Below, in pieces: positions 1-45,151 of a stretch of 45,151 nucleotides of DNA. The notes under the pieces were generated by a model that searched no databases, was not told the origin of the DNA, and saw nothing but the letters and a program-made list of their open reading frames with translations. Position numbers and translations under genes: made by a program. Source of the stretch: a virus. Every line of letters starts with the position of its first letter. The first letter of the stretch is position 1. The stretch spans positions 1 to 45,151 of IMG/VR virus record IMGVR_UViG_3300031576_000099, one strand, 5' to 3'.

Positions 1-127
1 AGGCGGCAAACTACAAAGGATGTGGCAGTCATCGGGTTCTTCCTTTCGGGCTATTGATTGCGGATGGTTTCGACCAGGGCAATGATGTCCTGGACGGTTT
101 TGGCCTTTTCAGCCTGGTCATCAGTGA
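1..127. repeat. Left copy of 127-bp terminal duplication
   Basis: Bases 1-127 are identical to 45025-45151, base for base. An overlap of exactly 127 is a common assembly k-mer length, so this is best read as a circular contig whose ends repeat the same sequence, not as a biological terminal repeat. The duplication covers the 3' part of the acyl carrier protein gene and the start of a 17-codon ORF. Confidence 0.95.
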
Positions 128-287
128 TGCTGATTTCAAACTGTTCTTCCACTTCCAGGATGATTTCAACACAGTCCAGGCTGTCAGCGTGAAGATCATC
201 CATGATCAGATCCGTGGGTTTCGGATCCTGATGCAATCCCAGGTGATGCCGGATGATCTTCTTAACCTGGTTTTCTACGCTTTCCAT
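51..287 (-). CDS. acpP: Acyl carrier protein
   Basis: A 78-residue protein with the full size and pattern of a type II acyl carrier protein. The phosphopantetheine attachment motif DDLHADSLDCVEI places the acceptor serine at about residue 36, followed by the typical acidic helix (EIILEVEEQFEISITDDQAE). ACPs carry acyl chains as thioesters for fatty acid and lipid A synthesis in the cytoplasm; they need a holo-ACP synthase, which this phage does not encode, so host AcpS would have to modify it. It is the last sizeable gene of the leftward replication-side operon, 2 bases after the DUF1508 gene, and across the circular junction it precedes the terminase genes. Its role in the phage is unknown: host lipid redirection or a protein-binding role are both inference. 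Family assignment is secure. Confidence 0.93.
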   Translation of the reverse strand: MESVENQVKKIIRHHLGLHQDPKPTDLIMDDLHADSLDCVEIILEVEEQFEISITDDQAEKAKTVQDIIALVETIRNQ

Positions 288-289
288 GG

Positions 290-853
290 TCAGCCTTTCT
301 GCGCTGCTTTTTTGGTGCCGCGTTCAGCGTTCTTTTCCCGCTGCTTTTCTTCACGGTCATGCGCCTTGCTGTCTTTCTCGGCTTCAGCTGCACGTTCCTT
401 GGCAGCCTTTTCATCAGCCGGATCCGTAGCGGCCTGGACTGTGCCCTTTTCAGGTACGGGTTCAGCCTGCTTTTTCGGTGCGCTTTCGGTAGCGTCCACG
501 GTCATGTGTTTGCCGTACACATTGCCTTCAATCGTGTACAGCGCAGCAATACCGCCGTGGCAGCCTTCTTTGGTTTTGTAGGTTTCGGATGTAGCCAGCA
601 CCTGGCCGTTCATTCCTTTGATGACAAAATAAAACTGACCGTCATCACTGTCTAAGATTTCTGCATGGGACATTTTAGGGTTCCTTTCTTCTGTTCCATC
701 GGATGGGTTTTGAAAAATATACGCTGTTACCAGACGTTCAGCAAACAGCCGTTTGATTTCGCCTTCCAGCCAGCGCTGTTCCAGGGGCAGGAAAGACATG
801 AACCTTTCCTTGCCGCCGTGGGCATGTGTCACCTGGTAGGCTTTAGCTGACAT
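290..853 (-). CDS. DUF1508 (YegP-like) domain protein with Ala/Lys/Glu-rich tail
   Basis: The middle of the protein (ILDSDDGQFYFVIKGMNGQV, then TSETYKTKEGCHGGIAAL) matches the short DUF1508/YegP repeat, a small beta-alpha fold of unknown function. The C-terminal ~65 residues are low-complexity and charged (Ala, Lys, Glu), probably a disordered or coiled tail. The start is uncertain. In-frame ATGs lie at 853 (11-bp overlap with the upstream gene), 799 (preceded by AAGGAAAGG) and 673 (preceded by AAAGGAACCCTAAA, the strongest match to this genome's leader, directly before the DUF1508 domain). The 60 codons between 853 and 673 look like real coding sequence, so two products from one frame are possible. 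Confidence 0.75.
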   Translation of the reverse strand: MSAKAYQVTHAHGGKERFMSFLPLEQRWLEGEIKRLFAERLVTAYIFQNPSDGTEERNPKMSHAEILDSDDGQFYFVIKGMNGQVLATSETYKTKEGCHGGIAALYTIEGNVYGKHMTVDATESAPKKQAEPVPEKGTVQAATDPADEKAAKERAAEAEKDSKAHDREEKQREKNAERGTKKAAQKG

Positions 854-1193
854 TCTGCGCTTCCCACTTTTCACGCAGTTCATGCCGCCAGCCTTTTGGT
901 GGTGGCCAGGGGACACCCCACGCTGCCAGCTGTGCTTTTGTCCAGCCGCCCCTGACTGTCTTGGCATCGTTTACCTGCTTTGGGCTGGGGATGATGTTTT
1001 CAATTTCCTTGAAACGTCCATCAGTGAATTCTTTTTCATGCCGTGCCCACAGCTGACCATCATCACCGCGATAGACCACCAGTGGCGCGTCATCAAAGAG
1101 GGGATGACCGCCGCCGTTTTGCAGCTTGGCTATACCCACTATCTGATAGTCCGTGCCGCGCTTCTCATGCCGATAAACGGAACCTGGCTTCAC
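843..1193 (-). CDS. DUF1653-like protein
   Basis: A 116-residue protein. The first ~60 residues (GSVYRHEKRGTDYQIVGIAK, later APLVVYRGDDGQLWARHEKE) follow the DUF1653 pattern: YRHxKG, a V-G-A strand, VVYR, then LWaRp and F. DUF1653 is a small SH3-like beta barrel of unknown function, frequent in bacteria and phages. The C-terminal half is Pro/Trp-rich (WTKAQLAAWGVPWPPPKGW) and has no recognised domain. It overlaps the gene before it by 4 bp, consistent with translational coupling in the leftward operon. Confidence 0.75.
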   Translation of the reverse strand: MKPGSVYRHEKRGTDYQIVGIAKLQNGGGHPLFDDAPLVVYRGDDGQLWARHEKEFTDGRFKEIENIIPSPKQVNDAKTVRGGWTKAQLAAWGVPWPPPKGWRHELREKWEAQNVS

Positions 1194-1573
1194 GGCAGCA
1201 CCACGCCGCGCAGGGCTTCCGTGGGGATGTGGGCCGCTTCGTCAATCCAGATGTCAGGCCGCTTTTCCAAACGCGCAATCCGTGCCTTTTCAATGCGGTC
1301 AGCCATTTGGTTCATCTGGAACGCCACAGCTGGGTTCTTCACGTAAACATCAGGATGCCGCCCTTTGTATTTTCGCTGCCAGCGGTTATACGCCATGATG
1401 ATCTTGTCATGGCTCACTGCAGCAGGCTTGCCACGGCCTTTTCCTGTGCCCTTTGACAGCCTGCGTTCAATCGGCACAGGCGCGTCCAGGCGGGGTGGCA
1501 CCATTGCGGGGCCGGATAGGAAAGCGCCAGCCATAAGAGCAAGCGCAGGGGATAAGCGGGACATTGAATTCAT
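1190..1573 (-). CDS. Hypothetical protein with possible signal peptide
   Basis: A 127-residue protein that I do not recognise. Its N-terminus (MNSMSRLSPALALMAGAFLS) is a weakly charged, Ala/Leu-rich stretch that could be a signal peptide or membrane anchor. The rest is basic, with a KGTGKGRGK cluster and a helical C-terminal half. The start at 1573 is supported by an AAAGGAACCCCG leader directly before the ATG. It overlaps both neighbours by 4 bp within the leftward operon. Confidence 0.7.
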   Translation of the reverse strand: MNSMSRLSPALALMAGAFLSGPAMVPPRLDAPVPIERRLSKGTGKGRGKPAAVSHDKIIMAYNRWQRKYKGRHPDVYVKNPAVAFQMNQMADRIEKARIARLEKRPDIWIDEAAHIPTEALRGVVLP

Positions 1574-1983
1574 CGGGGTTCCTTTCTCTTTTCGTCAGTT
1601 TCCATGATCCACAGTTTCAGGGTGCCAGCTTCAGCAGGGGTCATCAAGCTGAAAGCATGGTCACCGTATTCCTGATACTCGCGCAGCAGCCTGCCCAGGG
1701 TGTTCAGGCGGTCAAACGCCGCCTTGTAATCCAACAGCAGGCTGTATTGATCAGCGCCGATGCAGTCCATCAGGTTCAGCGGTGCCTGGTTCGCTGGCAT
1801 CCGCACAGGCATTTCCTGAATTTCGATATGCACCACATCCAGCTTGTCATCCAGGACAATGCAGCCATTGAAGGTTTGGATCAGCAGCTGGTCATCACTG
1901 TCATAGACCTTGGCCACAATTTCACCAGCCAGCAGTCTGCTGACCAGGTTCTTAATTTCGATTTTAAAAAATTCCATGCTCAT
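1570..1983 (-). CDS. Hypothetical protein
   Basis: A 137-residue soluble protein with no recognised domain. It contains alternating beta-strand-like segments (KIEIKNLVSRLLAGEIVAKV, LDVVHIEIQEMPVRM) and a helical second half. The start at 1983 (MSMEFF) has a leader of the AAAAAGGATTTTCGCAAATG type. The protein is encoded just downstream of the primase-helicase and overlaps the next gene by 4 bp. A role in DNA replication is only suggested by position. Confidence 0.65.
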   Translation of the reverse strand: MSMEFFKIEIKNLVSRLLAGEIVAKVYDSDDQLLIQTFNGCIVLDDKLDVVHIEIQEMPVRMPANQAPLNLMDCIGADQYSLLLDYKAAFDRLNTLGRLLREYQEYGDHAFSLMTPAEAGTLKLWIMETDEKRKEPR

Positions 1984-2021
1984 TTGCGAAAATCCTTTTT
2001 AATGGTGGGGAAGTTTAAACA

Positions 2022-3461
2022 TCACGTTTCAGCCAGGTCATAGCGTCCTGATGCTGGGTAATACACATATTCCCGCGTTCCAGGGGTGCCGATGATGTCA
2101 TGATAACGGGACTTGGCAATTTTGATCTTTGTGCGTGATCCGTCCCTGTAAACGACAATGCCCACATCAGGTTTGTTGTACCAATGGGCACTGTCACTGA
2201 TGTCATAGAGGGTGGGCACGGCCAGCTTGTCATCTTTGCCTGTTCGCTGCGGTTTTGAGGGGTGCGCGGCAATGATCAGATGCACCTGGTGCTTCCTGGC
2301 AAACTTGCGGAATTGTTTGATGGCATAGCCTGTGTATTCGGTTAAGGACATGTCCATGGGCCTGATGTGATCCATTTCGTTCCAGGGATCTATGACCACA
2401 ATTTTTGCGCCGTGTCTGACCACAGCTGCTGAACATTTTTCCAGCACCCATTCCAGGGAAACGTCATCTTCATCCGATGGCACCAGGAAGCTGAAATGGT
2501 CATCAATCCAGCGTTCTGCTTCTGGTTCACCGACCATCAGGGCACCTGGCCTGTTCAGATACCATTTGACCAGGTTGCGTTTGTGATCCACAGCCGGATG
2601 CTGTTCAAAGCTGGCAAAGGCCACATTGACCTTCAGGTTTTCGACACAGCGGCAGCACATGTCATTCAGGAAGGTGGATTTGCCGTGGCCAGGTATGCCT
2701 GTGACCACCACCATGTCACCCCATCGGATGCGGTAGTGGTTATCCAGGCCAGGGAAGCCTGATTTAAGCGCTCTGGTTTCCGGTGGCGGTGGAAGTTCGG
2801 AAAGTTTATAAACACCGTCCACGGCCAGCCATTTTGCCCTGGCAATGGTTTCTGTGATCCCACGGTGTGAATATTTGACCAGGACTTCATTCAGATCCTT
2901 GGTGCCTTTGGGATAGGCCAGGTATTTGCACCTGGTCTTGCCCAGCCTTAAAGCCAGGTCATGCAGCAGATTGGCACCAGTGGCATCACCATCAGCCGCA
3001 ATGATGATTTCCTTGCAGTCTTTGATCAGGGGCAGGACTTCATCCAGGAAGCTGTATTTGATCGTTTCTTCATTACCGATGGCCTGGGCAGGGGCACCAT
3101 CGGGCACGGATATGGTTCTGACAAAACCGCACTGGATGGCGCTGATGGCATCAAATTCACCTTCCGTGATGATCAGGGGCATTTCTGCCAGGGTGGGATC
3201 CAGCAGGCAGTCAAAGTTCCAGACCACCTTGCTGGCATCTTTGTCCTGGTGCATCTGCTTTTCACCGCTGATGGTGCGGTGTTTGTGATTTACGACATCA
3301 CCGCGCTGCAGATACGGTATAGATACCCATTCACACCCACGTTTGAAGTTTCCGGTTATTCCCAGCCTTGCCAGCAGTTCGGGATCCATCTGCCTGTCTT
3401 CGCAAAGGATTTTTTGGGCGTTTGCTGTCAGGCTTGTGCTGGGTAGGGGCATTTGGGACAT
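2022..3461 (-). CDS. TOPRIM primase-helicase (T7 gp4B/Twinkle-like)
   Basis: A 479-residue replicative primase-helicase counted from the ATG at 3461. TOPRIM primase motifs are visible: TEGE at about 99-102, AADGD at about 155-159 and KGTKDLNE at about 185-192. A RecA/DnaB-type hexameric helicase domain follows, with Walker A GIPGHGKST at about 255-263, Walker B KIVVIDPWNE near 353-361, an AAHPSKPQ segment and a C-terminal SRYHDIIGTPG segment. It should unwind the fork and prime lagging-strand synthesis. The start at 3461 has an AAGGAAAACGCC leader. The frame stays open 28 codons further upstream and overlaps the separate zinc-finger ORF by 131 bp. The product from 3461 resembles T7 gp4B (no zinc finger); a frameshift from the upstream ORF would give a gp4A-like full-length enzyme. 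Confidence 0.93.
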   Translation of the reverse strand: MSQMPLPSTSLTANAQKILCEDRQMDPELLARLGITGNFKRGCEWVSIPYLQRGDVVNHKHRTISGEKQMHQDKDASKVVWNFDCLLDPTLAEMPLIITEGEFDAISAIQCGFVRTISVPDGAPAQAIGNEETIKYSFLDEVLPLIKDCKEIIIAADGDATGANLLHDLALRLGKTRCKYLAYPKGTKDLNEVLVKYSHRGITETIARAKWLAVDGVYKLSELPPPPETRALKSGFPGLDNHYRIRWGDMVVVTGIPGHGKSTFLNDMCCRCVENLKVNVAFASFEQHPAVDHKRNLVKWYLNRPGALMVGEPEAERWIDDHFSFLVPSDEDDVSLEWVLEKCSAAVVRHGAKIVVIDPWNEMDHIRPMDMSLTEYTGYAIKQFRKFARKHQVHLIIAAHPSKPQRTGKDDKLAVPTLYDISDSAHWYNKPDVGIVVYRDGSRTKIKIAKSRYHDIIGTPGTREYVYYPASGRYDLAET

Positions 3462-3681
3462 GGCGTTTTCCTTTTTTGGGGTCTGTGAAACTTCCACCGT
3501 GCCAGCCGCAATTATGGCAGCGCCACAAGATGCCTTCAGCATCAATTTTTACGGACAGGCAGGGATCTTTCTTTTTTTTGCGCGTGTGGCTGCAGCGTGG
3601 GCAAACGCATTTCTGGTGGCCCATACGGTATGACCTGGCGCGGATGTGCTGTTCATTCAGCAGGTCTGAAATGGAAATCAT
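3331..3681 (-). CDS. Primase zinc-binding domain (frameshift partner of helicase)
   Basis: A 116-codon ORF. Its first ~65 residues form a primase zinc ribbon: KCVCPRC (Cys 25, 27, 30) and LWRCHNCGWHGG (Cys 55, 58). In T7-like primases this module reads the priming site and sits at the N-terminus of the same polypeptide as the TOPRIM-helicase. Here the helicase lies in the +1 frame. The last ~46 residues of this ORF are Arg/Lys-rich, look like an out-of-frame reading, and overlap the helicase coding region. The run CCC AAA AAA GGA at the point of divergence would allow a +1 shift into the helicase frame. Whether the short protein, the fusion or both are made cannot be told from sequence; a sequencing indel in the A run is the alternative. 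Confidence 0.85.
   Translation of the reverse strand: MISISDLLNEQHIRARSYRMGHQKCVCPRCSHTRKKKKDPCLSVKIDAEGILWRCHNCGWHGGSFTDPKKGKRHVPNAPTQHKPDSKRPKNPLRRQADGSRTAGKAGNNRKLQTWV
3472..3481 (-). other. Homopolymer frameshift site between primase zinc finger and helicase
   Basis: On the minus strand the sequence reads GACCCCAAAAAAGGAAAACGCCATG in two pieces: C4A6 at 3481-3472, then GGAAAACGCCATG. Codon AAA followed by G permits a tRNA-Lys slip from AAA to AAG, moving reading into the helicase frame (+1). The A6 run could also cause transcriptional slippage. Deletion of one A would fuse the two ORFs exactly. Confidence 0.6.
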
Positions 3682-4697
3682 AGCGCTGGTTCCTCTATGA
3701 CTTCACCGTGCTGGTCATACCAGGTGAAGGTTTCGTTATCGTATTTGAAACCGGATGCCAGGCGTTCTTCCTTCGTCATCTGGCTAAAGTCTTTGTCAGG
3801 GTCAGGCAGGGCATGGCCGTTAATTTTGCCGCTGTACACCCCTTCCAGGACTTTGCTGTAGGAACTTGGCTGCAGCAGGAAGTCCAGGCTGGCTTTCCAC
3901 CCACGGTCATTTTTTCCTGTCAGGAACGGTGACCTGGCGATATTGGCCAGGGCTGTTTTCCAGTTTGTCAGATCCTGGTCATCTTCCAGACGGACGCGCA
4001 GTTTTTTCTTCCTGTCATCTGTCAATGATTTCGCTACGGGCAGTTCCAGTTTTTTTGCCGTTTCGTTGTACAGATCAAACGCTGCCTTCACCGGATCCAG
4101 GACAGCTGCCTGGTCATGGCCGTTGCTGGCAGGCTGGGGTTCTTCACCAGGGGATTTTCCAATTTCATGAAACAGCCCGATTTGATGATCAGATTTTTCC
4201 TGTTCGCGTATATTGTTATTGTTATTGTATTGTTTATGTGTAGTGCGTCCAAAGCTGGATACCCTATCAAGTTCAGACCGAGTTTTTTCATTCAGCGTCC
4301 AGTCTTTGCCCTGTAAAGCCTTTGAAATATCAGCAAAACACAGGACTTTTAATTTTCCATCCGGTATTGATAGGGTATCAGAAATGATTTTTATGGCGTG
4401 TTTCGGGTTTTGGGGTGGGTTTACGTCAAGCCACGCATGGATGAATAGGTTATTTTCAGAGAAATCATAATTTATCAGCCCCACTTTTTCGACTGCTTCC
4501 AGGGCAGCCTTGCAGTCCTTTTCAGACCAGCCCATGTCCACCATCATATACCCTATCTGGTGCGTAAAAAGCCCAGCGGCATTGGCCTGTTTGCAGGTCA
4601 GAAGGTAAAGATAAAATAGCCTATGCCTTTCCAGCAGCGCATTGAATTTCTTGCTGTGCCAGATTGTAGTTTTGATGCGTGAAAATTCTCTAGACAT
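3678..4697 (-). CDS. Phage replication initiator-like protein
   Basis: A 339-residue protein counted from the ATG at 4697, which has an ACAGGGGATTGAA leader. The N-terminal ~100 residues look like a winged-helix domain (helices around LFTHQIGYMMVDMGWSEKDC and a wing near residues 80-90). The middle is Asn/Ser/Glu-rich and disordered (KQYNNNNNIREQEKSDHQ). The C-terminal domain carries the motif pattern LPVAKSLTDDRKKKLRVRL and then RSPFLTGKNDRGWKASLDF and LQPSSYSKVLEG, known from DnaD/DnaT-like phage replication proteins. This fits an initiator that loads the primase-helicase encoded directly downstream, with which it overlaps by 4 bp. The exact partner is inferred. Confidence 0.8.
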   Translation of the reverse strand: MSREFSRIKTTIWHSKKFNALLERHRLFYLYLLTCKQANAAGLFTHQIGYMMVDMGWSEKDCKAALEAVEKVGLINYDFSENNLFIHAWLDVNPPQNPKHAIKIISDTLSIPDGKLKVLCFADISKALQGKDWTLNEKTRSELDRVSSFGRTTHKQYNNNNNIREQEKSDHQIGLFHEIGKSPGEEPQPASNGHDQAAVLDPVKAAFDLYNETAKKLELPVAKSLTDDRKKKLRVRLEDDQDLTNWKTALANIARSPFLTGKNDRGWKASLDFLLQPSSYSKVLEGVYSGKINGHALPDPDKDFSQMTKEERLASGFKYDNETFTWYDQHGEVIEEPAL

Positions 4698-4698
4698 T

Positions 4699-4911
4699 TC
4701 AATCCCCTGTTTGCACTTTGTAATTTTTTGGTTCAATAACTTCGCCGCGCCAGTTCACCATGCACGGCATCACCGGAACGGCCTTGCCGGATGACAGATG
4801 CCGGATGTGACCACGCCGCCAGTGCGGTGTCACGGAACGGCCAGAATTGCCTTCATTAAGCGCGGCCCTTGCGCTGGCAAAGATCTTCCAGCATGGCAAA
4901 GCCCGTTTCAC
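4699..4911 (-). CDS. Small HWRRGH-motif protein, possibly a fragment
   Basis: A 70-codon frame whose last ~44 residues (TPHWRRGHIRHLSSGKAVPV, then MPCMVNW and a hydrophilic end) match a short motif common at the C-terminus of phage proteins, in the form PHxRRGHIRxLxSGKxVxV. The first ~26 residues overlap another small ORF (4856-4981) and may not be translated; a GTG at 4833 is an alternative start. The two frames would join with a single -1 shift near 4858, so this could be the tail of a broken or frameshifted gene. The function is unknown. Confidence 0.5.
   Translation of the reverse strand: MKRALPCWKIFASARAALNEGNSGRSVTPHWRRGHIRHLSSGKAVPVMPCMVNWRGEVIEPKNYKVQTGD
4701..4715 (-). promoter_or_regulatory. 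Conserved leader motif GCAAACAGGGGATT (copy 1)
   Basis: Directly before the replication initiator-like gene start (4697) the minus strand reads TGCAAACAGGGGATTGAAATG. The same 14 bases occur before the DUF1064 gene (7047-7060), and a variant precedes the plus-strand DUF932 gene (7168-7180). The AGGGGA part can serve as ribosome binding site; conservation of the upstream GCAAAC suggests a shared operator or translational control element. Confidence 0.45.
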
Positions 4912-4981
4912 AGATCACGGCCTGGTGGGATTGCAGGATCTTCCTGGCATAGACAGCTGGGTTTTTTTCATCAATCAGCAC
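4856..4981 (-). CDS. Small ORF with GTG start
   Basis: A 41-residue ORF beginning with GTG at 4981, preceded by AAGGATCTGTGCC. It reads as a plausible soluble helical peptide (LIDEKNPAVYARKILQSHQA, then ETGFAMLEDLCQRKGRA). It overlaps the previous gene by 11 bp and ends at TAA just where the 4699-4911 frame becomes convincing. It may be the N-terminal part of that protein separated by a frameshift. Nothing is recognised by family. Confidence 0.4.
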   Translation of the reverse strand: MLIDEKNPAVYARKILQSHQAVICETGFAMLEDLCQRKGRA

Positions 4982-5132
4982 GGCACAGATCCTTCACAAG
5001 CTGTTCATGAATTTCAGGGGTGATCATCCTGGCCTGCAGGACAATATCCAGCCTGGACTTCCGCTGGGCCACAGGTGCCTGCCGGATGGCGTTCAGGACG
5101 GTTTTCAATACGGGCTGTTTTATATGCTTCAT
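4971..5132 (-). CDS. Small hypothetical protein (53 aa)
   Basis: A 53-residue basic helical protein starting MKHIKQPVLKTVLNAIRQ. It is joined to the previous small gene by an ATGA overlap, which supports translation by coupling. No family is recognised. It lies in a tight run of small genes upstream of the replication initiator-like gene. Confidence 0.55.
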   Translation of the reverse strand: MKHIKQPVLKTVLNAIRQAPVAQRKSRLDIVLQARMITPEIHEQLVKDLCRAD

Positions 5133-5302
5133 GACTTTTCACCCTGGTGCTGGGTGGTGTCAGATCCTGGGCAGGTGGCAGTCCTGGTCTTGAAATTATA
5201 ATTGCCAGGATTTGCCTTCAGCTTGGCCTTGTGCGGCACCATGGTCTTGTCCTGGCGCAGCGGCACACGCTGTTTGCAATGATTGCAGGTGGCTGTGGTC
5301 AT
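5129..5302 (-). CDS. Small Cys-containing protein (57 aa)
   Basis: A 57-residue protein starting MTTATCNHCKQRVPLRQDK, with a CxxC pair (Cys 6 and 9) and a single later Cys (residue 44). This could be half of a zinc site. The rest is basic and hydrophilic. Its ATG overlaps the stop of the preceding gene (ATGA), and its stop overlaps the next ATG in the same way. No family is recognised. Confidence 0.55.
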   Translation of the reverse strand: MTTATCNHCKQRVPLRQDKTMVPHKAKLKANPGNYNFKTRTATCPGSDTTQHQGEKS

Positions 5303-5550
5303 TCAATCACCAGCCTTTCAGGAAGAAGGCCGTGCTTCTGGCAGGCGGCAAGGGTCAGCTGGAAAGTACCGTCTTTGATGGACATGCCAGCCATTTTCAT
5401 CAGCTGCTTTCTGTCCACGGTGGCTTCTTCACCGTTCACTGGCGCAAAGGCCCAGGCAGCCAGCGCAAATTTGACTTCACGCTTCAGGCCCATTTTCATG
5501 GCCTTCTGAAATATCGGTTTGGGAATAAAGATGAAATGATCAGATGACAT
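5299..5550 (-). CDS. Hypothetical small protein, possibly DNA-binding
   Basis: An 83-residue protein. The segment from about residue 48 (RKQLMKMAGMSIKDGTFQLT, then LAACQKHGLL) has the spacing of a helix-turn-helix or winged-helix unit, so DNA binding is possible but not proven. The start at 5550 has a run of six G five bases upstream. It is the first gene of the leftward run that leads into the replication initiator-like and primase-helicase genes, and it follows a ~300-bp non-coding region. Confidence 0.6.
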   Translation of the reverse strand: MSSDHFIFIPKPIFQKAMKMGLKREVKFALAAWAFAPVNGEEATVDRKQLMKMAGMSIKDGTFQLTLAACQKHGLLPERLVIE

Positions 5551-5851
5551 ACCAGCCCCCCAGGTGCTGCGTCCCCATCGGTTGAAATGAAAAGGCGCTG
5601 GATATGGGGGATCCCGTTCAGCCGCGAAGCCTAGCCCTGGTCATGATGATCATTCAAAAAAAAATAAAAATCAAACAGAAAAATTTTTTCGCGGATTTCT
5701 GCGGTGATCGGCGGGGTGATGTTAAGTTTTCCGACCAGAAAAGAGGAAATTCAGGCAAAGAAAATCCCCTGGGCCTGAAGTGAACATGTCTTGCAAACAG
5801 GGTTCAAGGGCACCAGGGGATTGACACGCTGTGAAGCGCTCAAAGAAGGTA
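5551..5851. other. Non-coding region, candidate origin/regulatory region
   Basis: About 300 bases without a convincing gene. It contains an A/T-rich block near 5651-5695 (a run of nine A, then AAAAATCAAACAGAAAAATTTTTTCG), the palindrome ATGATCAT, and a long imperfect hairpin at 5763-5822. It lies upstream of the replication genes. This is a reasonable place for a promoter and possibly an origin, but no DnaA boxes or iterons were recognised. Confidence 0.4.
5763..5822 (-). terminator. Large hairpin, terminator-like on the minus strand
   Basis: The perfect 10-bp arms AATCCCCTGG (5763-5772) and CCAGGGGATT (5813-5822) enclose further pairing (GCC/GGC and TGAAC/GTTCA), leaving a loop with TTGCAAACAGG. 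On the minus strand the structure lies 30-89 bases after the stop of the 5852-6226 gene and is followed by TTTTCTTT. It could be a terminator or attenuator for leftward transcripts, or a structured origin element. Confidence 0.45.
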
Positions 5852-6226
5852 TTACGCAGCCTTCTTTTGATCAAGTTTCTTTGCGCTTTTCTCTGCCTTT
5901 TTATCCTGTTTGTCGCTGGCTGCGGCATCTTCAAACAGATCCCTGGTTTCAGCAGCGTTCAGAATATCAAAGCAGATTTTTGCGCTTTCATCATAGCCAG
6001 CTTTGTCATGCTTCTTCTTTTTGAAGTAGCCAAACTGATCACGGAAGGCATCCGTGTCCACGCCAGCTTCCTTCAGAAGTTCACGCGCCTTGCCAGCAGC
6101 TTTATTGGCCTGCTTACGCAGCGGATCAACTTCATTCAGGAAAATTTCCGTTGCCTTTTTGATTGCATCGGATTGTGCCTTCAGGTTATGGCCCTGATTG
6201 CCATTGCCTTCTTCTTCATTCGCCAT
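5852..6226 (-). CDS. Helical hypothetical protein, weak resemblance to GapR/DUF2312-type proteins
   Basis: A 124-residue charged helical protein. The N-terminus is acidic (MANEEEGNGNQ). The central region (DPLRKQANKAAGKARELLKE, AGVDTDAFRDQFGYFKKKKH, DKAGYDESAKICFDIL) matches a small phage/alphaproteobacterial helical family related in layout to GapR-like DNA-binding proteins. The C-terminus is Lys/Ala-rich and likely disordered. An AAAGGGAACCCGAAA leader precedes the start. DNA or chromatin association is inference. Confidence 0.6.
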   Translation of the reverse strand: MANEEEGNGNQGHNLKAQSDAIKKATEIFLNEVDPLRKQANKAAGKARELLKEAGVDTDAFRDQFGYFKKKKHDKAGYDESAKICFDILNAAETRDLFEDAAASDKQDKKAEKSAKKLDQKKAA

Positions 6227-6270
6227 TTTCGGGTTCCCTTTCTTTGGCTGTTAAAGTTACGCAGTGAAGT

Positions 6271-6576
6271 TTAAGCGGTCAGATCCTTTTTGACCAGGCT
6301 GACTGCTTCATCCACCAGGGCAGCAGCCTTGGTGAAATTCGCATTGCGGAACGTGGGCTTTTCAGCGCCAGGATCCGTGGCACCCAAAGTGTGCAGGTGA
6401 TTTTTGAACGTGGTGCCATGGCGTTCCAGGTTCTGGATGTTCTGCATGGTGTTGGCATCCATCGGGATCTTGTCAGCAGCTGCCGCTTTCGGACGGACGC
6501 TTTTGACAGCAGATTTTTTTCCTGTGGATGATTTCTTTGAAGTGCTTTTTTGTGAGTTTTTTACAGATTTAGGCAT
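6271..6576 (-). CDS. Lys/Ser-rich basic hypothetical protein
   Basis: A 101-residue protein. The first ~35 residues are very basic and Ser-rich (MPKSVKNSQKSTSKKSSTGK), like a nucleic-acid-binding tail; the rest is a short helical domain (NTMQNIQNLERHGTTFKNHL ... AAALVDEAVSLVKKDL). An AAAGGAACTGACT leader supports the start. No known family. Binding to phage DNA is possible from its charge alone. Confidence 0.65.
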   Translation of the reverse strand: MPKSVKNSQKSTSKKSSTGKKSAVKSVRPKAAAADKIPMDANTMQNIQNLERHGTTFKNHLHTLGATDPGAEKPTFRNANFTKAAALVDEAVSLVKKDLTA

Positions 6577-6578
6577 AG

Positions 6579-7037
6579 TCAGTTCCTTTCTTTTTTCTGT
6601 GGAATGTTTACGGTTATACCATATAACGCTTGAAAAAGCCGGATCTTCAGTTTTGCCACATCGGTCAGGAATTTTTCAGGCTTACTGTCTTCCACCACAT
6701 ACATGTCCAGGTGATTGTAATAGTGGGCATCCGCTGTATAGACACCCACCTTCACGCCATTCACCACCAGGTCAAACCTGGGGTGGAAGAACAGCCTGGT
6801 GACCTTGCCTGTGGCTTCCAGGGTCAGCAGCAGCATGGCGCGGTGGAATTCAGCCTTTGATGGGAAGTAAATCCGGTCATTTTTGCCGCATTGTGGGCAG
6901 TCTGTGAAGGTTTCGGGCTGGTTATGCTTACAATTCCTGCAGACATGGTACTTATTTGACCGCTGCATGGCATCCGTTTTGCTTGTAAACGGCGCGTTTG
7001 AGCCTCTTTTATTGTGATAACGGTGATTGTAAGCCAT
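6579..7037 (-). CDS. DUF1064 nuclease-like protein with zinc ribbon
   Basis: A 152-residue protein from the ATG at 7037. A zinc ribbon comes first (CRNC at 33-36, CPQC at 47-50). The DUF1064 pattern follows: PSKAEFHRAMLL, then FHPRFDLVVNG, YTADAHYYN and MYVVEDSKP (Asp103, Glu116/Asp117 and Lys119 in a PD-(D/E)xK-like arrangement), ending KLKIRLFQALYGI. DUF1064 proteins are predicted restriction-endonuclease-fold phage nucleases, possibly for DNA junctions. The frame is open further upstream only through a TTG; the ATG is preferred. It begins the leftward operon and is divergent from the DUF932 gene. Confidence 0.82.
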   Translation of the reverse strand: MAYNHRYHNKRGSNAPFTSKTDAMQRSNKYHVCRNCKHNQPETFTDCPQCGKNDRIYFPSKAEFHRAMLLLTLEATGKVTRLFFHPRFDLVVNGVKVGVYTADAHYYNHLDMYVVEDSKPEKFLTDVAKLKIRLFQALYGITVNIPQKKERN

Positions 7038-7046
7038 TTTTGATGA

Positions 7047-7060
7047 AATCCCCTGTTTGC
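7047..7060 (-). promoter_or_regulatory. Conserved leader motif GCAAACAGGGGATT (copy 2)
   Basis: The minus strand reads GCAAACAGGGGATTTCATCAAAAATG before the DUF1064 start in two adjoining pieces. The 14-base core is identical to 4701-4714. The AGGGGA is 12 bases from the ATG, rather far for a ribosome binding site, so a regulatory role is as likely. Confidence 0.45.
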
Positions 7061-7066
7061 CTGGAA

Positions 7067-7094
7067 AGTGTACCTGAAGAAAAAAAGTGGACAA
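7067..7094 (-). promoter_or_regulatory. Candidate leftward promoter
   Basis: On the minus strand TTGTCC (7094-7089), a 16-base spacer and TACACT (7072-7067) fit a sigma-70-type promoter. It would drive the leftward replication genes starting at 7037. Confidence 0.4.
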
Positions 7095-7107
7095 AGCGCT
7101 TTTTTGT

Positions 7108-7134
7108 TTGACTGGCTTCCGTATAGGCTATACA
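7108..7134 (+). promoter_or_regulatory. Candidate rightward early promoter
   Basis: TTGACT (7108-7113) is followed by TATACA (7129-7134, spacer 15) or, shifted by two, TACAAA (spacer 17). It lies 50-80 bases upstream of the first plus-strand gene and is back to back with the candidate leftward promoter. Confidence 0.5.
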
Positions 7135-7167
7135 AAGAGAATATGAAGGCCATGTGCCTTTTCAACT

Positions 7168-7180
7168 TGCAAACAGGAGA
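7168..7180 (+). promoter_or_regulatory. Leader motif variant TGCAAACAGGAGA
   Basis: This is a variant of the 14-base leader seen on the minus strand (GCAAACAGG shared). The AGGAGA is a good ribosome binding site eight bases before the ATG at 7188. Confidence 0.45.
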
Positions 7181-7187
7181 CTACCCA

Positions 7188-8237
7188 ATGAAAACCCATC
7201 TTTCCCTTAACCAACTCGCCGCTGAAATCACCCGCCGCGCTGATGCAAAGCAGGATTATCTGACAGACACCACAAACCTGGTGATGACAGATGATGCAAA
7301 GATCCAGTTCACAAACGGTGAAACAAAGATCATGGACGCAAATGAAATTGCCCATGGTCAGATTGCTGACCGCCTGAACATTCCGGCGAAGTATTACAAC
7401 CGCCTGAAAACTGCCGCCCCCCAGCTGCTGGCGCAAAACGTCAATCACTTCTTCAATGCTGAACCTGAAAAGCGGATGGTCAGAACGCTGGATGGAAATG
7501 TCCGTGCGTTCCTCTCTGACCGTTTCGCACGGATTGAGAATGAAGAAATTGCACAGACTGTCCTGCCGCTGCTTCTGGAACAGGAAGGTGTGCGGATTGA
7601 AAGCGCTGCAATCACTGAAAGCCGCATGTACATCAAGGCGGTGTTCACCAAGATTGAAGGCGAAGTCAGCAATGGTGATGTCATCCAGGCTGGCGTGGCC
7701 ATTTCCAATTCTGAAGTGGGCATGGGTGCCGTGAAGATTGAACCGCTGGTTTTCCGTCTGGTCTGCTTAAACGGCATGATCAGCCAGGACAGCAAATTCA
7801 CAGCGCGGCACGTAGGCAGACAGCTGACTGGCGGTGACAATGTTCACCACCTTCTGTCCAATGAAGCGCTGCAGGCTGAAGATCATGCTGTGCTGCTGAA
7901 GGTGCGTGATGTGGTTCGCGCCAGCTTCAGTGATGTGCAGTTCCAGCGCCAGCTGACCATGATGCGTGAAGCCACCCAGGTGAAAATGGAAGGCAATCCG
8001 GTGGATGCCGTAAAAGCCCTGGCGAAAAAGCACACGCTGAATGACTTTGAAGAAGGCAATATCCTGAAGCACCTGATTGAAGGCGCGGATCTTTCCCAAT
8101 ACGGCCTTCTGAACGCGGTGACCCGCACGGCCCAGGATGTGGACAGCTATGACCGCGCCACAGAACTGGAAGCCCTGGGTGGCCACATCCTGACACTGCC
8201 GCGCAGTGAATGGAAAGTCCTGCAGGCCGCTGCGTAG
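7188..8237 (+). CDS. DUF932 phage/plasmid protein
   Basis: A 349-residue soluble protein. Typical DUF932 features are the segments VRTLDGNVRAFLSDRFARIE, then a central beta-rich part and a FRLVCLNGMI motif, followed by a helical C-terminal region. DUF932 proteins are frequent early genes of phages and conjugative plasmids; no biochemical function is firmly known, though a link to DNA recombination or replication is often assumed. The start at 7188 has an AGGAGA ribosome binding site. It is the first gene of the plus-strand operon, right behind the candidate promoter, so probably one of the earliest and most highly expressed. Confidence 0.82.
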   Translation: MKTHLSLNQLAAEITRRADAKQDYLTDTTNLVMTDDAKIQFTNGETKIMDANEIAHGQIADRLNIPAKYYNRLKTAAPQLLAQNVNHFFNAEPEKRMVRTLDGNVRAFLSDRFARIENEEIAQTVLPLLLEQEGVRIESAAITESRMYIKAVFTKIEGEVSNGDVIQAGVAISNSEVGMGAVKIEPLVFRLVCLNGMISQDSKFTARHVGRQLTGGDNVHHLLSNEALQAEDHAVLLKVRDVVRASFSDVQFQRQLTMMREATQVKMEGNPVDAVKALAKKHTLNDFEEGNILKHLIEGADLSQYGLLNAVTRTAQDVDSYDRATELEALGGHILTLPRSEWKVLQAAA

Positions 8238-8245
8238 TTTTTCCT

Positions 8246-8282
8246 GGCAAGGGGCAGGGGCTGTAATGGCCCCTGCTTTGCC
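8246..8282 (+). terminator. Strong hairpin between DUF932 gene and the rest of the operon
   Basis: GCAGGGGC (8254-8261) and GCCCCTGC (8269-8276) form an 8-bp GC-rich stem with a 7-base loop, flanked by GGCAA/TTGCC. No T run follows. It may be an attenuator or an RNA-stabilising/processing structure that sets the DUF932 transcript apart from downstream genes. Confidence 0.45.
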
Positions 8283-8314
8283 GCTTCAGAAACCAGACAC
8301 AAGGAACCTTCCCG

Positions 8315-8773
8315 ATGACAAAGAAAATTCAGATCATAAAATCCACAGGTGAAATCACCGTCCTGGACACCGCGCCTTCACTGGCGCAGATGCAGGAAAT
8401 TGTGGGTGGCTATATTGAACATGTGCGCGTCCTGGATCGCATTGAAGATGGCCGCTTTATCTACACATCCATGTACGTGAATGAACGCGGCCTGCTGGAA
8501 AAGCTGCCGCGCAATTCTACGGCCACGGTCATTTATCAGCGCAATGTCAGGGCACAGTTTCCCGACCATCCCCAGCCTTTCCTGGCAGCAAGCGAAGCCT
8601 ACCGGAAATCTGTGGAAGCAAAGGGCTTTTCGTACATTGATGGCACCCCGCAAGACGCGAAGGATCAGGGCTATGACGCTGATCCCTATGTGGTGGGTGG
8701 TGTCATTCACTTTGCTGGCTACACCATTGATGAAGTGGCTGCGCTGTATGAAGCCATGGAAGGTGGGCAATGA
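8315..8773 (+). CDS. DUF3846-like protein
   Basis: A 152-residue protein. The N-terminal ~75 residues (SLAQMQEIVGGYIEHVRVLD, later MYVNERGLLEKLPRNSTAT) match the DUF3846 pattern, a small domain of unknown function common in phages and ICEs. The rest (VVGGVIHFAGYTIDEVAALY) is unassigned. An AAGGAACCTTCCCG leader precedes the ATG. Confidence 0.7.
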   Translation: MTKKIQIIKSTGEITVLDTAPSLAQMQEIVGGYIEHVRVLDRIEDGRFIYTSMYVNERGLLEKLPRNSTATVIYQRNVRAQFPDHPQPFLAASEAYRKSVEAKGFSYIDGTPQDAKDQGYDADPYVVGGVIHFAGYTIDEVAALYEAMEGGQ

Positions 8774-9057
8774 TGTCCGTTTATTTTTATTCATCCTGCA
8801 GACCAGACTGGCGCGGTGGCAGGCGCTTGGTGGGCTTGGTGAAAAAGGGCCGGAAGGAAATCAGGCTGCTGGATCTTGGCACGTTTGAAACCTACAAAAT
8901 CCCAGCCGCTGAAGAACGCCAGCTGCAGCCTGCAAAAACCAGGGGCACAAAGAAGCTGATCCAGGACAAGGTGCGCCTGTACAAAAAGCTGGGCATGGCC
9001 TATCCACGCGCAGCGGTGAAAGCTGTGCTGCAGAACCTGAAGGCAGGTGTGGCATGA
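8770..9057 (+). CDS. Hypothetical basic protein
   Basis: A 95-residue basic protein with no recognised family. It has a helical, Lys/Arg-rich C-terminal half (TKKLIQDKVRLYKKLGMAYP). It overlaps the DUF3846 gene by 4 bp (ATGA) and the next gene by 4 bp, so it is translated as part of the coupled plus-strand operon. Confidence 0.6.
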   Translation: MMSVYFYSSCRPDWRGGRRLVGLVKKGRKEIRLLDLGTFETYKIPAAEERQLQPAKTRGTKKLIQDKVRLYKKLGMAYPRAAVKAVLQNLKAGVA

Positions 9058-9317
9058 ACGCTTTCCGTGAATTCTTCTGGCGCATGTTCCTGGTGGAAGG
9101 TGCCTGGTATTTTGTAGCCAGGACTGACCGGATGATTGTGCCCATGATCTGGAATGGCGTGGTGTTTGAAACGCGCCTGCAGGTGGTGGATCACAGCACT
9201 ATCTGGCGCGTCCTGAACCGCCTGCCTTCTGACTTCCGCGCCTATGAAGCGCAGCGGCCAGCTGGTGTCCCCATCTTCAGCCCACGCTTGGCTGCCTACG
9301 CAAACCAAAAATCCTGA
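9054..9317 (+). CDS. Hypothetical protein
   Basis: An 87-residue protein rich in aromatic residues at its N-terminus (FREFFWRMFLVEGAWYFVAR), followed by beta-like segments. There is no transmembrane helix of convincing length and no known family. It is coupled to the upstream gene by a 4-bp overlap. Confidence 0.6.
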   Translation: MNAFREFFWRMFLVEGAWYFVARTDRMIVPMIWNGVVFETRLQVVDHSTIWRVLNRLPSDFRAYEAQRPAGVPIFSPRLAAYANQKS

Positions 9318-9330
9318 AAGGAAAAACCCG

Positions 9331-10260
9331 ATGTTCATTGAATACAAAAAAACAAATTTCCGTGCTGATGCGCTGAAGAAAATTGAGCAGGCAAATGAAA
9401 TCATTGATGACATGCGAAGCCAGGGCTACACCCTGACCTTGCGCCAGCTGTACTATAAATTTGTTTCCAAGGATCTGATTGAAAACAGTGTGCCTTCATA
9501 CAAAAACCTGGGCAGCCTGATTTCCAAAGCCAGATATGCAGGACTGATTTCCTGGTCAGCGATTGAGGACAGAAACCGCACCGCGCACACCTATGAATAC
9601 GAGAATGAAGATGAACATGAAGCGCTGCGCGGGATTGAAACCTTCATCAGCCTGGACTTTTGGGCACGGCAGGAAGATTACATGGAAGTGTGGGTGGAAA
9701 AGGACGCGCTGATCAATGTCATTGAACGGCCCTGCCAGCGCCATTCCGTTCCACACATGGCCTGTAAGGGCAGCCTTTCTTCATCGGCAGCCTTTGAAGC
9801 TGGCAAGCGCTTTGCTGATGCTGCAGAACGCGGCAAACGCTGCACCCTGATTTACCTGGGTGACCATGACCCCACTGGCATTGACATCACCAGGGACAAC
9901 CAAGACCGCCTGGACATCTTTGCGCCGGAAGCCGGTGTGCATGTCCTGCGCGTGGCTTTGAATATGGATCAGGTGCAGAAATACAACCCGCCGCCTAATC
10001 CTGCCAAGGAAACGGACAGCCGCTTCAAAGGGTATGCCGCCAAATACGGTGACACCTGCTGGGAATTGGACGCGCTGGAACCTTCAGTCATTGAAGCGGT
10101 GATCACCAAGGAAATCAAAAAACGCATTGATACGGACATCTGGAATGACACGCTGCGTGAACAGACAGAAAAACGTGCGCTGCTGAAAGATCTGTACAAC
10201 CGCTGGGATGACATCAAGCCGCTGCTTCAGCAATGGCGCAATGAAGAAGGAGAAGAATAA
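9331..10260 (+). CDS. Topoisomerase VI-A/Spo11-like TOPRIM protein (Mini-A type)
   Basis: A 309-residue protein. Near the N-terminus TLRQLYYKF (RQLYY at 38-42) resembles the winged-helix motif of TopoVI-A/Spo11 that ends in the catalytic tyrosine. A TOPRIM domain follows: Glu123 in WVEKDAL and the acidic pair in YLGDHDPTGID (Asp178, Asp180), which normally hold Mg2+. Stand-alone TopoVI-A-like proteins without a GHKL ATPase B subunit are known from mobile elements as Mini-A; none of the neighbours looks like a B subunit. DNA cleavage or nicking with a 5'-phosphotyrosine link is the expected chemistry but is inferred. The start at 9331 has a GAAAGGAAAAACCCG leader; its stop overlaps the next ATG. 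Confidence 0.82.
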   Translation: MFIEYKKTNFRADALKKIEQANEIIDDMRSQGYTLTLRQLYYKFVSKDLIENSVPSYKNLGSLISKARYAGLISWSAIEDRNRTAHTYEYENEDEHEALRGIETFISLDFWARQEDYMEVWVEKDALINVIERPCQRHSVPHMACKGSLSSSAAFEAGKRFADAAERGKRCTLIYLGDHDPTGIDITRDNQDRLDIFAPEAGVHVLRVALNMDQVQKYNPPPNPAKETDSRFKGYAAKYGDTCWELDALEPSVIEAVITKEIKKRIDTDIWNDTLREQTEKRALLKDLYNRWDDIKPLLQQWRNEEGEE

Positions 10261-10775
10261 TGGGTATGGATGTAATGGGCAAACAGCCTAAAAATGAAGC
10301 TGGAAAATATTTCAGGAATAACTGCTGGTGGTGGCGACCTTTGGCCGCATACGTCCAGCACATTGCCCCTGAAATCACCAGCGCCTGCAAATACTGGCAG
10401 TCCAATGACGGTGATGGCCTGGATGCTGAAGGCGCTGAAAAGCTGGCCAAGGAAATCTTTACTTCAATAGAAGATGGCCGCGCTGCTGCGTATATCTCCA
10501 TATACCAGGCAGAAATTGCCGCCCTTCCCAATGAAGGCTGTGATCTTTGCGGCAGCACAGGTGTCCGTGATGATGCTGTGGGCAGGGATCTTGGTATGCC
10601 CACGCGCCGGATCATGGAAGAAGGCCACCCGCGCCAGGGTGAAACCGGATGGTGCAATGCCTGTGATGGCAAGGGCTGGAAGCCGCCAAGCGCTGCCAGT
10701 TACCCCATCAGCCTGGAAAACATCAAAGACTTCGCTGGCTTTTTGGAAAGCTGCGGTGGTTTTCAAATTTTTTAG
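10260..10775 (+). CDS. Conserved phage protein with two CxxC zinc ribbons
   Basis: A 171-residue protein of a conserved but uncharacterised family that begins MGMDVMGKQPKNEAGKYFRN and has a Trp-rich stretch (NCWWWRPLAAYV). Two DnaJ-like knuckles, CDLCGSTG and CNACDGKG, are spaced ~60 residues apart and probably bind one zinc. The ending NIKDFAGFLESCGGFQI is also typical of the family. The function is unknown. It is coupled to the TopoVI-A-like gene by a one-base stop/start overlap, so the two are probably made together. Confidence 0.75.
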   Translation: MGMDVMGKQPKNEAGKYFRNNCWWWRPLAAYVQHIAPEITSACKYWQSNDGDGLDAEGAEKLAKEIFTSIEDGRAAAYISIYQAEIAALPNEGCDLCGSTGVRDDAVGRDLGMPTRRIMEEGHPRQGETGWCNACDGKGWKPPSAASYPISLENIKDFAGFLESCGGFQIF

Positions 10776-10788
10776 AACGGAAGAAAAA

Positions 10789-11064
10789 ATGAATATCAAA
10801 GTTTTTGATTTGACCGCGCATATCCGGCAGCAGGCCGCTGATGACCGCACGGCGCTGCAGAAGAAGCAGGAAGCTGACCGCATTGATAATGAAATGAAGC
10901 GGGTGGAAAGGCTGATGGAACAGGGCAATGGCTTCATGGCCGCGCTGCTTCAGGATGGCTACACGCAGGCTGCTGCCAGGGTGAACCGGATCCTGCGGGA
11001 TATGGATGAAGAACATTCATATTTGTCTGAACAATGGAATAGCCTGGTGCGGGTGCCGCTATGA
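10789..11064 (+). CDS. Hypothetical coiled-coil protein
   Basis: A 91-residue charged, almost entirely helical protein (DRTALQKKQEADRIDNEMKR) that may form a coiled coil. The start at 10789 follows ACGGAAGAAAAA. No family recognised. Confidence 0.6.
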   Translation: MNIKVFDLTAHIRQQAADDRTALQKKQEADRIDNEMKRVERLMEQGNGFMAALLQDGYTQAAARVNRILRDMDEEHSYLSEQWNSLVRVPL

Positions 11065-11429
11065 CAGACCGCATGACATGGGCTGAACGTGTGGCTGAAG
11101 GTGACAGGCTAAAAGCAGAACACCAGGCCAAGATGGAAGAAGAACACGGCACAGCCGAAAATCCAAAAGCCGCCTTGCTGTATCAAAAAGCCTGGGATCT
11201 CGGCCATGCTTACGGCTTCAGCGAAGTGGCCAGCCATTATGCAGACCTGGTGGATCTGATCCAGGATGAACCAAAATCCAATAAAATTTGGGTTTGGAAA
11301 TTTACTGATGAAGATGGAAACACACGCAATGTCTGGTCTGAAGTGAAGCCAGAATTTCACCGTGGCGTTTCGTCTTTGCAGCGCATTTTCCCGCAACCCG
11401 CACCGCTGAAGGATGGTGAAAATGCGTAA
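11061..11429 (+). CDS. Hypothetical protein
   Basis: A 122-residue protein. The N-terminal half is helical and charged; the middle (LYQKAWDLGHAYGFSEVASH) looks like a helical hairpin, and a short beta-like stretch follows (NKIWVWKFTDEDG). No family recognised. A 4-bp overlap couples it to the gene before it. Confidence 0.6.
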   Translation: MTDRMTWAERVAEGDRLKAEHQAKMEEEHGTAENPKAALLYQKAWDLGHAYGFSEVASHYADLVDLIQDEPKSNKIWVWKFTDEDGNTRNVWSEVKPEFHRGVSSLQRIFPQPAPLKDGENA

Positions 11430-11871
11430 CATGTCCTTTGCATTGACCACGCAGCAGGTGAAAGACCGCACCAAGTTTGTCACCCGCCGCTTTGCCTGGT
11501 GGAACCTGAAGCCTGGGACACGCCTGTGGGCCGTGGAAAAAGGAATGGGCCTGAAGGCTGGCGAAAAGATCAGCCGCCTTGGTGTCATTGAAATAATTCA
11601 TGTCAGTCAGCAGCGTGTTGATGCCTTGCTTGACCGTGATGGGCCACCAGAAATGCGCCTGGAAGGTTACCCGATGGGCCTTAAAGATCCGGTGGAATTT
11701 ATGGAACGCATGTGCCTGCTTCATAACAAAATGGGCTGTGACACCATCAACCGTATTGAATTTGGCTACATCACCACCTGTGCCGGATGTGGCCTGGATT
11801 TTCTTTGGCACAGAAATCATCACTACCGTCATTGCTGCAGCCACAGCTGTGCGCGTGATTTTTACAACTGA
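11422..11871 (+). CDS. ASCH-domain protein with C-terminal zinc motif
   Basis: A 149-residue protein. The first ~100 residues are an ASCH/PUA-like domain as seen in many phages (MSFALTTQQVKDRTKFVTRR, then GTRLWAVEKGMGLKAGEKI and LGVIEIIHV). The fold is associated with RNA or modified-nucleotide binding. The C-terminus adds a Cys/His cluster (CAGCGLDF, HNHHYRHCCSHSC with the first H after R) that looks like a small zinc finger. The start at 11422 is chosen because it overlaps the upstream stop; ATG codons at 11413 and 11431 are alternatives. Confidence 0.75.
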   Translation: MRNMSFALTTQQVKDRTKFVTRRFAWWNLKPGTRLWAVEKGMGLKAGEKISRLGVIEIIHVSQQRVDALLDRDGPPEMRLEGYPMGLKDPVEFMERMCLLHNKMGCDTINRIEFGYITTCAGCGLDFLWHRNHHYRHCCSHSCARDFYN

Positions 11872-11884
11872 AAGGAAGAACCCG

Positions 11885-12226
11885 ATGAACCAGACTGCAC
11901 AAATTGAAATTCCTGAAGTCTCTGACCTGGATGTGGCTTTCAGCTGCGCCAAACACCTGCCCAGCCGTGAAGAAAGCCTGGAACGCTACCGCCAGGAAAG
12001 CAGGGATCCGTATGCTGCTGTGATGCGGAAATGGTTTTATGAAGGGCTGCCCAATGGCCTGGAAGGTGAAGGGCTGCATCCGCGTCCTGGCGTGGACAAA
12101 AAGAAGGCGCTGCGCGTGATTAAAGCCTGCATGGGATCCTGGGAACCCAGCCATGAACACAAAACTGGTGGCGTGGCAATTCTTCTGGATCGCTGGTTTG
12201 AATTCAAGGGAAAGAAGGCTGCCTGA
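11885..12226 (+). CDS. Hypothetical protein
   Basis: A 113-residue soluble protein with no recognised domain. Its start has a near-perfect GAAAGGAAGAACCCG leader. The C-terminal part (KKALRVIKACMGSWEPSHEH) is basic and helical. It overlaps the dihydrofolate reductase ATG by one base. Confidence 0.6.
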   Translation: MNQTAQIEIPEVSDLDVAFSCAKHLPSREESLERYRQESRDPYAAVMRKWFYEGLPNGLEGEGLHPRPGVDKKKALRVIKACMGSWEPSHEHKTGGVAILLDRWFEFKGKKAA

Positions 12227-12588
12227 TGCCGCTGTCCCTGATCATAGCAGCTGATGACCGTGGCGTGATTGGTGCCAATGGCCGCTTGCCCTGGCATGAC
12301 ATTTCAGACCTGGCCTGGTTCAAACACCACACCGCCAGCCACACGCTGATCTGCGGAAGGCGCACAGCTGCAATGCTGCCGCGCTTACCCACCCGCCGCG
12401 TCATCACTGTTTCCAGGAACGGCCTGTCACTTGACCAGGCAATCCAGGAAAACCCCAATGCCTTCATAATCGGTGGCGGTGAAATCTATGAACAGGCGCT
12501 GCCGCATGTCAGGCGCTTTTTTATTTCCAGGATCCCTGGGGAACATCCTGGTGATGTGCTGTGCCCGTTCCCGCTGCCGTGGCTTTAA
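12226..12588 (+). CDS. folA: Dihydrofolate reductase (short phage form)
   Basis: A 120-residue DHFR. Recognisable elements are LIIAADDRGVIGANGRLPWH, the catalytic acidic residue in DISDLAWFKHHT (about Asp28), the NADPH-binding CGRRTAAMLPRLP region, and IIGGGEIYEQ near residue 80-92. It would reduce dihydrofolate to tetrahydrofolate for thymidylate and purine synthesis. Bacterial DHFRs are usually about 160 residues, so the C-terminal strands are shortened here, though the active-site elements remain. No thymidylate synthase is encoded nearby. The enzyme may raise nucleotide supply during replication. Confidence 0.9.
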   Translation: MPLSLIIAADDRGVIGANGRLPWHDISDLAWFKHHTASHTLICGRRTAAMLPRLPTRRVITVSRNGLSLDQAIQENPNAFIIGGGEIYEQALPHVRRFFISRIPGEHPGDVLCPFPLPWL

Positions 12589-12606
12589 TTTGAAAGGACT
12601 GAACCG

Positions 12607-14262
12607 ATGAAATACCCGATACCTGAAGAAGTTTTTGACAATCATGTGGCCTTTGTGGGAAAGACCGGATCCGGCAAGACCGTGGCTGCCAAAGGCGCAG
12701 CTGAACGCCTGCTGGATAAAGGCAAGCGGATCTGCGCCGTGGATCCCACTGGTGTCTGGTGGGGCTTAAAATCCAAATATCCTGTGGTGGTTTTCGGTGG
12801 CAGGAAGGCAGACCTTCCGCTGAACGCCGCGCACGGCACCATCCTGGCTGAAGTCATTGGCACCACCAGCATGAACGCAGTCCTGGACACCAGCCTGATG
12901 ACGGTGGGTGAACGCACCAGGTTCTTCAAAGAATTTGCTGAAACGCTGCTGCGGAAGAATGAAAGCCCGTTGCATCTGTTCCTGGATGAAGCCCATGTCT
13001 TTGCGCCCCAGGGAAAGGTGCCGGATCCGCAAGCTGGCCAAATGCTTCACGCTGCAAACAACCTGGTCAGTCTCGGCAGATCCAGGGGCTTGCGGATTGT
13101 GCTGATCACGCAGCGGCCTGCAAAGCTGCATAAGGACAGCCTGACACAAGTGGAAACGATGGTGGCCATGCGGGTGATCGCGCCACAGGACAAAGCCGCC
13201 GTTAATGACTGGATGGGCGAATGGGATGCCGCTGGCAAAAGCAAGGAAATCATGGCCAGCCTGCCCAAACTTCAGACTGGTGAAGCGTGGCTGTATTCAC
13301 CGGAAGCAAATATTTTGAAGCCTGTGGAATTTCCGATGATCAAAACCTTTGACAGCAGTAGCGCACCAAAGGACGGAAAGCAGGCCAAGGTGCAGATGGT
13401 GGAAGTGGATCTGGCCGCGCTCGGTGAAAAGCTGAACAAAGCTGGTGCTGACATCCTGGCTGATGACCCGCGCACACTGAAGCGCCGGATCCATGAACAG
13501 GAACAGGAAATCAAAAAGCTGAAGGCGGCACCAGCTGTCCAGGCTGGCCCTTCCAAGGAAGAATTAAGCCAGATGCAGCAGGAAGCACATTCTGATGGCG
13601 TGATGCAGGGTCGCGTGGAAGGTTTCAAGGAAGCCATGCGCCTGGTGGTGGAAGCGGTGAACGGTGTGGGCCTGCCCGTTGCCTTTGGTGTGCCAGCAAA
13701 GGTGTCCAATCTTTCGCGCACAGTGTCCCAGGAAACGGCAAACCGCCAGCATAGGCAGCGCTTGGCCCAGGAACGTCCTGCAGCGCCAGCGCCTGAATAC
13801 AACGGTGAAAAGCTGGGCCAGTGTGAACAGAAGATCCTGAACGTCCTGGGGCAATTCGACCAGGGCCGCACCAAAAACCAGATTGCCATGCTGTCCGGTT
13901 ATTCATCCACCAGCGGTGGCTTCAATAACTCGCTGTCAAAGCTACGTACAAAAGGGCTGATTGAAGGCGCACCGATCATCAGGGCCACGCCCGATGGCAA
14001 AGCCCTGGCTGAATATGAACCGCTTCCTACAGGCCCAGGTCTGCTGGCGCATTGGGTGAATAAGGTGGGCCAGTGTGGTGGCAAGATCCTGGAAGTGCTT
14101 CACGCCACAGGCGGTTTGGGCATGTCCAAGGATGACATTGCAGCAGCTGCTGGCTACAGCCCCACATCAGGCGGGTTCAATAACAGCCTTTCAAAACTCC
14201 GCACCCTGGAATTGATTGAAGGCCGGAACCCTATCCACATCAGCCAGGACTTCTTCCAATGA
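12607..14262 (+). CDS. HerA/DUF87-family ATPase with duplicated C-terminal winged helices
   Basis: A 551-residue ATPase. Walker A FVGKTGSGKT lies at about 16-25 and Walker B LHLFLDEAHVF at about 122-132, followed by a GRSRGLRIVLITQRP arginine/sensor region, as in HerA and FtsK-like hexameric DNA translocases. Residues ~275-345 are helical and charged (coiled coil). The C-terminus carries two nearly identical units, GYSSTSGGFNNSLSKLRTKG and GYSPTSGGFNNSLSKLRTLE, about 87 residues apart, each the recognition part of a winged helix. HerA normally works with the NurA nuclease in DNA-end resection; no NurA homologue is visible, but a lambda-type exonuclease is encoded shortly downstream. The start has a GAAAGGACTGAACCG leader. 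Confidence 0.88.
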   Translation: MKYPIPEEVFDNHVAFVGKTGSGKTVAAKGAAERLLDKGKRICAVDPTGVWWGLKSKYPVVVFGGRKADLPLNAAHGTILAEVIGTTSMNAVLDTSLMTVGERTRFFKEFAETLLRKNESPLHLFLDEAHVFAPQGKVPDPQAGQMLHAANNLVSLGRSRGLRIVLITQRPAKLHKDSLTQVETMVAMRVIAPQDKAAVNDWMGEWDAAGKSKEIMASLPKLQTGEAWLYSPEANILKPVEFPMIKTFDSSSAPKDGKQAKVQMVEVDLAALGEKLNKAGADILADDPRTLKRRIHEQEQEIKKLKAAPAVQAGPSKEELSQMQQEAHSDGVMQGRVEGFKEAMRLVVEAVNGVGLPVAFGVPAKVSNLSRTVSQETANRQHRQRLAQERPAAPAPEYNGEKLGQCEQKILNVLGQFDQGRTKNQIAMLSGYSSTSGGFNNSLSKLRTKGLIEGAPIIRATPDGKALAEYEPLPTGPGLLAHWVNKVGQCGGKILEVLHATGGLGMSKDDIAAAAGYSPTSGGFNNSLSKLRTLELIEGRNPIHISQDFFQ

Positions 14263-14447
14263 CCCAGCGCACAGATGAAATGCTTTGGGGTGATGAACCA
14301 AAAACGCCGCTGGAACGCGCCAGAAGGAAAGCGTTTATGGCTGGCCTTCAGTCCACCAGCGGGGTTCCACACAAAGCCCTGGAAACAGCCCTGCAGGTCT
14401 TTATTGAAGAAATGGGCTTGAACAGAAAGGAAGGGCCAAATGGCTGA
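14259..14447 (+). CDS. Small hypothetical protein
   Basis: A 62-residue charged, helical protein starting MTQRTDEMLWGDEPKTPLER. It is coupled to the HerA-like gene by a 4-bp overlap. No family recognised. Confidence 0.55.
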   Translation: MTQRTDEMLWGDEPKTPLERARRKAFMAGLQSTSGVPHKALETALQVFIEEMGLNRKEGPNG

Positions 14448-14631
14448 CATGTTTCCACCCACACTGGATGAACAGATCAACTGCGTAGAACGGGAAATCA
14501 GACTGCGCCAAAACGCTTATCCGCGCTGGATCGAAAAAGGCCGGATGAAGCAGGACAAGGCAGACCGTGAAATTGAAACCATGAAGGCAGTGTCTGAAAG
14601 CCTTCACAGGCTGAAAGGACTTGAGAAATGA
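14440..14631 (+). CDS. Small coiled-coil phage protein
   Basis: A 63-residue helical protein of a type common in phages (DEQINCVEREIRLRQNAYPR, then KGRMKQDKADREIETM). Similar proteins are found beside recombination genes, with no known function. It overlaps both neighbours by a few bases. Confidence 0.65.
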   Translation: MADMFPPTLDEQINCVEREIRLRQNAYPRWIEKGRMKQDKADREIETMKAVSESLHRLKGLEK

Positions 14632-14861
14632 AAGTGACTTTGGAAAGCACTGAAAAAATCGTGAACATTGAAATTGATGGCCGCATTGTGCCTGCCCGTA
14701 TTTGGGAAGGTCAGACAGTCAGCGGAATTCAATGCCATGCCTACATCACCAGAATTTGCGTTCACAAGGATGATGACAATACAGAATTTGAACGCGAATT
14801 GCAGGAACATGTGCCGCCTTCTGATGCGGTGCGTAGCTTCCCGCTTCACTTGATACTTTAA
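14628..14861 (+). CDS. Conserved small phage protein
   Basis: A 77-residue protein with the pattern KVTLESTEKIVNIEIDGRIV, PARIWEGQTVSGI and YITRI, recurring in phage genomes near recombination genes. It is probably a small beta-rich fold. The function is unknown. The ATG overlaps the previous stop (ATGA). Confidence 0.65.
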   Translation: MKVTLESTEKIVNIEIDGRIVPARIWEGQTVSGIQCHAYITRICVHKDDDNTEFERELQEHVPPSDAVRSFPLHLIL

Positions 14862-14887
14862 ACCCAAACCAAAAAAGGAAGAACCCG

Positions 14888-15619
14888 ATGCCTATTGAAT
14901 ATGATTGCGACCTACTGCAAGACACCGATGAATGGCGCAGCAAAAAACGCGGCCTGATTTCCGGCAGCGTGATGAAACTGCTGATCACGGAAAAAACCAA
15001 AAAGATTGCTGACAATGACAAAGTGCGCGGCATCATTTTTGAACTCGCCGCACAGCGCCTTCAGCCACAGCTTGGTGAAGACTTCCAATCCTGGGACATG
15101 CTGCGCGGAAAGAAGGAAGAAATCCTGGCCAAAGATCTTTACAGCAAAAACTACGCGCAGGTGAAGGATTGCGGCCTGATCATCAATGATGACCTTGGCT
15201 TCAAAATCTGCTGTTCACCGGATGGCCTGGTGGGTGCGGATGGCGGTATTGAAGGAAAATCACGCATGTCCAAATTCCAGGTGCAGACAATCATTGAAGG
15301 TGTAGTGCCTGATGAATTCATGTGCCAGGTGCAGGGCAACCTTCTGGTGTCTGGCCGGAAGTGGTGGGATTTCCTTTCATACAGCAATGGTATGCACATG
15401 TTTGTGAAACGTGTTGAACCGCTGGCTGTCTGGCAGGATCCGCTGAAGGAAGCAATCATTGCTGCTGAAAAGAAGATCCAGGAAATTGTCACGCAATACC
15501 AGGAAAAAACAAAAGACCTGGTGCTGGCACCTTGGCTTGATGTCATGTCCGGTGAAGATGGCGCTGTGAAGCCCAGCAGACCCGCAATAGATCCCGCCGA
15601 TGCTTTAAGCGCTGGCTAA
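14888..15619 (+). CDS. YqaJ/lambda-type exonuclease
   Basis: A 243-residue nuclease. Conserved elements are EWRSKKRGLISGSV at about 15-28, SPDGLVGADGGIEGKS at about 110-125 (catalytic Asp112, Glu122, Lys124 of the PD-(D/E)xK core) and QVQGNLLVSGRKWWDF at about 147-162. Lambda exonuclease degrades the 5' strand from double-strand ends and hands the 3' tail to an annealing protein. The next gene encodes its usual phage partner. The start at 14888 has an AAAAGGAAGAACCCG leader. Confidence 0.9.
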   Translation: MPIEYDCDLLQDTDEWRSKKRGLISGSVMKLLITEKTKKIADNDKVRGIIFELAAQRLQPQLGEDFQSWDMLRGKKEEILAKDLYSKNYAQVKDCGLIINDDLGFKICCSPDGLVGADGGIEGKSRMSKFQVQTIIEGVVPDEFMCQVQGNLLVSGRKWWDFLSYSNGMHMFVKRVEPLAVWQDPLKEAIIAAEKKIQEIVTQYQEKTKDLVLAPWLDVMSGEDGAVKPSRPAIDPADALSAG

Positions 15620-15647
15620 ACTCAAACCCTATGAAAGGAAAACTACA

Positions 15648-16409
15648 ATGGCAAAATTTGGACACACTATCATTCCCAAGTCAGATCAGCTGAACGCTGA
15701 TGACCTGGTGGCTGGCCCCATCACTATCAAAATCACGGAAGTGGGGTATGCGGAAAGCGCTGAACAGCCGTGCATCATCAAATATGAAGGCTGCGGGAAA
15801 CGTCCTTACAAGCCCAATAAAACCATGCGGAAGCTGATCATCAGCCAGTGGGGTGATGAAGGTGATAATTGGGTGGGGAAATTTCTGCGGATCTACAATG
15901 ACCCTTCAGTGAAATGGGCCGGAAAGGAAGTGGGTGGCATTGTGGTCATCGGCATGTCTGACATTGCTGAAGATTTCACCCTTGGCCTGAACGTCACGCG
16001 GGGATCAAAGAAAGCGTTCAGCGTGAAGAAACTTTCTGGAACACAGAAGAAAGCAGACGCGCCACCGCCGCCTGCACATCAAGACACTGCTGCCGCCACC
16101 AAAGAACCCGATGGGCAGCAGGGTGGAACGCAGGGGCAAGCCCAAACCACAGGTGACTTCCAGATCCTGATGGCCACAGGTGATCCCCTGCGCTTTCCAA
16201 ACTCTGAAGGTCTGCACAAATACATGGTGGACAATCTGGCCAGGTTTAAAAACAAAGCCCAGCTGGATGCCTTCATAAAGCGGAACGAAGGAAACTTTGA
16301 CCGCTACACCCAGGCTGAAAACAATCCGCAAGGGTTCATGCAGCAGACCTGGGACATGATCAACAAAAAGAAAAAGGAATATGACGATGCAGCAGAACCC
16401 AATTTTTAA
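15648..16409 (+). CDS. Exonuclease partner, probable ssDNA-binding/recombination protein
   Basis: A 253-residue protein. The N-terminal ~130 residues (TIIPKSDQLNADDLVAGPIT, GGIVVIGMSDIAEDFTLGLN) match a conserved family encoded next to YqaJ-type exonucleases in many phages. A Pro/Gln/Thr-rich linker (about 135-175) leads to a short helical C-terminal domain (GLHKYMVDNLARFKNKAQLD). By position it is expected to bind ssDNA or promote annealing, but no Erf, RecT or Rad52 motif is seen, so that is inference. Confidence 0.7.
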   Translation: MAKFGHTIIPKSDQLNADDLVAGPITIKITEVGYAESAEQPCIIKYEGCGKRPYKPNKTMRKLIISQWGDEGDNWVGKFLRIYNDPSVKWAGKEVGGIVVIGMSDIAEDFTLGLNVTRGSKKAFSVKKLSGTQKKADAPPPPAHQDTAAATKEPDGQQGGTQGQAQTTGDFQILMATGDPLRFPNSEGLHKYMVDNLARFKNKAQLDAFIKRNEGNFDRYTQAENNPQGFMQQTWDMINKKKKEYDDAAEPNF

Positions 16410-16662
16410 CAGCGGCCTGACACCAAAACTGAAGAAGCGCCTGGTGATCATCAGTGACTACATGCAGAAGCATGGCGTTTCACCTACGCTGGCTGAACTC
16501 GCAAAGAAGGCCAAGTGCGGAAAGGCCGCTGTGCAGCAATCTGTGCAGCGCCTGAAGGACAAGGGCTTCATCACTTTAACGCCGGATGAACACCGCAATA
16601 TCTGCCTGACAGACAAAGCGGTGGAATTCCTTAAAACCATGAAAGAGGAAACCACGCCATGA
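16387..16662 (+). CDS. LexA-like winged-helix DNA-binding protein
   Basis: A 91-residue protein. Residues ~15-75 have the LexA N-terminal domain pattern: ISDYMQKHGVSPTLAELAKK, KCGKAAVQQSVQRLKDKGFI and a wing (LTPDEHRNICLT). There is no LexA peptidase domain. It could be the only obvious transcription regulator of this phage. The start at 16387 is preferred over 16381 because the AAAAAGGA ribosome site is then correctly spaced. It overlaps the end of the upstream gene by 23 bp. Confidence 0.75.
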   Translation: MQQNPIFNSGLTPKLKKRLVIISDYMQKHGVSPTLAELAKKAKCGKAAVQQSVQRLKDKGFITLTPDEHRNICLTDKAVEFLKTMKEETTP

Positions 16663-16850
16663 CCGATTTTTTCATTTTTGTACTTCTGCTGATGCTTTAC
16701 TTCCTGCCCATGTTCATTGCGGCCAAGCGCCACCATAAAAACAGCCTGGTGATCAGCTGGATGAACTTCCTGCTGGGCTGGACAATCCTGGGCTGGCTGG
16801 TCTGCTTCTTCTGGTCACTCACTGCAAACACGGAAAAGGTGGATCCATGA
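16659..16850 (+). CDS. Superinfection immunity membrane protein (Imm-like)
   Basis: A 63-residue membrane protein with two hydrophobic helices separated by a short basic loop (MTDFFIFVLLLMLYFLPMFI, AAKRHHKNS, then NFLLGWTILGWLVCFFWSL). The YFLPxxIA...H...N...LLGWTxxGWxxxxxWSL pattern is that of the superinfection immunity family typified by T4 Imm, which blocks DNA entry of a second phage at the inner membrane. It lies in the plus-strand operon, so it is probably made early after infection. Confidence 0.85.
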   Translation: MTDFFIFVLLLMLYFLPMFIAAKRHHKNSLVISWMNFLLGWTILGWLVCFFWSLTANTEKVDP

Positions 16851-17182
16851 ATTTGCTGGCAGAATTTTATCTGGAACAGGCTGAAAAGGCGCTGGATCTT
16901 CCGTGGGGTTTTTATGCCGATGCTGACAAAACGGCAAAGCAGATGATCACTGAAACGCTTCTGGAATGTTTGCGGCAGGCCAGGGCCACCAAGGACATCA
17001 GCCAGAAGCCTGTGGCAGGCCAGGGCTACATCTTTGATGGCCAGAAATACATTCCCGTTGCGCCTGGGTGTGAAGCCATTGCCCTGGTGAATATCAGAAA
17101 CCAGGCAAGGGTCTTGGCTGGTGACATGGTGGAAATGACTGCGCGTGTTCAGCGCCTTGCAAGGGATGCAGAAAATGGCTGA
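16847..17182 (+). CDS. Hypothetical protein
   Basis: A 111-residue mostly helical protein (TAKQMITETLLECLRQARAT) with a short beta-like insert (GQGYIFDGQKYIPVAPG). It has no recognised family. A 4-bp overlap couples it to the superinfection immunity gene. Confidence 0.6.
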   Translation: MNLLAEFYLEQAEKALDLPWGFYADADKTAKQMITETLLECLRQARATKDISQKPVAGQGYIFDGQKYIPVAPGCEAIALVNIRNQARVLAGDMVEMTARVQRLARDAENG

Positions 17183-17387
17183 AGAAATTGATGTCCCAAA
17201 CGCCAGCCTGCTTCTGGTCAGCCAGGATGATCTGCGTACCGTGCAATACCAGCTTCACCTGCTGTCACACACGGAAACGGATCCTGCGAAGCTGAAATCT
17301 TTCAAGAATGTGGAAGATGCGCTGTGGCAGATCAGCAATCACTACGGAACCGATGGCATAGCAAGCCTGGAAATCATGCAGCAATAG
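17175..17387 (+). CDS. Small hypothetical protein
   Basis: A 70-residue acidic protein starting MAEEIDVPNASLLLVSQDDL. It overlaps the upstream gene by 8 bp. No family recognised. Confidence 0.5.
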   Translation: MAEEIDVPNASLLLVSQDDLRTVQYQLHLLSHTETDPAKLKSFKNVEDALWQISNHYGTDGIASLEIMQQ

Positions 17388-17406
17388 TTTCCTGAAAAGT
17401 TTAAAA

Positions 17407-17859
17407 ATGAAACCGTTTAAACAGCTTTACAGGCACAATCCAAATAAAGGAATTTATGGTGATTGCTGGCGCACATCCATTGCTTGCCTGCTGGATCTTC
17501 AGCCTTTTGAAGTCCCGCATTTCTTGGCTGAACATTCAGATGATGCAGCTGACCGGATGATGCAGGATTTCCTGGCGCAGCGTGGCTATGCTTTGGCATC
17601 AATCGCTTTTAGTGGCGGGGAACCCCAGGGTGTCTTGAATTACATGAAGCACTGCAATCCTGGTCTGTATTATCTCTTAAGCGGGAACAGCAAGAATAAT
17701 TGCGGCCATGTGGTTGTGTGCCTTGATGACCAGATCATCCATGATCCGTCCCTGGATAATTCCGGCATAATTGCGCCCATGTCAGATGGGAATTTCTGGA
17801 TAAATCTTTTGACCTCTATCACGATGAAGAAACCCGATGACCGACAAAAACAAGATTGA
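17407..17859 (+). CDS. Papain/C39-like cysteine peptidase-fold protein
   Basis: A 150-residue protein with the hallmark layout of a small phage cysteine-peptidase-like family: GDCWRTSIACLLDL (Cys20 at a helix start), VPHF, a central strand LYYLLSGNS, CGHVVVCLDD (His) and IHDPSLDNSG (Asp). These give a Cys-His-Asp triad of the papain/transglutaminase fold. The substrate is unknown; ubiquitin-like or host proteins have been considered for related phage proteins but nothing here shows which. It is in the early operon, so a role in host takeover is possible (inference). Confidence 0.75.
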   Translation: MKPFKQLYRHNPNKGIYGDCWRTSIACLLDLQPFEVPHFLAEHSDDAADRMMQDFLAQRGYALASIAFSGGEPQGVLNYMKHCNPGLYYLLSGNSKNNCGHVVVCLDDQIIHDPSLDNSGIIAPMSDGNFWINLLTSITMKKPDDRQKQD

Positions 17860-18340
17860 TAAATTCATCACCTTTCTGAAAGCCAGTGGTGCTGAAGTCC
17901 TGGAAACCAAGAATGATTATGAAGTGGTGCGCTTCCGTACCGTGAACGGTGTCAGCATCATTTACCGCAAGAAAGGCGGTGCCTGGACTTTCACTGGCGA
18001 AGCGGAAAAAGCCTGGGACAAAATGCAGAAGAAATCTGTGTGGCGCATTGAACCAAAGGGCCAGGTCAGGAAGAAGAACGCGCTGCGTGAAGTCCTGAAG
18101 CGTGATGGGTCTGACTGCTTCTTCTGTCTGAAGCCCACCACCGATGAAAACCGCACCCTGGAACATCTTCTGGCCGTGGCGCATGGCGGCAATAACAATC
18201 CGGCAAACCTGGTCATTGCGTGTTCACCGTGCAATCTCGCTGTGGGGCACCTGGCGATTGTCGAAAAGATCAAACACCGTGAACGTCATCAGATCTTTGC
18301 CCTGGGTATGCTGCAGCTGGCCAAGGAACCAGCCGCATGA
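17837..18340 (+). CDS. HNH endonuclease
   Basis: A 167-residue protein. Residues ~95-140 hold an HNH nuclease: CFFCLKPTTDENRTLEHLLA, then GGNNNPANLVIACSPCNLA, with two CxxC pairs for structural zinc and the EH/N/H active-site positions. The N-terminal ~75 residues are a separate domain (VVRFRTVNGVSIIYRKKGG). It is not obviously a homing endonuclease, as no intron is visible around it. It may act in genome processing or host DNA degradation. Start context is GAAGAAACCCG; it overlaps the peptidase gene by 23 bp. Confidence 0.85.
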   Translation: MTDKNKIDKFITFLKASGAEVLETKNDYEVVRFRTVNGVSIIYRKKGGAWTFTGEAEKAWDKMQKKSVWRIEPKGQVRKKNALREVLKRDGSDCFFCLKPTTDENRTLEHLLAVAHGGNNNPANLVIACSPCNLAVGHLAIVEKIKHRERHQIFALGMLQLAKEPAA

Positions 18341-18549
18341 ACGTGAACACTGCAGGCATTGTGATTGCGTCTTTGTGGATCACCGCGCTGATTGCAGCAG
18401 GCAGTTACGTTTCATCATTGATCCTGGGCATTGAACGCTGGCAGGCAGCCGTTTCAGGCATCATTCTGATGGTGTTTGTCCTGGGTGGAATATTCTTGAT
18501 AGGCCGGATGGGGAAGGCACAGGGCCGGAAGCCTGCTGGCAAGAAATAG
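18337..18549 (+). CDS. Small two-helix membrane protein
   Basis: A 70-residue protein with two transmembrane segments (about 8-32 and 36-57, e.g. AVSGIILMVFVLGGIFLIG) and a basic C-terminus (RMGKAQGRKPAGKK). It is the last gene of the plus-strand operon and its 3' end overlaps the convergent outer spanin gene by 89 bp. It could act on the host membrane; no family is recognised. Confidence 0.65.
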   Translation: MNVNTAGIVIASLWITALIAAGSYVSSLILGIERWQAAVSGIILMVFVLGGIFLIGRMGKAQGRKPAGKK

Positions 18550-18799
18550 ATTGCAGGTTCTGCACCCGATAATCAGACAGCATTGAAACGATTGCACCAC
18601 ATCCACCAGGCTGCGCCACGCAGATCTTCAGCTGTTCAGCCACGGCCTTCTGTTCATCACCAGAATAAAAGTTTGGGTCAGGACAGATCAGCTGCACATG
18701 CTCAAGGCTGGCGCTGACTTTCGGTGAATTGTCCCCGCTGCAGGATGTCAATAAGAACATCGGCACCAGCAGGACGGTCATGATTGCGAATTTGATCAT
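18461..18799 (-). CDS. Outer-membrane spanin lipoprotein (Rz1-like)
   Basis: A 112-residue protein starting MIKFAIMTVLLVPMFLLTSC. It has a lipoprotein signal peptide ending in the lipobox LLTSC (Cys20), followed by a mature part with several cysteines and a Pro/Ser-rich end. The gene starts inside the inner spanin gene in another frame, the classic Rz/Rz1 arrangement. o-Spanins sit in the outer membrane and fuse it with the inner membrane through the i-spanin in the final lysis step. The 3' end overlaps a convergent plus-strand gene by 89 bp, which is unusual; the C-terminus beyond ~residue 85 is less certain as a functional part. Confidence 0.78.
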   Translation of the reverse strand: MIKFAIMTVLLVPMFLLTSCSGDNSPKVSASLEHVQLICPDPNFYSGDEQKAVAEQLKICVAQPGGCGAIVSMLSDYRVQNLQSISCQQASGPVPSPSGLSRIFHPGQTPSE

Positions 18800-19037
18800 T
18801 TCTTTTCCGTACAGTTTGCAGGTTTTCAAGGTTTTTTTGGTTTGCATCGGCAATGGTTTTTTCCCAGCCAGCATTGCAGGCTTTCACAATGCCTTCATCA
18901 TGTTCCTTGATGACATGTTTGATGTAAAAAAATATGCAGATCACGGCGGCAATGATCAGCAGGTGTTTCCAGTACGCTTTAAAGAAACCGCCAGCGCCGG
19001 AAAGAAGTGGTGCAAGGGCCAAGGCTGGGAATGGCAT
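18702..19037 (-). CDS. Inner-membrane spanin (Rz-like)
   Basis: A 111-residue protein with one N-terminal transmembrane helix (HLLIIAAVICIFFYIKHVI, about 25-44) and a periplasmic helical, charged domain (EGIVKACNAGWEKTIADANQ, KNLENLQTVRKRNDQIR), as in Rz-type i-spanins. Its second half overlaps the start of the outer spanin. It lies in the lysis cassette after the endolysin. Its ATG directly follows the stop of the small membrane gene upstream. Confidence 0.78.
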   Translation of the reverse strand: MPFPALALAPLLSGAGGFFKAYWKHLLIIAAVICIFFYIKHVIKEHDEGIVKACNAGWEKTIADANQKNLENLQTVRKRNDQIRNHDRPAGADVLIDILQRGQFTESQRQP

Positions 19038-19175
19038 TTAAAACACCAGCGGCCAAAGCTGGGCCAGGACATAGCAGGCCAAACCAGCAGCCACGGCATT
19101 GAAGCGTGTGGACACGGCAGGAATGGCAGCCAGGACAAACAACACAAAGGCGGCAATCAGAAGGATCAATGGCAT
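19038..19175 (-). CDS. Small hydrophobic membrane protein (45 aa)
   Basis: A 45-residue protein starting MPLILLIAAFVLFVLAAIPA, with two hydrophobic segments joined by a short VSTRFN turn. An AAAGGAGAACCCACC leader gives strong support to the start, although the gene is very short. Similar small proteins sit in lysis cassettes of related phages. It may be a holin or holin regulator; this is inferred from position and hydrophobicity. Confidence 0.7.
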   Translation of the reverse strand: MPLILLIAAFVLFVLAAIPAVSTRFNAVAAGLACYVLAQLWPLVF

Positions 19176-19195
19176 GGTGGGTTCTCCTTTAAGGA

Positions 19196-19738
19196 TTATG
19201 CTTCATTATGCGACACCTGGCCGCTGGCTGCAAGTAACACAGGCCGCACGTTCTTTGGCTGGAAGTTCGGAAACGGGCAGCGCCTGACCGCCGCAATCCT
19301 GGACATGTCAAAGCGCATGATGTTCACGGCATTGGATTGATTGCCACCCAGCAGGTGAACCTTGCCCTGCACATCATGGCCCACGCACAGCGCGATATGG
19401 CCACCGCCAGGACGTTCCAGGCGCACGGCATCACCAAGGGACATGTCTTTCAAGGCCACTGGATTGCCCCAGGTGTCCCAGGAAGAAGCCCTGACACAGA
19501 TCTTTGGTGGCTGGTAGCCTGCGCGTTTTGCCACCACACCCATGAACAGGCCGCACCAGGGTGTTTCATCCTGGGTGTATTTCATTCCTACGTCCTGCCC
19601 GATTTCATCAGCCCAGGCCAGGATCAGCGGATTGTTTGCGGCACCGGATCCTTCCAGCGTTCCGTACAGGCGCAGCGCTTGCACCAGGATCTTTGGGCCA
19701 GCTTCTTTTTCCAGCCATTTGTATTGTGCAGGGATCAT
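19196..19738 (-). CDS. Endolysin, TIGR02594/NlpC-P60-like peptidase
   Basis: A 180-residue enzyme. The pattern of the TIGR02594 family is clear: AANNPLILAWADEIG, DETPWCGLFMGVVAKRAGY (catalytic Cys62), SSWDTWG, GDAVRLERPGGGHIALCVG (His114) and LLGGNQSNAVNI (Asn133). Members are cysteine peptidases or amidases that cleave peptidoglycan stem peptides and serve as phage lysins. There is no signal sequence, so release would depend on a holin. It is flanked by membrane proteins and spanins in the lysis cassette. Confidence 0.87.
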   Translation of the reverse strand: MIPAQYKWLEKEAGPKILVQALRLYGTLEGSGAANNPLILAWADEIGQDVGMKYTQDETPWCGLFMGVVAKRAGYQPPKICVRASSWDTWGNPVALKDMSLGDAVRLERPGGGHIALCVGHDVQGKVHLLGGNQSNAVNIMRFDMSRIAAVRRCPFPNFQPKNVRPVLLAASGQVSHNEA

Positions 19739-20157
19739 TCTTCAGGCTCCTTTTCTTTTTCATTGATGCTGACATTTCCATCAGCCTTCACGTTCACGGT
19801 TTTGGCATCCGGCACCACCACCTTTGCGGGTTCAGCTGGTGGCGCTTCAGCGGCAATCTGTGTCTTGGCCACTGAATTGTCTGAAAACTTCGCCATGCCG
19901 TACACGCCAGCGCAAAGCAGGAAGAACGCGCCTGTGACGGTGACCAGGGTGGAAAGGATCTGTGTCAGCGCAGCGGTGTTTGCCGTGGCCAGATATTCAA
20001 TGGTGATGTGTGGCGTTAAAACTGAAACCCTGAAAGCCATGACCATCAGGGTGAAGATGATGATTGAACCTACAAAAATGCCAAACAGAACTGAAACCCG
20101 ATTGCTGGACAAGCGGTGATTATCGTCTTCAATAATTTCAAGCCAGCGGTTTCCCAT
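19735..20157 (-). CDS. Holin-like two-helix membrane protein
   Basis: A 140-residue protein with two transmembrane helices (about 22-43 VSVLFGIFVGSIIIFTLMVM and about 66-88 ILSTLVTVTGAFFLLCAGVY) and a long charged C-terminal tail (APPAEPAKVVVPDAK ... INEKEKEPEE). Directly upstream of the endolysin and coupled to it by a 4-bp overlap, it is a good holin candidate. The family itself is not recognised. Confidence 0.65.
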   Translation of the reverse strand: MGNRWLEIIEDDNHRLSSNRVSVLFGIFVGSIIIFTLMVMAFRVSVLTPHITIEYLATANTAALTQILSTLVTVTGAFFLLCAGVYGMAKFSDNSVAKTQIAAEAPPAEPAKVVVPDAKTVNVKADGNVSINEKEKEPEE

Positions 20158-20515
20158 GGTGTTTGCGGATCACTTCTTCAATCATTTGCCGGAAGGTGGG
20201 GTCATTGATGGTTTCCTTCTGCCAGACTTCTGCGGCACCTGCGTCCAGCATTGCCTGCATATCCGTGGCTGAAAGATACGGCCCACCCAGCCCTGTCAGG
20301 ACTATTATGGGCAGGTCTGTCAGTTTTCGCAACTCTGTGATGGTTTCAATGCCCCATGTGTTCACCAGGCGCAGATCACACAGCACCACATCAAAGGCAT
20401 CATTTTGGAAATTTTCTACTTCAGGGAAGCGGATGATGGTGTCTGTTTCAAGTTTCCAGTCCACTACCTGGGCAAAGTTTTTATCATCTTCAATTATCGC
20501 TATCTTCATCATCAT
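20138..20515 (-). CDS. Stand-alone CheY-like response regulator receiver domain
   Basis: A 125-residue protein covering just a receiver (REC) domain. The functional residues are present: acidic pair Asp10/Asp11 in KIAIIEDD, phospho-acceptor Asp47 in FDVVLCDLRL, Thr74 in IIVLTGLGG and Lys100 in EVWQKE (followed by Glu rather than the usual Pro). There is no output domain. It begins inside the 3' end of the preceding membrane-protein gene in another frame, and ends inside the holin-like gene, so it belongs to the lysis operon. It could accept phosphate from a host histidine kinase and so tune lysis or host signalling; that is inference. Three consecutive ATGs (20515, 20512, 20509) can start it. 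Confidence 0.85.
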   Translation of the reverse strand: MMMKIAIIEDDKNFAQVVDWKLETDTIIRFPEVENFQNDAFDVVLCDLRLVNTWGIETITELRKLTDLPIIVLTGLGGPYLSATDMQAMLDAGAAEVWQKETINDPTFRQMIEEVIRKHHGKPLA

Positions 20516-20807
20516 CACCAAGGCCATGCGGGATCTGATTTCTGAAGAAATGGGCTTCCAGCCGCTTCACACTGCTATTGGTGGACTTGCCATAGGCTTC
20601 CAGCTTTGCAAGACGTTCAGGTATTTTGGCCAAACTTTCCATGTCTTTTTCAATCGCTGTGATACGCAGTGCATTATCACGCCCTAAATCCCTGGCGTTG
20701 TCAATTCGCTTCCAAAGCCACCCGCTGATGAAGCCCAGCGCTGCCGTGGCAACCTTCCAGAACCATTCTTCAAAATCCATTGCGCCGATCCCAATTTGTT
20801 TGAACAT
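20490..20807 (-). CDS. Membrane-anchored coiled-coil protein (holin-associated type)
   Basis: A 105-residue protein. One membrane helix lies near the N-terminus (FEEWFWKVATAALGFISGWL), followed by a charged coiled coil (ITAIEKDMESLAKIPERLAK) and an acidic C-terminus DDDEDSDN. The layout resembles XhlA-like or lysis-associated proteins. The last codons overlap the response regulator start. ATG at 20807 overlaps the upstream stop by one base; Met10 (MDFEEW) is an alternative start. Confidence 0.6.
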   Translation of the reverse strand: MFKQIGIGAMDFEEWFWKVATAALGFISGWLWKRIDNARDLGRDNALRITAIEKDMESLAKIPERLAKLEAYGKSTNSSVKRLEAHFFRNQIPHGLGDDDEDSDN

Positions 20808-21394
20808 TAGGATAACGCAAAATGGTGCCCCAGGGCTACACCAAGGGCCGCGCCAAAAAGAGGTTCCGACCAGTGCCAGCCTGCGCGGATCTGCCCTGAC
20901 ATCAGCTGTGCCGCTGAAATTCCGACAAAATACAGAAGCGGAAAGCTGATGCCTGCAGGGATGAACCAGGTGTCCGTGAATACCAGCATAATCATGGCAC
21001 CAGTCCACAGGCCGCGCTGTGTGCCTTTCTTCCAGCCAAAGGATCTGCCTTCACGGATCTTCCAGAAATGCATGAATTTCTTTTCAGTGGGCATCCAATC
21101 CAGGTATTCACCCCATGCGCCCTTCACGCCGCCGATTGCGCCAGCTTCTTCACCCATTGAAGGCGCGTTGCCTGCAAACCATAGAACGGCAGCCAGCAGG
21201 CTTTCAGTGGCCGTGGCACCCAGGAAATAGACCAGGATGCCAAACAGGATTGCTGACACCACGCTTCCATCCATCAGGAAATCTGTCACCACGTTTTTGT
21301 CCTTCAGGGATTTCCAGGCGCGGAAGTTTCCCAGCTGACCGCCTTTGATGGACATGAACGCAGCGCAGGCAATAATGCAGATCAGATAAGTCAT
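20807..21394 (-). CDS. Multi-pass membrane protein
   Basis: A 195-residue protein with several hydrophobic helices (e.g. GSVVSAILFGILVYFLGATA and GAMIMLVFTDTWFIPAGISF) and a central polar loop with Trp and Lys residues. It has no recognised family. It is encoded between the tail fibre gene and the lysis genes. The start at 21394 has a GAAAGGCACCGCC leader. A role in lysis or superinfection exclusion is possible, but nothing in the sequence decides. Confidence 0.6.
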   Translation of the reverse strand: MTYLICIIACAAFMSIKGGQLGNFRAWKSLKDKNVVTDFLMDGSVVSAILFGILVYFLGATATESLLAAVLWFAGNAPSMGEEAGAIGGVKGAWGEYLDWMPTEKKFMHFWKIREGRSFGWKKGTQRGLWTGAMIMLVFTDTWFIPAGISFPLLYFVGISAAQLMSGQIRAGWHWSEPLFGAALGVALGHHFALS

Positions 21395-21409
21395 GGCGGT
21401 GCCTTTCGG

Positions 21410-22351
21410 TTAGAAGTGACCGTAAACCCGATAAAAGGAATTTGCGGAATAGTTTGAAGATGCTGTACGGCCAATCTGGAAGTCAGTGATTGCGCCACCA
21501 GTATTCACGTTCATGACACCATGCCATTCCCACCAGACACGGTTATCATCCGTAAACAGGCCGCGCATGAAGGGATAAATGCCGCGCAGGTTATGGATCC
21601 ACAGATGTCCGGTGATGTAATCATTGGCAATGCCGTTGACCTGGAATTCACCTTGCGCTGCGCTGGCGGCATACGTTCCCTGCAGGTTTGAAGTGGCCAC
21701 GCCAGTGATGGAAACAATTTTACTGAAATACACGTTTGTGGTGACTTCAGTGTTTTGCCAAAGCCGCATGAAATTGGTTCCGGCACAGTCCATGTTTTCA
21801 AATTCGATGTGCGCCGATTTATAGGCTTTTCCGTCCAGGGCAGTGACATGAAGATTGGTGCCTGACATTGCAACTTCTTCAATCAATTCCCATCCAGCGC
21901 CACCGCCGCCAGATCCTGCACCCAGCAGCATATCCGTTCCGTCATAAGTGACTTCATAGATCACGCCGCTGACAATATCGCCGGATGCCAGCGTGGTCAG
22001 GGCACCGTTTGAAACCTTTTTGATGGTCTTGGCACCAAGGCTGTTCACGTTCAGCGTGGCGCTGCCGGAATTGGTGTTTGCGGCCTTGAATGAAAACTTT
22101 TGTCCAGCTTGATAGGCGGCAGGTGCCTTGGCATAGGTGGCGGTGATGGTGTTGGTGCCCGATGCCGCCGCATACGTCCATTCCTGGTTCTGCACATCAA
22201 AGCAGTTTGCATGGGGCACACCGCCTGCCGTGGTGCCGTTATGAACGCACATGCGCCAGTCAGTGGTGTTGAAGTCAATTTCCCTGGCCACCAATGTCCT
22301 GGCTTCTTGGGTGGCCTGCGCTGCGCCTCTGTGCTGAACCTGGGTGGACAT
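21410..22351 (-). CDS. Tail fibre / receptor-binding protein
   Basis: A 313-residue protein. The N-terminus (QHRGAAQATQEARTLVAREI, then MCVHNGTTAGGVPHA) matches the short beta domain that opens many phage fibre and tropism-determinant proteins. The centre is Ala/Thr/Ser/Asn-rich beta repeats (TATYAKAPAAYQAGQKFSFK) and a Gly-rich hinge (GAGSGGGGAGWEL), and the C-terminal domain is aromatic-rich (LWIHNLRGIYPFMRGLF). It follows the tail-tip gene and the small 22351-22782 gene, so it probably binds the host surface. Confidence 0.75.
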   Translation of the reverse strand: MSTQVQHRGAAQATQEARTLVAREIDFNTTDWRMCVHNGTTAGGVPHANCFDVQNQEWTYAAASGTNTITATYAKAPAAYQAGQKFSFKAANTNSGSATLNVNSLGAKTIKKVSNGALTTLASGDIVSGVIYEVTYDGTDMLLGAGSGGGGAGWELIEEVAMSGTNLHVTALDGKAYKSAHIEFENMDCAGTNFMRLWQNTEVTTNVYFSKIVSITGVATSNLQGTYAASAAQGEFQVNGIANDYITGHLWIHNLRGIYPFMRGLFTDDNRVWWEWHGVMNVNTGGAITDFQIGRTASSNYSANSFYRVYGHF

Positions 22352-22782
22352 TATTTGCCTGCCTTTCTAAGCGCTTCTTTGGTTCTTTTCTCGTAAGCAT
22401 TGGCTTCAGCGGCAATCACAATGCCTTTTTCACCCTTGCGCGTATCTTCAATGAAGCGTTTTGCATCTGCTTCACTGGCAAATTCATGTTCTTCTTCAAA
22501 TTCAGTCACCACCAAGCCGCCTGGTGTTCTGACCATTTCGCCGCGCTGACCCCTGGCCATGGTTTTGACCGTCCAGCGTTCCTGGCGCTGTATGGCATCT
22601 TCAAAGACAGGTTCAAAATGAACGCGCTGCGTGATGGGCACCTGTTCAATCACTTCAGATCCATCCTGCTTAATGATCTTGCGTTCCCGCCTGTCACCAG
22701 TGTCCACATCCTGGAAGCTGGCAGGCTTGATTAGTTTTTTGTGGGGCCGTTCAAAAGTCTTTTTTTCAATCTTCATGGTCAT
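22351..22782 (-). CDS. Hypothetical tail-region protein
   Basis: A 143-residue charged protein with no recognised family. It contains the segments KKLIKPASFQDVDTGDRRER and FASEADAKRFIEDTRKGEKG. The ATG at 22782 overlaps the stop of the tail-tip gene (ATGA); its stop overlaps the fibre gene start by one base. Position suggests a fibre attachment or tail assembly role. Confidence 0.55.
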   Translation of the reverse strand: MTMKIEKKTFERPHKKLIKPASFQDVDTGDRRERKIIKQDGSEVIEQVPITQRVHFEPVFEDAIQRQERWTVKTMARGQRGEMVRTPGGLVVTEFEEEHEFASEADAKRFIEDTRKGEKGIVIAAEANAYEKRTKEALRKAGK

Positions 22783-24932
22783 TCCCAATCTTCAGCTGGA
22801 AAGCTGTCTGTTTCCCAATCATCACCATCCCTGGCAAGGCTTTCATTTTCCCAATCTTCCGTGTTTGTAGTGACCGATGTGCCGACCAGGAAATCTTCAA
22901 TGAGCGTTTCACCGCTTTTACGTCCAAGGGTATTGTAAGCGAAAATCCGCACATCATAAAGCACATCAGGTTTCAAGGCTGGCAGGATCAATTCCGTGAT
23001 TGTTCCGTCCACTTTGCCAGCTGATTGATACGTCCCATCAGTGGCTTCCTTAAATTCAATTTCGTATTCACCGCCGTTCCGTACAAAATAATTGGGGTGC
23101 AACGTCCATGAAGCCTTCACGCTGAAGATCCGGTCAAGTTCTTTCGTGTTGACCAGGAAGCTGTCCAGGCTGAAGCCACCCACCACTTCCACATCCCAAA
23201 CATTGGGCAGGTCAGTGTTTGGTGCGGGATCCACGGCAGTTTCTTCACCATTGTTCCAGTCATAAACAGCGCTGGCATTTTCACGGCAGGTCATTTCAAT
23301 GACAGGCACCATGACATCATCCACCAGCTTTGTGGTGATGCGCCATTCCATGACTTCAAAGACCTTGTTTGACCAGCCATATCTGGCAAAGGTGAAATTG
23401 AAATTGTCACCCACCTGCAGCTTGAACGCGGTCAGTTTGAACTGCGCCTTGAACGTGGTTTCCTGGCGCATACGTTCCAGATAAATTTTGGCAATCCGCT
23501 GCGCTGTGTGCGGCCTTTGCGTAAAGGACAGGTTCAGATCCGTCTTGATGGCCTTTCCGTCCTGGGTCTGATACGTGCTGTTTTTCACCGCTGGGAAGTC
23601 ACCAGGGTTTCCGTCATTCAGCGGTGTCATGTAAACGCCCTGAACGCGATTGAAACGATCACGGCGGGAAACCTTAGTCTGCAATTCTATGGGGCCAGCC
23701 AGGTCATTGTGGTTCAGTGAAATGGTAGGTGTCTGATAAGATCCGGCCAGGATGCGCCAGACACCGCCTGCAAAGACAGCCTGACCGCTGAAGCCACCCA
23801 GCATTTCAATCAGGTTATTGCCGCGCTCGGCAGATGCCTTCAGCAGACCACCGCCAAAATATCTTGGTTCCGCAATCTTCCGCAATGTGCCGCTGCTGCC
23901 GGATGTCAGATTGATGGCCGTGCCTGCCAATGCGTTTGCCAGGGAAGTGGCCAGCTTGATGCGTGGCGTGTCTTTGCGCTGGTACACAATCACGTAGTAA
24001 TCCGTGCTTCCGGCAAGGCCACCAATGGTGCCTGAAGCCAGCTGCACCTTGTCCCCTGTCTGGAATTCCAGCTTGTCCCCTGAAAGCGTGATGATGTCCG
24101 TGGTCAGATTGATGGCTGAAATAGTGGCATCCAGGTTTGTGACGGTGACATATTCTTCACACTCGTTTGCCGCACCACCAAGTTCAGTGGTGTCCACCGA
24201 TGCCGCCGCCGCGCCAATGCCAAGTTCTGCATCACACAGATAATCCCTGGCCATAAGCGCCATGTTTGGTGTCCAGTACGTGGTGCTGCTGCGCGTGTCC
24301 AGGCACTTTTTGCCTTTGCACCAGGCTGAAATATTCGGGATGCCGGAAGGAAACACATCCCTGTCCCATTCAAGGCGCACGTAAACGCCGCTGATACCGC
24401 GCAGGCGGTGGTTTGAAGTCCAGCCCACGTTTGCGGCAATCAGGTCTGCATCAGCAGTTTGCGCCGTGGTGCCCAGGAATTTCTTAATTCTGACTTTTCC
24501 ATTGTAGCGGCCAGTGTTGACCACATTGCTTCCGTCCAGGTGATCCGATGCCACAGAAAGATCATTGATGAACATTTCACCGATTTCCTGGAATTCATGG
24601 GATCCCAGGGCAATGACCATGTGCAGATATTTATTTTCATCTGACACCGCAATGAAAACGATGGGGCCGGATGTGCGGATCTCGCCATAAACACTTCTGC
24701 GTTCCGTGATGGGCTGCCGGAATTGCTGCGTGGATCCGGTGCTTTTGAATGATCCAAAAGATGAAAGATCCGGTCTGTCTGGTTTCGGTGCCAGGGCCGA
24801 TGACAGGAAGGACAGCGCCAGGGAACTGGCACCAGCCAGCAATGCGCCACCGATCCCAGCGACACCAAGAAACGTGCCGCCTGTGGCCAGAAGACTGCCG
24901 CCTGCTATGACTGCCGGAATAATCGCTGGCAT
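22779..24932 (-). CDS. Tail tip (J-like) protein
   Basis: A 717-residue protein. The N-terminal ~50 residues are hydrophobic and Gly/Ala-rich (IGGALLAGASSLALSFLSSA), as in TipJ-type tail proteins. Next come the core elements QPITERRSVYGEIRTSGPIV and IALGSHEFQEIGEMFINDL, a phage-tail hub region around residue 350-560, and a C-terminal fibronectin-like part (ILPALKPDVLYDVRIFAYNT). It forms the central tail tip that meets the host envelope. It is last in the distal tail protein-hub-peptidase-tip order. Confidence 0.85.
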   Translation of the reverse strand: MPAIIPAVIAGGSLLATGGTFLGVAGIGGALLAGASSLALSFLSSALAPKPDRPDLSSFGSFKSTGSTQQFRQPITERRSVYGEIRTSGPIVFIAVSDENKYLHMVIALGSHEFQEIGEMFINDLSVASDHLDGSNVVNTGRYNGKVRIKKFLGTTAQTADADLIAANVGWTSNHRLRGISGVYVRLEWDRDVFPSGIPNISAWCKGKKCLDTRSSTTYWTPNMALMARDYLCDAELGIGAAAASVDTTELGGAANECEEYVTVTNLDATISAINLTTDIITLSGDKLEFQTGDKVQLASGTIGGLAGSTDYYVIVYQRKDTPRIKLATSLANALAGTAINLTSGSSGTLRKIAEPRYFGGGLLKASAERGNNLIEMLGGFSGQAVFAGGVWRILAGSYQTPTISLNHNDLAGPIELQTKVSRRDRFNRVQGVYMTPLNDGNPGDFPAVKNSTYQTQDGKAIKTDLNLSFTQRPHTAQRIAKIYLERMRQETTFKAQFKLTAFKLQVGDNFNFTFARYGWSNKVFEVMEWRITTKLVDDVMVPVIEMTCRENASAVYDWNNGEETAVDPAPNTDLPNVWDVEVVGGFSLDSFLVNTKELDRIFSVKASWTLHPNYFVRNGGEYEIEFKEATDGTYQSAGKVDGTITELILPALKPDVLYDVRIFAYNTLGRKSGETLIEDFLVGTSVTTNTEDWENESLARDGDDWETDSFPAEDWE

Positions 24933-25373
24933 TTATTCAACCCTCCACGCCATGTCAGCATCATGGCCGTTCATCATTTCAAAACCTTCATCAATCGTTT
25001 TGAAGAAGGAAATGCCTTTTGACCAGACCAGGCCAAACGTCATGCCGCGTGGCAACTTCTGCAGGACAATATCACCGCGCTGTGCAAAGGCAGGATCTAT
25101 GCGCGTGAACAGGGCATCCATGATCTTTGGTGTACTGCTGCGGTATTTTCTGATAAGCGCCTTGGCTTCCTTTTCGGTGCGGTATGCGCCACGGATGGTG
25201 TCAGGATCTGCTTCAAAGACTTTTGACATCGGATCTTTTTCACAGATCAGCATGGCGGCATCAGACACAAATACCAGGCAATCACAGGAATTTTCAGGAT
25301 CCCAGGAAAACTTTTTCAGCGCCGTTTCCTGGATATATTTTTCTACGCGGTTTTCCCATCCCTGAATTCTCAT
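24933..25373 (-). CDS. DUF6950-like tail assembly protein
   Basis: A 146-residue protein. Features typical of the DUF6950/NlpC-P60-like tail family are an N-terminal WENRVEKYI, the segment FSWDPENSCDCLVFVSDAAM with the Cys-Asp pair, a YRTEKEAKALI helix, RGDIVLQKLPRGMTFGLVW and the C-terminal MAWRVE. In gene transfer agents a related protein cleaves peptidoglycan; here the catalytic His is not obvious, so activity is unclear. The start at 25373 (MRIQGW) overlaps the previous stop. Confidence 0.7.
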   Translation of the reverse strand: MRIQGWENRVEKYIQETALKKFSWDPENSCDCLVFVSDAAMLICEKDPMSKVFEADPDTIRGAYRTEKEAKALIRKYRSSTPKIMDALFTRIDPAFAQRGDIVLQKLPRGMTFGLVWSKGISFFKTIDEGFEMMNGHDADMAWRVE

Positions 25374-25936
25374 TCCACACCTGCGCCCCATGACAGTTCA
25401 ATGTCATTGATCTTTGAAACGAATTCCAGGCCAAGATCCCCTGGATAATACAGCTGCTGATCTTCATGCGTGTAGCGCCGTTCCTTGGCATCACGCAGAT
25501 CAATCAGGTCACTTTCCGCTGACATCTTCAGGATGGCTTTATCACCGTCATCCGTGATTTCCATGACATCCATCTGGCCGCTGAACAGCTTATAAGGATC
25601 CGCGATAATGGCCCCGTTATTATCCAGCACGGCAAACCACATGGTGATTTTTCTGCCCTGGTAGTTTTCGGTTAAAGCCAGGGACACCACCGCGCTGTCA
25701 AGACCGTCCAGGCTGAACACCACGGTGTTTGCTCTCAATTCCTGGCTTTCTTCCACCGCGCTGACATCCAGCAGATCCCCTGCCCCTGTGTAAACTTCAG
25801 AATTGAAAGTGATATTGCCCAGGCCAGACCATAAGCGCAGCGCACCGCTGTCAAATTCTGCCTTGATGAAAAGGCGCGGGTTCAATCCTTGCGCCTCAAT
25901 TTCAGTCTGAAAACCGGAAGTGATTGATCTTGCCAT
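25370..25936 (-). CDS. DUF2163-type tail hub protein
   Basis: A 188-residue protein. The pattern PRLFIKAEFDSGALRLWSGL, FNSEVYTGAGDLLDVSAVEE and LKMSAESDLIDLRDAKERRY, ending in YYPGDLGLEFV, fits the short phage tail-hub family that includes DUF2163. It belongs with the distal tail protein upstream and the tip protein downstream and is likely part of the baseplate ring. Confidence 0.75.
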   Translation of the reverse strand: MARSITSGFQTEIEAQGLNPRLFIKAEFDSGALRLWSGLGNITFNSEVYTGAGDLLDVSAVEESQELRANTVVFSLDGLDSAVVSLALTENYQGRKITMWFAVLDNNGAIIADPYKLFSGQMDVMEITDDGDKAILKMSAESDLIDLRDAKERRYTHEDQQLYYPGDLGLEFVSKINDIELSWGAGVE

Positions 25937-26559
25937 TATGAAAGCGCCTCTATCGCACGGAAGCTGAAACTGTGCTGGCTCTCATTATTGATGTCTATGG
26001 GCTGCACGTTTGAAGCCATTCTGAAAAGGCCATAAGGATCCGTGAAATCCAGGGCCGCGTTATCGGCAGGGCTGGTGCGTAGGTTCGGCCAGATGTCAAA
26101 TGTGGCCTGACCGGATCCGTTTGAATTGGCATCCTGCAGGTTTTTATAAAGCCTGGTGCTGGATCCGGTTCCAAGGCTGAAAAGCGTCCCCGCCTTCACA
26201 ATCGGTGACAGGCTGGGTGTCCATCCATCGGTGATCAAAGCGCTTCCGGTCTGGCTGCCACCCATCACCAGCGGGGTTCCTGTGGCTGGGCCAAGCGCTG
26301 TGCCCTGACCAGGGAACGGCACCAGGAACGTGCCTTTGCGCCCTTTCAGCGCGGCCAGGAAAGCATTGAAGATTTCTGCCGTGTCGCGGGTCATCAAAGG
26401 CATGGATCCTTCAATTTCCCAAATTTGGCCACCCCAATCATAAACCTGTTCCGTGAAACTGAACGGGCTTTCATTTCTGCCCACCGCGTTCCGATAAATG
26501 AAACGGAAGGTGGCAAAGCCAAGGGCCGTGGGCCAGGTCAAAGGGTATGTAATCGCCAT
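25936..26559 (-). CDS. Distal tail protein
   Basis: A 207-residue beta-rich protein. Elements such as FSFTEQVYDWGGQIWEIEGS, the GRKGTFLVPFPG segment and a C-terminal SFRAIEALS resemble distal tail proteins of siphoviruses, which link the tail tube to the tip. Its position directly after the tape measure gene fits. Its start and stop overlap neighbours by one base. Confidence 0.7.
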   Translation of the reverse strand: MAITYPLTWPTALGFATFRFIYRNAVGRNESPFSFTEQVYDWGGQIWEIEGSMPLMTRDTAEIFNAFLAALKGRKGTFLVPFPGQGTALGPATGTPLVMGGSQTGSALITDGWTPSLSPIVKAGTLFSLGTGSSTRLYKNLQDANSNGSGQATFDIWPNLRTSPADNAALDFTDPYGLFRMASNVQPIDINNESQHSFSFRAIEALS

Positions 26560-28703
26560 TATGTAGCCTTCATAAAATTGGGGTTTCGTTTGTTTGCATC
26601 ACGCACCGCCGCCGTGGATCTGGCTTCAATGGATCTGTCCACGCGCCTAATTTCCATCAGCGCTGCTTTGATCTGCAGTTCTACACCAGGCGCTGCGCCC
26701 CTTGCATCAATGCTGTACTGATGCACCACGCTGCCATTGTTTTGGCCTGGTCTGCTGATGTTCACCATTTCGCCAGGTGTGGCGCGGAAGCTGACCTGCT
26801 GGCTGTCTATGCCGCCGCTGCCACCCACCGTGAAGGATCCACCAGTGGCGAAGCCTGGGCCGTACAGCGCGGGGTTTGCAATGCCCCTGGCAGATGCCGC
26901 CGCAATGCTGCTGCTTACGCTGCCACCGCTGAAGAAGCTGCCAATGCCGCCAAGGATGCTGCCAAACAACCCGCCGCCACTGCTGCCGCCTGTCAAAGCC
27001 TTTTTCAGCGGATCCAGGACGGTCATCTGGAAGATGATTTTCTGCAGTTCCTTGAACAGATTGCTTAAGGCATCACCAAAACTTTCCGCACCCAGGACTG
27101 CATCACCAAAGGCATCAGTGAAGGCATCACCAAGATCTTCCGCAATGTCTTTCTGGTATTCCAGCGCTTCTGACATGCCCTCATAAGTCCTGGTCAGGCT
27201 TTCAATCTGCCTGCCTGCCGCCGTGTCCCGCGTGGTGCCTGCAGCGCGTAAATTATTATAGATTTCCTGTTCAATATTGGATCTTTGCAGCTGCTGGATA
27301 TTAAATTCCAGTCCGTCCACCACATCCTTGATTTTCTTGGCTGCCTTTGCCGCTTCTTCACTGGTGTCACCCAAAGCATCAGCCATGCCTTTGTAATCCG
27401 TTGTGATCTTCCTGGTGCTGGTAGAAAGCGCTTCCTGTGCAGGGAAAAGCACATTGATGTCACTGATCAGGCCGTTTATTTCTTCACGGATTTCAGCGGC
27501 ACCTTCTTCCCTGAAGTTCGCGCCTTCACCGCCGATGCGCGGGATGGTGGGCAGATCAGTTTTAAATTTCGTGTTCACCGCTTCAGGGATCTTGTTCAGC
27601 TGGTCAATGATCATATTGATCATATCCAGGAAGCCTGCAGCCACGCCTGTCCAATAGATCTTGATGGCGCTGCCTACAATCAGGATCAGCGCATGAAGCC
27701 CTTTCACGGCCTGGGTGACCTTATCAATCATGCTGACCAGGATGCCTGTGCTGTTTGTGGTTTCATCAAAGCCGCTGATAAGAATTTTGATCTGGTTCCA
27801 CAGCGCTTGCGTGGCGCGGCCTATCGTCATCGGCATATTTTCAAACTGTTCATTTGCCTTTTCTGTCTGGTTCAGAATGGCGGCAAAGACATCTTCAGAA
27901 AGCACCTTCCCATCCACCACCAAACGGCGCAGCTGGCCAGTGGTGATGCCGAATTCATCCGCAATGGCCTTACCCACGGCAGGCACGTTTTCCATGATGC
28001 TGTTAAATTCTTCAGCCCTGACAATGTTTGATGACATGGACTGGCCCAGCTGGGCCAAACCGAATTTCATTGCATCACCGCTGGCACCGCTGACTACACC
28101 CAGCTTCTGAACGGTTTCAGTGAATTGCAGCATGTCATCCACCGTGGCGTGGATTTCATCCCTGACCTGGGAAAGACGCTGGAAGATGCCAAGCCCTGCG
28201 CTGGGATCCGTGCCCATCCGCTTTGCCTGGTCATTCAGGCCAGACCATGCCTGTTCATATTCCTGGGTGCTGCGTGTCGCATTTCGCAGCCTGCCTTCCA
28301 TGGTGGTCATCTGATCCATGGCCCTGACCAGGGAAGTGACAAAGAAAACGCCGATCAGGTTTTTAACGGTGAAAATTGAATTGCTCAAAATGTCCAGGTG
28401 TGAACCCAGCTGTTTCACGCTCTTTGAAAACGCGCCCTGCCGTTCAATGCTTTGCGTGGTCACACTGCTTAAGCCCTGGAAAGCGGATGTCAGGCCACCG
28501 GATCCTGTCAGCGCGGTGTTTGTTTGCTTCACCTGGCTGACCAGCATCTGCATGGATCTGCTTAATGGCGCAGACTGTTTGCCCAGGCCACCCACTGCGG
28601 TTTCTGTTTTTTTGGATTGGCTTTCAAGTCCCTGCAAATTCTGCGTGGCGGTTTTCGCCTGGGAACTGTCAACTATTATCTGAAGTTTTGCTATATCTGC
28701 CAT
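26559..28703 (-). CDS. Tape measure protein
   Basis: A 714-residue protein. The tape-measure N-terminal domain is seen at about residues 140-290 (e.g. QLGQSMSSNIVRAEEFNSIM, ENVPAVGKAIADEFGITTGQ, LRRLVVDGKVLSEDVFAAIL). A hydrophobic helical stretch follows near 325-360 (HALILIVGSAIKIYWTGVAA), and the rest is helical with Gly/Ser-rich linkers. It sets tail length; 714 residues suggests a tail of roughly 100 nm at about 1.5 Angstrom per residue (general rule, not measured). It overlaps the tail chaperone T frame by 35 bp. Confidence 0.9.
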   Translation of the reverse strand: MADIAKLQIIVDSSQAKTATQNLQGLESQSKKTETAVGGLGKQSAPLSRSMQMLVSQVKQTNTALTGSGGLTSAFQGLSSVTTQSIERQGAFSKSVKQLGSHLDILSNSIFTVKNLIGVFFVTSLVRAMDQMTTMEGRLRNATRSTQEYEQAWSGLNDQAKRMGTDPSAGLGIFQRLSQVRDEIHATVDDMLQFTETVQKLGVVSGASGDAMKFGLAQLGQSMSSNIVRAEEFNSIMENVPAVGKAIADEFGITTGQLRRLVVDGKVLSEDVFAAILNQTEKANEQFENMPMTIGRATQALWNQIKILISGFDETTNSTGILVSMIDKVTQAVKGLHALILIVGSAIKIYWTGVAAGFLDMINMIIDQLNKIPEAVNTKFKTDLPTIPRIGGEGANFREEGAAEIREEINGLISDINVLFPAQEALSTSTRKITTDYKGMADALGDTSEEAAKAAKKIKDVVDGLEFNIQQLQRSNIEQEIYNNLRAAGTTRDTAAGRQIESLTRTYEGMSEALEYQKDIAEDLGDAFTDAFGDAVLGAESFGDALSNLFKELQKIIFQMTVLDPLKKALTGGSSGGGLFGSILGGIGSFFSGGSVSSSIAAASARGIANPALYGPGFATGGSFTVGGSGGIDSQQVSFRATPGEMVNISRPGQNNGSVVHQYSIDARGAAPGVELQIKAALMEIRRVDRSIEARSTAAVRDANKRNPNFMKAT

Positions 28704-29426
28704 GGCTGACCTCTAAGTAGGCATCATCAATTATTCTGACCGCTTTCAATTCTATATCAAAAGGGGTGATGCCGTACAGGTGAAGCCAAGTGACAATGAA
28801 GGGTGATGTCAAGGGCAATGCAGAAAATCCGCTTTGCCTTTCTTTGTGAAGTTCCAGGAACCATTGAAAGCAGTGATCCAGTTCTTCCGGTGGATCTCCA
28901 ATATCAAGTTCTGGAATTTCGTGCCCCTGGTCAGACAGCGTTTGGAAATGTTCAAATTTCACTACGCCCTTCTGATCAGGGACATGAAGATCAAAATATT
29001 TCAGCGCGAAGTTCTGCAGCCAGATCAGGCTGCCTTGATAAAATTTGCGCGGTCACTCACAAATTCCTGCACCTGGTCTTTGATCCAGGGATATTTCTTC
29101 AGGATTTCAATGCAGGCTGCAGTGCTGAATTTCACAGCCTTGTCACCTTCCTGCAGGTTCTTCCATCCGCTGATGCAGGCCGCAAGGCGCTGGCAGTCAT
29201 CTTCTTCAATCTGTTCAAAGTCAGCTTGCTGGATGACGCGCTTGATACCGCCTTTACGCTGGGCATCAATCAAACGCTTCTTTGAAAGCTGGCGGTCAAC
29301 AGCCTTGAACTGATCACTGTCCAGTCCCACGCAATGCAGGATGATGTCAGTTTTTTCACCAGTCTTTGGGTTCAGAAGCTGCAGGTCTGCAGGCTCGTTA
29401 TCAATTTTAAGTGTAGAAAGATCCAT
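28669..29426 (-). CDS. Tail assembly chaperone GT, -1 frameshift fusion
   Basis: A predicted 252-residue fusion. Translation starts at 29426, slips -1 at AAATTTT (29046-29040) after Phe129, and continues YQGSLIWLQNFALKYFDLHV and PDQKGVVKFEHF into the frame that ends at 28669. The T frame is closed by TGA just upstream of the slippery site, and frame 0 is closed by TGA 15 bases after it, so the shift window is only about 25 bases. In lambda, gpG and gpGT chaperone the tape measure protein during tail assembly; here the pair likewise lies just before the tape measure gene. Confidence 0.85.
29025..29426 (-). CDS. Tail assembly chaperone G
   Basis: The 133-residue unshifted product, acidic and helical (QFKAVDRQLSKKRLIDAQRK, LAACISGWKNLQEGDKAVKF, then WIKDQVQEFVSDRANFIKAA). 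It has the layout of G-type tail chaperones that coat the tape measure protein. The start has an AAAAAAAGGAACACCCG leader. Confidence 0.82.
   Translation of the reverse strand: MDLSTLKIDNEPADLQLLNPKTGEKTDIILHCVGLDSDQFKAVDRQLSKKRLIDAQRKGGIKRVIQQADFEQIEEDDCQRLAACISGWKNLQEGDKAVKFSTAACIEILKKYPWIKDQVQEFVSDRANFIKAA
29040..29046 (-). other. -1 ribosomal frameshift site AAATTTT
   Basis: On the minus strand frame 0 reads GCA AAT TTT ATC, which gives the canonical slippery heptamer A AAT TTT. A simultaneous -1 slip re-pairs to AAA TTT and continues into the T frame. It lies where tail chaperone frameshift sites are found in lambda-like phages. Confidence 0.8.
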
Positions 29427-29522
29427 CGGGTGTTCCTTTTTTTCATCGGGTTGGGTTCATCGGTGTTTGGGGAACGGCAGAACCCGATGAAAGAAATGCC
29501 GCCCCCAAACTCTTTTAAAGCC
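29427..29522 (-). terminator. Intergenic hairpin between tail tube and tail chaperone genes
   Basis: The 96-bp gap holds a long stem: GTTTGGGG (29465-29472) with CCCCAAAC (29503-29510), continued by CGGCA/TGCCG, loop of 17 bases. No T run follows on the minus strand, so it may be an attenuator or an mRNA stabiliser that lets tail tube protein be made in excess over downstream tail proteins. Confidence 0.5.
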
Positions 29523-30431
29523 TTATGATTTGGTGATTTTCAGGCTTGTGGCATCAGCTGCGTTATACAGGCCCACAAAAGGCAAGGTCACCAGTCTGCT
29601 TTGTTCATCACTTAGGGGAATATTGGCACCGCTGTATTTGATTTTGGGCACCAGGAACGTGTAAGTGTCGCCAGTCACTGTGCTGGCCAGTGAGAAGGAC
29701 AGGCTGCTTTCCGTTTCGTCCAGGAATTTGTTCAGCAGCGTTGCATCCTGGAAATAGGCGGTGAATTCGCCAGTGACGCGGCCACGGCCATATTCCATCT
29801 GCGGGGTGACAGCGGAACCAATGACAAAGGTGGGTTCAATATTATTTTCCACGTTCAGGGTCAGGCCGCTGACCAGGGCAATGGGTGCGCCACCTTCATT
29901 GATTGTGCCGCTGAAGGCATCAAACGGATCATCAGAAAGAGCGGCATCCACGCTGGCATCTGCAGGTGTGCCAGCCACGGTCATGGTTTTTCCGACCATG
30001 CCAAAACGCGCTGTCACCATCTGGTTTGGTGTAACTTCCAGATTGAGGGTGTCAACAGCCATGCCTGTGAAAAGGCGGTATTGGGCAATATCCAGCGCAC
30101 CATCTTCAATGGACATGGACTGGAACGTGGTGCCCAGCTTCAGAACACCAGCGGTGGTGAACTGGCCAAACAAGGCGCTTTCCAGGAAGTCATCATAATC
30201 ATCGGGACGGAATTCAACTTCAATATTGCCGCTGACTGATTTATTGCCGTGCCGGAAAACAGCCACCTGGCGGTCTGAACGGATTTCCTGGCTTTCAATC
30301 GCTGACTTTTCAAGGTTCAGCGTGTGAGAATTGATAGGGATGGTTTTCATCGCAGGGGAACCTGGCGTTGTGCCAAAGGTGTTTTCCACCGTATAAACCA
30401 GCCTTGAACGTGAACCTTGTGCCAATGCCAT
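29523..30431 (-). CDS. Major tail tube protein
   Basis: A 302-residue beta-rich protein. The N-terminal SRSRLVYTVENTFGTTPGSP, the SGNIEVEFRPDDYDDFLESA segment and the internal GLTLNVENNIEPTFVIG followed by VTGEFTAYF fit the phage tail tube family. It stacks as hexamers to form the tail tube. The start has an AGGAG site. A strong hairpin follows the gene, as expected for a very abundant product. Confidence 0.82.
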   Translation of the reverse strand: MALAQGSRSRLVYTVENTFGTTPGSPAMKTIPINSHTLNLEKSAIESQEIRSDRQVAVFRHGNKSVSGNIEVEFRPDDYDDFLESALFGQFTTAGVLKLGTTFQSMSIEDGALDIAQYRLFTGMAVDTLNLEVTPNQMVTARFGMVGKTMTVAGTPADASVDAALSDDPFDAFSGTINEGGAPIALVSGLTLNVENNIEPTFVIGSAVTPQMEYGRGRVTGEFTAYFQDATLLNKFLDETESSLSFSLASTVTGDTYTFLVPKIKYSGANIPLSDEQSRLVTLPFVGLYNAADATSLKITKS

Positions 30432-30446
30432 TGTGTGATCTCCTAA

Positions 30447-30857
30447 TTATGAAACGTAGCTGTACCAGGTGATAGTGACAGGAACATAATACCAAGGATC
30501 ATCTTGAAATGCACCTGCACGTTCCGCATGGCGAATGTTTATGATTTTTCCGCTGACTGTCAACTGTGTGCCGTATGCGAAGCCAGCAAGAATGTTATCC
30601 ACCAAAGCATCTGCAGCTGCTGGGCCTTGGTTCTGTTTTATAAAAACATCCACCAGGAAAAGACCGCGATTTAAAACCGCATTACCTGCACCGATGGCGG
30701 CAGCCTTGGCTTCAGTGGGCATCAGCTTTGCGCGGATCCAGGTATCAGATGGGTTTGGAAACTTTTTATTTTCCCAGGCAATCTGATCCACGGTCAGGCC
30801 GGAAACTGAAACCAGCCTTTCTTCCAGCACCTTCCTGATGTCCTGCATTGGTGTCAT
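30447..30857 (-). CDS. Tail terminator-like protein (DUF4128/gpU type)
   Basis: A 136-residue protein. The pattern IRKVLEERLVSVSGLTVDQI, AWENKKFPNPSDTWIRAKLM, GLFLVDVFIKQNQGPAAADA and PVTITWYSYV fits the DUF4128 family of minor tail or tail-terminator proteins. It caps the tail tube and joins it to the neck. It overlaps the gene before it by 4 bp. Confidence 0.75.
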   Translation of the reverse strand: MTPMQDIRKVLEERLVSVSGLTVDQIAWENKKFPNPSDTWIRAKLMPTEAKAAAIGAGNAVLNRGLFLVDVFIKQNQGPAAADALVDNILAGFAYGTQLTVSGKIINIRHAERAGAFQDDPWYYVPVTITWYSYVS

Positions 30858-31093
30858 TTTTTGCCTTTTGAAGCCAGGTGATTGTAAAACGCTTCCAGGA
30901 ATTCATCAGATGGATAGGAAAAAACTGCACCATTCCTGAAATCGCTTATACAGACATTATCCGCTTCTGCAAACTGATGTGCAAGCTGGCCCCAGGCCGG
31001 ATCTGCATTGGCTTCATCCAGCATCATCTGGAACATGGGATCAAAATAAACTTTGATTTGGATGCTGGCTTTTTGTGAAGGCTCTGAAGGCAT
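30854..31093 (-). CDS. Small hypothetical neck-region protein
   Basis: A 79-residue protein with a beta strand start (SIQIKVYFDPMFQMMLDEAN) and a helical end (SDEFLEAFYNHLASKGKK). No family recognised. It is coupled to genes on both sides by short overlaps. Confidence 0.55.
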   Translation of the reverse strand: MPSEPSQKASIQIKVYFDPMFQMMLDEANADPAWGQLAHQFAEADNVCISDFRNGAVFSYPSDEFLEAFYNHLASKGKK

Positions 31094-31503
31094 TAAATTT
31101 TTCCGGCCATGATCTGCGTTGCTACTCTTTGCGCGATTGTGTCAGCCCTGGCCACCACTGAACGGACAAAAGCCCTGGGTTCCATTCTGCTGGTTCCGTA
31201 TTCCACAAACACGCCGTATTCAGCATGATTGATGTAATAAAGAACATCACCCGCTTTCAGATTTGAAACTATCAGTGCAATTCTGTCCAGCGCAATTTGA
31301 CCTGAAGGATCTGCAGTGCCGCTTGAACTGTCATTGCCGGAATTATTTATATAGGGATGCCAGCTGCTGCGTAAAAATCCGGTCAGCACAGGTGTGTTCT
31401 GCACCACTTCATACATCAGTTCCTGGCTGAACTGCCTGACAAATTTATCCTGATTTAATTTTGCGTTTTTGATGAAGTTTCCGACATCACCAGAAAAGGA
31501 CAT
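31093..31503 (-). CDS. Head-tail joining protein, HK97 gp10-like
   Basis: A 136-residue protein. The motif ELMYEVVQNTPVLTGFLRSS (VxxxTPVxTGxLRxS) and the later LYYINHAEYGVFVEYGTSRM, EPRAFVRSV, are typical of HK97 gp10-like tail completion proteins. It acts in the neck during head-tail joining. Confidence 0.85.
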   Translation of the reverse strand: MSFSGDVGNFIKNAKLNQDKFVRQFSQELMYEVVQNTPVLTGFLRSSWHPYINNSGNDSSSGTADPSGQIALDRIALIVSNLKAGDVLYYINHAEYGVFVEYGTSRMEPRAFVRSVVARADTIAQRVATQIMAGKI

Positions 31504-31504
31504 G

Positions 31505-31852
31505 TCATGACCTCACCTGGCAGATGTAAATTACATCCTGGCCAGACTGTTCCACCTGGCGCACGTTCACAATCCGCAATTCCTTGGCTTCCACAATCAG
31601 CAGATCCTGGATGTCAGGCACCACGGAAAGATCCTGGGCTTTGATCACGGCCTTGCGGTCACCTGCTTCAATCAGCCCATCCTGGCGCTGGAAATCGGTG
31701 TAATTCAGCAGCAGCACCATGACCGGATAATCTGCTGTGGTGTTTGCAGCCGTTCCAGTGGCGGGGACATAAGATCCTTCAGTGACACGGCGCAATGTGG
31801 CTGGTCTGCCCTGGTCATCAATCAATAATGCTGCCGCTTCCTGCAAACTCAT
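31505..31852 (-). CDS. Head closure-like protein
   Basis: A 115-residue beta-rich protein. Segments such as GRPATLRRVTEGSYVPATGT, DRKAVIKAQDLSVVPD and DVIYICQVRS resemble phage head-closure/neck proteins. It is encoded between the connector and the gp10-like gene. Confidence 0.7.
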   Translation of the reverse strand: MSLQEAAALLIDDQGRPATLRRVTEGSYVPATGTAANTTADYPVMVLLLNYTDFQRQDGLIEAGDRKAVIKAQDLSVVPDIQDLLIVEAKELRIVNVRQVEQSGQDVIYICQVRS

Positions 31853-32574
31853 ACCAGGCCACCTTCTTCTTCAGGGATCCATCCGGTGGGATTGTCAAAC
31901 CTGTCCATGTAGAACTGTTCACGCACACGGTCATTGCCGCTGCGCTGGCTTCTCATATCGCTGTTTGAAATGCCGCTGATGCCTGGGCTGGGGATGTCCG
32001 TGCCAATGGATTGATTGGCCAAACGGTCTGCCAGGTTCGCATATCCAGTGGCTTTTTGTGAATACGATGTCCTGACACCTTCCACGGAAATATCCGCATA
32101 TCCGGCATACCTGGCTGAAAGCCCCAGCGCTGCCTTTGAAGCCGCCAGGTAAATATCATCTTCTTCAAAAAGATAATAATAGATTTGGGCATCGGTCAGC
32201 AGCGGTGAAGATGCGCTGGTGTCTGAAATCAGCAGGCGCACGTTTTCTTTGTTCACCATGTCCTGGTTTGTAACCACCAGGAAATTTTCCACGCGCACGG
32301 TGCTGATATTGCCGCCGCTGTCAGTGACTTTGATCTTGTAAATATACAGGCCGCGCAGGTCATCGGTGTCATCGTCATCAATCGGAACGCTGATATTGCC
32401 GTTTGTGGCGGCACCCACAATGGTGGCGTTTTTGGTGAACAGCACGGTGTCTGCATCGTAAACGATGAATTCAACCGTGGCCCCTGTCAGGTTCAGGTTT
32501 GCGCCTGCAGCATCCTTGATGTTTGCGGTGACCGTGGCATCATCACCCTGCGGAACTATGATTTTATTGCTCAT
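31849..32574 (-). CDS. Head-tail adaptor fused to an N-terminal Ig-like/BppU-type domain
   Basis: A 241-residue protein of two parts. Residues 1-~105 are a beta sandwich (MSNKIIVPQGDDATVTANIK, NLNLTGATVEFIVYDADTVL, GLYIYKIKVTDSGGNIS) like the BppU N-terminal or other phage Ig-like domains. Residues ~110-241 look like a head-tail adaptor (VRLLISDTSASSPLLTDAQI, LAASKAALGLSARYA). The fusion would place an exposed domain at the neck. Adaptors of this type are usually ~110-130 residues, so the extra domain accounts for the length. Confidence 0.7.
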   Translation of the reverse strand: MSNKIIVPQGDDATVTANIKDAAGANLNLTGATVEFIVYDADTVLFTKNATIVGAATNGNISVPIDDDDTDDLRGLYIYKIKVTDSGGNISTVRVENFLVVTNQDMVNKENVRLLISDTSASSPLLTDAQIYYYLFEEDDIYLAASKAALGLSARYAGYADISVEGVRTSYSQKATGYANLADRLANQSIGTDIPSPGISGISNSDMRSQRSGNDRVREQFYMDRFDNPTGWIPEEEGGLV

Positions 32575-32740
32575 TTTGCAACTCGCTTTCTAGGATCATG
32601 TCAAAGTTTGGTTTCTGTCCTGCCACCGCGTTTGCTGGTTTCACGCCTTCCACGCTGTAGTCAAGAACCTGGCCTGTTTTACTATATGATAAAACTTCAG
32701 CAGCTGCAGCATAGGCTGATACCGCCGCCTGGGATCCCAC
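32564..32740 (-). CDS. Small head-region protein (58 aa, GTG start)
   Basis: A 58-residue ORF (SQAAVSAYAAAAEVLSYSKT, GQVLDYSVEGVKPANAVAGQ). It looks like the short Ala-rich proteins found between fibre and connector genes in related phages. The proposed start is GTG at 32740 with a weak ribosome site; the frame is closed upstream by TAA, and it overlaps the preceding small ORF by 44 bp in another frame. It ends inside the adaptor gene. Confidence 0.5.
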   Translation of the reverse strand: MGSQAAVSAYAAAAEVLSYSKTGQVLDYSVEGVKPANAVAGQKPNFDMILESELQNEQ

Positions 32741-32849
32741 CGACCTGAAACCGGATTATGTTCTGCACACTTTCACGGAAGCCCAGGACAGGAATGGCGT
32801 TCACGCTGCCAAAAGATCCAAAACCCTGGGTTACGATTGAAAGGGACAT
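32697..32849 (-). CDS. Small head-region protein (50 aa)
   Basis: A 50-residue ORF starting MSLSIVTQGFGSFGSVNAIP. The ATG follows the fibre gene stop without a gap (TAAATG). The motif GFGSFGSVNxIPVLGF recurs at this position in phage genomes. The last ~15 codons overlap the next small ORF and look less like protein, so a frameshift joining the two is possible. Confidence 0.5.
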   Translation of the reverse strand: MSLSIVTQGFGSFGSVNAIPVLGFRESVQNIIRFQVGGIPGGGISLCCSC

Positions 32850-33914
32850 TTATGCAGACCTTGTGCGTGATGTGGGTGCGGTGGCGCTGTTCATCGTGTA
32901 TTGCGCGGCCTGCGTGGTTCCGTCCAGCTTCTTCACGCTGATTGCCGTGCCAGTGATGGCAAATTCAGTCAGGGATTGCTGGATCATGAACAGGCATCGC
33001 GCCACGGTAGGTGCTGCACCATCGGCAGCATAGCTTTCCGTCATCTGCGTGGTCAGCAGGTTTGCAATATCAGATGAAGATGCTGGGCTTGCAGGGATCA
33101 GATCCGTCTTGGCTTTAATCGCCGGGATTTCCGTGTCCAGCCTTCCATCAATCGTGTCCAGCTTGGTGTTCACGGTGGTGAAGGCACCTGCAATGTCACT
33201 GGCATCAGCGGGATCTGCAGGCAGATTGTCCGTTTTGTCTTTGATGCCTTTCATCATGCCGCCATTGCGTTCCAGATCTGAACGGACTGCAGCGACAAGG
33301 GCCACCTGGTCAATGTTCTGGTTTCCGATGGCACCCACAATGGCGTTCAGGATTGCCTGCCCATCGTTATCATCCAGGATGTGCTGTTCCACCACCACGG
33401 CAATGGAACTGCGTTCACCGCTGGTCAGCGTCATGGCAGAACCCACCGCTGCAGGGGATGCCGGAAGATTGTCTGTTTTCGCTTTGATGGCCGTGGCAAG
33501 CGTGTTGATGGCATCAATCAAAGTTTTCAGGGCTGAAAGGCCATAGGTGGCGTGTTTCAGAATGGCCAGGATGCCGTTTGCACGTTCAATACTGAACTGC
33601 GCCAGGACGGTGTTCACGGTCAGCCCATCAATAACTGCGCCTTCCAGCACAATGAAATATTCAGATCCTGCGGCATAAAATCCGGCATCCGTATTATCGG
33701 ACAGATCCACGCGCAGGTGATGCAATCCGGTCAGACCGTCAAAATCTTCCGTGTCCGTGATGCCAGCTGCAGATGTGCGCTGTGTCACAGAATTGTTTTT
33801 GTAAATTCTGATATTGCCGTTTGTGGCGCGGGTTATGGATGCACCGCTGCCTGCATTGGTGGCCCACATGAAATCAAGCGTACCGCCTGCGGGAAATTCT
33901 CCTAAATGCCTCAT
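32850..33914 (-). CDS. Fibre-like structural protein with IKAKTDNLPASPA repeats
   Basis: A 354-residue protein. The N-terminal ~115 residues are a beta domain (NIRIYKNNSVTQRTSAAGIT, GLHHLRVDLSDNTDAGFYAA). Three copies of a repeat follow: IKAKTDNLPASPAAVGS (143-159), IKDKTDNLPADPADASD (224-240) and IKAKTDLIPASPASSSD (266-282), separated by helical coiled-coil-like stretches. This is the build of a trimeric fibre. Located among head and neck genes, it may be a head or neck fibre rather than the main tail fibre. A GGAGGA ribosome site precedes the ATG. Confidence 0.7.
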   Translation of the reverse strand: MRHLGEFPAGGTLDFMWATNAGSGASITRATNGNIRIYKNNSVTQRTSAAGITDTEDFDGLTGLHHLRVDLSDNTDAGFYAAGSEYFIVLEGAVIDGLTVNTVLAQFSIERANGILAILKHATYGLSALKTLIDAINTLATAIKAKTDNLPASPAAVGSAMTLTSGERSSIAVVVEQHILDDNDGQAILNAIVGAIGNQNIDQVALVAAVRSDLERNGGMMKGIKDKTDNLPADPADASDIAGAFTTVNTKLDTIDGRLDTEIPAIKAKTDLIPASPASSSDIANLLTTQMTESYAADGAAPTVARCLFMIQQSLTEFAITGTAISVKKLDGTTQAAQYTMNSATAPTSRTRSA

Positions 33915-35017
33915 TGTGCAAGTCCTCCGTTTACCAGCTGGCTGGCGGTCAGAATATTTCTGACACGCACCCCAGCATACAATCTTTTGGTGGTGGTTAT
34001 CGCAGCCCAGGCACCAGCATCAGTCCTTTCAGAATAATTGAAATCCACGCCGCCTGAAATGGCTGTCAGATGGTTTGCATCACCGACATTAAAGCTGAAA
34101 ACCGTATTGCTGTTTCCGGTGGTGGGCTTGTGCGCCAGATAATACTGCGTTCCTTTTGTCAGCGTCATCTTTGGAATGGGAACGCAAATTGTCCTGGAAG
34201 CAGCTGATGGCGTGGCATTGGCATCAATGCTGATTGTTTTCAGCGCCGTGGTGCCCTGGTAAAGCACGATGTCAAAGTCCCTGGTAGCGCCACCAGTGTT
34301 TACAATCATCCACAGGGCATCAATTTCACAATCCCATGGCATTTTGAAGCCCAGCGCGATTTCATCAGGTGTGCTGCCAGTGTTTGATGTTTGGGAATTC
34401 AGCGCTGAAATCGGCATTGCACCTTCCAGGGTGCCAAATGTTCCATCAGAAAATTCTAAAATAATATTTGGGATCACAAGCTGGTCTGCCCAGGTGCCGC
34501 CAGTTTTTAGTGAAGATCCTGCATTATGCTGTGAAGGGAACTGGCTGATGGATCCTTTTGTCAGGCCAGCAATGATCACGCTGTCAGCGCCAAGCCTGCC
34601 GGATCCGTTGTATTCAACCACCACCGCCAGATAGTCACCATTGTTCACTGTGCGGTTTGCGCTTAAGGCTGCCGTTCTATACCAGGCATTTGACACAAAG
34701 CCAGCATCACCATTGGCAATGGCCACGGTCTGATCCTGCGTTTCATCGGGCTGGATAGGTGGGCCGTTCGCCAGGCCAACATCCTGCAATGAAACAGTCA
34801 GGCCGCTGCCGCCTGCTTTTGTCACCGCGCCGAAACGCAGGCCAATCCTGGTGATGTCTTTTGTGCCGCTGGATCCAGGGAAAACGACACGGCCAGCAAA
34901 CGCAGCCTTTTCACCAGTGGCATCAATCGTCAAAGCGGTGGACAGGCTGGGTGTCAGCGTGAAGGTGGGAATTTCTGGAAGGTAAAAACCTCTGCCTGGT
35001 ATTTCCGTCATGGCCAA
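33911..35017 (-). CDS. Beta-rich structural/adhesin-like protein
   Basis: A 368-residue protein rich in Gly, Thr, Ser and Ala, with many predicted beta strands (TFTLTPSLSTALTIDATGEK, KTISIDANATPSAASRTICV, GTQYYLAHKPTTGNSNTVFS). There are no recognised catalytic motifs. It sits next to the repeat-bearing fibre-like gene, with a 4-bp overlap, so the two probably form one surface structure. Carbohydrate binding is possible but not shown. Confidence 0.6.
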   Translation of the reverse strand: MAMTEIPGRGFYLPEIPTFTLTPSLSTALTIDATGEKAAFAGRVVFPGSSGTKDITRIGLRFGAVTKAGGSGLTVSLQDVGLANGPPIQPDETQDQTVAIANGDAGFVSNAWYRTAALSANRTVNNGDYLAVVVEYNGSGRLGADSVIIAGLTKGSISQFPSQHNAGSSLKTGGTWADQLVIPNIILEFSDGTFGTLEGAMPISALNSQTSNTGSTPDEIALGFKMPWDCEIDALWMIVNTGGATRDFDIVLYQGTTALKTISIDANATPSAASRTICVPIPKMTLTKGTQYYLAHKPTTGNSNTVFSFNVGDANHLTAISGGVDFNYSERTDAGAWAAITTTKRLYAGVRVRNILTASQLVNGGLAQ

Positions 35018-35688
35018 TATTTCCTAATCCATGGATCTGAACATTCCGGTGGTTTCGGATCACCGTGAAATACCACTATAGCGCCTTCAGGTTCTTCATG
35101 CACCTTGTCCACGCGATAGGACACGCACCAGTCAGCTGGAAACGTGTCAGCATTGGGCAGATGTTCACCAATGATGCCCTGGTCACCTTTCGGGTGTTTG
35201 TAATGGCCGCGCACAAAATGATTGTAAATGTCCGGTTTTATATTTGGCTGGATGAACATGACCGATGAATTGAAAGGGCACCAGTTCATGAAGTCTTTGA
35301 TGATGCCAAAGGGTTCTGGCCAGTCCAGGAATTTATCCAGTGATCCAGGGGTGACAATCACATCCAGATCCAGGAACAGCGTGGGCCGCTTCAGTTCACC
35401 CAGCTTAAAAAGCCCAAGTTTCTGATACCACCCCTGCAGACCGTTAAAGCAGCGCCTGTACTCAACACCGTCAATGCGTTCCGGCTGGTCTGTGTAACAA
35501 ATGAAATTGTAATTGCGCGTGGTTCCCGCTGCCACCTGGTCAGCCAAACGGCGCACATATTCCGGCCCGTATTTGGTGCCCCACCGTATGCACACAATGT
35601 CAAAAGTTTCATTGCGCCTTATCCTTTCGTGAAGATCAGATCCCTGTGAATTTCTTCCTTCAGATTGTAGCCAAGCTGCTGCAGCCAT
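35008..35688 (-). CDS. Glycosyltransferase-like protein with doubtful start
   Basis: The open frame covers 226 codons, but family-like sequence begins only near FDIVCIRWGTKYGPEYVRRL at about 35604. The DxD motif is in PTLFLDLDVIVTPGSLDKFL, and the C-terminal IVVFHGDPKPPECSDPWI matches the conserved HGxPKP ending of this phage glycosyltransferase group. No ATG exists in this frame between the upstream gene's stop and the domain. A well-placed ATG at 35612 with an AAAGGATAAGGCGCA leader is off by one base; one extra A would read MKTFDIVCIRWG. So either there is an indel, or a GTG (35595) or overlapping ATG (35688) is used. Confidence 0.75.
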   Translation of the reverse strand: MAAAAWLQSEGRNSQGSDLHERIRRNETFDIVCIRWGTKYGPEYVRRLADQVAAGTTRNYNFICYTDQPERIDGVEYRRCFNGLQGWYQKLGLFKLGELKRPTLFLDLDVIVTPGSLDKFLDWPEPFGIIKDFMNWCPFNSSVMFIQPNIKPDIYNHFVRGHYKHPKGDQGIIGEHLPNADTFPADWCVSYRVDKVHEEPEGAIVVFHGDPKPPECSDPWIRKYWP

Positions 35689-36245
35689 GTGGTCACTTCG
35701 CCTTTCTTTGTGCCGTATTTTTCGGATAGTCCCTTATCTTCCAGCATAATGACAGGTGAAAACTTTTCCAGATGTTTCCGCGCACCCATAAGCGCCTTCA
35801 ATTCCATGCCTTCAATATCCAGGCACAAAAGATCCATGGCGGGGAAAGCGAAGTCATCCAGGCGCACGGTGGGCAAATATCCAGGGCCACCCATCTGATA
35901 GGCACCAGCGTTCCTGGCTTCACCTTCCATGGACATCACGGCGGGTTCATCGGAAAGGCCAGCCTGGAATTTATAGATATTTTCTTCAGGGCAATTCCTG
36001 ACCAGGCAGAAGAAATTTTCAGGATGGGGTTCATAGGTATAGACATGATCAAACAGGCCGCACAGCGCGTGTGCCCACAAACCAAAATTGCCGCCAGCCT
36101 GCACCACCACATGCGTGTTCTTCACGTATTCCATGGCGTGGCCAAGATCATGCACCTGGTCACCTATGACGCGGTGACATTCCACATCACCAAGCGGGAT
36201 CAGGAAGTCTTTGCCCAGGATTTGAACCTTTATTCTGTCTTTCAT
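35619..36245 (-). CDS. FkbM-like SAM-dependent methyltransferase
   Basis: A 208-residue protein. The SAM-binding motif is HVVVQAGGNFGLWAHALCGL, followed by VYTYEPHPENFFCLVRNC, and the acidic segment MDLLCLDIEGMELKALMGAR typical of FkbM enzymes, then SPVIMLEDKG. FkbM proteins methylate hydroxyls of sugars or polyketides. It is flanked by a glycosyltransferase-like and a DUF115-like gene, which suggests modification of a glycan. The start has an AAAGGACATCCG leader. Confidence 0.82.
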   Translation of the reverse strand: MKDRIKVQILGKDFLIPLGDVECHRVIGDQVHDLGHAMEYVKNTHVVVQAGGNFGLWAHALCGLFDHVYTYEPHPENFFCLVRNCPEENIYKFQAGLSDEPAVMSMEGEARNAGAYQMGGPGYLPTVRLDDFAFPAMDLLCLDIEGMELKALMGARKHLEKFSPVIMLEDKGLSEKYGTKKGEVTTWLQQLGYNLKEEIHRDLIFTKG

Positions 36246-36841
36246 CGGATGTCCTTTAAGTTTCTGAAGGGGTATGCCTTCACCGCACCATACGGTGAAT
36301 AGTTAAATAATTTCACATCGTGCCGTGCCAGTACAGGGGCCGCATTGTCAAAGTCCACAGCCCACTGCCGCATGATGCCCACGGACTGCGTGTGGCCATA
36401 GCCACCATGCCAGTGACCGGATGTGTTCAGATCCACACCCAGCAGATGGATTATTTTGAAGCCTTCATGCAGGGCCAGGTTTATGGCGCAGAAAGCAGCG
36501 TTTTTCCCGCCGATGATGTCAGGGTGTTCTGAAAGGTCACAGCTGGACTTGTCCCATAAAAACTTGCGGTCACAGACAGGAAAACGGTCAAAGTCATCCA
36601 GTTTCCGGCAAGCCAGCCTGACTATGCCAGGGAAAGCATTGATGTCTTTTTCAAATGCGTTTTGAAAGTTCGGATCCACGCTGAACAGGATCTTGGCTGG
36701 TGCATCCAGGGCTGCGCGATTGCACCCAATGGTCACCTTGTCCTTCAGCCTGGTGAAATCGAAACCTGCCAGGGAAGGCCCACCGCCGATGATGTAAACG
36801 CTACGCCGCCTGAAGTGACTGGCCAATAATTTCATCAGCAA
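36242..36841 (-). CDS. DUF115-like Rossmann protein, glycan-related
   Basis: A 199-residue protein. The N-terminal YIIGGGPSLAGFDFTRLKDK, followed by VTIGCNRAALDAPAKILFSV and the later INLALHEGFKIIHLLGVDLN, matches the phage branch of DUF115/sialyltransferase-like proteins, which use a Rossmann-type nucleotide-sugar fold. The exact reaction is unknown. It shares short overlaps with the methyltransferase downstream and the gene upstream. Confidence 0.7.
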   Translation of the reverse strand: MLMKLLASHFRRRSVYIIGGGPSLAGFDFTRLKDKVTIGCNRAALDAPAKILFSVDPNFQNAFEKDINAFPGIVRLACRKLDDFDRFPVCDRKFLWDKSSCDLSEHPDIIGGKNAAFCAINLALHEGFKIIHLLGVDLNTSGHWHGGYGHTQSVGIMRQWAVDFDNAAPVLARHDVKLFNYSPYGAVKAYPFRNLKDIR

Positions 36842-37316
36842 TTTCCTTTTTGAATGGGATCTGGCAGTGGGTGAAGATCTTGCTGATTGCCCTGTAATGG
36901 CCTTCCATCAGTTCCGGCAAATAAAGCTGATAGGGGATGGTGTCCAGCTGGTCATGTTCATCAGGCTTGTCCATGGCAGGCCGTACCGCGATTTTAAACG
37001 CGCCCTGGCTGTCAAAGCAGTTCTGGAACACAGGGTCTGCCACATAAGCCCATCTGCCGCCGCTGTAGCCCTGGCGTTCCAGCACATCACAGACCTGGCG
37101 CATGAAACCATATTTTTCAGACAGCAGCGGCCAGGGCTTGATATTGCCGCCATAGTAATGGATCAGCAGGGCTTTGATGTCCCTGTTTTCATACCCGCCA
37201 TGTGGATTGAACATGTCCGGTGGGCTGCACTCACCAAACCAGATGCCGTGCGCCAGGAATATCTTGGATATTACTGAAGAAGAAAATTGATCTGAAGATA
37301 GTATCAAGATCATCAT
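36801..37316 (-). CDS. Sulfotransferase-like protein, degenerate P-loop
   Basis: A 171-residue protein. The opening MMILILSSDQFSSSVISKIF, then LAHGIWFGEC, has the strand-loop-helix layout of the PAPS-binding loop of sulfotransferases, but the usual Gly/Arg residues are replaced. Conserved-looking FKIAVRPAMDKPDE follows. The length is short for the family (usually 200-300). It sits with a methyltransferase and glycosyltransferase, so a sugar-modifying or sugar-binding role is plausible; activity is uncertain. Confidence 0.5.
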   Translation of the reverse strand: MMILILSSDQFSSSVISKIFLAHGIWFGECSPPDMFNPHGGYENRDIKALLIHYYGGNIKPWPLLSEKYGFMRQVCDVLERQGYSGGRWAYVADPVFQNCFDSQGAFKIAVRPAMDKPDEHDQLDTIPYQLYLPELMEGHYRAISKIFTHCQIPFKKEIADEIIGQSLQAA

Positions 37317-37370
37317 GCGCCTTTCATCGGACACTTGATGATCAATCAGAAATAAAATTGCGTCAATGAT

Positions 37371-37847
37371 TTATTTATTAGCGGGGTCTAAACCATCAGC
37401 AGCCCACTTTTCAGCCACTGCTTTGCGGATGGGTTTCTGGTTCAGCACTTTGCCGCTGGCATCATGCACATCAAACCAGCCTTTGCCCCTGGACACGGCC
37501 TTCAGGCCCGTTTCTTTGGCTTGCGTTTCTGGATCCTGGGTTTTGTTTTCGGTGCCTTCATCATCGGCACCGTCATCATCAGTCTGCAGATCACCCTTGT
37601 TTTCGGTGTTGATCTTTTTATCCGCTTCTTCATCTTCCACCGTAAATTCAGGATCTTCATGTGTCAGGTAGCGCTGTTCAAACATCAGCATGACACGGCG
37701 CTGGTTCATTGAAAGGCGCTTCCAGTCAAAACGCTGACCTGGCAGGAATGAACGGCCTGCGCCCTTGAAAGATTTCTTTACGAAAAGCGGAAGTTTCGGA
37801 TTGAACACTTCGCGCACATAGTGGTTTTTTTTCTTCGCCGTTGGCAT
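37371..37847 (-). CDS. Hypothetical acidic head-region protein
   Basis: A 158-residue protein. The N-terminal ~50 residues are basic (MPTAKKKNHYVREVFNPKLP), the middle is a long acidic disordered stretch (VEDEEADKKINTENKGDLQT, DDDGADDEG), and the C-terminus looks like a small beta domain (GKGWFDVHDASGKVLNQKPI). The start at 37847 has a GGAGAG site. It is the first gene after the capsid terminator. Confidence 0.6.
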   Translation of the reverse strand: MPTAKKKNHYVREVFNPKLPLFVKKSFKGAGRSFLPGQRFDWKRLSMNQRRVMLMFEQRYLTHEDPEFTVEDEEADKKINTENKGDLQTDDDGADDEGTENKTQDPETQAKETGLKAVSRGKGWFDVHDASGKVLNQKPIRKAVAEKWAADGLDPANK

Positions 37848-37899
37848 TTGAAATCTCTCCATTCAGATCAGGATAATGAACTGTACCTGAAACCAGTAT

Positions 37900-37942
37900 A
37901 AAAAAAAACCCTTCCAAAAGCCAGCGAAGGCAAGGAAGGGTT
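37900..37942 (-). terminator. Rho-independent terminator after the major capsid gene
   Basis: On the minus strand AACCCTTCC (37942-37934) pairs with GGAAGGGTT (37915-37907), an 18-base loop between, followed by nine T (37908-37900). It would end most transcripts after the capsid gene. The plus-strand reading has a weaker T5 tail. Confidence 0.88.
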
Positions 37943-37967
37943 TTTCATCATATTTTTTATTCGGGCT

Positions 37968-38960
37968 TTAGGCCACAATCGTGTCCCAAAACGCGCCAAG
38001 CGCATTGTCCACCAGGCCATAGGCCACGGCCATTTCACCTTCAATACGGTCAGATGCAATGGGTTCCATGCGGAACTTCTTGATGCGCGTACCTTGCTGC
38101 GTGGCTCCCATGTAGCCATTCCAGCTGAAAGTATAGCCAGCTGTTTGTGTCAGCAGGCCAGCGTTTGGTGCGGCATAGACCAGAAGGGCTTTCTTGCCAC
38201 CGATGAAGGAAATGGATGCCGTTTGGCCTTCCTTCGCGGTGTTTTCGACACCTTCCATGACCAGGATCCGGTCAAGGCCCATAAGAGCAGCCACAGCCTG
38301 GGTGGTGACCTGTGCAGGACGGTCATTGCTGACACCGCCTGAATATTTCACACGGTCAATCAGATCAGGATGGTTTTTCAGTGCTGCCCAAACCTGCGGC
38401 CCGATGACCAGCGTGTTTGGTTTCTTGCCGCCTGCCAGGGTGACTGCAATTACAGCCGCTTCCACATCTTCAATGGGGTTGCCATTGGTGTAGTCAGACC
38501 ATTGCTTCACCTGGTTTGTGGCAGGGGATCCCGCCACACCGTCATAGTCATAGGCCCATACGCCGCCTTTAAAGTAGGCATCAACCCACATTTTTTCACG
38601 GCGAATGAACATTTTTTCAGTGACGAAACGGGTTGCATCAGCGTCCAGATTGAAAACGCTGTCTGCATTGGCACGGATCTGGTCATCAATGTCTTTGTGG
38701 AAAGCCCACACATCAATGCTGTAGTTTGCCGTGTCAACCGTATAGCCGCCGCCAGCACTTTCAGTGGCAGGGGCACGTTTACGGGCTTCATCACGCAGGA
38801 AGTCACCGCGATTGTATTTGTAATACGATCCGGCTTTGTGCTGGACAGGAATGTTTGGGAAAACTTTGTCTGCCACAAACACGTTGCTGTCCTGGATGTA
38901 AGCCACCGATACGTTGGTCAGCGGTCTGCTTACATAAAGATCAGAAGTTGTAGGGTTCAT
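37968..38960 (-). CDS. Major capsid protein
   Basis: A 330-residue protein of the lambda gpE-like/HK97-fold capsid family. Typical segments are the N-terminal DLYVSRPLTNVSVAYIQDSN, FVADKVFPNIPVQHKAGSYY, the central WSDYTNGNPIEDVEAAVIAV, TLVIGPQVWAALKNHPDLID and the C-terminal RIEGEMAVAYGLVDNALGAF. It builds the icosahedral shell. It follows the decoration gene and is closed by a strong terminator. The leader is AAAAGGAACACAAAAG. Confidence 0.93.
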   Translation of the reverse strand: MNPTTSDLYVSRPLTNVSVAYIQDSNVFVADKVFPNIPVQHKAGSYYKYNRGDFLRDEARKRAPATESAGGGYTVDTANYSIDVWAFHKDIDDQIRANADSVFNLDADATRFVTEKMFIRREKMWVDAYFKGGVWAYDYDGVAGSPATNQVKQWSDYTNGNPIEDVEAAVIAVTLAGGKKPNTLVIGPQVWAALKNHPDLIDRVKYSGGVSNDRPAQVTTQAVAALMGLDRILVMEGVENTAKEGQTASISFIGGKKALLVYAAPNAGLLTQTAGYTFSWNGYMGATQQGTRIKKFRMEPIASDRIEGEMAVAYGLVDNALGAFWDTIVA

Positions 38961-38992
38961 CTTTTGTGTTCCTTTTCTTCAAAGATGTTTCG

Positions 38993-39367
38993 TTAAGCGA
39001 CTGCTGGCAACTGTGAAATCAGCAGCGGGAAAATGTCACCGGACACTGCAGACATGAGTGCAACACCCACCCTGCGGTCACCAGTGGCAGCCGCCACAAA
39101 TTTACCGTTGGCATCAACACCCACGCTGTTTCCAGCGGTGATGGTTCCACCCGCCGCCGCCTTGGTGACACCGCTGATTGCAACGGTGGCAGCTTCGCCA
39201 GCAATGGGTTTGTTTTGCAGGACACCGATGATGAATTCACCATCCCCTGCCAGTGCAGCACGGCCTTCACCGCTGCTGTTTGCCACTTCAATAGCGTAGT
39301 ATTGCTTGGCAGACAGGTCAGCGTTTGCTGGAAGGCTGATGCTTTTCAGGCTTTCTTCAAAACTCAT
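38993..39367 (-). CDS. Head decoration protein, DUF2190-like
   Basis: A 124-residue Ala/Gly-rich beta protein. Elements ANADLSAKQYYAIEVANSSG, GDGEFIIGVLQNKPIAGEAA, TVAISGVTKAAAGGTI and AGNSVGVDANGKFV are those of DUF2190-type capsid-stabilising proteins. It binds the outer capsid surface. The leader is GAAAGGAGTTTGAACC. Confidence 0.85.
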   Translation of the reverse strand: MSFEESLKSISLPANADLSAKQYYAIEVANSSGEGRAALAGDGEFIIGVLQNKPIAGEAATVAISGVTKAAAGGTITAGNSVGVDANGKFVAAATGDRRVGVALMSAVSGDIFPLLISQLPAVA

Positions 39368-39396
39368 GGTTCAAACTCCTTTCAAAAGTCTGATGG

Positions 39397-40224
39397 TTAT
39401 TGTTTCGCGCCAGAAGCAGCGTACAGTTTGCTGCCTTCAGGAGTTTCCAGGACTTTGGCATAGGCCGCTTCAAACGTGCCGCCGCTTTTGGCCTGCTCAG
39501 CCTTGGCAAGACTGTCCAGCTTGTTGACTGGATCATCCGCGCCACGGTGTGCGGTGCCTTTTTCCACCATGTAGGTGCCACGGATTTCATCAGCTTTCTT
39601 CAGCTGATCCATAGCAATCTTTCTGGCGGGTTCGGGCATTGCCTTCAGGGACTTCATCAGTTCCTGTTTTTCATCGGATGTGCCGCCGAAGTTCGGAAGA
39701 TCCTTGTCAAAGGACTTTTCAAAATCGGCAAGTTCGTCTTTTTCCTGCAGCTTTTTCAGCGCGGCCTTGGTTTCATCCAATTCCTTCTGAACAGGTGTAA
39801 GGGCTTTTTGAACGGCATCCTTGCTGTCCTCATTTTCCTTTTCCTTTTTCTTCAGGGCAGCCGCGTCATCCATCTGCGTTTTACGCGCAGCGGCATCAGC
39901 TTTCAGGAACGCTTCCTGTTTATCGGCAGGCAGCGCTTTGTGGAATTCCTTTTCGGCATCTGACATTTTTGCCAGCACTTCCAGGGCTTCCTTGTCAGCT
40001 TTCAGCTTTTTGATTTCTTCAGTTTGTTCACCTGAAGTTTTTTCCAAGGCTTCCAGCTTTTTCGTGATTTCTTTCAGATCCATGTCTAGTGGCTCCTCTT
40101 TTGGGTTGCGTTTAAAAAATAGAACGTGGGCACCAGGATTGGCACCACGGTCAACACCGCTGATTTCTTCAATCTTCAGGTTGCGAAGGGAAAATCTATT
40201 CTTGGGCTTCTGTGCGCTCACCAT
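39397..40224 (-). CDS. Capsid scaffolding protein
   Basis: A 275-residue protein. The first ~40 residues carry the motif RFSLRNLKIEEISGVDRGAN, PGAHVLFFKR, seen in prohead protease/scaffold proteins. The rest is a long charged coiled coil (EITKKLEALEKTSGEQTEEI and onward), as expected for a scaffold. An in-frame ATG at 40083 with an upstream GAGGAG could give a shorter scaffold, as in lambda C/Nu3. It overlaps the protease gene by 29 bp. Confidence 0.78.
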   Translation of the reverse strand: MVSAQKPKNRFSLRNLKIEEISGVDRGANPGAHVLFFKRNPKEEPLDMDLKEITKKLEALEKTSGEQTEEIKKLKADKEALEVLAKMSDAEKEFHKALPADKQEAFLKADAAARKTQMDDAAALKKKEKENEDSKDAVQKALTPVQKELDETKAALKKLQEKDELADFEKSFDKDLPNFGGTSDEKQELMKSLKAMPEPARKIAMDQLKKADEIRGTYMVEKGTAHRGADDPVNKLDSLAKAEQAKSGGTFEAAYAKVLETPEGSKLYAASGAKQ

Positions 40225-40888
40225 ATCCCCCTATTGAGAACATGGCGAGTTCGCCAGATTTGAATTTTTGCCAGACTTCTTCATCATGAACCTTCAGGCC
40301 GATAAACCAGCCGATCTTGTTTAGGTTGATACCCAGGGCTTTCTGGATGTCCTTGCTGAAAACGATGCTTTCAACAATTTCACCTATGGCCACCCCACCG
40401 TGCATCAATTTGGCCTTGCGGTATTCAGAAACAAAGTAATGCGCGGCCTTAGTCAGTTCATCAGGTTCTATGACATCACCGTGGCTGTCTGTAATGGGCT
40501 TTCCATCTTCTTCTACGATTGAAGCCCAGCCATAAACCAGGTGCTGGTCAACATCCATCTTAAGAATTTTACCGCCCAAAGTAAAGTTGACCCCATTTTC
40601 ATCATCTTCATTGGATGATTTTGAAACTTTCAGCAGGAATTTCTGCAGATCTTCTTCAGTCACCTGACCGCCTTTGGCAAAGTCCAGGATCCGTGAAAGC
40701 AAAGATTTTTCTGTTTTTTTCTTCCACATGCCGGAATTTTCGGTGTAGCCAGCATCTTCCAGGGCCAGATACCCCTTGGCATAGGAAAGCGCTTCACTTT
40801 CACCAGCTTTGTGGGATTTCATGAACGCTTCCGCAAAGATGTCCATGCCTGCTTCATCGGCAATCTTTTCAAGATCTGTGGTGTTCAT
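40196..40888 (-). CDS. Prohead protease, XkdF-like
   Basis: A 230-residue protein. Residues ~105-225 match the XkdF-like putative serine protease domain: QHLVYGWASIVEEDGKPITD, SHGDVIEPDELTKAAHYFV, MHGGVAIGEIVESIVFSKDI, GWFIGLKVHDEEVWQKFKSG and MFSIGGYGERTE. The N-terminal ~100 residues are helical. It cleaves scaffold and capsid during maturation. The ATG at 40888 has an AAAGGACTGACC leader. Confidence 0.85.
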   Translation of the reverse strand: MNTTDLEKIADEAGMDIFAEAFMKSHKAGESEALSYAKGYLALEDAGYTENSGMWKKKTEKSLLSRILDFAKGGQVTEEDLQKFLLKVSKSSNEDDENGVNFTLGGKILKMDVDQHLVYGWASIVEEDGKPITDSHGDVIEPDELTKAAHYFVSEYRKAKLMHGGVAIGEIVESIVFSKDIQKALGINLNKIGWFIGLKVHDEEVWQKFKSGELAMFSIGGYGERTEAQE

Positions 40889-40899
40889 GGTCAGTCCTT

Positions 40900-41871
40900 T
40901 CAATCAATGATGCGGGTGAACACGGCGCACCTGCAGTTTATGGTGTTTGCAGCTGATGCTGCCGGATCACCTGGAAAGTTTATCAAACCCAGCGGGGACT
41001 TGAAAGGCGCGTCAATGTCAACGCCTTCCTTGTTCATGCGCGGGATGGCAGCATGGGCTTCACGCAGCTTGCTGTCATACGTGGGGATCCAGAAGCGCTT
41101 AAGCCTGGTGCGCTCAATGCTTCCTTCACCTACAGCCTGATCCCAAAATGCTTTTTGCCCCATGGACAGCATCCTGATGGCTTCAGTCCTGGCAATCGTT
41201 TCTGAACGGCGCTTGATGTACCTGTCCCGATACCTGGCCACCAATTTGTCAATTTGTTCTTCAGTCAGCTTTTTGCCTTCCTGGATATGACGCGCCACGG
41301 TGGGATCAAACCTGGCATCACGCAATCTGCGTTCCAGCGCCCTGCTGTCCAGTTCTTCCAGCAGCCGCCTGTAATTCCTGACCTGGCCTTCCTGGTGCGC
41401 GGTCAGGCCAAGACCATCACGCACACGCCGCGCCACCTTCAGCGGGTTTTCACCAGCAATGGTGCCGGATCTGATGACTTCGCTGATCAGCAGGCGGGTG
41501 TCAGCGCTTATCTGCACAATCTTGGTGGCCTGGTATGCGGCCAGGAACCTGGCTGTGTTGCTTTCGGCAATGTTCATGGCGTGGATGAAGCCGCTGTCCG
41601 TCTTTGCCCAGGTCTGTGCAAGATCACCGCCTTCCTGCAGCGCGTCCTGCAATTCGCGGTTAAACGTGATGAAACTTTCCTTGATCACCTGGTCAGTGAC
41701 AATGCGGATGGCCGTATCAATGCGGCCCTGGCTGATTGCATCGGTGATGGATTTCAGTGTGACCTTGCTGCGGATCTGGCGCACACCTTCAGCAAATGCC
41801 CTGGCAATACGGGGTTCCAGCTTACGCAGGATCTGGTCAATCAGCTGCGCCCTGGTTTTCAGCGTGGCCAT
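40900..41871 (-). CDS. Phage head morphogenesis protein (MuF/SPP1 gp7-like)
   Basis: A 323-residue protein, helical in the first two thirds. The conserved C-terminal domain has RSETIARTEAIRMLSMGQKA, KRFWIPTYDSKLREAHAAI and INFPGDPAASAANTINCRCA (the last ending in a CRC motif). These features define the Mu gpF/SPP1 gp7-like minor head proteins that are packed with the portal. It follows the portal gene with a one-base overlap. Confidence 0.9.
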   Translation of the reverse strand: MATLKTRAQLIDQILRKLEPRIARAFAEGVRQIRSKVTLKSITDAISQGRIDTAIRIVTDQVIKESFITFNRELQDALQEGGDLAQTWAKTDSGFIHAMNIAESNTARFLAAYQATKIVQISADTRLLISEVIRSGTIAGENPLKVARRVRDGLGLTAHQEGQVRNYRRLLEELDSRALERRLRDARFDPTVARHIQEGKKLTEEQIDKLVARYRDRYIKRRSETIARTEAIRMLSMGQKAFWDQAVGEGSIERTRLKRFWIPTYDSKLREAHAAIPRMNKEGVDIDAPFKSPLGLINFPGDPAASAANTINCRCAVFTRIID

Positions 41872-43280
41872 TATTCTTCATCTTCCGGTGGGTCTTTGCG
41901 TTCAGGATCATTGAAGCCCAGCATGTCCTGGCGGGTTTGTTCAGCCAGTTCTTCACGTTCCGCAATCATTTCTTCAGTGACTTCCGGCAGGCCAGCGGAT
42001 CCGCGCAGCACGTTTTCAGTGTCAGGGTCAGACAGCGGGATGCCAGCGCCAGCGAGTTTGGAAACATAATCACCCAATTCCTGCAGATCCACAGGCGCGA
42101 TATTGCCAGGTGCCAGGCTTGGCATCATTTCAGCTGGGAAATTGTTAAAATCCCACAGGTTCTGGATGTAGCGCTTCTGGAACACCGTGCAGATCATCCA
42201 GGCAAAGCCTTCAATGGCCTTGATGAAAAGATCCGTCTTGGACTTGGAAAGCGCAAAGCTGCCTTTTTCGCCTTGGCCCAGGATAAGGAAATCAGCCAGC
42301 ACCGTCCTTACAATATCGCCCTGGTGCCGTTTGATCACGCGGTCTGTGTCCACATTCTTGGTGCCTTCCGATGAAAGCAGGGAAAGTTCATATTGCCTGG
42401 TCAGACCAGGTTTCCCATCAGCATCCGGCCATGGCTCGGACGGAAGCAGGATGCCGCCCTGTTCATTGAATTTCACATCACGGACAATTTTCAGGTATTC
42501 CGCTTTTTTCGCCGGATCATTTAAAACCTTGCTGGGCACATACATCACAGGCAGGCCGTTCAGATCCCGTTCAATGCCGATAGCTTCAATCATCTGGATG
42601 TTTTTGATGAAGTGATAATTTTTGTAAGCGTTCCGCAAGATGCTGCGGCCTTCAGGGTTGCCCTTGTTCATCACGGTGCGGAAGTGCATGAACTTTGTGG
42701 CGGGGATATAAATTTCTTCACCGCCGTTTGGTGGCCACTGCCACAGCCCGTTCAACTCGCCCTTTTCAGTCAGATCCCAGCGGTCAATGGTTTCCTGGCT
42801 GCGCGGTGCCGCCTTTTTGGTGCCAATGGTTCCGTCATCGTTTTTCTTGTAAACCAGTTCCAGGATGCTGAAGCCAAACACCAGGAAGGAAAGGATTTCA
42901 GACATCAGATCTTCAATGCCTTCTTCCAGCCCTGCAATATCGTTTTCCACAAACTCGGCATAAAAGTTTTCAATGTCATCTTCAGCCGGATCCACGCGCA
43001 GTTCAATATTCCGCAAGATCATCTGGATGGCCATAAGCAGCGCACCCACCGTGGCATCATTGTCTGCCATTTCGCGGTATTTCTTGCGGCCCTGCATCCC
43101 TGACAGTTCGCGCAGGAATTCGTCAAACACATAGCCGCTGTTTATTTTCAGGCCAGTGACACCAATTTCCCGCTTCACGCCACCATCAGAAGATGGCTGT
43201 GCATCACCTGGGCTTCCGGCATAATCATTGGAAAGTTTTTCTGTTTTGTCTTCCGGCATAAAATTGAACTCCATCTGCAT
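41871..43280 (-). CDS. Portal protein, DUF935 (Mu gp29-like)
   Basis: A 469-residue portal. Family features are ELSGMQGRKKYREMADNDAT, VGALLMAIQMILRNIELRVD, FLVFGFSILELVYKK, KFMHFRTVMNKGNPEGRSIL, RNAYKNYHFIKNIQMIEAIG and the VKFNEQGGILLPSEP segment. It forms the dodecameric ring for DNA entry and exit. It follows the large terminase gene. Confidence 0.92.
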   Translation of the reverse strand: MQMEFNFMPEDKTEKLSNDYAGSPGDAQPSSDGGVKREIGVTGLKINSGYVFDEFLRELSGMQGRKKYREMADNDATVGALLMAIQMILRNIELRVDPAEDDIENFYAEFVENDIAGLEEGIEDLMSEILSFLVFGFSILELVYKKNDDGTIGTKKAAPRSQETIDRWDLTEKGELNGLWQWPPNGGEEIYIPATKFMHFRTVMNKGNPEGRSILRNAYKNYHFIKNIQMIEAIGIERDLNGLPVMYVPSKVLNDPAKKAEYLKIVRDVKFNEQGGILLPSEPWPDADGKPGLTRQYELSLLSSEGTKNVDTDRVIKRHQGDIVRTVLADFLILGQGEKGSFALSKSKTDLFIKAIEGFAWMICTVFQKRYIQNLWDFNNFPAEMMPSLAPGNIAPVDLQELGDYVSKLAGAGIPLSDPDTENVLRGSAGLPEVTEEMIAEREELAEQTRQDMLGFNDPERKDPPEDEE

Positions 43281-43296
43281 GTGGCGGCATCCTGGT

Positions 43297-44598
43297 TTAT
43301 GCTACTACGGCCCGATCTAAAAAACTACCGCCTGAAGATCCAGGGCTGGCTTCCACGCCGCCTTCCACAATTCCGGTGCCCTTGATGAAAAGTTCTGTCA
43401 TGCCCCAAACGCAGGCATCCATCCGGTCAGGGCTGCTTTCACCAGGCTTTCCGGTGAAGGTGGTCATCTGTTCTTCCAGGACAGGGAAATAGCCCACATG
43501 GTGGATCCGCTTATCTTCATACAGGCTGCTGACTGGTTCGGCCCTGACCATCTTGCCCTTGGTGGCGTGAACCAATTTGACAGGGACATCAGCATCAATG
43601 TTTTTGATGACGTTCTTCACCATGTCACCGCCCTGGTTCTTTTCAGCCACAATGAAATTGGCCTTGTGATCATAAAACAGCTTCACGGCTTTGCGGCCCC
43701 ACTCATTGGGGCTGTATTTATCGCTGGCATCTTCCATCACATAGCCGTGTTTGCGTTCATCCCTGCCGCATACGATTATTCCGGTTTCATTGCTTTCTTC
43801 ACTGTCAGATGAAACGGCAGGGTCAACAGCCACCACGGTTTTTTCCAGTTCAGGAATATCCTGGACGCGGTGTTCATCCAGCCACAGCTGCTTCCACAGC
43901 GCACCTTCAACTTCATCCAGCCATTCACCCATCAGGAAGCGCCTGCGCTGGCGGTTTGGCAGGCTGGCCAGGACTTCCAGGTATTTTTCAGACAGGTTTG
44001 CCTTGTTCCCATCAGGGTTCAGGCGCATTGAAACATAATCCTTTTCTTTTTTGGGTTCCCTGGATGTGGGATCTTCATGCTTCACGAAAAGGGAATAAGA
44101 CCAGTGCGTTTTAGGTGGCGGGTTGCAATCCAAATACATTTTGTTCTGCAGCGTGGTCTTTTGGGCAAGGCGGGTCAGCGCCGTGGTGAAGCCGTGATAT
44201 GAGATTTGAGAAATTTCATTCAGGAAGATGGTGGCATATTCATTGCCCAGGATTTTTTCCACGCGCTGGTGATCATCCAGACCGCCAAACCAGATTTCAC
44301 TGCCGTTTGGGAAGGTGATGAAAAGATCCGTTTTATTTTCCTTGTACGGGATCCCAGGCCACGCCAGCTTCATGACCGTGGGAAAGGTGTCATACCAGAC
44401 CGATGTTTTCAGGTGGGAAAGTTTCTGGCGCAGGATCAGATGCCTGGACTGGTCAGCCTTGAAAGCACGGACAGCCAAGGCATAACAAAACAGCGCGGTC
44501 TTTCCTGAACGTGATCCACCAAACAGCAGATTGAATGTGGCATCACCGCTGATCAGCTGGGTGGCAAGTTTCTGGTCATCGGTTTTCTTGAACGTCAC
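43297..44598 (-). CDS. terL: Terminase large subunit
   Basis: A 433-residue packaging motor. The ATPase has Walker A FGGSRSGKTALF at about 27-38 and Walker B ATIFLNEIS at about 125-133. The C-terminal RNase H-like nuclease shows TVVAVDPAVSSDSEE with the first Asp, a middle segment FIVAEKNQGGDMVKNVI and DRMDACVWGMTE with the last acidic residue. It cuts and pumps phage DNA into the head through the portal. It overlaps the small subunit by 4 bp. Confidence 0.94.
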   Translation of the reverse strand: MTFKKTDDQKLATQLISGDATFNLLFGGSRSGKTALFCYALAVRAFKADQSRHLILRQKLSHLKTSVWYDTFPTVMKLAWPGIPYKENKTDLFITFPNGSEIWFGGLDDHQRVEKILGNEYATIFLNEISQISYHGFTTALTRLAQKTTLQNKMYLDCNPPPKTHWSYSLFVKHEDPTSREPKKEKDYVSMRLNPDGNKANLSEKYLEVLASLPNRQRRRFLMGEWLDEVEGALWKQLWLDEHRVQDIPELEKTVVAVDPAVSSDSEESNETGIIVCGRDERKHGYVMEDASDKYSPNEWGRKAVKLFYDHKANFIVAEKNQGGDMVKNVIKNIDADVPVKLVHATKGKMVRAEPVSSLYEDKRIHHVGYFPVLEEQMTTFTGKPGESSPDRMDACVWGMTELFIKGTGIVEGGVEASPGSSGGSFLDRAVVA

Positions 44599-44981
44599 AG
44601 CTTTGCATCATCTTTGGGAATGTTCACGGTGAAAGATCCGCTGAAATTATGATCCTGTTTGTCAGTCTGGCCCAGGTCATTCTTGCCCAGGAAGATCTGC
44701 ATGGTGACATTGCCGCCTAAAGCGGATTTACGCTGGGCACGGCGCAGGCTGACCTTCCAGCTGGTTTTGAATTGTTCAATCCATTCTTCAAACGTGCAGC
44801 CATGATCTTCCTTGCACCTGGCCAGCAGCGTCTTGTCATCCATTTCCAGGGTTCGCGCAATTTCTTCCTTGGTGCAGTGTAGCTTTGCCAGCCTGCCAGC
44901 CCAATTCCAGTCCACGGCCTTTTTATTGCCGCGTCCACCGCCTTCACCTTGCCTGTTTTGCTTTTCAGATTTCTTTGCCAT
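44595..44981 (-). CDS. terS: Terminase small subunit-like DNA-binding protein
   Basis: A 128-residue protein. A basic, disordered start (MAKKSEKQNRQGEGGGRGNK) leads to a helix-turn-helix (LHCTKEEIARTLEMDDKTLL) and a helical oligomerisation part (RRAQRKSALGGNVTMQIFLG, KNDLGQTDKQD), the usual layout of small terminases that recognise the packaging site. No ribosome site is seen before the ATG; TATATT lies 9-14 bases upstream, so the message might be leaderless or nearly so. Confidence 0.85.
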   Translation of the reverse strand: MAKKSEKQNRQGEGGGRGNKKAVDWNWAGRLAKLHCTKEEIARTLEMDDKTLLARCKEDHGCTFEEWIEQFKTSWKVSLRRAQRKSALGGNVTMQIFLGKNDLGQTDKQDHNFSGSFTVNIPKDDAKL

Positions 44982-45002
44982 GTTTCTAATATAACACAGC
45001 TT

Positions 45003-45056
45003 TCAGATATGGCTATTTTTTGCAAGGCGGCAAACTACAAAGGATGTGGCAGTCAT
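45003..45056 (-). CDS. 17-codon ORF with strong ribosome site
   Basis: Between the acyl carrier protein and terminase genes the minus strand has the genome's consensus leader CGAAAGGAAGAACCCG before an ATG that opens MTATSFVVCRLAKNSHI. It is too short for a domain. It could be a leader peptide or a regulatory upstream ORF. Its start lies in the duplicated end, so it spans the circular junction. Confidence 0.4.
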   Translation of the reverse strand: MTATSFVVCRLAKNSHI

Positions 45057-45151
45057 CGGGTTCTTCCTTTCGGGCTATTGATTGCGGATGGTTTCGACCA
45101 GGGCAATGATGTCCTGGACGGTTTTGGCCTTTTCAGCCTGGTCATCAGTGA
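45025..45151. repeat. Right copy of 127-bp terminal duplication
   Basis: Identical to bases 1-127. It marks the overlap of a circular assembly. Confidence 0.95.
45075..45151 (-). CDS. acpP: Partial duplicate of the acyl carrier protein gene
   Basis: The C-terminal ~25 codons of the acyl carrier protein appear again because the contig ends repeat. It is cut by the window end and is the same gene as 51-287, not a second copy. Confidence 0.9.
   Translation of the reverse strand, partial: TDDQAEKAKTVQDIIALVETIRNQ

Follow-up and report, generated by a model that had tools for sequence, protein, structure and literature searches.

The primase-helicase locus of this virus very probably consists of two independently started, overlapping genes, one for a putative zinc-binding subunit of the primase and the other for a gp4B-like primase-helicase, whose products would work in trans. 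The window analyzed here, a viral contig of 45,151 nucleotides (IMG/VR record IMGVR_UViG_3300031576_000099), carries the pair on its minus strand. The evidence comes from domain and fold comparisons, a survey of related loci, and codon-level controls on the region where the two genes overlap.

Organization of the locus

A sequence-only reading of this DNA had described a T7 gp4-like enzyme divided between a zinc-ribbon ORF and a TOPRIM-helicase ORF in +1 registers, with an unusually long overlap. Profile searches and re-examination of the coordinates bear out this description (Table 1). The ORF encoding the TOPRIM and DnaB-like domains spans positions 2022-3545 on the minus strand, with its frame already open above 3545, and is in the +1 frame relative to the zinc ORF.

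Table 1. Coordinates of the split primase-helicase locus and its flanking gene in the window.
Feature	Positions	Strand	Basis
Putative primase zinc-binding subunit gene, 116 aa (zinc ribbon and basic C-terminal tail)	3331..3681	-	ATGA overlap with upstream gene; GAGG before ATG
Zinc-ribbon core CPRC...CHNC, residues 27-58	3508..3603	-	Invariant residues; confident model
Basic tail of the zinc protein, residues 63-116, largely out of frame within the helicase gene	3331..3495	-	Open frame, fixed stop and terminal aromatic above codon-shuffled and in-gene controls
Out-of-frame overlap of zinc and helicase genes, 131 nt	3331..3461	-	
Predicted gp4B-like primase-helicase gene, 479 aa, without a zinc domain of its own	2022..3461	-	ATG at 3461-3459
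TOPRIM (primase catalytic) domain	2880..3176	-	Pfam Toprim_2 above cut-off
DnaB-like helicase domain	2130..2768	-	Pfam DnaB_C above cut-off
Helicase ribosome site AAGGA, 7 nt upstream of the ATG at 3461, overlapping the A6GG run	3469..3473	-	
CCCAAAAAAGG, candidate slippery run, not conserved	3470..3480	-	
Replication-initiation (O-like) gene upstream, its stop overlapping the zinc-gene start as ATGA	3678..4736	-	phrog_345, E 4e-22

Each of the two ORFs has its own translational start, the helicase through its AAGGA site and the zinc gene through a GAGG element and ATGA coupling to the upstream gene. The earlier observation that the run acts as the helicase ribosome site is correct, this role being served by its GGA. 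The complete run CCCAAAAAAGG occurs once in the window against 0.08 expected, whereas A6 is ordinary there (75 matches vs 63 expected), and a longer run, A8, lies within the zinc-ribbon coding region at 3572-3579.

Elsewhere in the window, an ORF at 9244-10260 (+) matches the phage DNA topoisomerase family phrog_6247 (E 8e-106). Two further ORFs on opposite strands, at 12607-14262 (+) and 43297-44598 (-), match terminase large subunit families, the match of the former being limited to its N-terminal 231 residues.

The helicase protein

The window helicase ORF matches Toprim_2 (E 3.8e-8) and DnaB_C (E 2.7e-8) on one chain, and the TOPRIM acidic residues E100, E102, D104, D157, and D159 are invariant. 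By its domains and catalytic residues, this protein is a predicted T7 gp4-like TOPRIM-helicase. Positions 3-453 of the helicase profile align to residues 81-536 of T7 gp4, so the second gene starts at about the point where gp4B does, and the first gene corresponds to the T7 zinc domain. Unlike gp4A, the helicase chain lacks an N-terminal zinc domain, the zinc ribbon being encoded by the separate +1-frame ORF.

Distribution of the split among relatives

Searches with the helicase, plus a single one with the zinc protein, yielded 331 loci, which together with the window formed 184 clusters at 90% protein identity. The zinc finger lies in exactly the same register as in the window in 130 of these clusters and is fused in frame in 32. 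The other clusters comprise four scored in another register, ten without a match to the finger pattern, and eight in which the upstream sequence is too short. Among the four is L036, which an earlier scoring had placed in the common register; two of the ten, L038 and L041, carry a variant finger in the same register.

In 102 of the 130 split relatives, the last Cys is followed by a helicase start (ATG in 91) that has a Shine-Dalgarno match of at least 4; in many of the remaining 28, a start of this kind lies within the finger. A few, such as L007, L082, L086, L114, and L121, show no convincing helicase start after the finger. These belong to a subgroup (L007, L082, L085-L087, L114, and L121) that includes alphaproteobacterial members and shows no convincing start at this place; most of the subgroup share an ATG position inside the zinc finger, with none there in L114. 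The zinc frame continues to helicase residues 102-159 in 11 relatives (L050, L054, L093, L267, L269-L272, L277, L278, and L281), giving overlaps of several hundred nucleotides. In eight of these 11, the zinc stop falls at helicase residues 129-132. In L047 and L072, the helicase ORF extends to 1169 and 822 aa, respectively, and only query residues to about 266 were matched at first; the helicase part of these two may have diverged or been joined to another domain.

One cultured split relative was found, Bradyrhizobium phage BDU-MI-1 (L333, KY940711), whose zinc ORF lies upstream of the helicase at 2357 and shares with the window both the register and an Arg-rich tail. It differs in that its record annotates the helicase only, leaving the zinc ORF unannotated. 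Homopolymer runs are error-prone, and a split at such a run could in principle reflect misread bases or gene decay confined to this contig. The recurrence of the register across 130 clusters, and in a cultured phage besides, contradicts this explanation, to which we attach practically no probability.

Fold and identity of the zinc-ribbon protein

Across 49 zinc-protein relatives, residues C27, P28, C30, R34, C55, and C58 are invariant. AlphaFold2 modeled the zinc ribbon with confidence (pLDDT above 90 over about residues 1-66) and the tail as disordered (pLDDT 55-60). The nearest solved fold to the zinc model is the T4 gp61 primase in the primosome (8dvf_H, prob 0.93, E 0.18), and phage primases lead the structural matches to viral models, with all primase fold matches at E above 0.01. 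At the sequence level, the primase profile phrog_47 matches weakly (E 4e-4 for the window protein and 2.7e-8 at best), and Pfam Zn_ribbon_DnaG was matched in two of the 49 members, the window protein not being one of them. No Pfam primase model was matched by the window zinc protein, a profile search of it against solved structures returned a chance-level ribosomal match alone, and a direct search with its sequence recovered one locus only.

Zinc ribbons are common, and the product of a real, dual-coded zinc-ribbon gene might instead be another DNA- or RNA-binding protein, such as a replication regulator. The weak primase profile matches lend this reading some weight, as do L089 and L092, in which no finger adjoins the helicase. 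Against it, the zinc protein sits where the zinc domain lies in the fused relatives and in T7, T4 gp61 and viral primases head its structural matches, and the helicase retains the TOPRIM catalytic residues, which leaves a non-primase function unlikely. The zinc ORF product would thus be a primase zinc-binding subunit acting in trans on a gp4B-like hexamer.

Selection on the dual-coded tail

The sequence-only reading had treated the Arg/Lys-rich segment after the A6 run as out-of-frame text. The survey indicates instead a tail that is maintained across relatives, with a positive net charge in all 113 of the 113 tails ending at helicase residues 38-48. To separate the coding content of the two frames, helicase codons were shuffled synonymously according to the codon usage of each gene, so that the helicase protein is preserved and the coding content of the other frame is lost (500 shuffles). 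As the +2 frame of these genes exceeds the openness expected from shuffling in several other windows too, regions outside the overlap in these same genes served as a second control.

The first zinc-frame stop falls at helicase residues 38-48 in 113 of 130 split relatives, compared with a null mean of 15.8 and maximum of 30, and only one stop was observed before residue 38 vs 76 under the null. In the in-gene control, a stop lies in the 11-residue window in 114/130, vs a mean of 44 elsewhere and 83 in the best other window. The zinc frame is open over helicase residues 20-42 in 107/121 (z 9.8; other same-frame windows up to 5.2), and the signal persists among 67 relatives under 60% identity (overlap window z 8.3; other windows up to 5.0).

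The end of the tail is likewise distinctive. W, Y, or F precedes the zinc stop in 71/113 relatives, as against 192 of 2441 other stops of that frame (8%); a terminal W was observed 54 times vs 15 in synonymous shuffles, and W occurs within the last 14 tail residues in 98/113. The terminal residue varies, as the window tail, which ends QTWV, illustrates. At helicase Leu33, where the codon CTT writes W in the tail, CTT is used in 25/54 vs 7.1 expected (p 3e-9), and no enrichment of CTT is found at helicase Leu29 or Leu30. Two relatives with little or no overlap keep a basic tail: in L047, where the genes lie apart, it ends RVKRSF, and in L003, with the stop of the zinc gene at the helicase start, it ends KRGW.

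Could the tail be mere read-through to the first chance stop, its apparent conservation imposed by the helicase frame? A conserved helicase N-terminus would impose some pattern on the other frame, and the zinc frame is generally somewhat open in these genes. The helicase-preserving shuffles, however, give the stop in 16 rather than 113 relatives and the terminal W in 15 rather than 54, and the L047 tail is basic with an aromatic end despite the lack of overlap. Chance read-through is thus contradicted by both the shuffles and the in-gene controls, and we consider it most improbable. Taken together with the Leu33 codons and the tails of L047 and L003, these controls identify the tail as protein sequence under selection. 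Both frames of the overlap appear to be under selection, and by this codon-level evidence the locus is a dual-coding gene pair.

Proposed frameshifting at the A6 run

The sequence-only reading had further proposed that the two ORFs are joined by frameshifting. Under this proposal, a programmed +1 (or -2) frameshift at CCCAAAAAAGG would fuse the zinc finger to the primase-helicase, so that one gene yields both gp4A-like and gp4B-like forms. The registers fit, re-pairing at CCC-A and AAA-G is conceivable after a +1 slip, and T7 makes both forms, though via internal initiation (PMC12593628). A slip that joins the frames predicts a shared slip site and a helicase frame kept open upstream of its start.

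Comparison with homologous loci upheld one half of the earlier expectation, in that the split and its register are kept, and not the other, in that the run is not: A6 or longer occurs between the last zinc Cys and the helicase start in only 4 of 102 relatives. CCCAAAAAAGG itself is present at the junction in the window only, with an extra copy in L047 far from the junction. Helicase-frame stops between the last zinc Cys and the start were found in 16/102 relatives vs 11.7 under a null of synonymous shuffling of the zinc frame, and the helicase frame before its start therefore shows no stop avoidance; in L132 and L240, a helicase-frame stop immediately precedes the ATG. No RNA structure stood out downstream of the run in the window (z = +0.42), and the helicase has a strong start of its own. 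A slip at the conserved zinc-gene stop was also considered and is unlikely, as UGG, the commonest codon at the preceding position (54/113), is unable to re-pair following a +1 slip. With the tail itself under selection as well, production of a full-length enzyme by frameshifting is very unlikely, and two independently started genes remain the favored account.

Proposed mechanism and comparison with known systems

According to this account, the first gene would encode a separate zinc-binding primase subunit with a basic tail that has an aromatic end in most relatives, and the second a gp4B-like primase-helicase whose own ATG and ribosome site lie within the first gene. The end of the first gene is dual-coded, its two frames spelling out the tail and the helicase N-terminus, respectively. 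The zinc subunit would join the hexameric primase-helicase in trans and, by analogy with the zinc domains of T7 and T4, may recognize the priming site. Ribosomes translating the first gene would pass over the internal ribosome site, which could couple or limit the supply of the second gene product.

The domain order in T7 gp4 is the same as here: zinc ribbon, RNA-polymerase/TOPRIM, and DnaB-like. Its 56-kDa form, gp4B, is initiated internally, as is the helicase here, and the start used has a separate ribosome site (PMC12593628); 4A and 4B, the latter in frame, are both annotated in the T7 record. In contrast, gp4A is one covalent protein whose short form is in frame, whereas the present locus has a separate zinc protein with a dual-coded tail and no predicted fused form. 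T7 gene 4.1 (L337, 526-648), an annotated ORF within the 4A zinc-domain coding region with a 4-nt overlap between its end and the 4B start, may offer a parallel as regards translational coupling.

In T4, the source of the nearest solved fold, the zinc domain of gp61 is linked to the polymerase domain and the gp41 helicase is separate, whereas here the cut falls between the zinc and polymerase domains. Docking of the T4 zinc domain on the helicase is mediated by a motif immediately following the zinc ribbon (PMC10359460); this motif serves as the model for the role proposed here, in which the tail may dock the zinc subunit on the helicase. Given a tail that is disordered in the model and variable in sequence among relatives, this docking role is a guess.

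The fused relatives (L053, L058, L062, and 29 more clusters, including Flavobacterium and Cellulophaga phages) encode the same enzyme with the zinc ribbon in frame upstream, in a single ORF, and form a clade apart from the split lineages.

Evolutionary history and significance

In a FastTree tree rooted with T7, the fused relatives form one fully supported clade; with T7 included, on its very long branch, the split/fused state requires two changes. The split likely arose when a linker frameshift broke up a fused gene, and the tail created by read-through would then have been retained. In a wider and tentative picture, which we regard as plausible but somewhat short of probable, a widespread phage lineage cut its primase between the zinc and polymerase domains, and the trans-acting zinc subunit is held to the hexamer by a basic, aromatic-ended tail overprinted on the N-terminus of its partner. 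Our search of the open-access literature returned no earlier description of this kind of split primase.

The locus offers a clear phage example of a gene overlap that is old, fixed, and under selection in both frames, and it indicates that a replication protein can escape annotation by being encoded within one. In the known phage models, T7 and T4, the zinc domain is covalently joined to the priming domain, and for T4 a contribution of this tether to the measuring of primer length has been proposed (PMC10359460). A natural lineage in which the zinc domain is untethered would make the primer-length idea directly testable.
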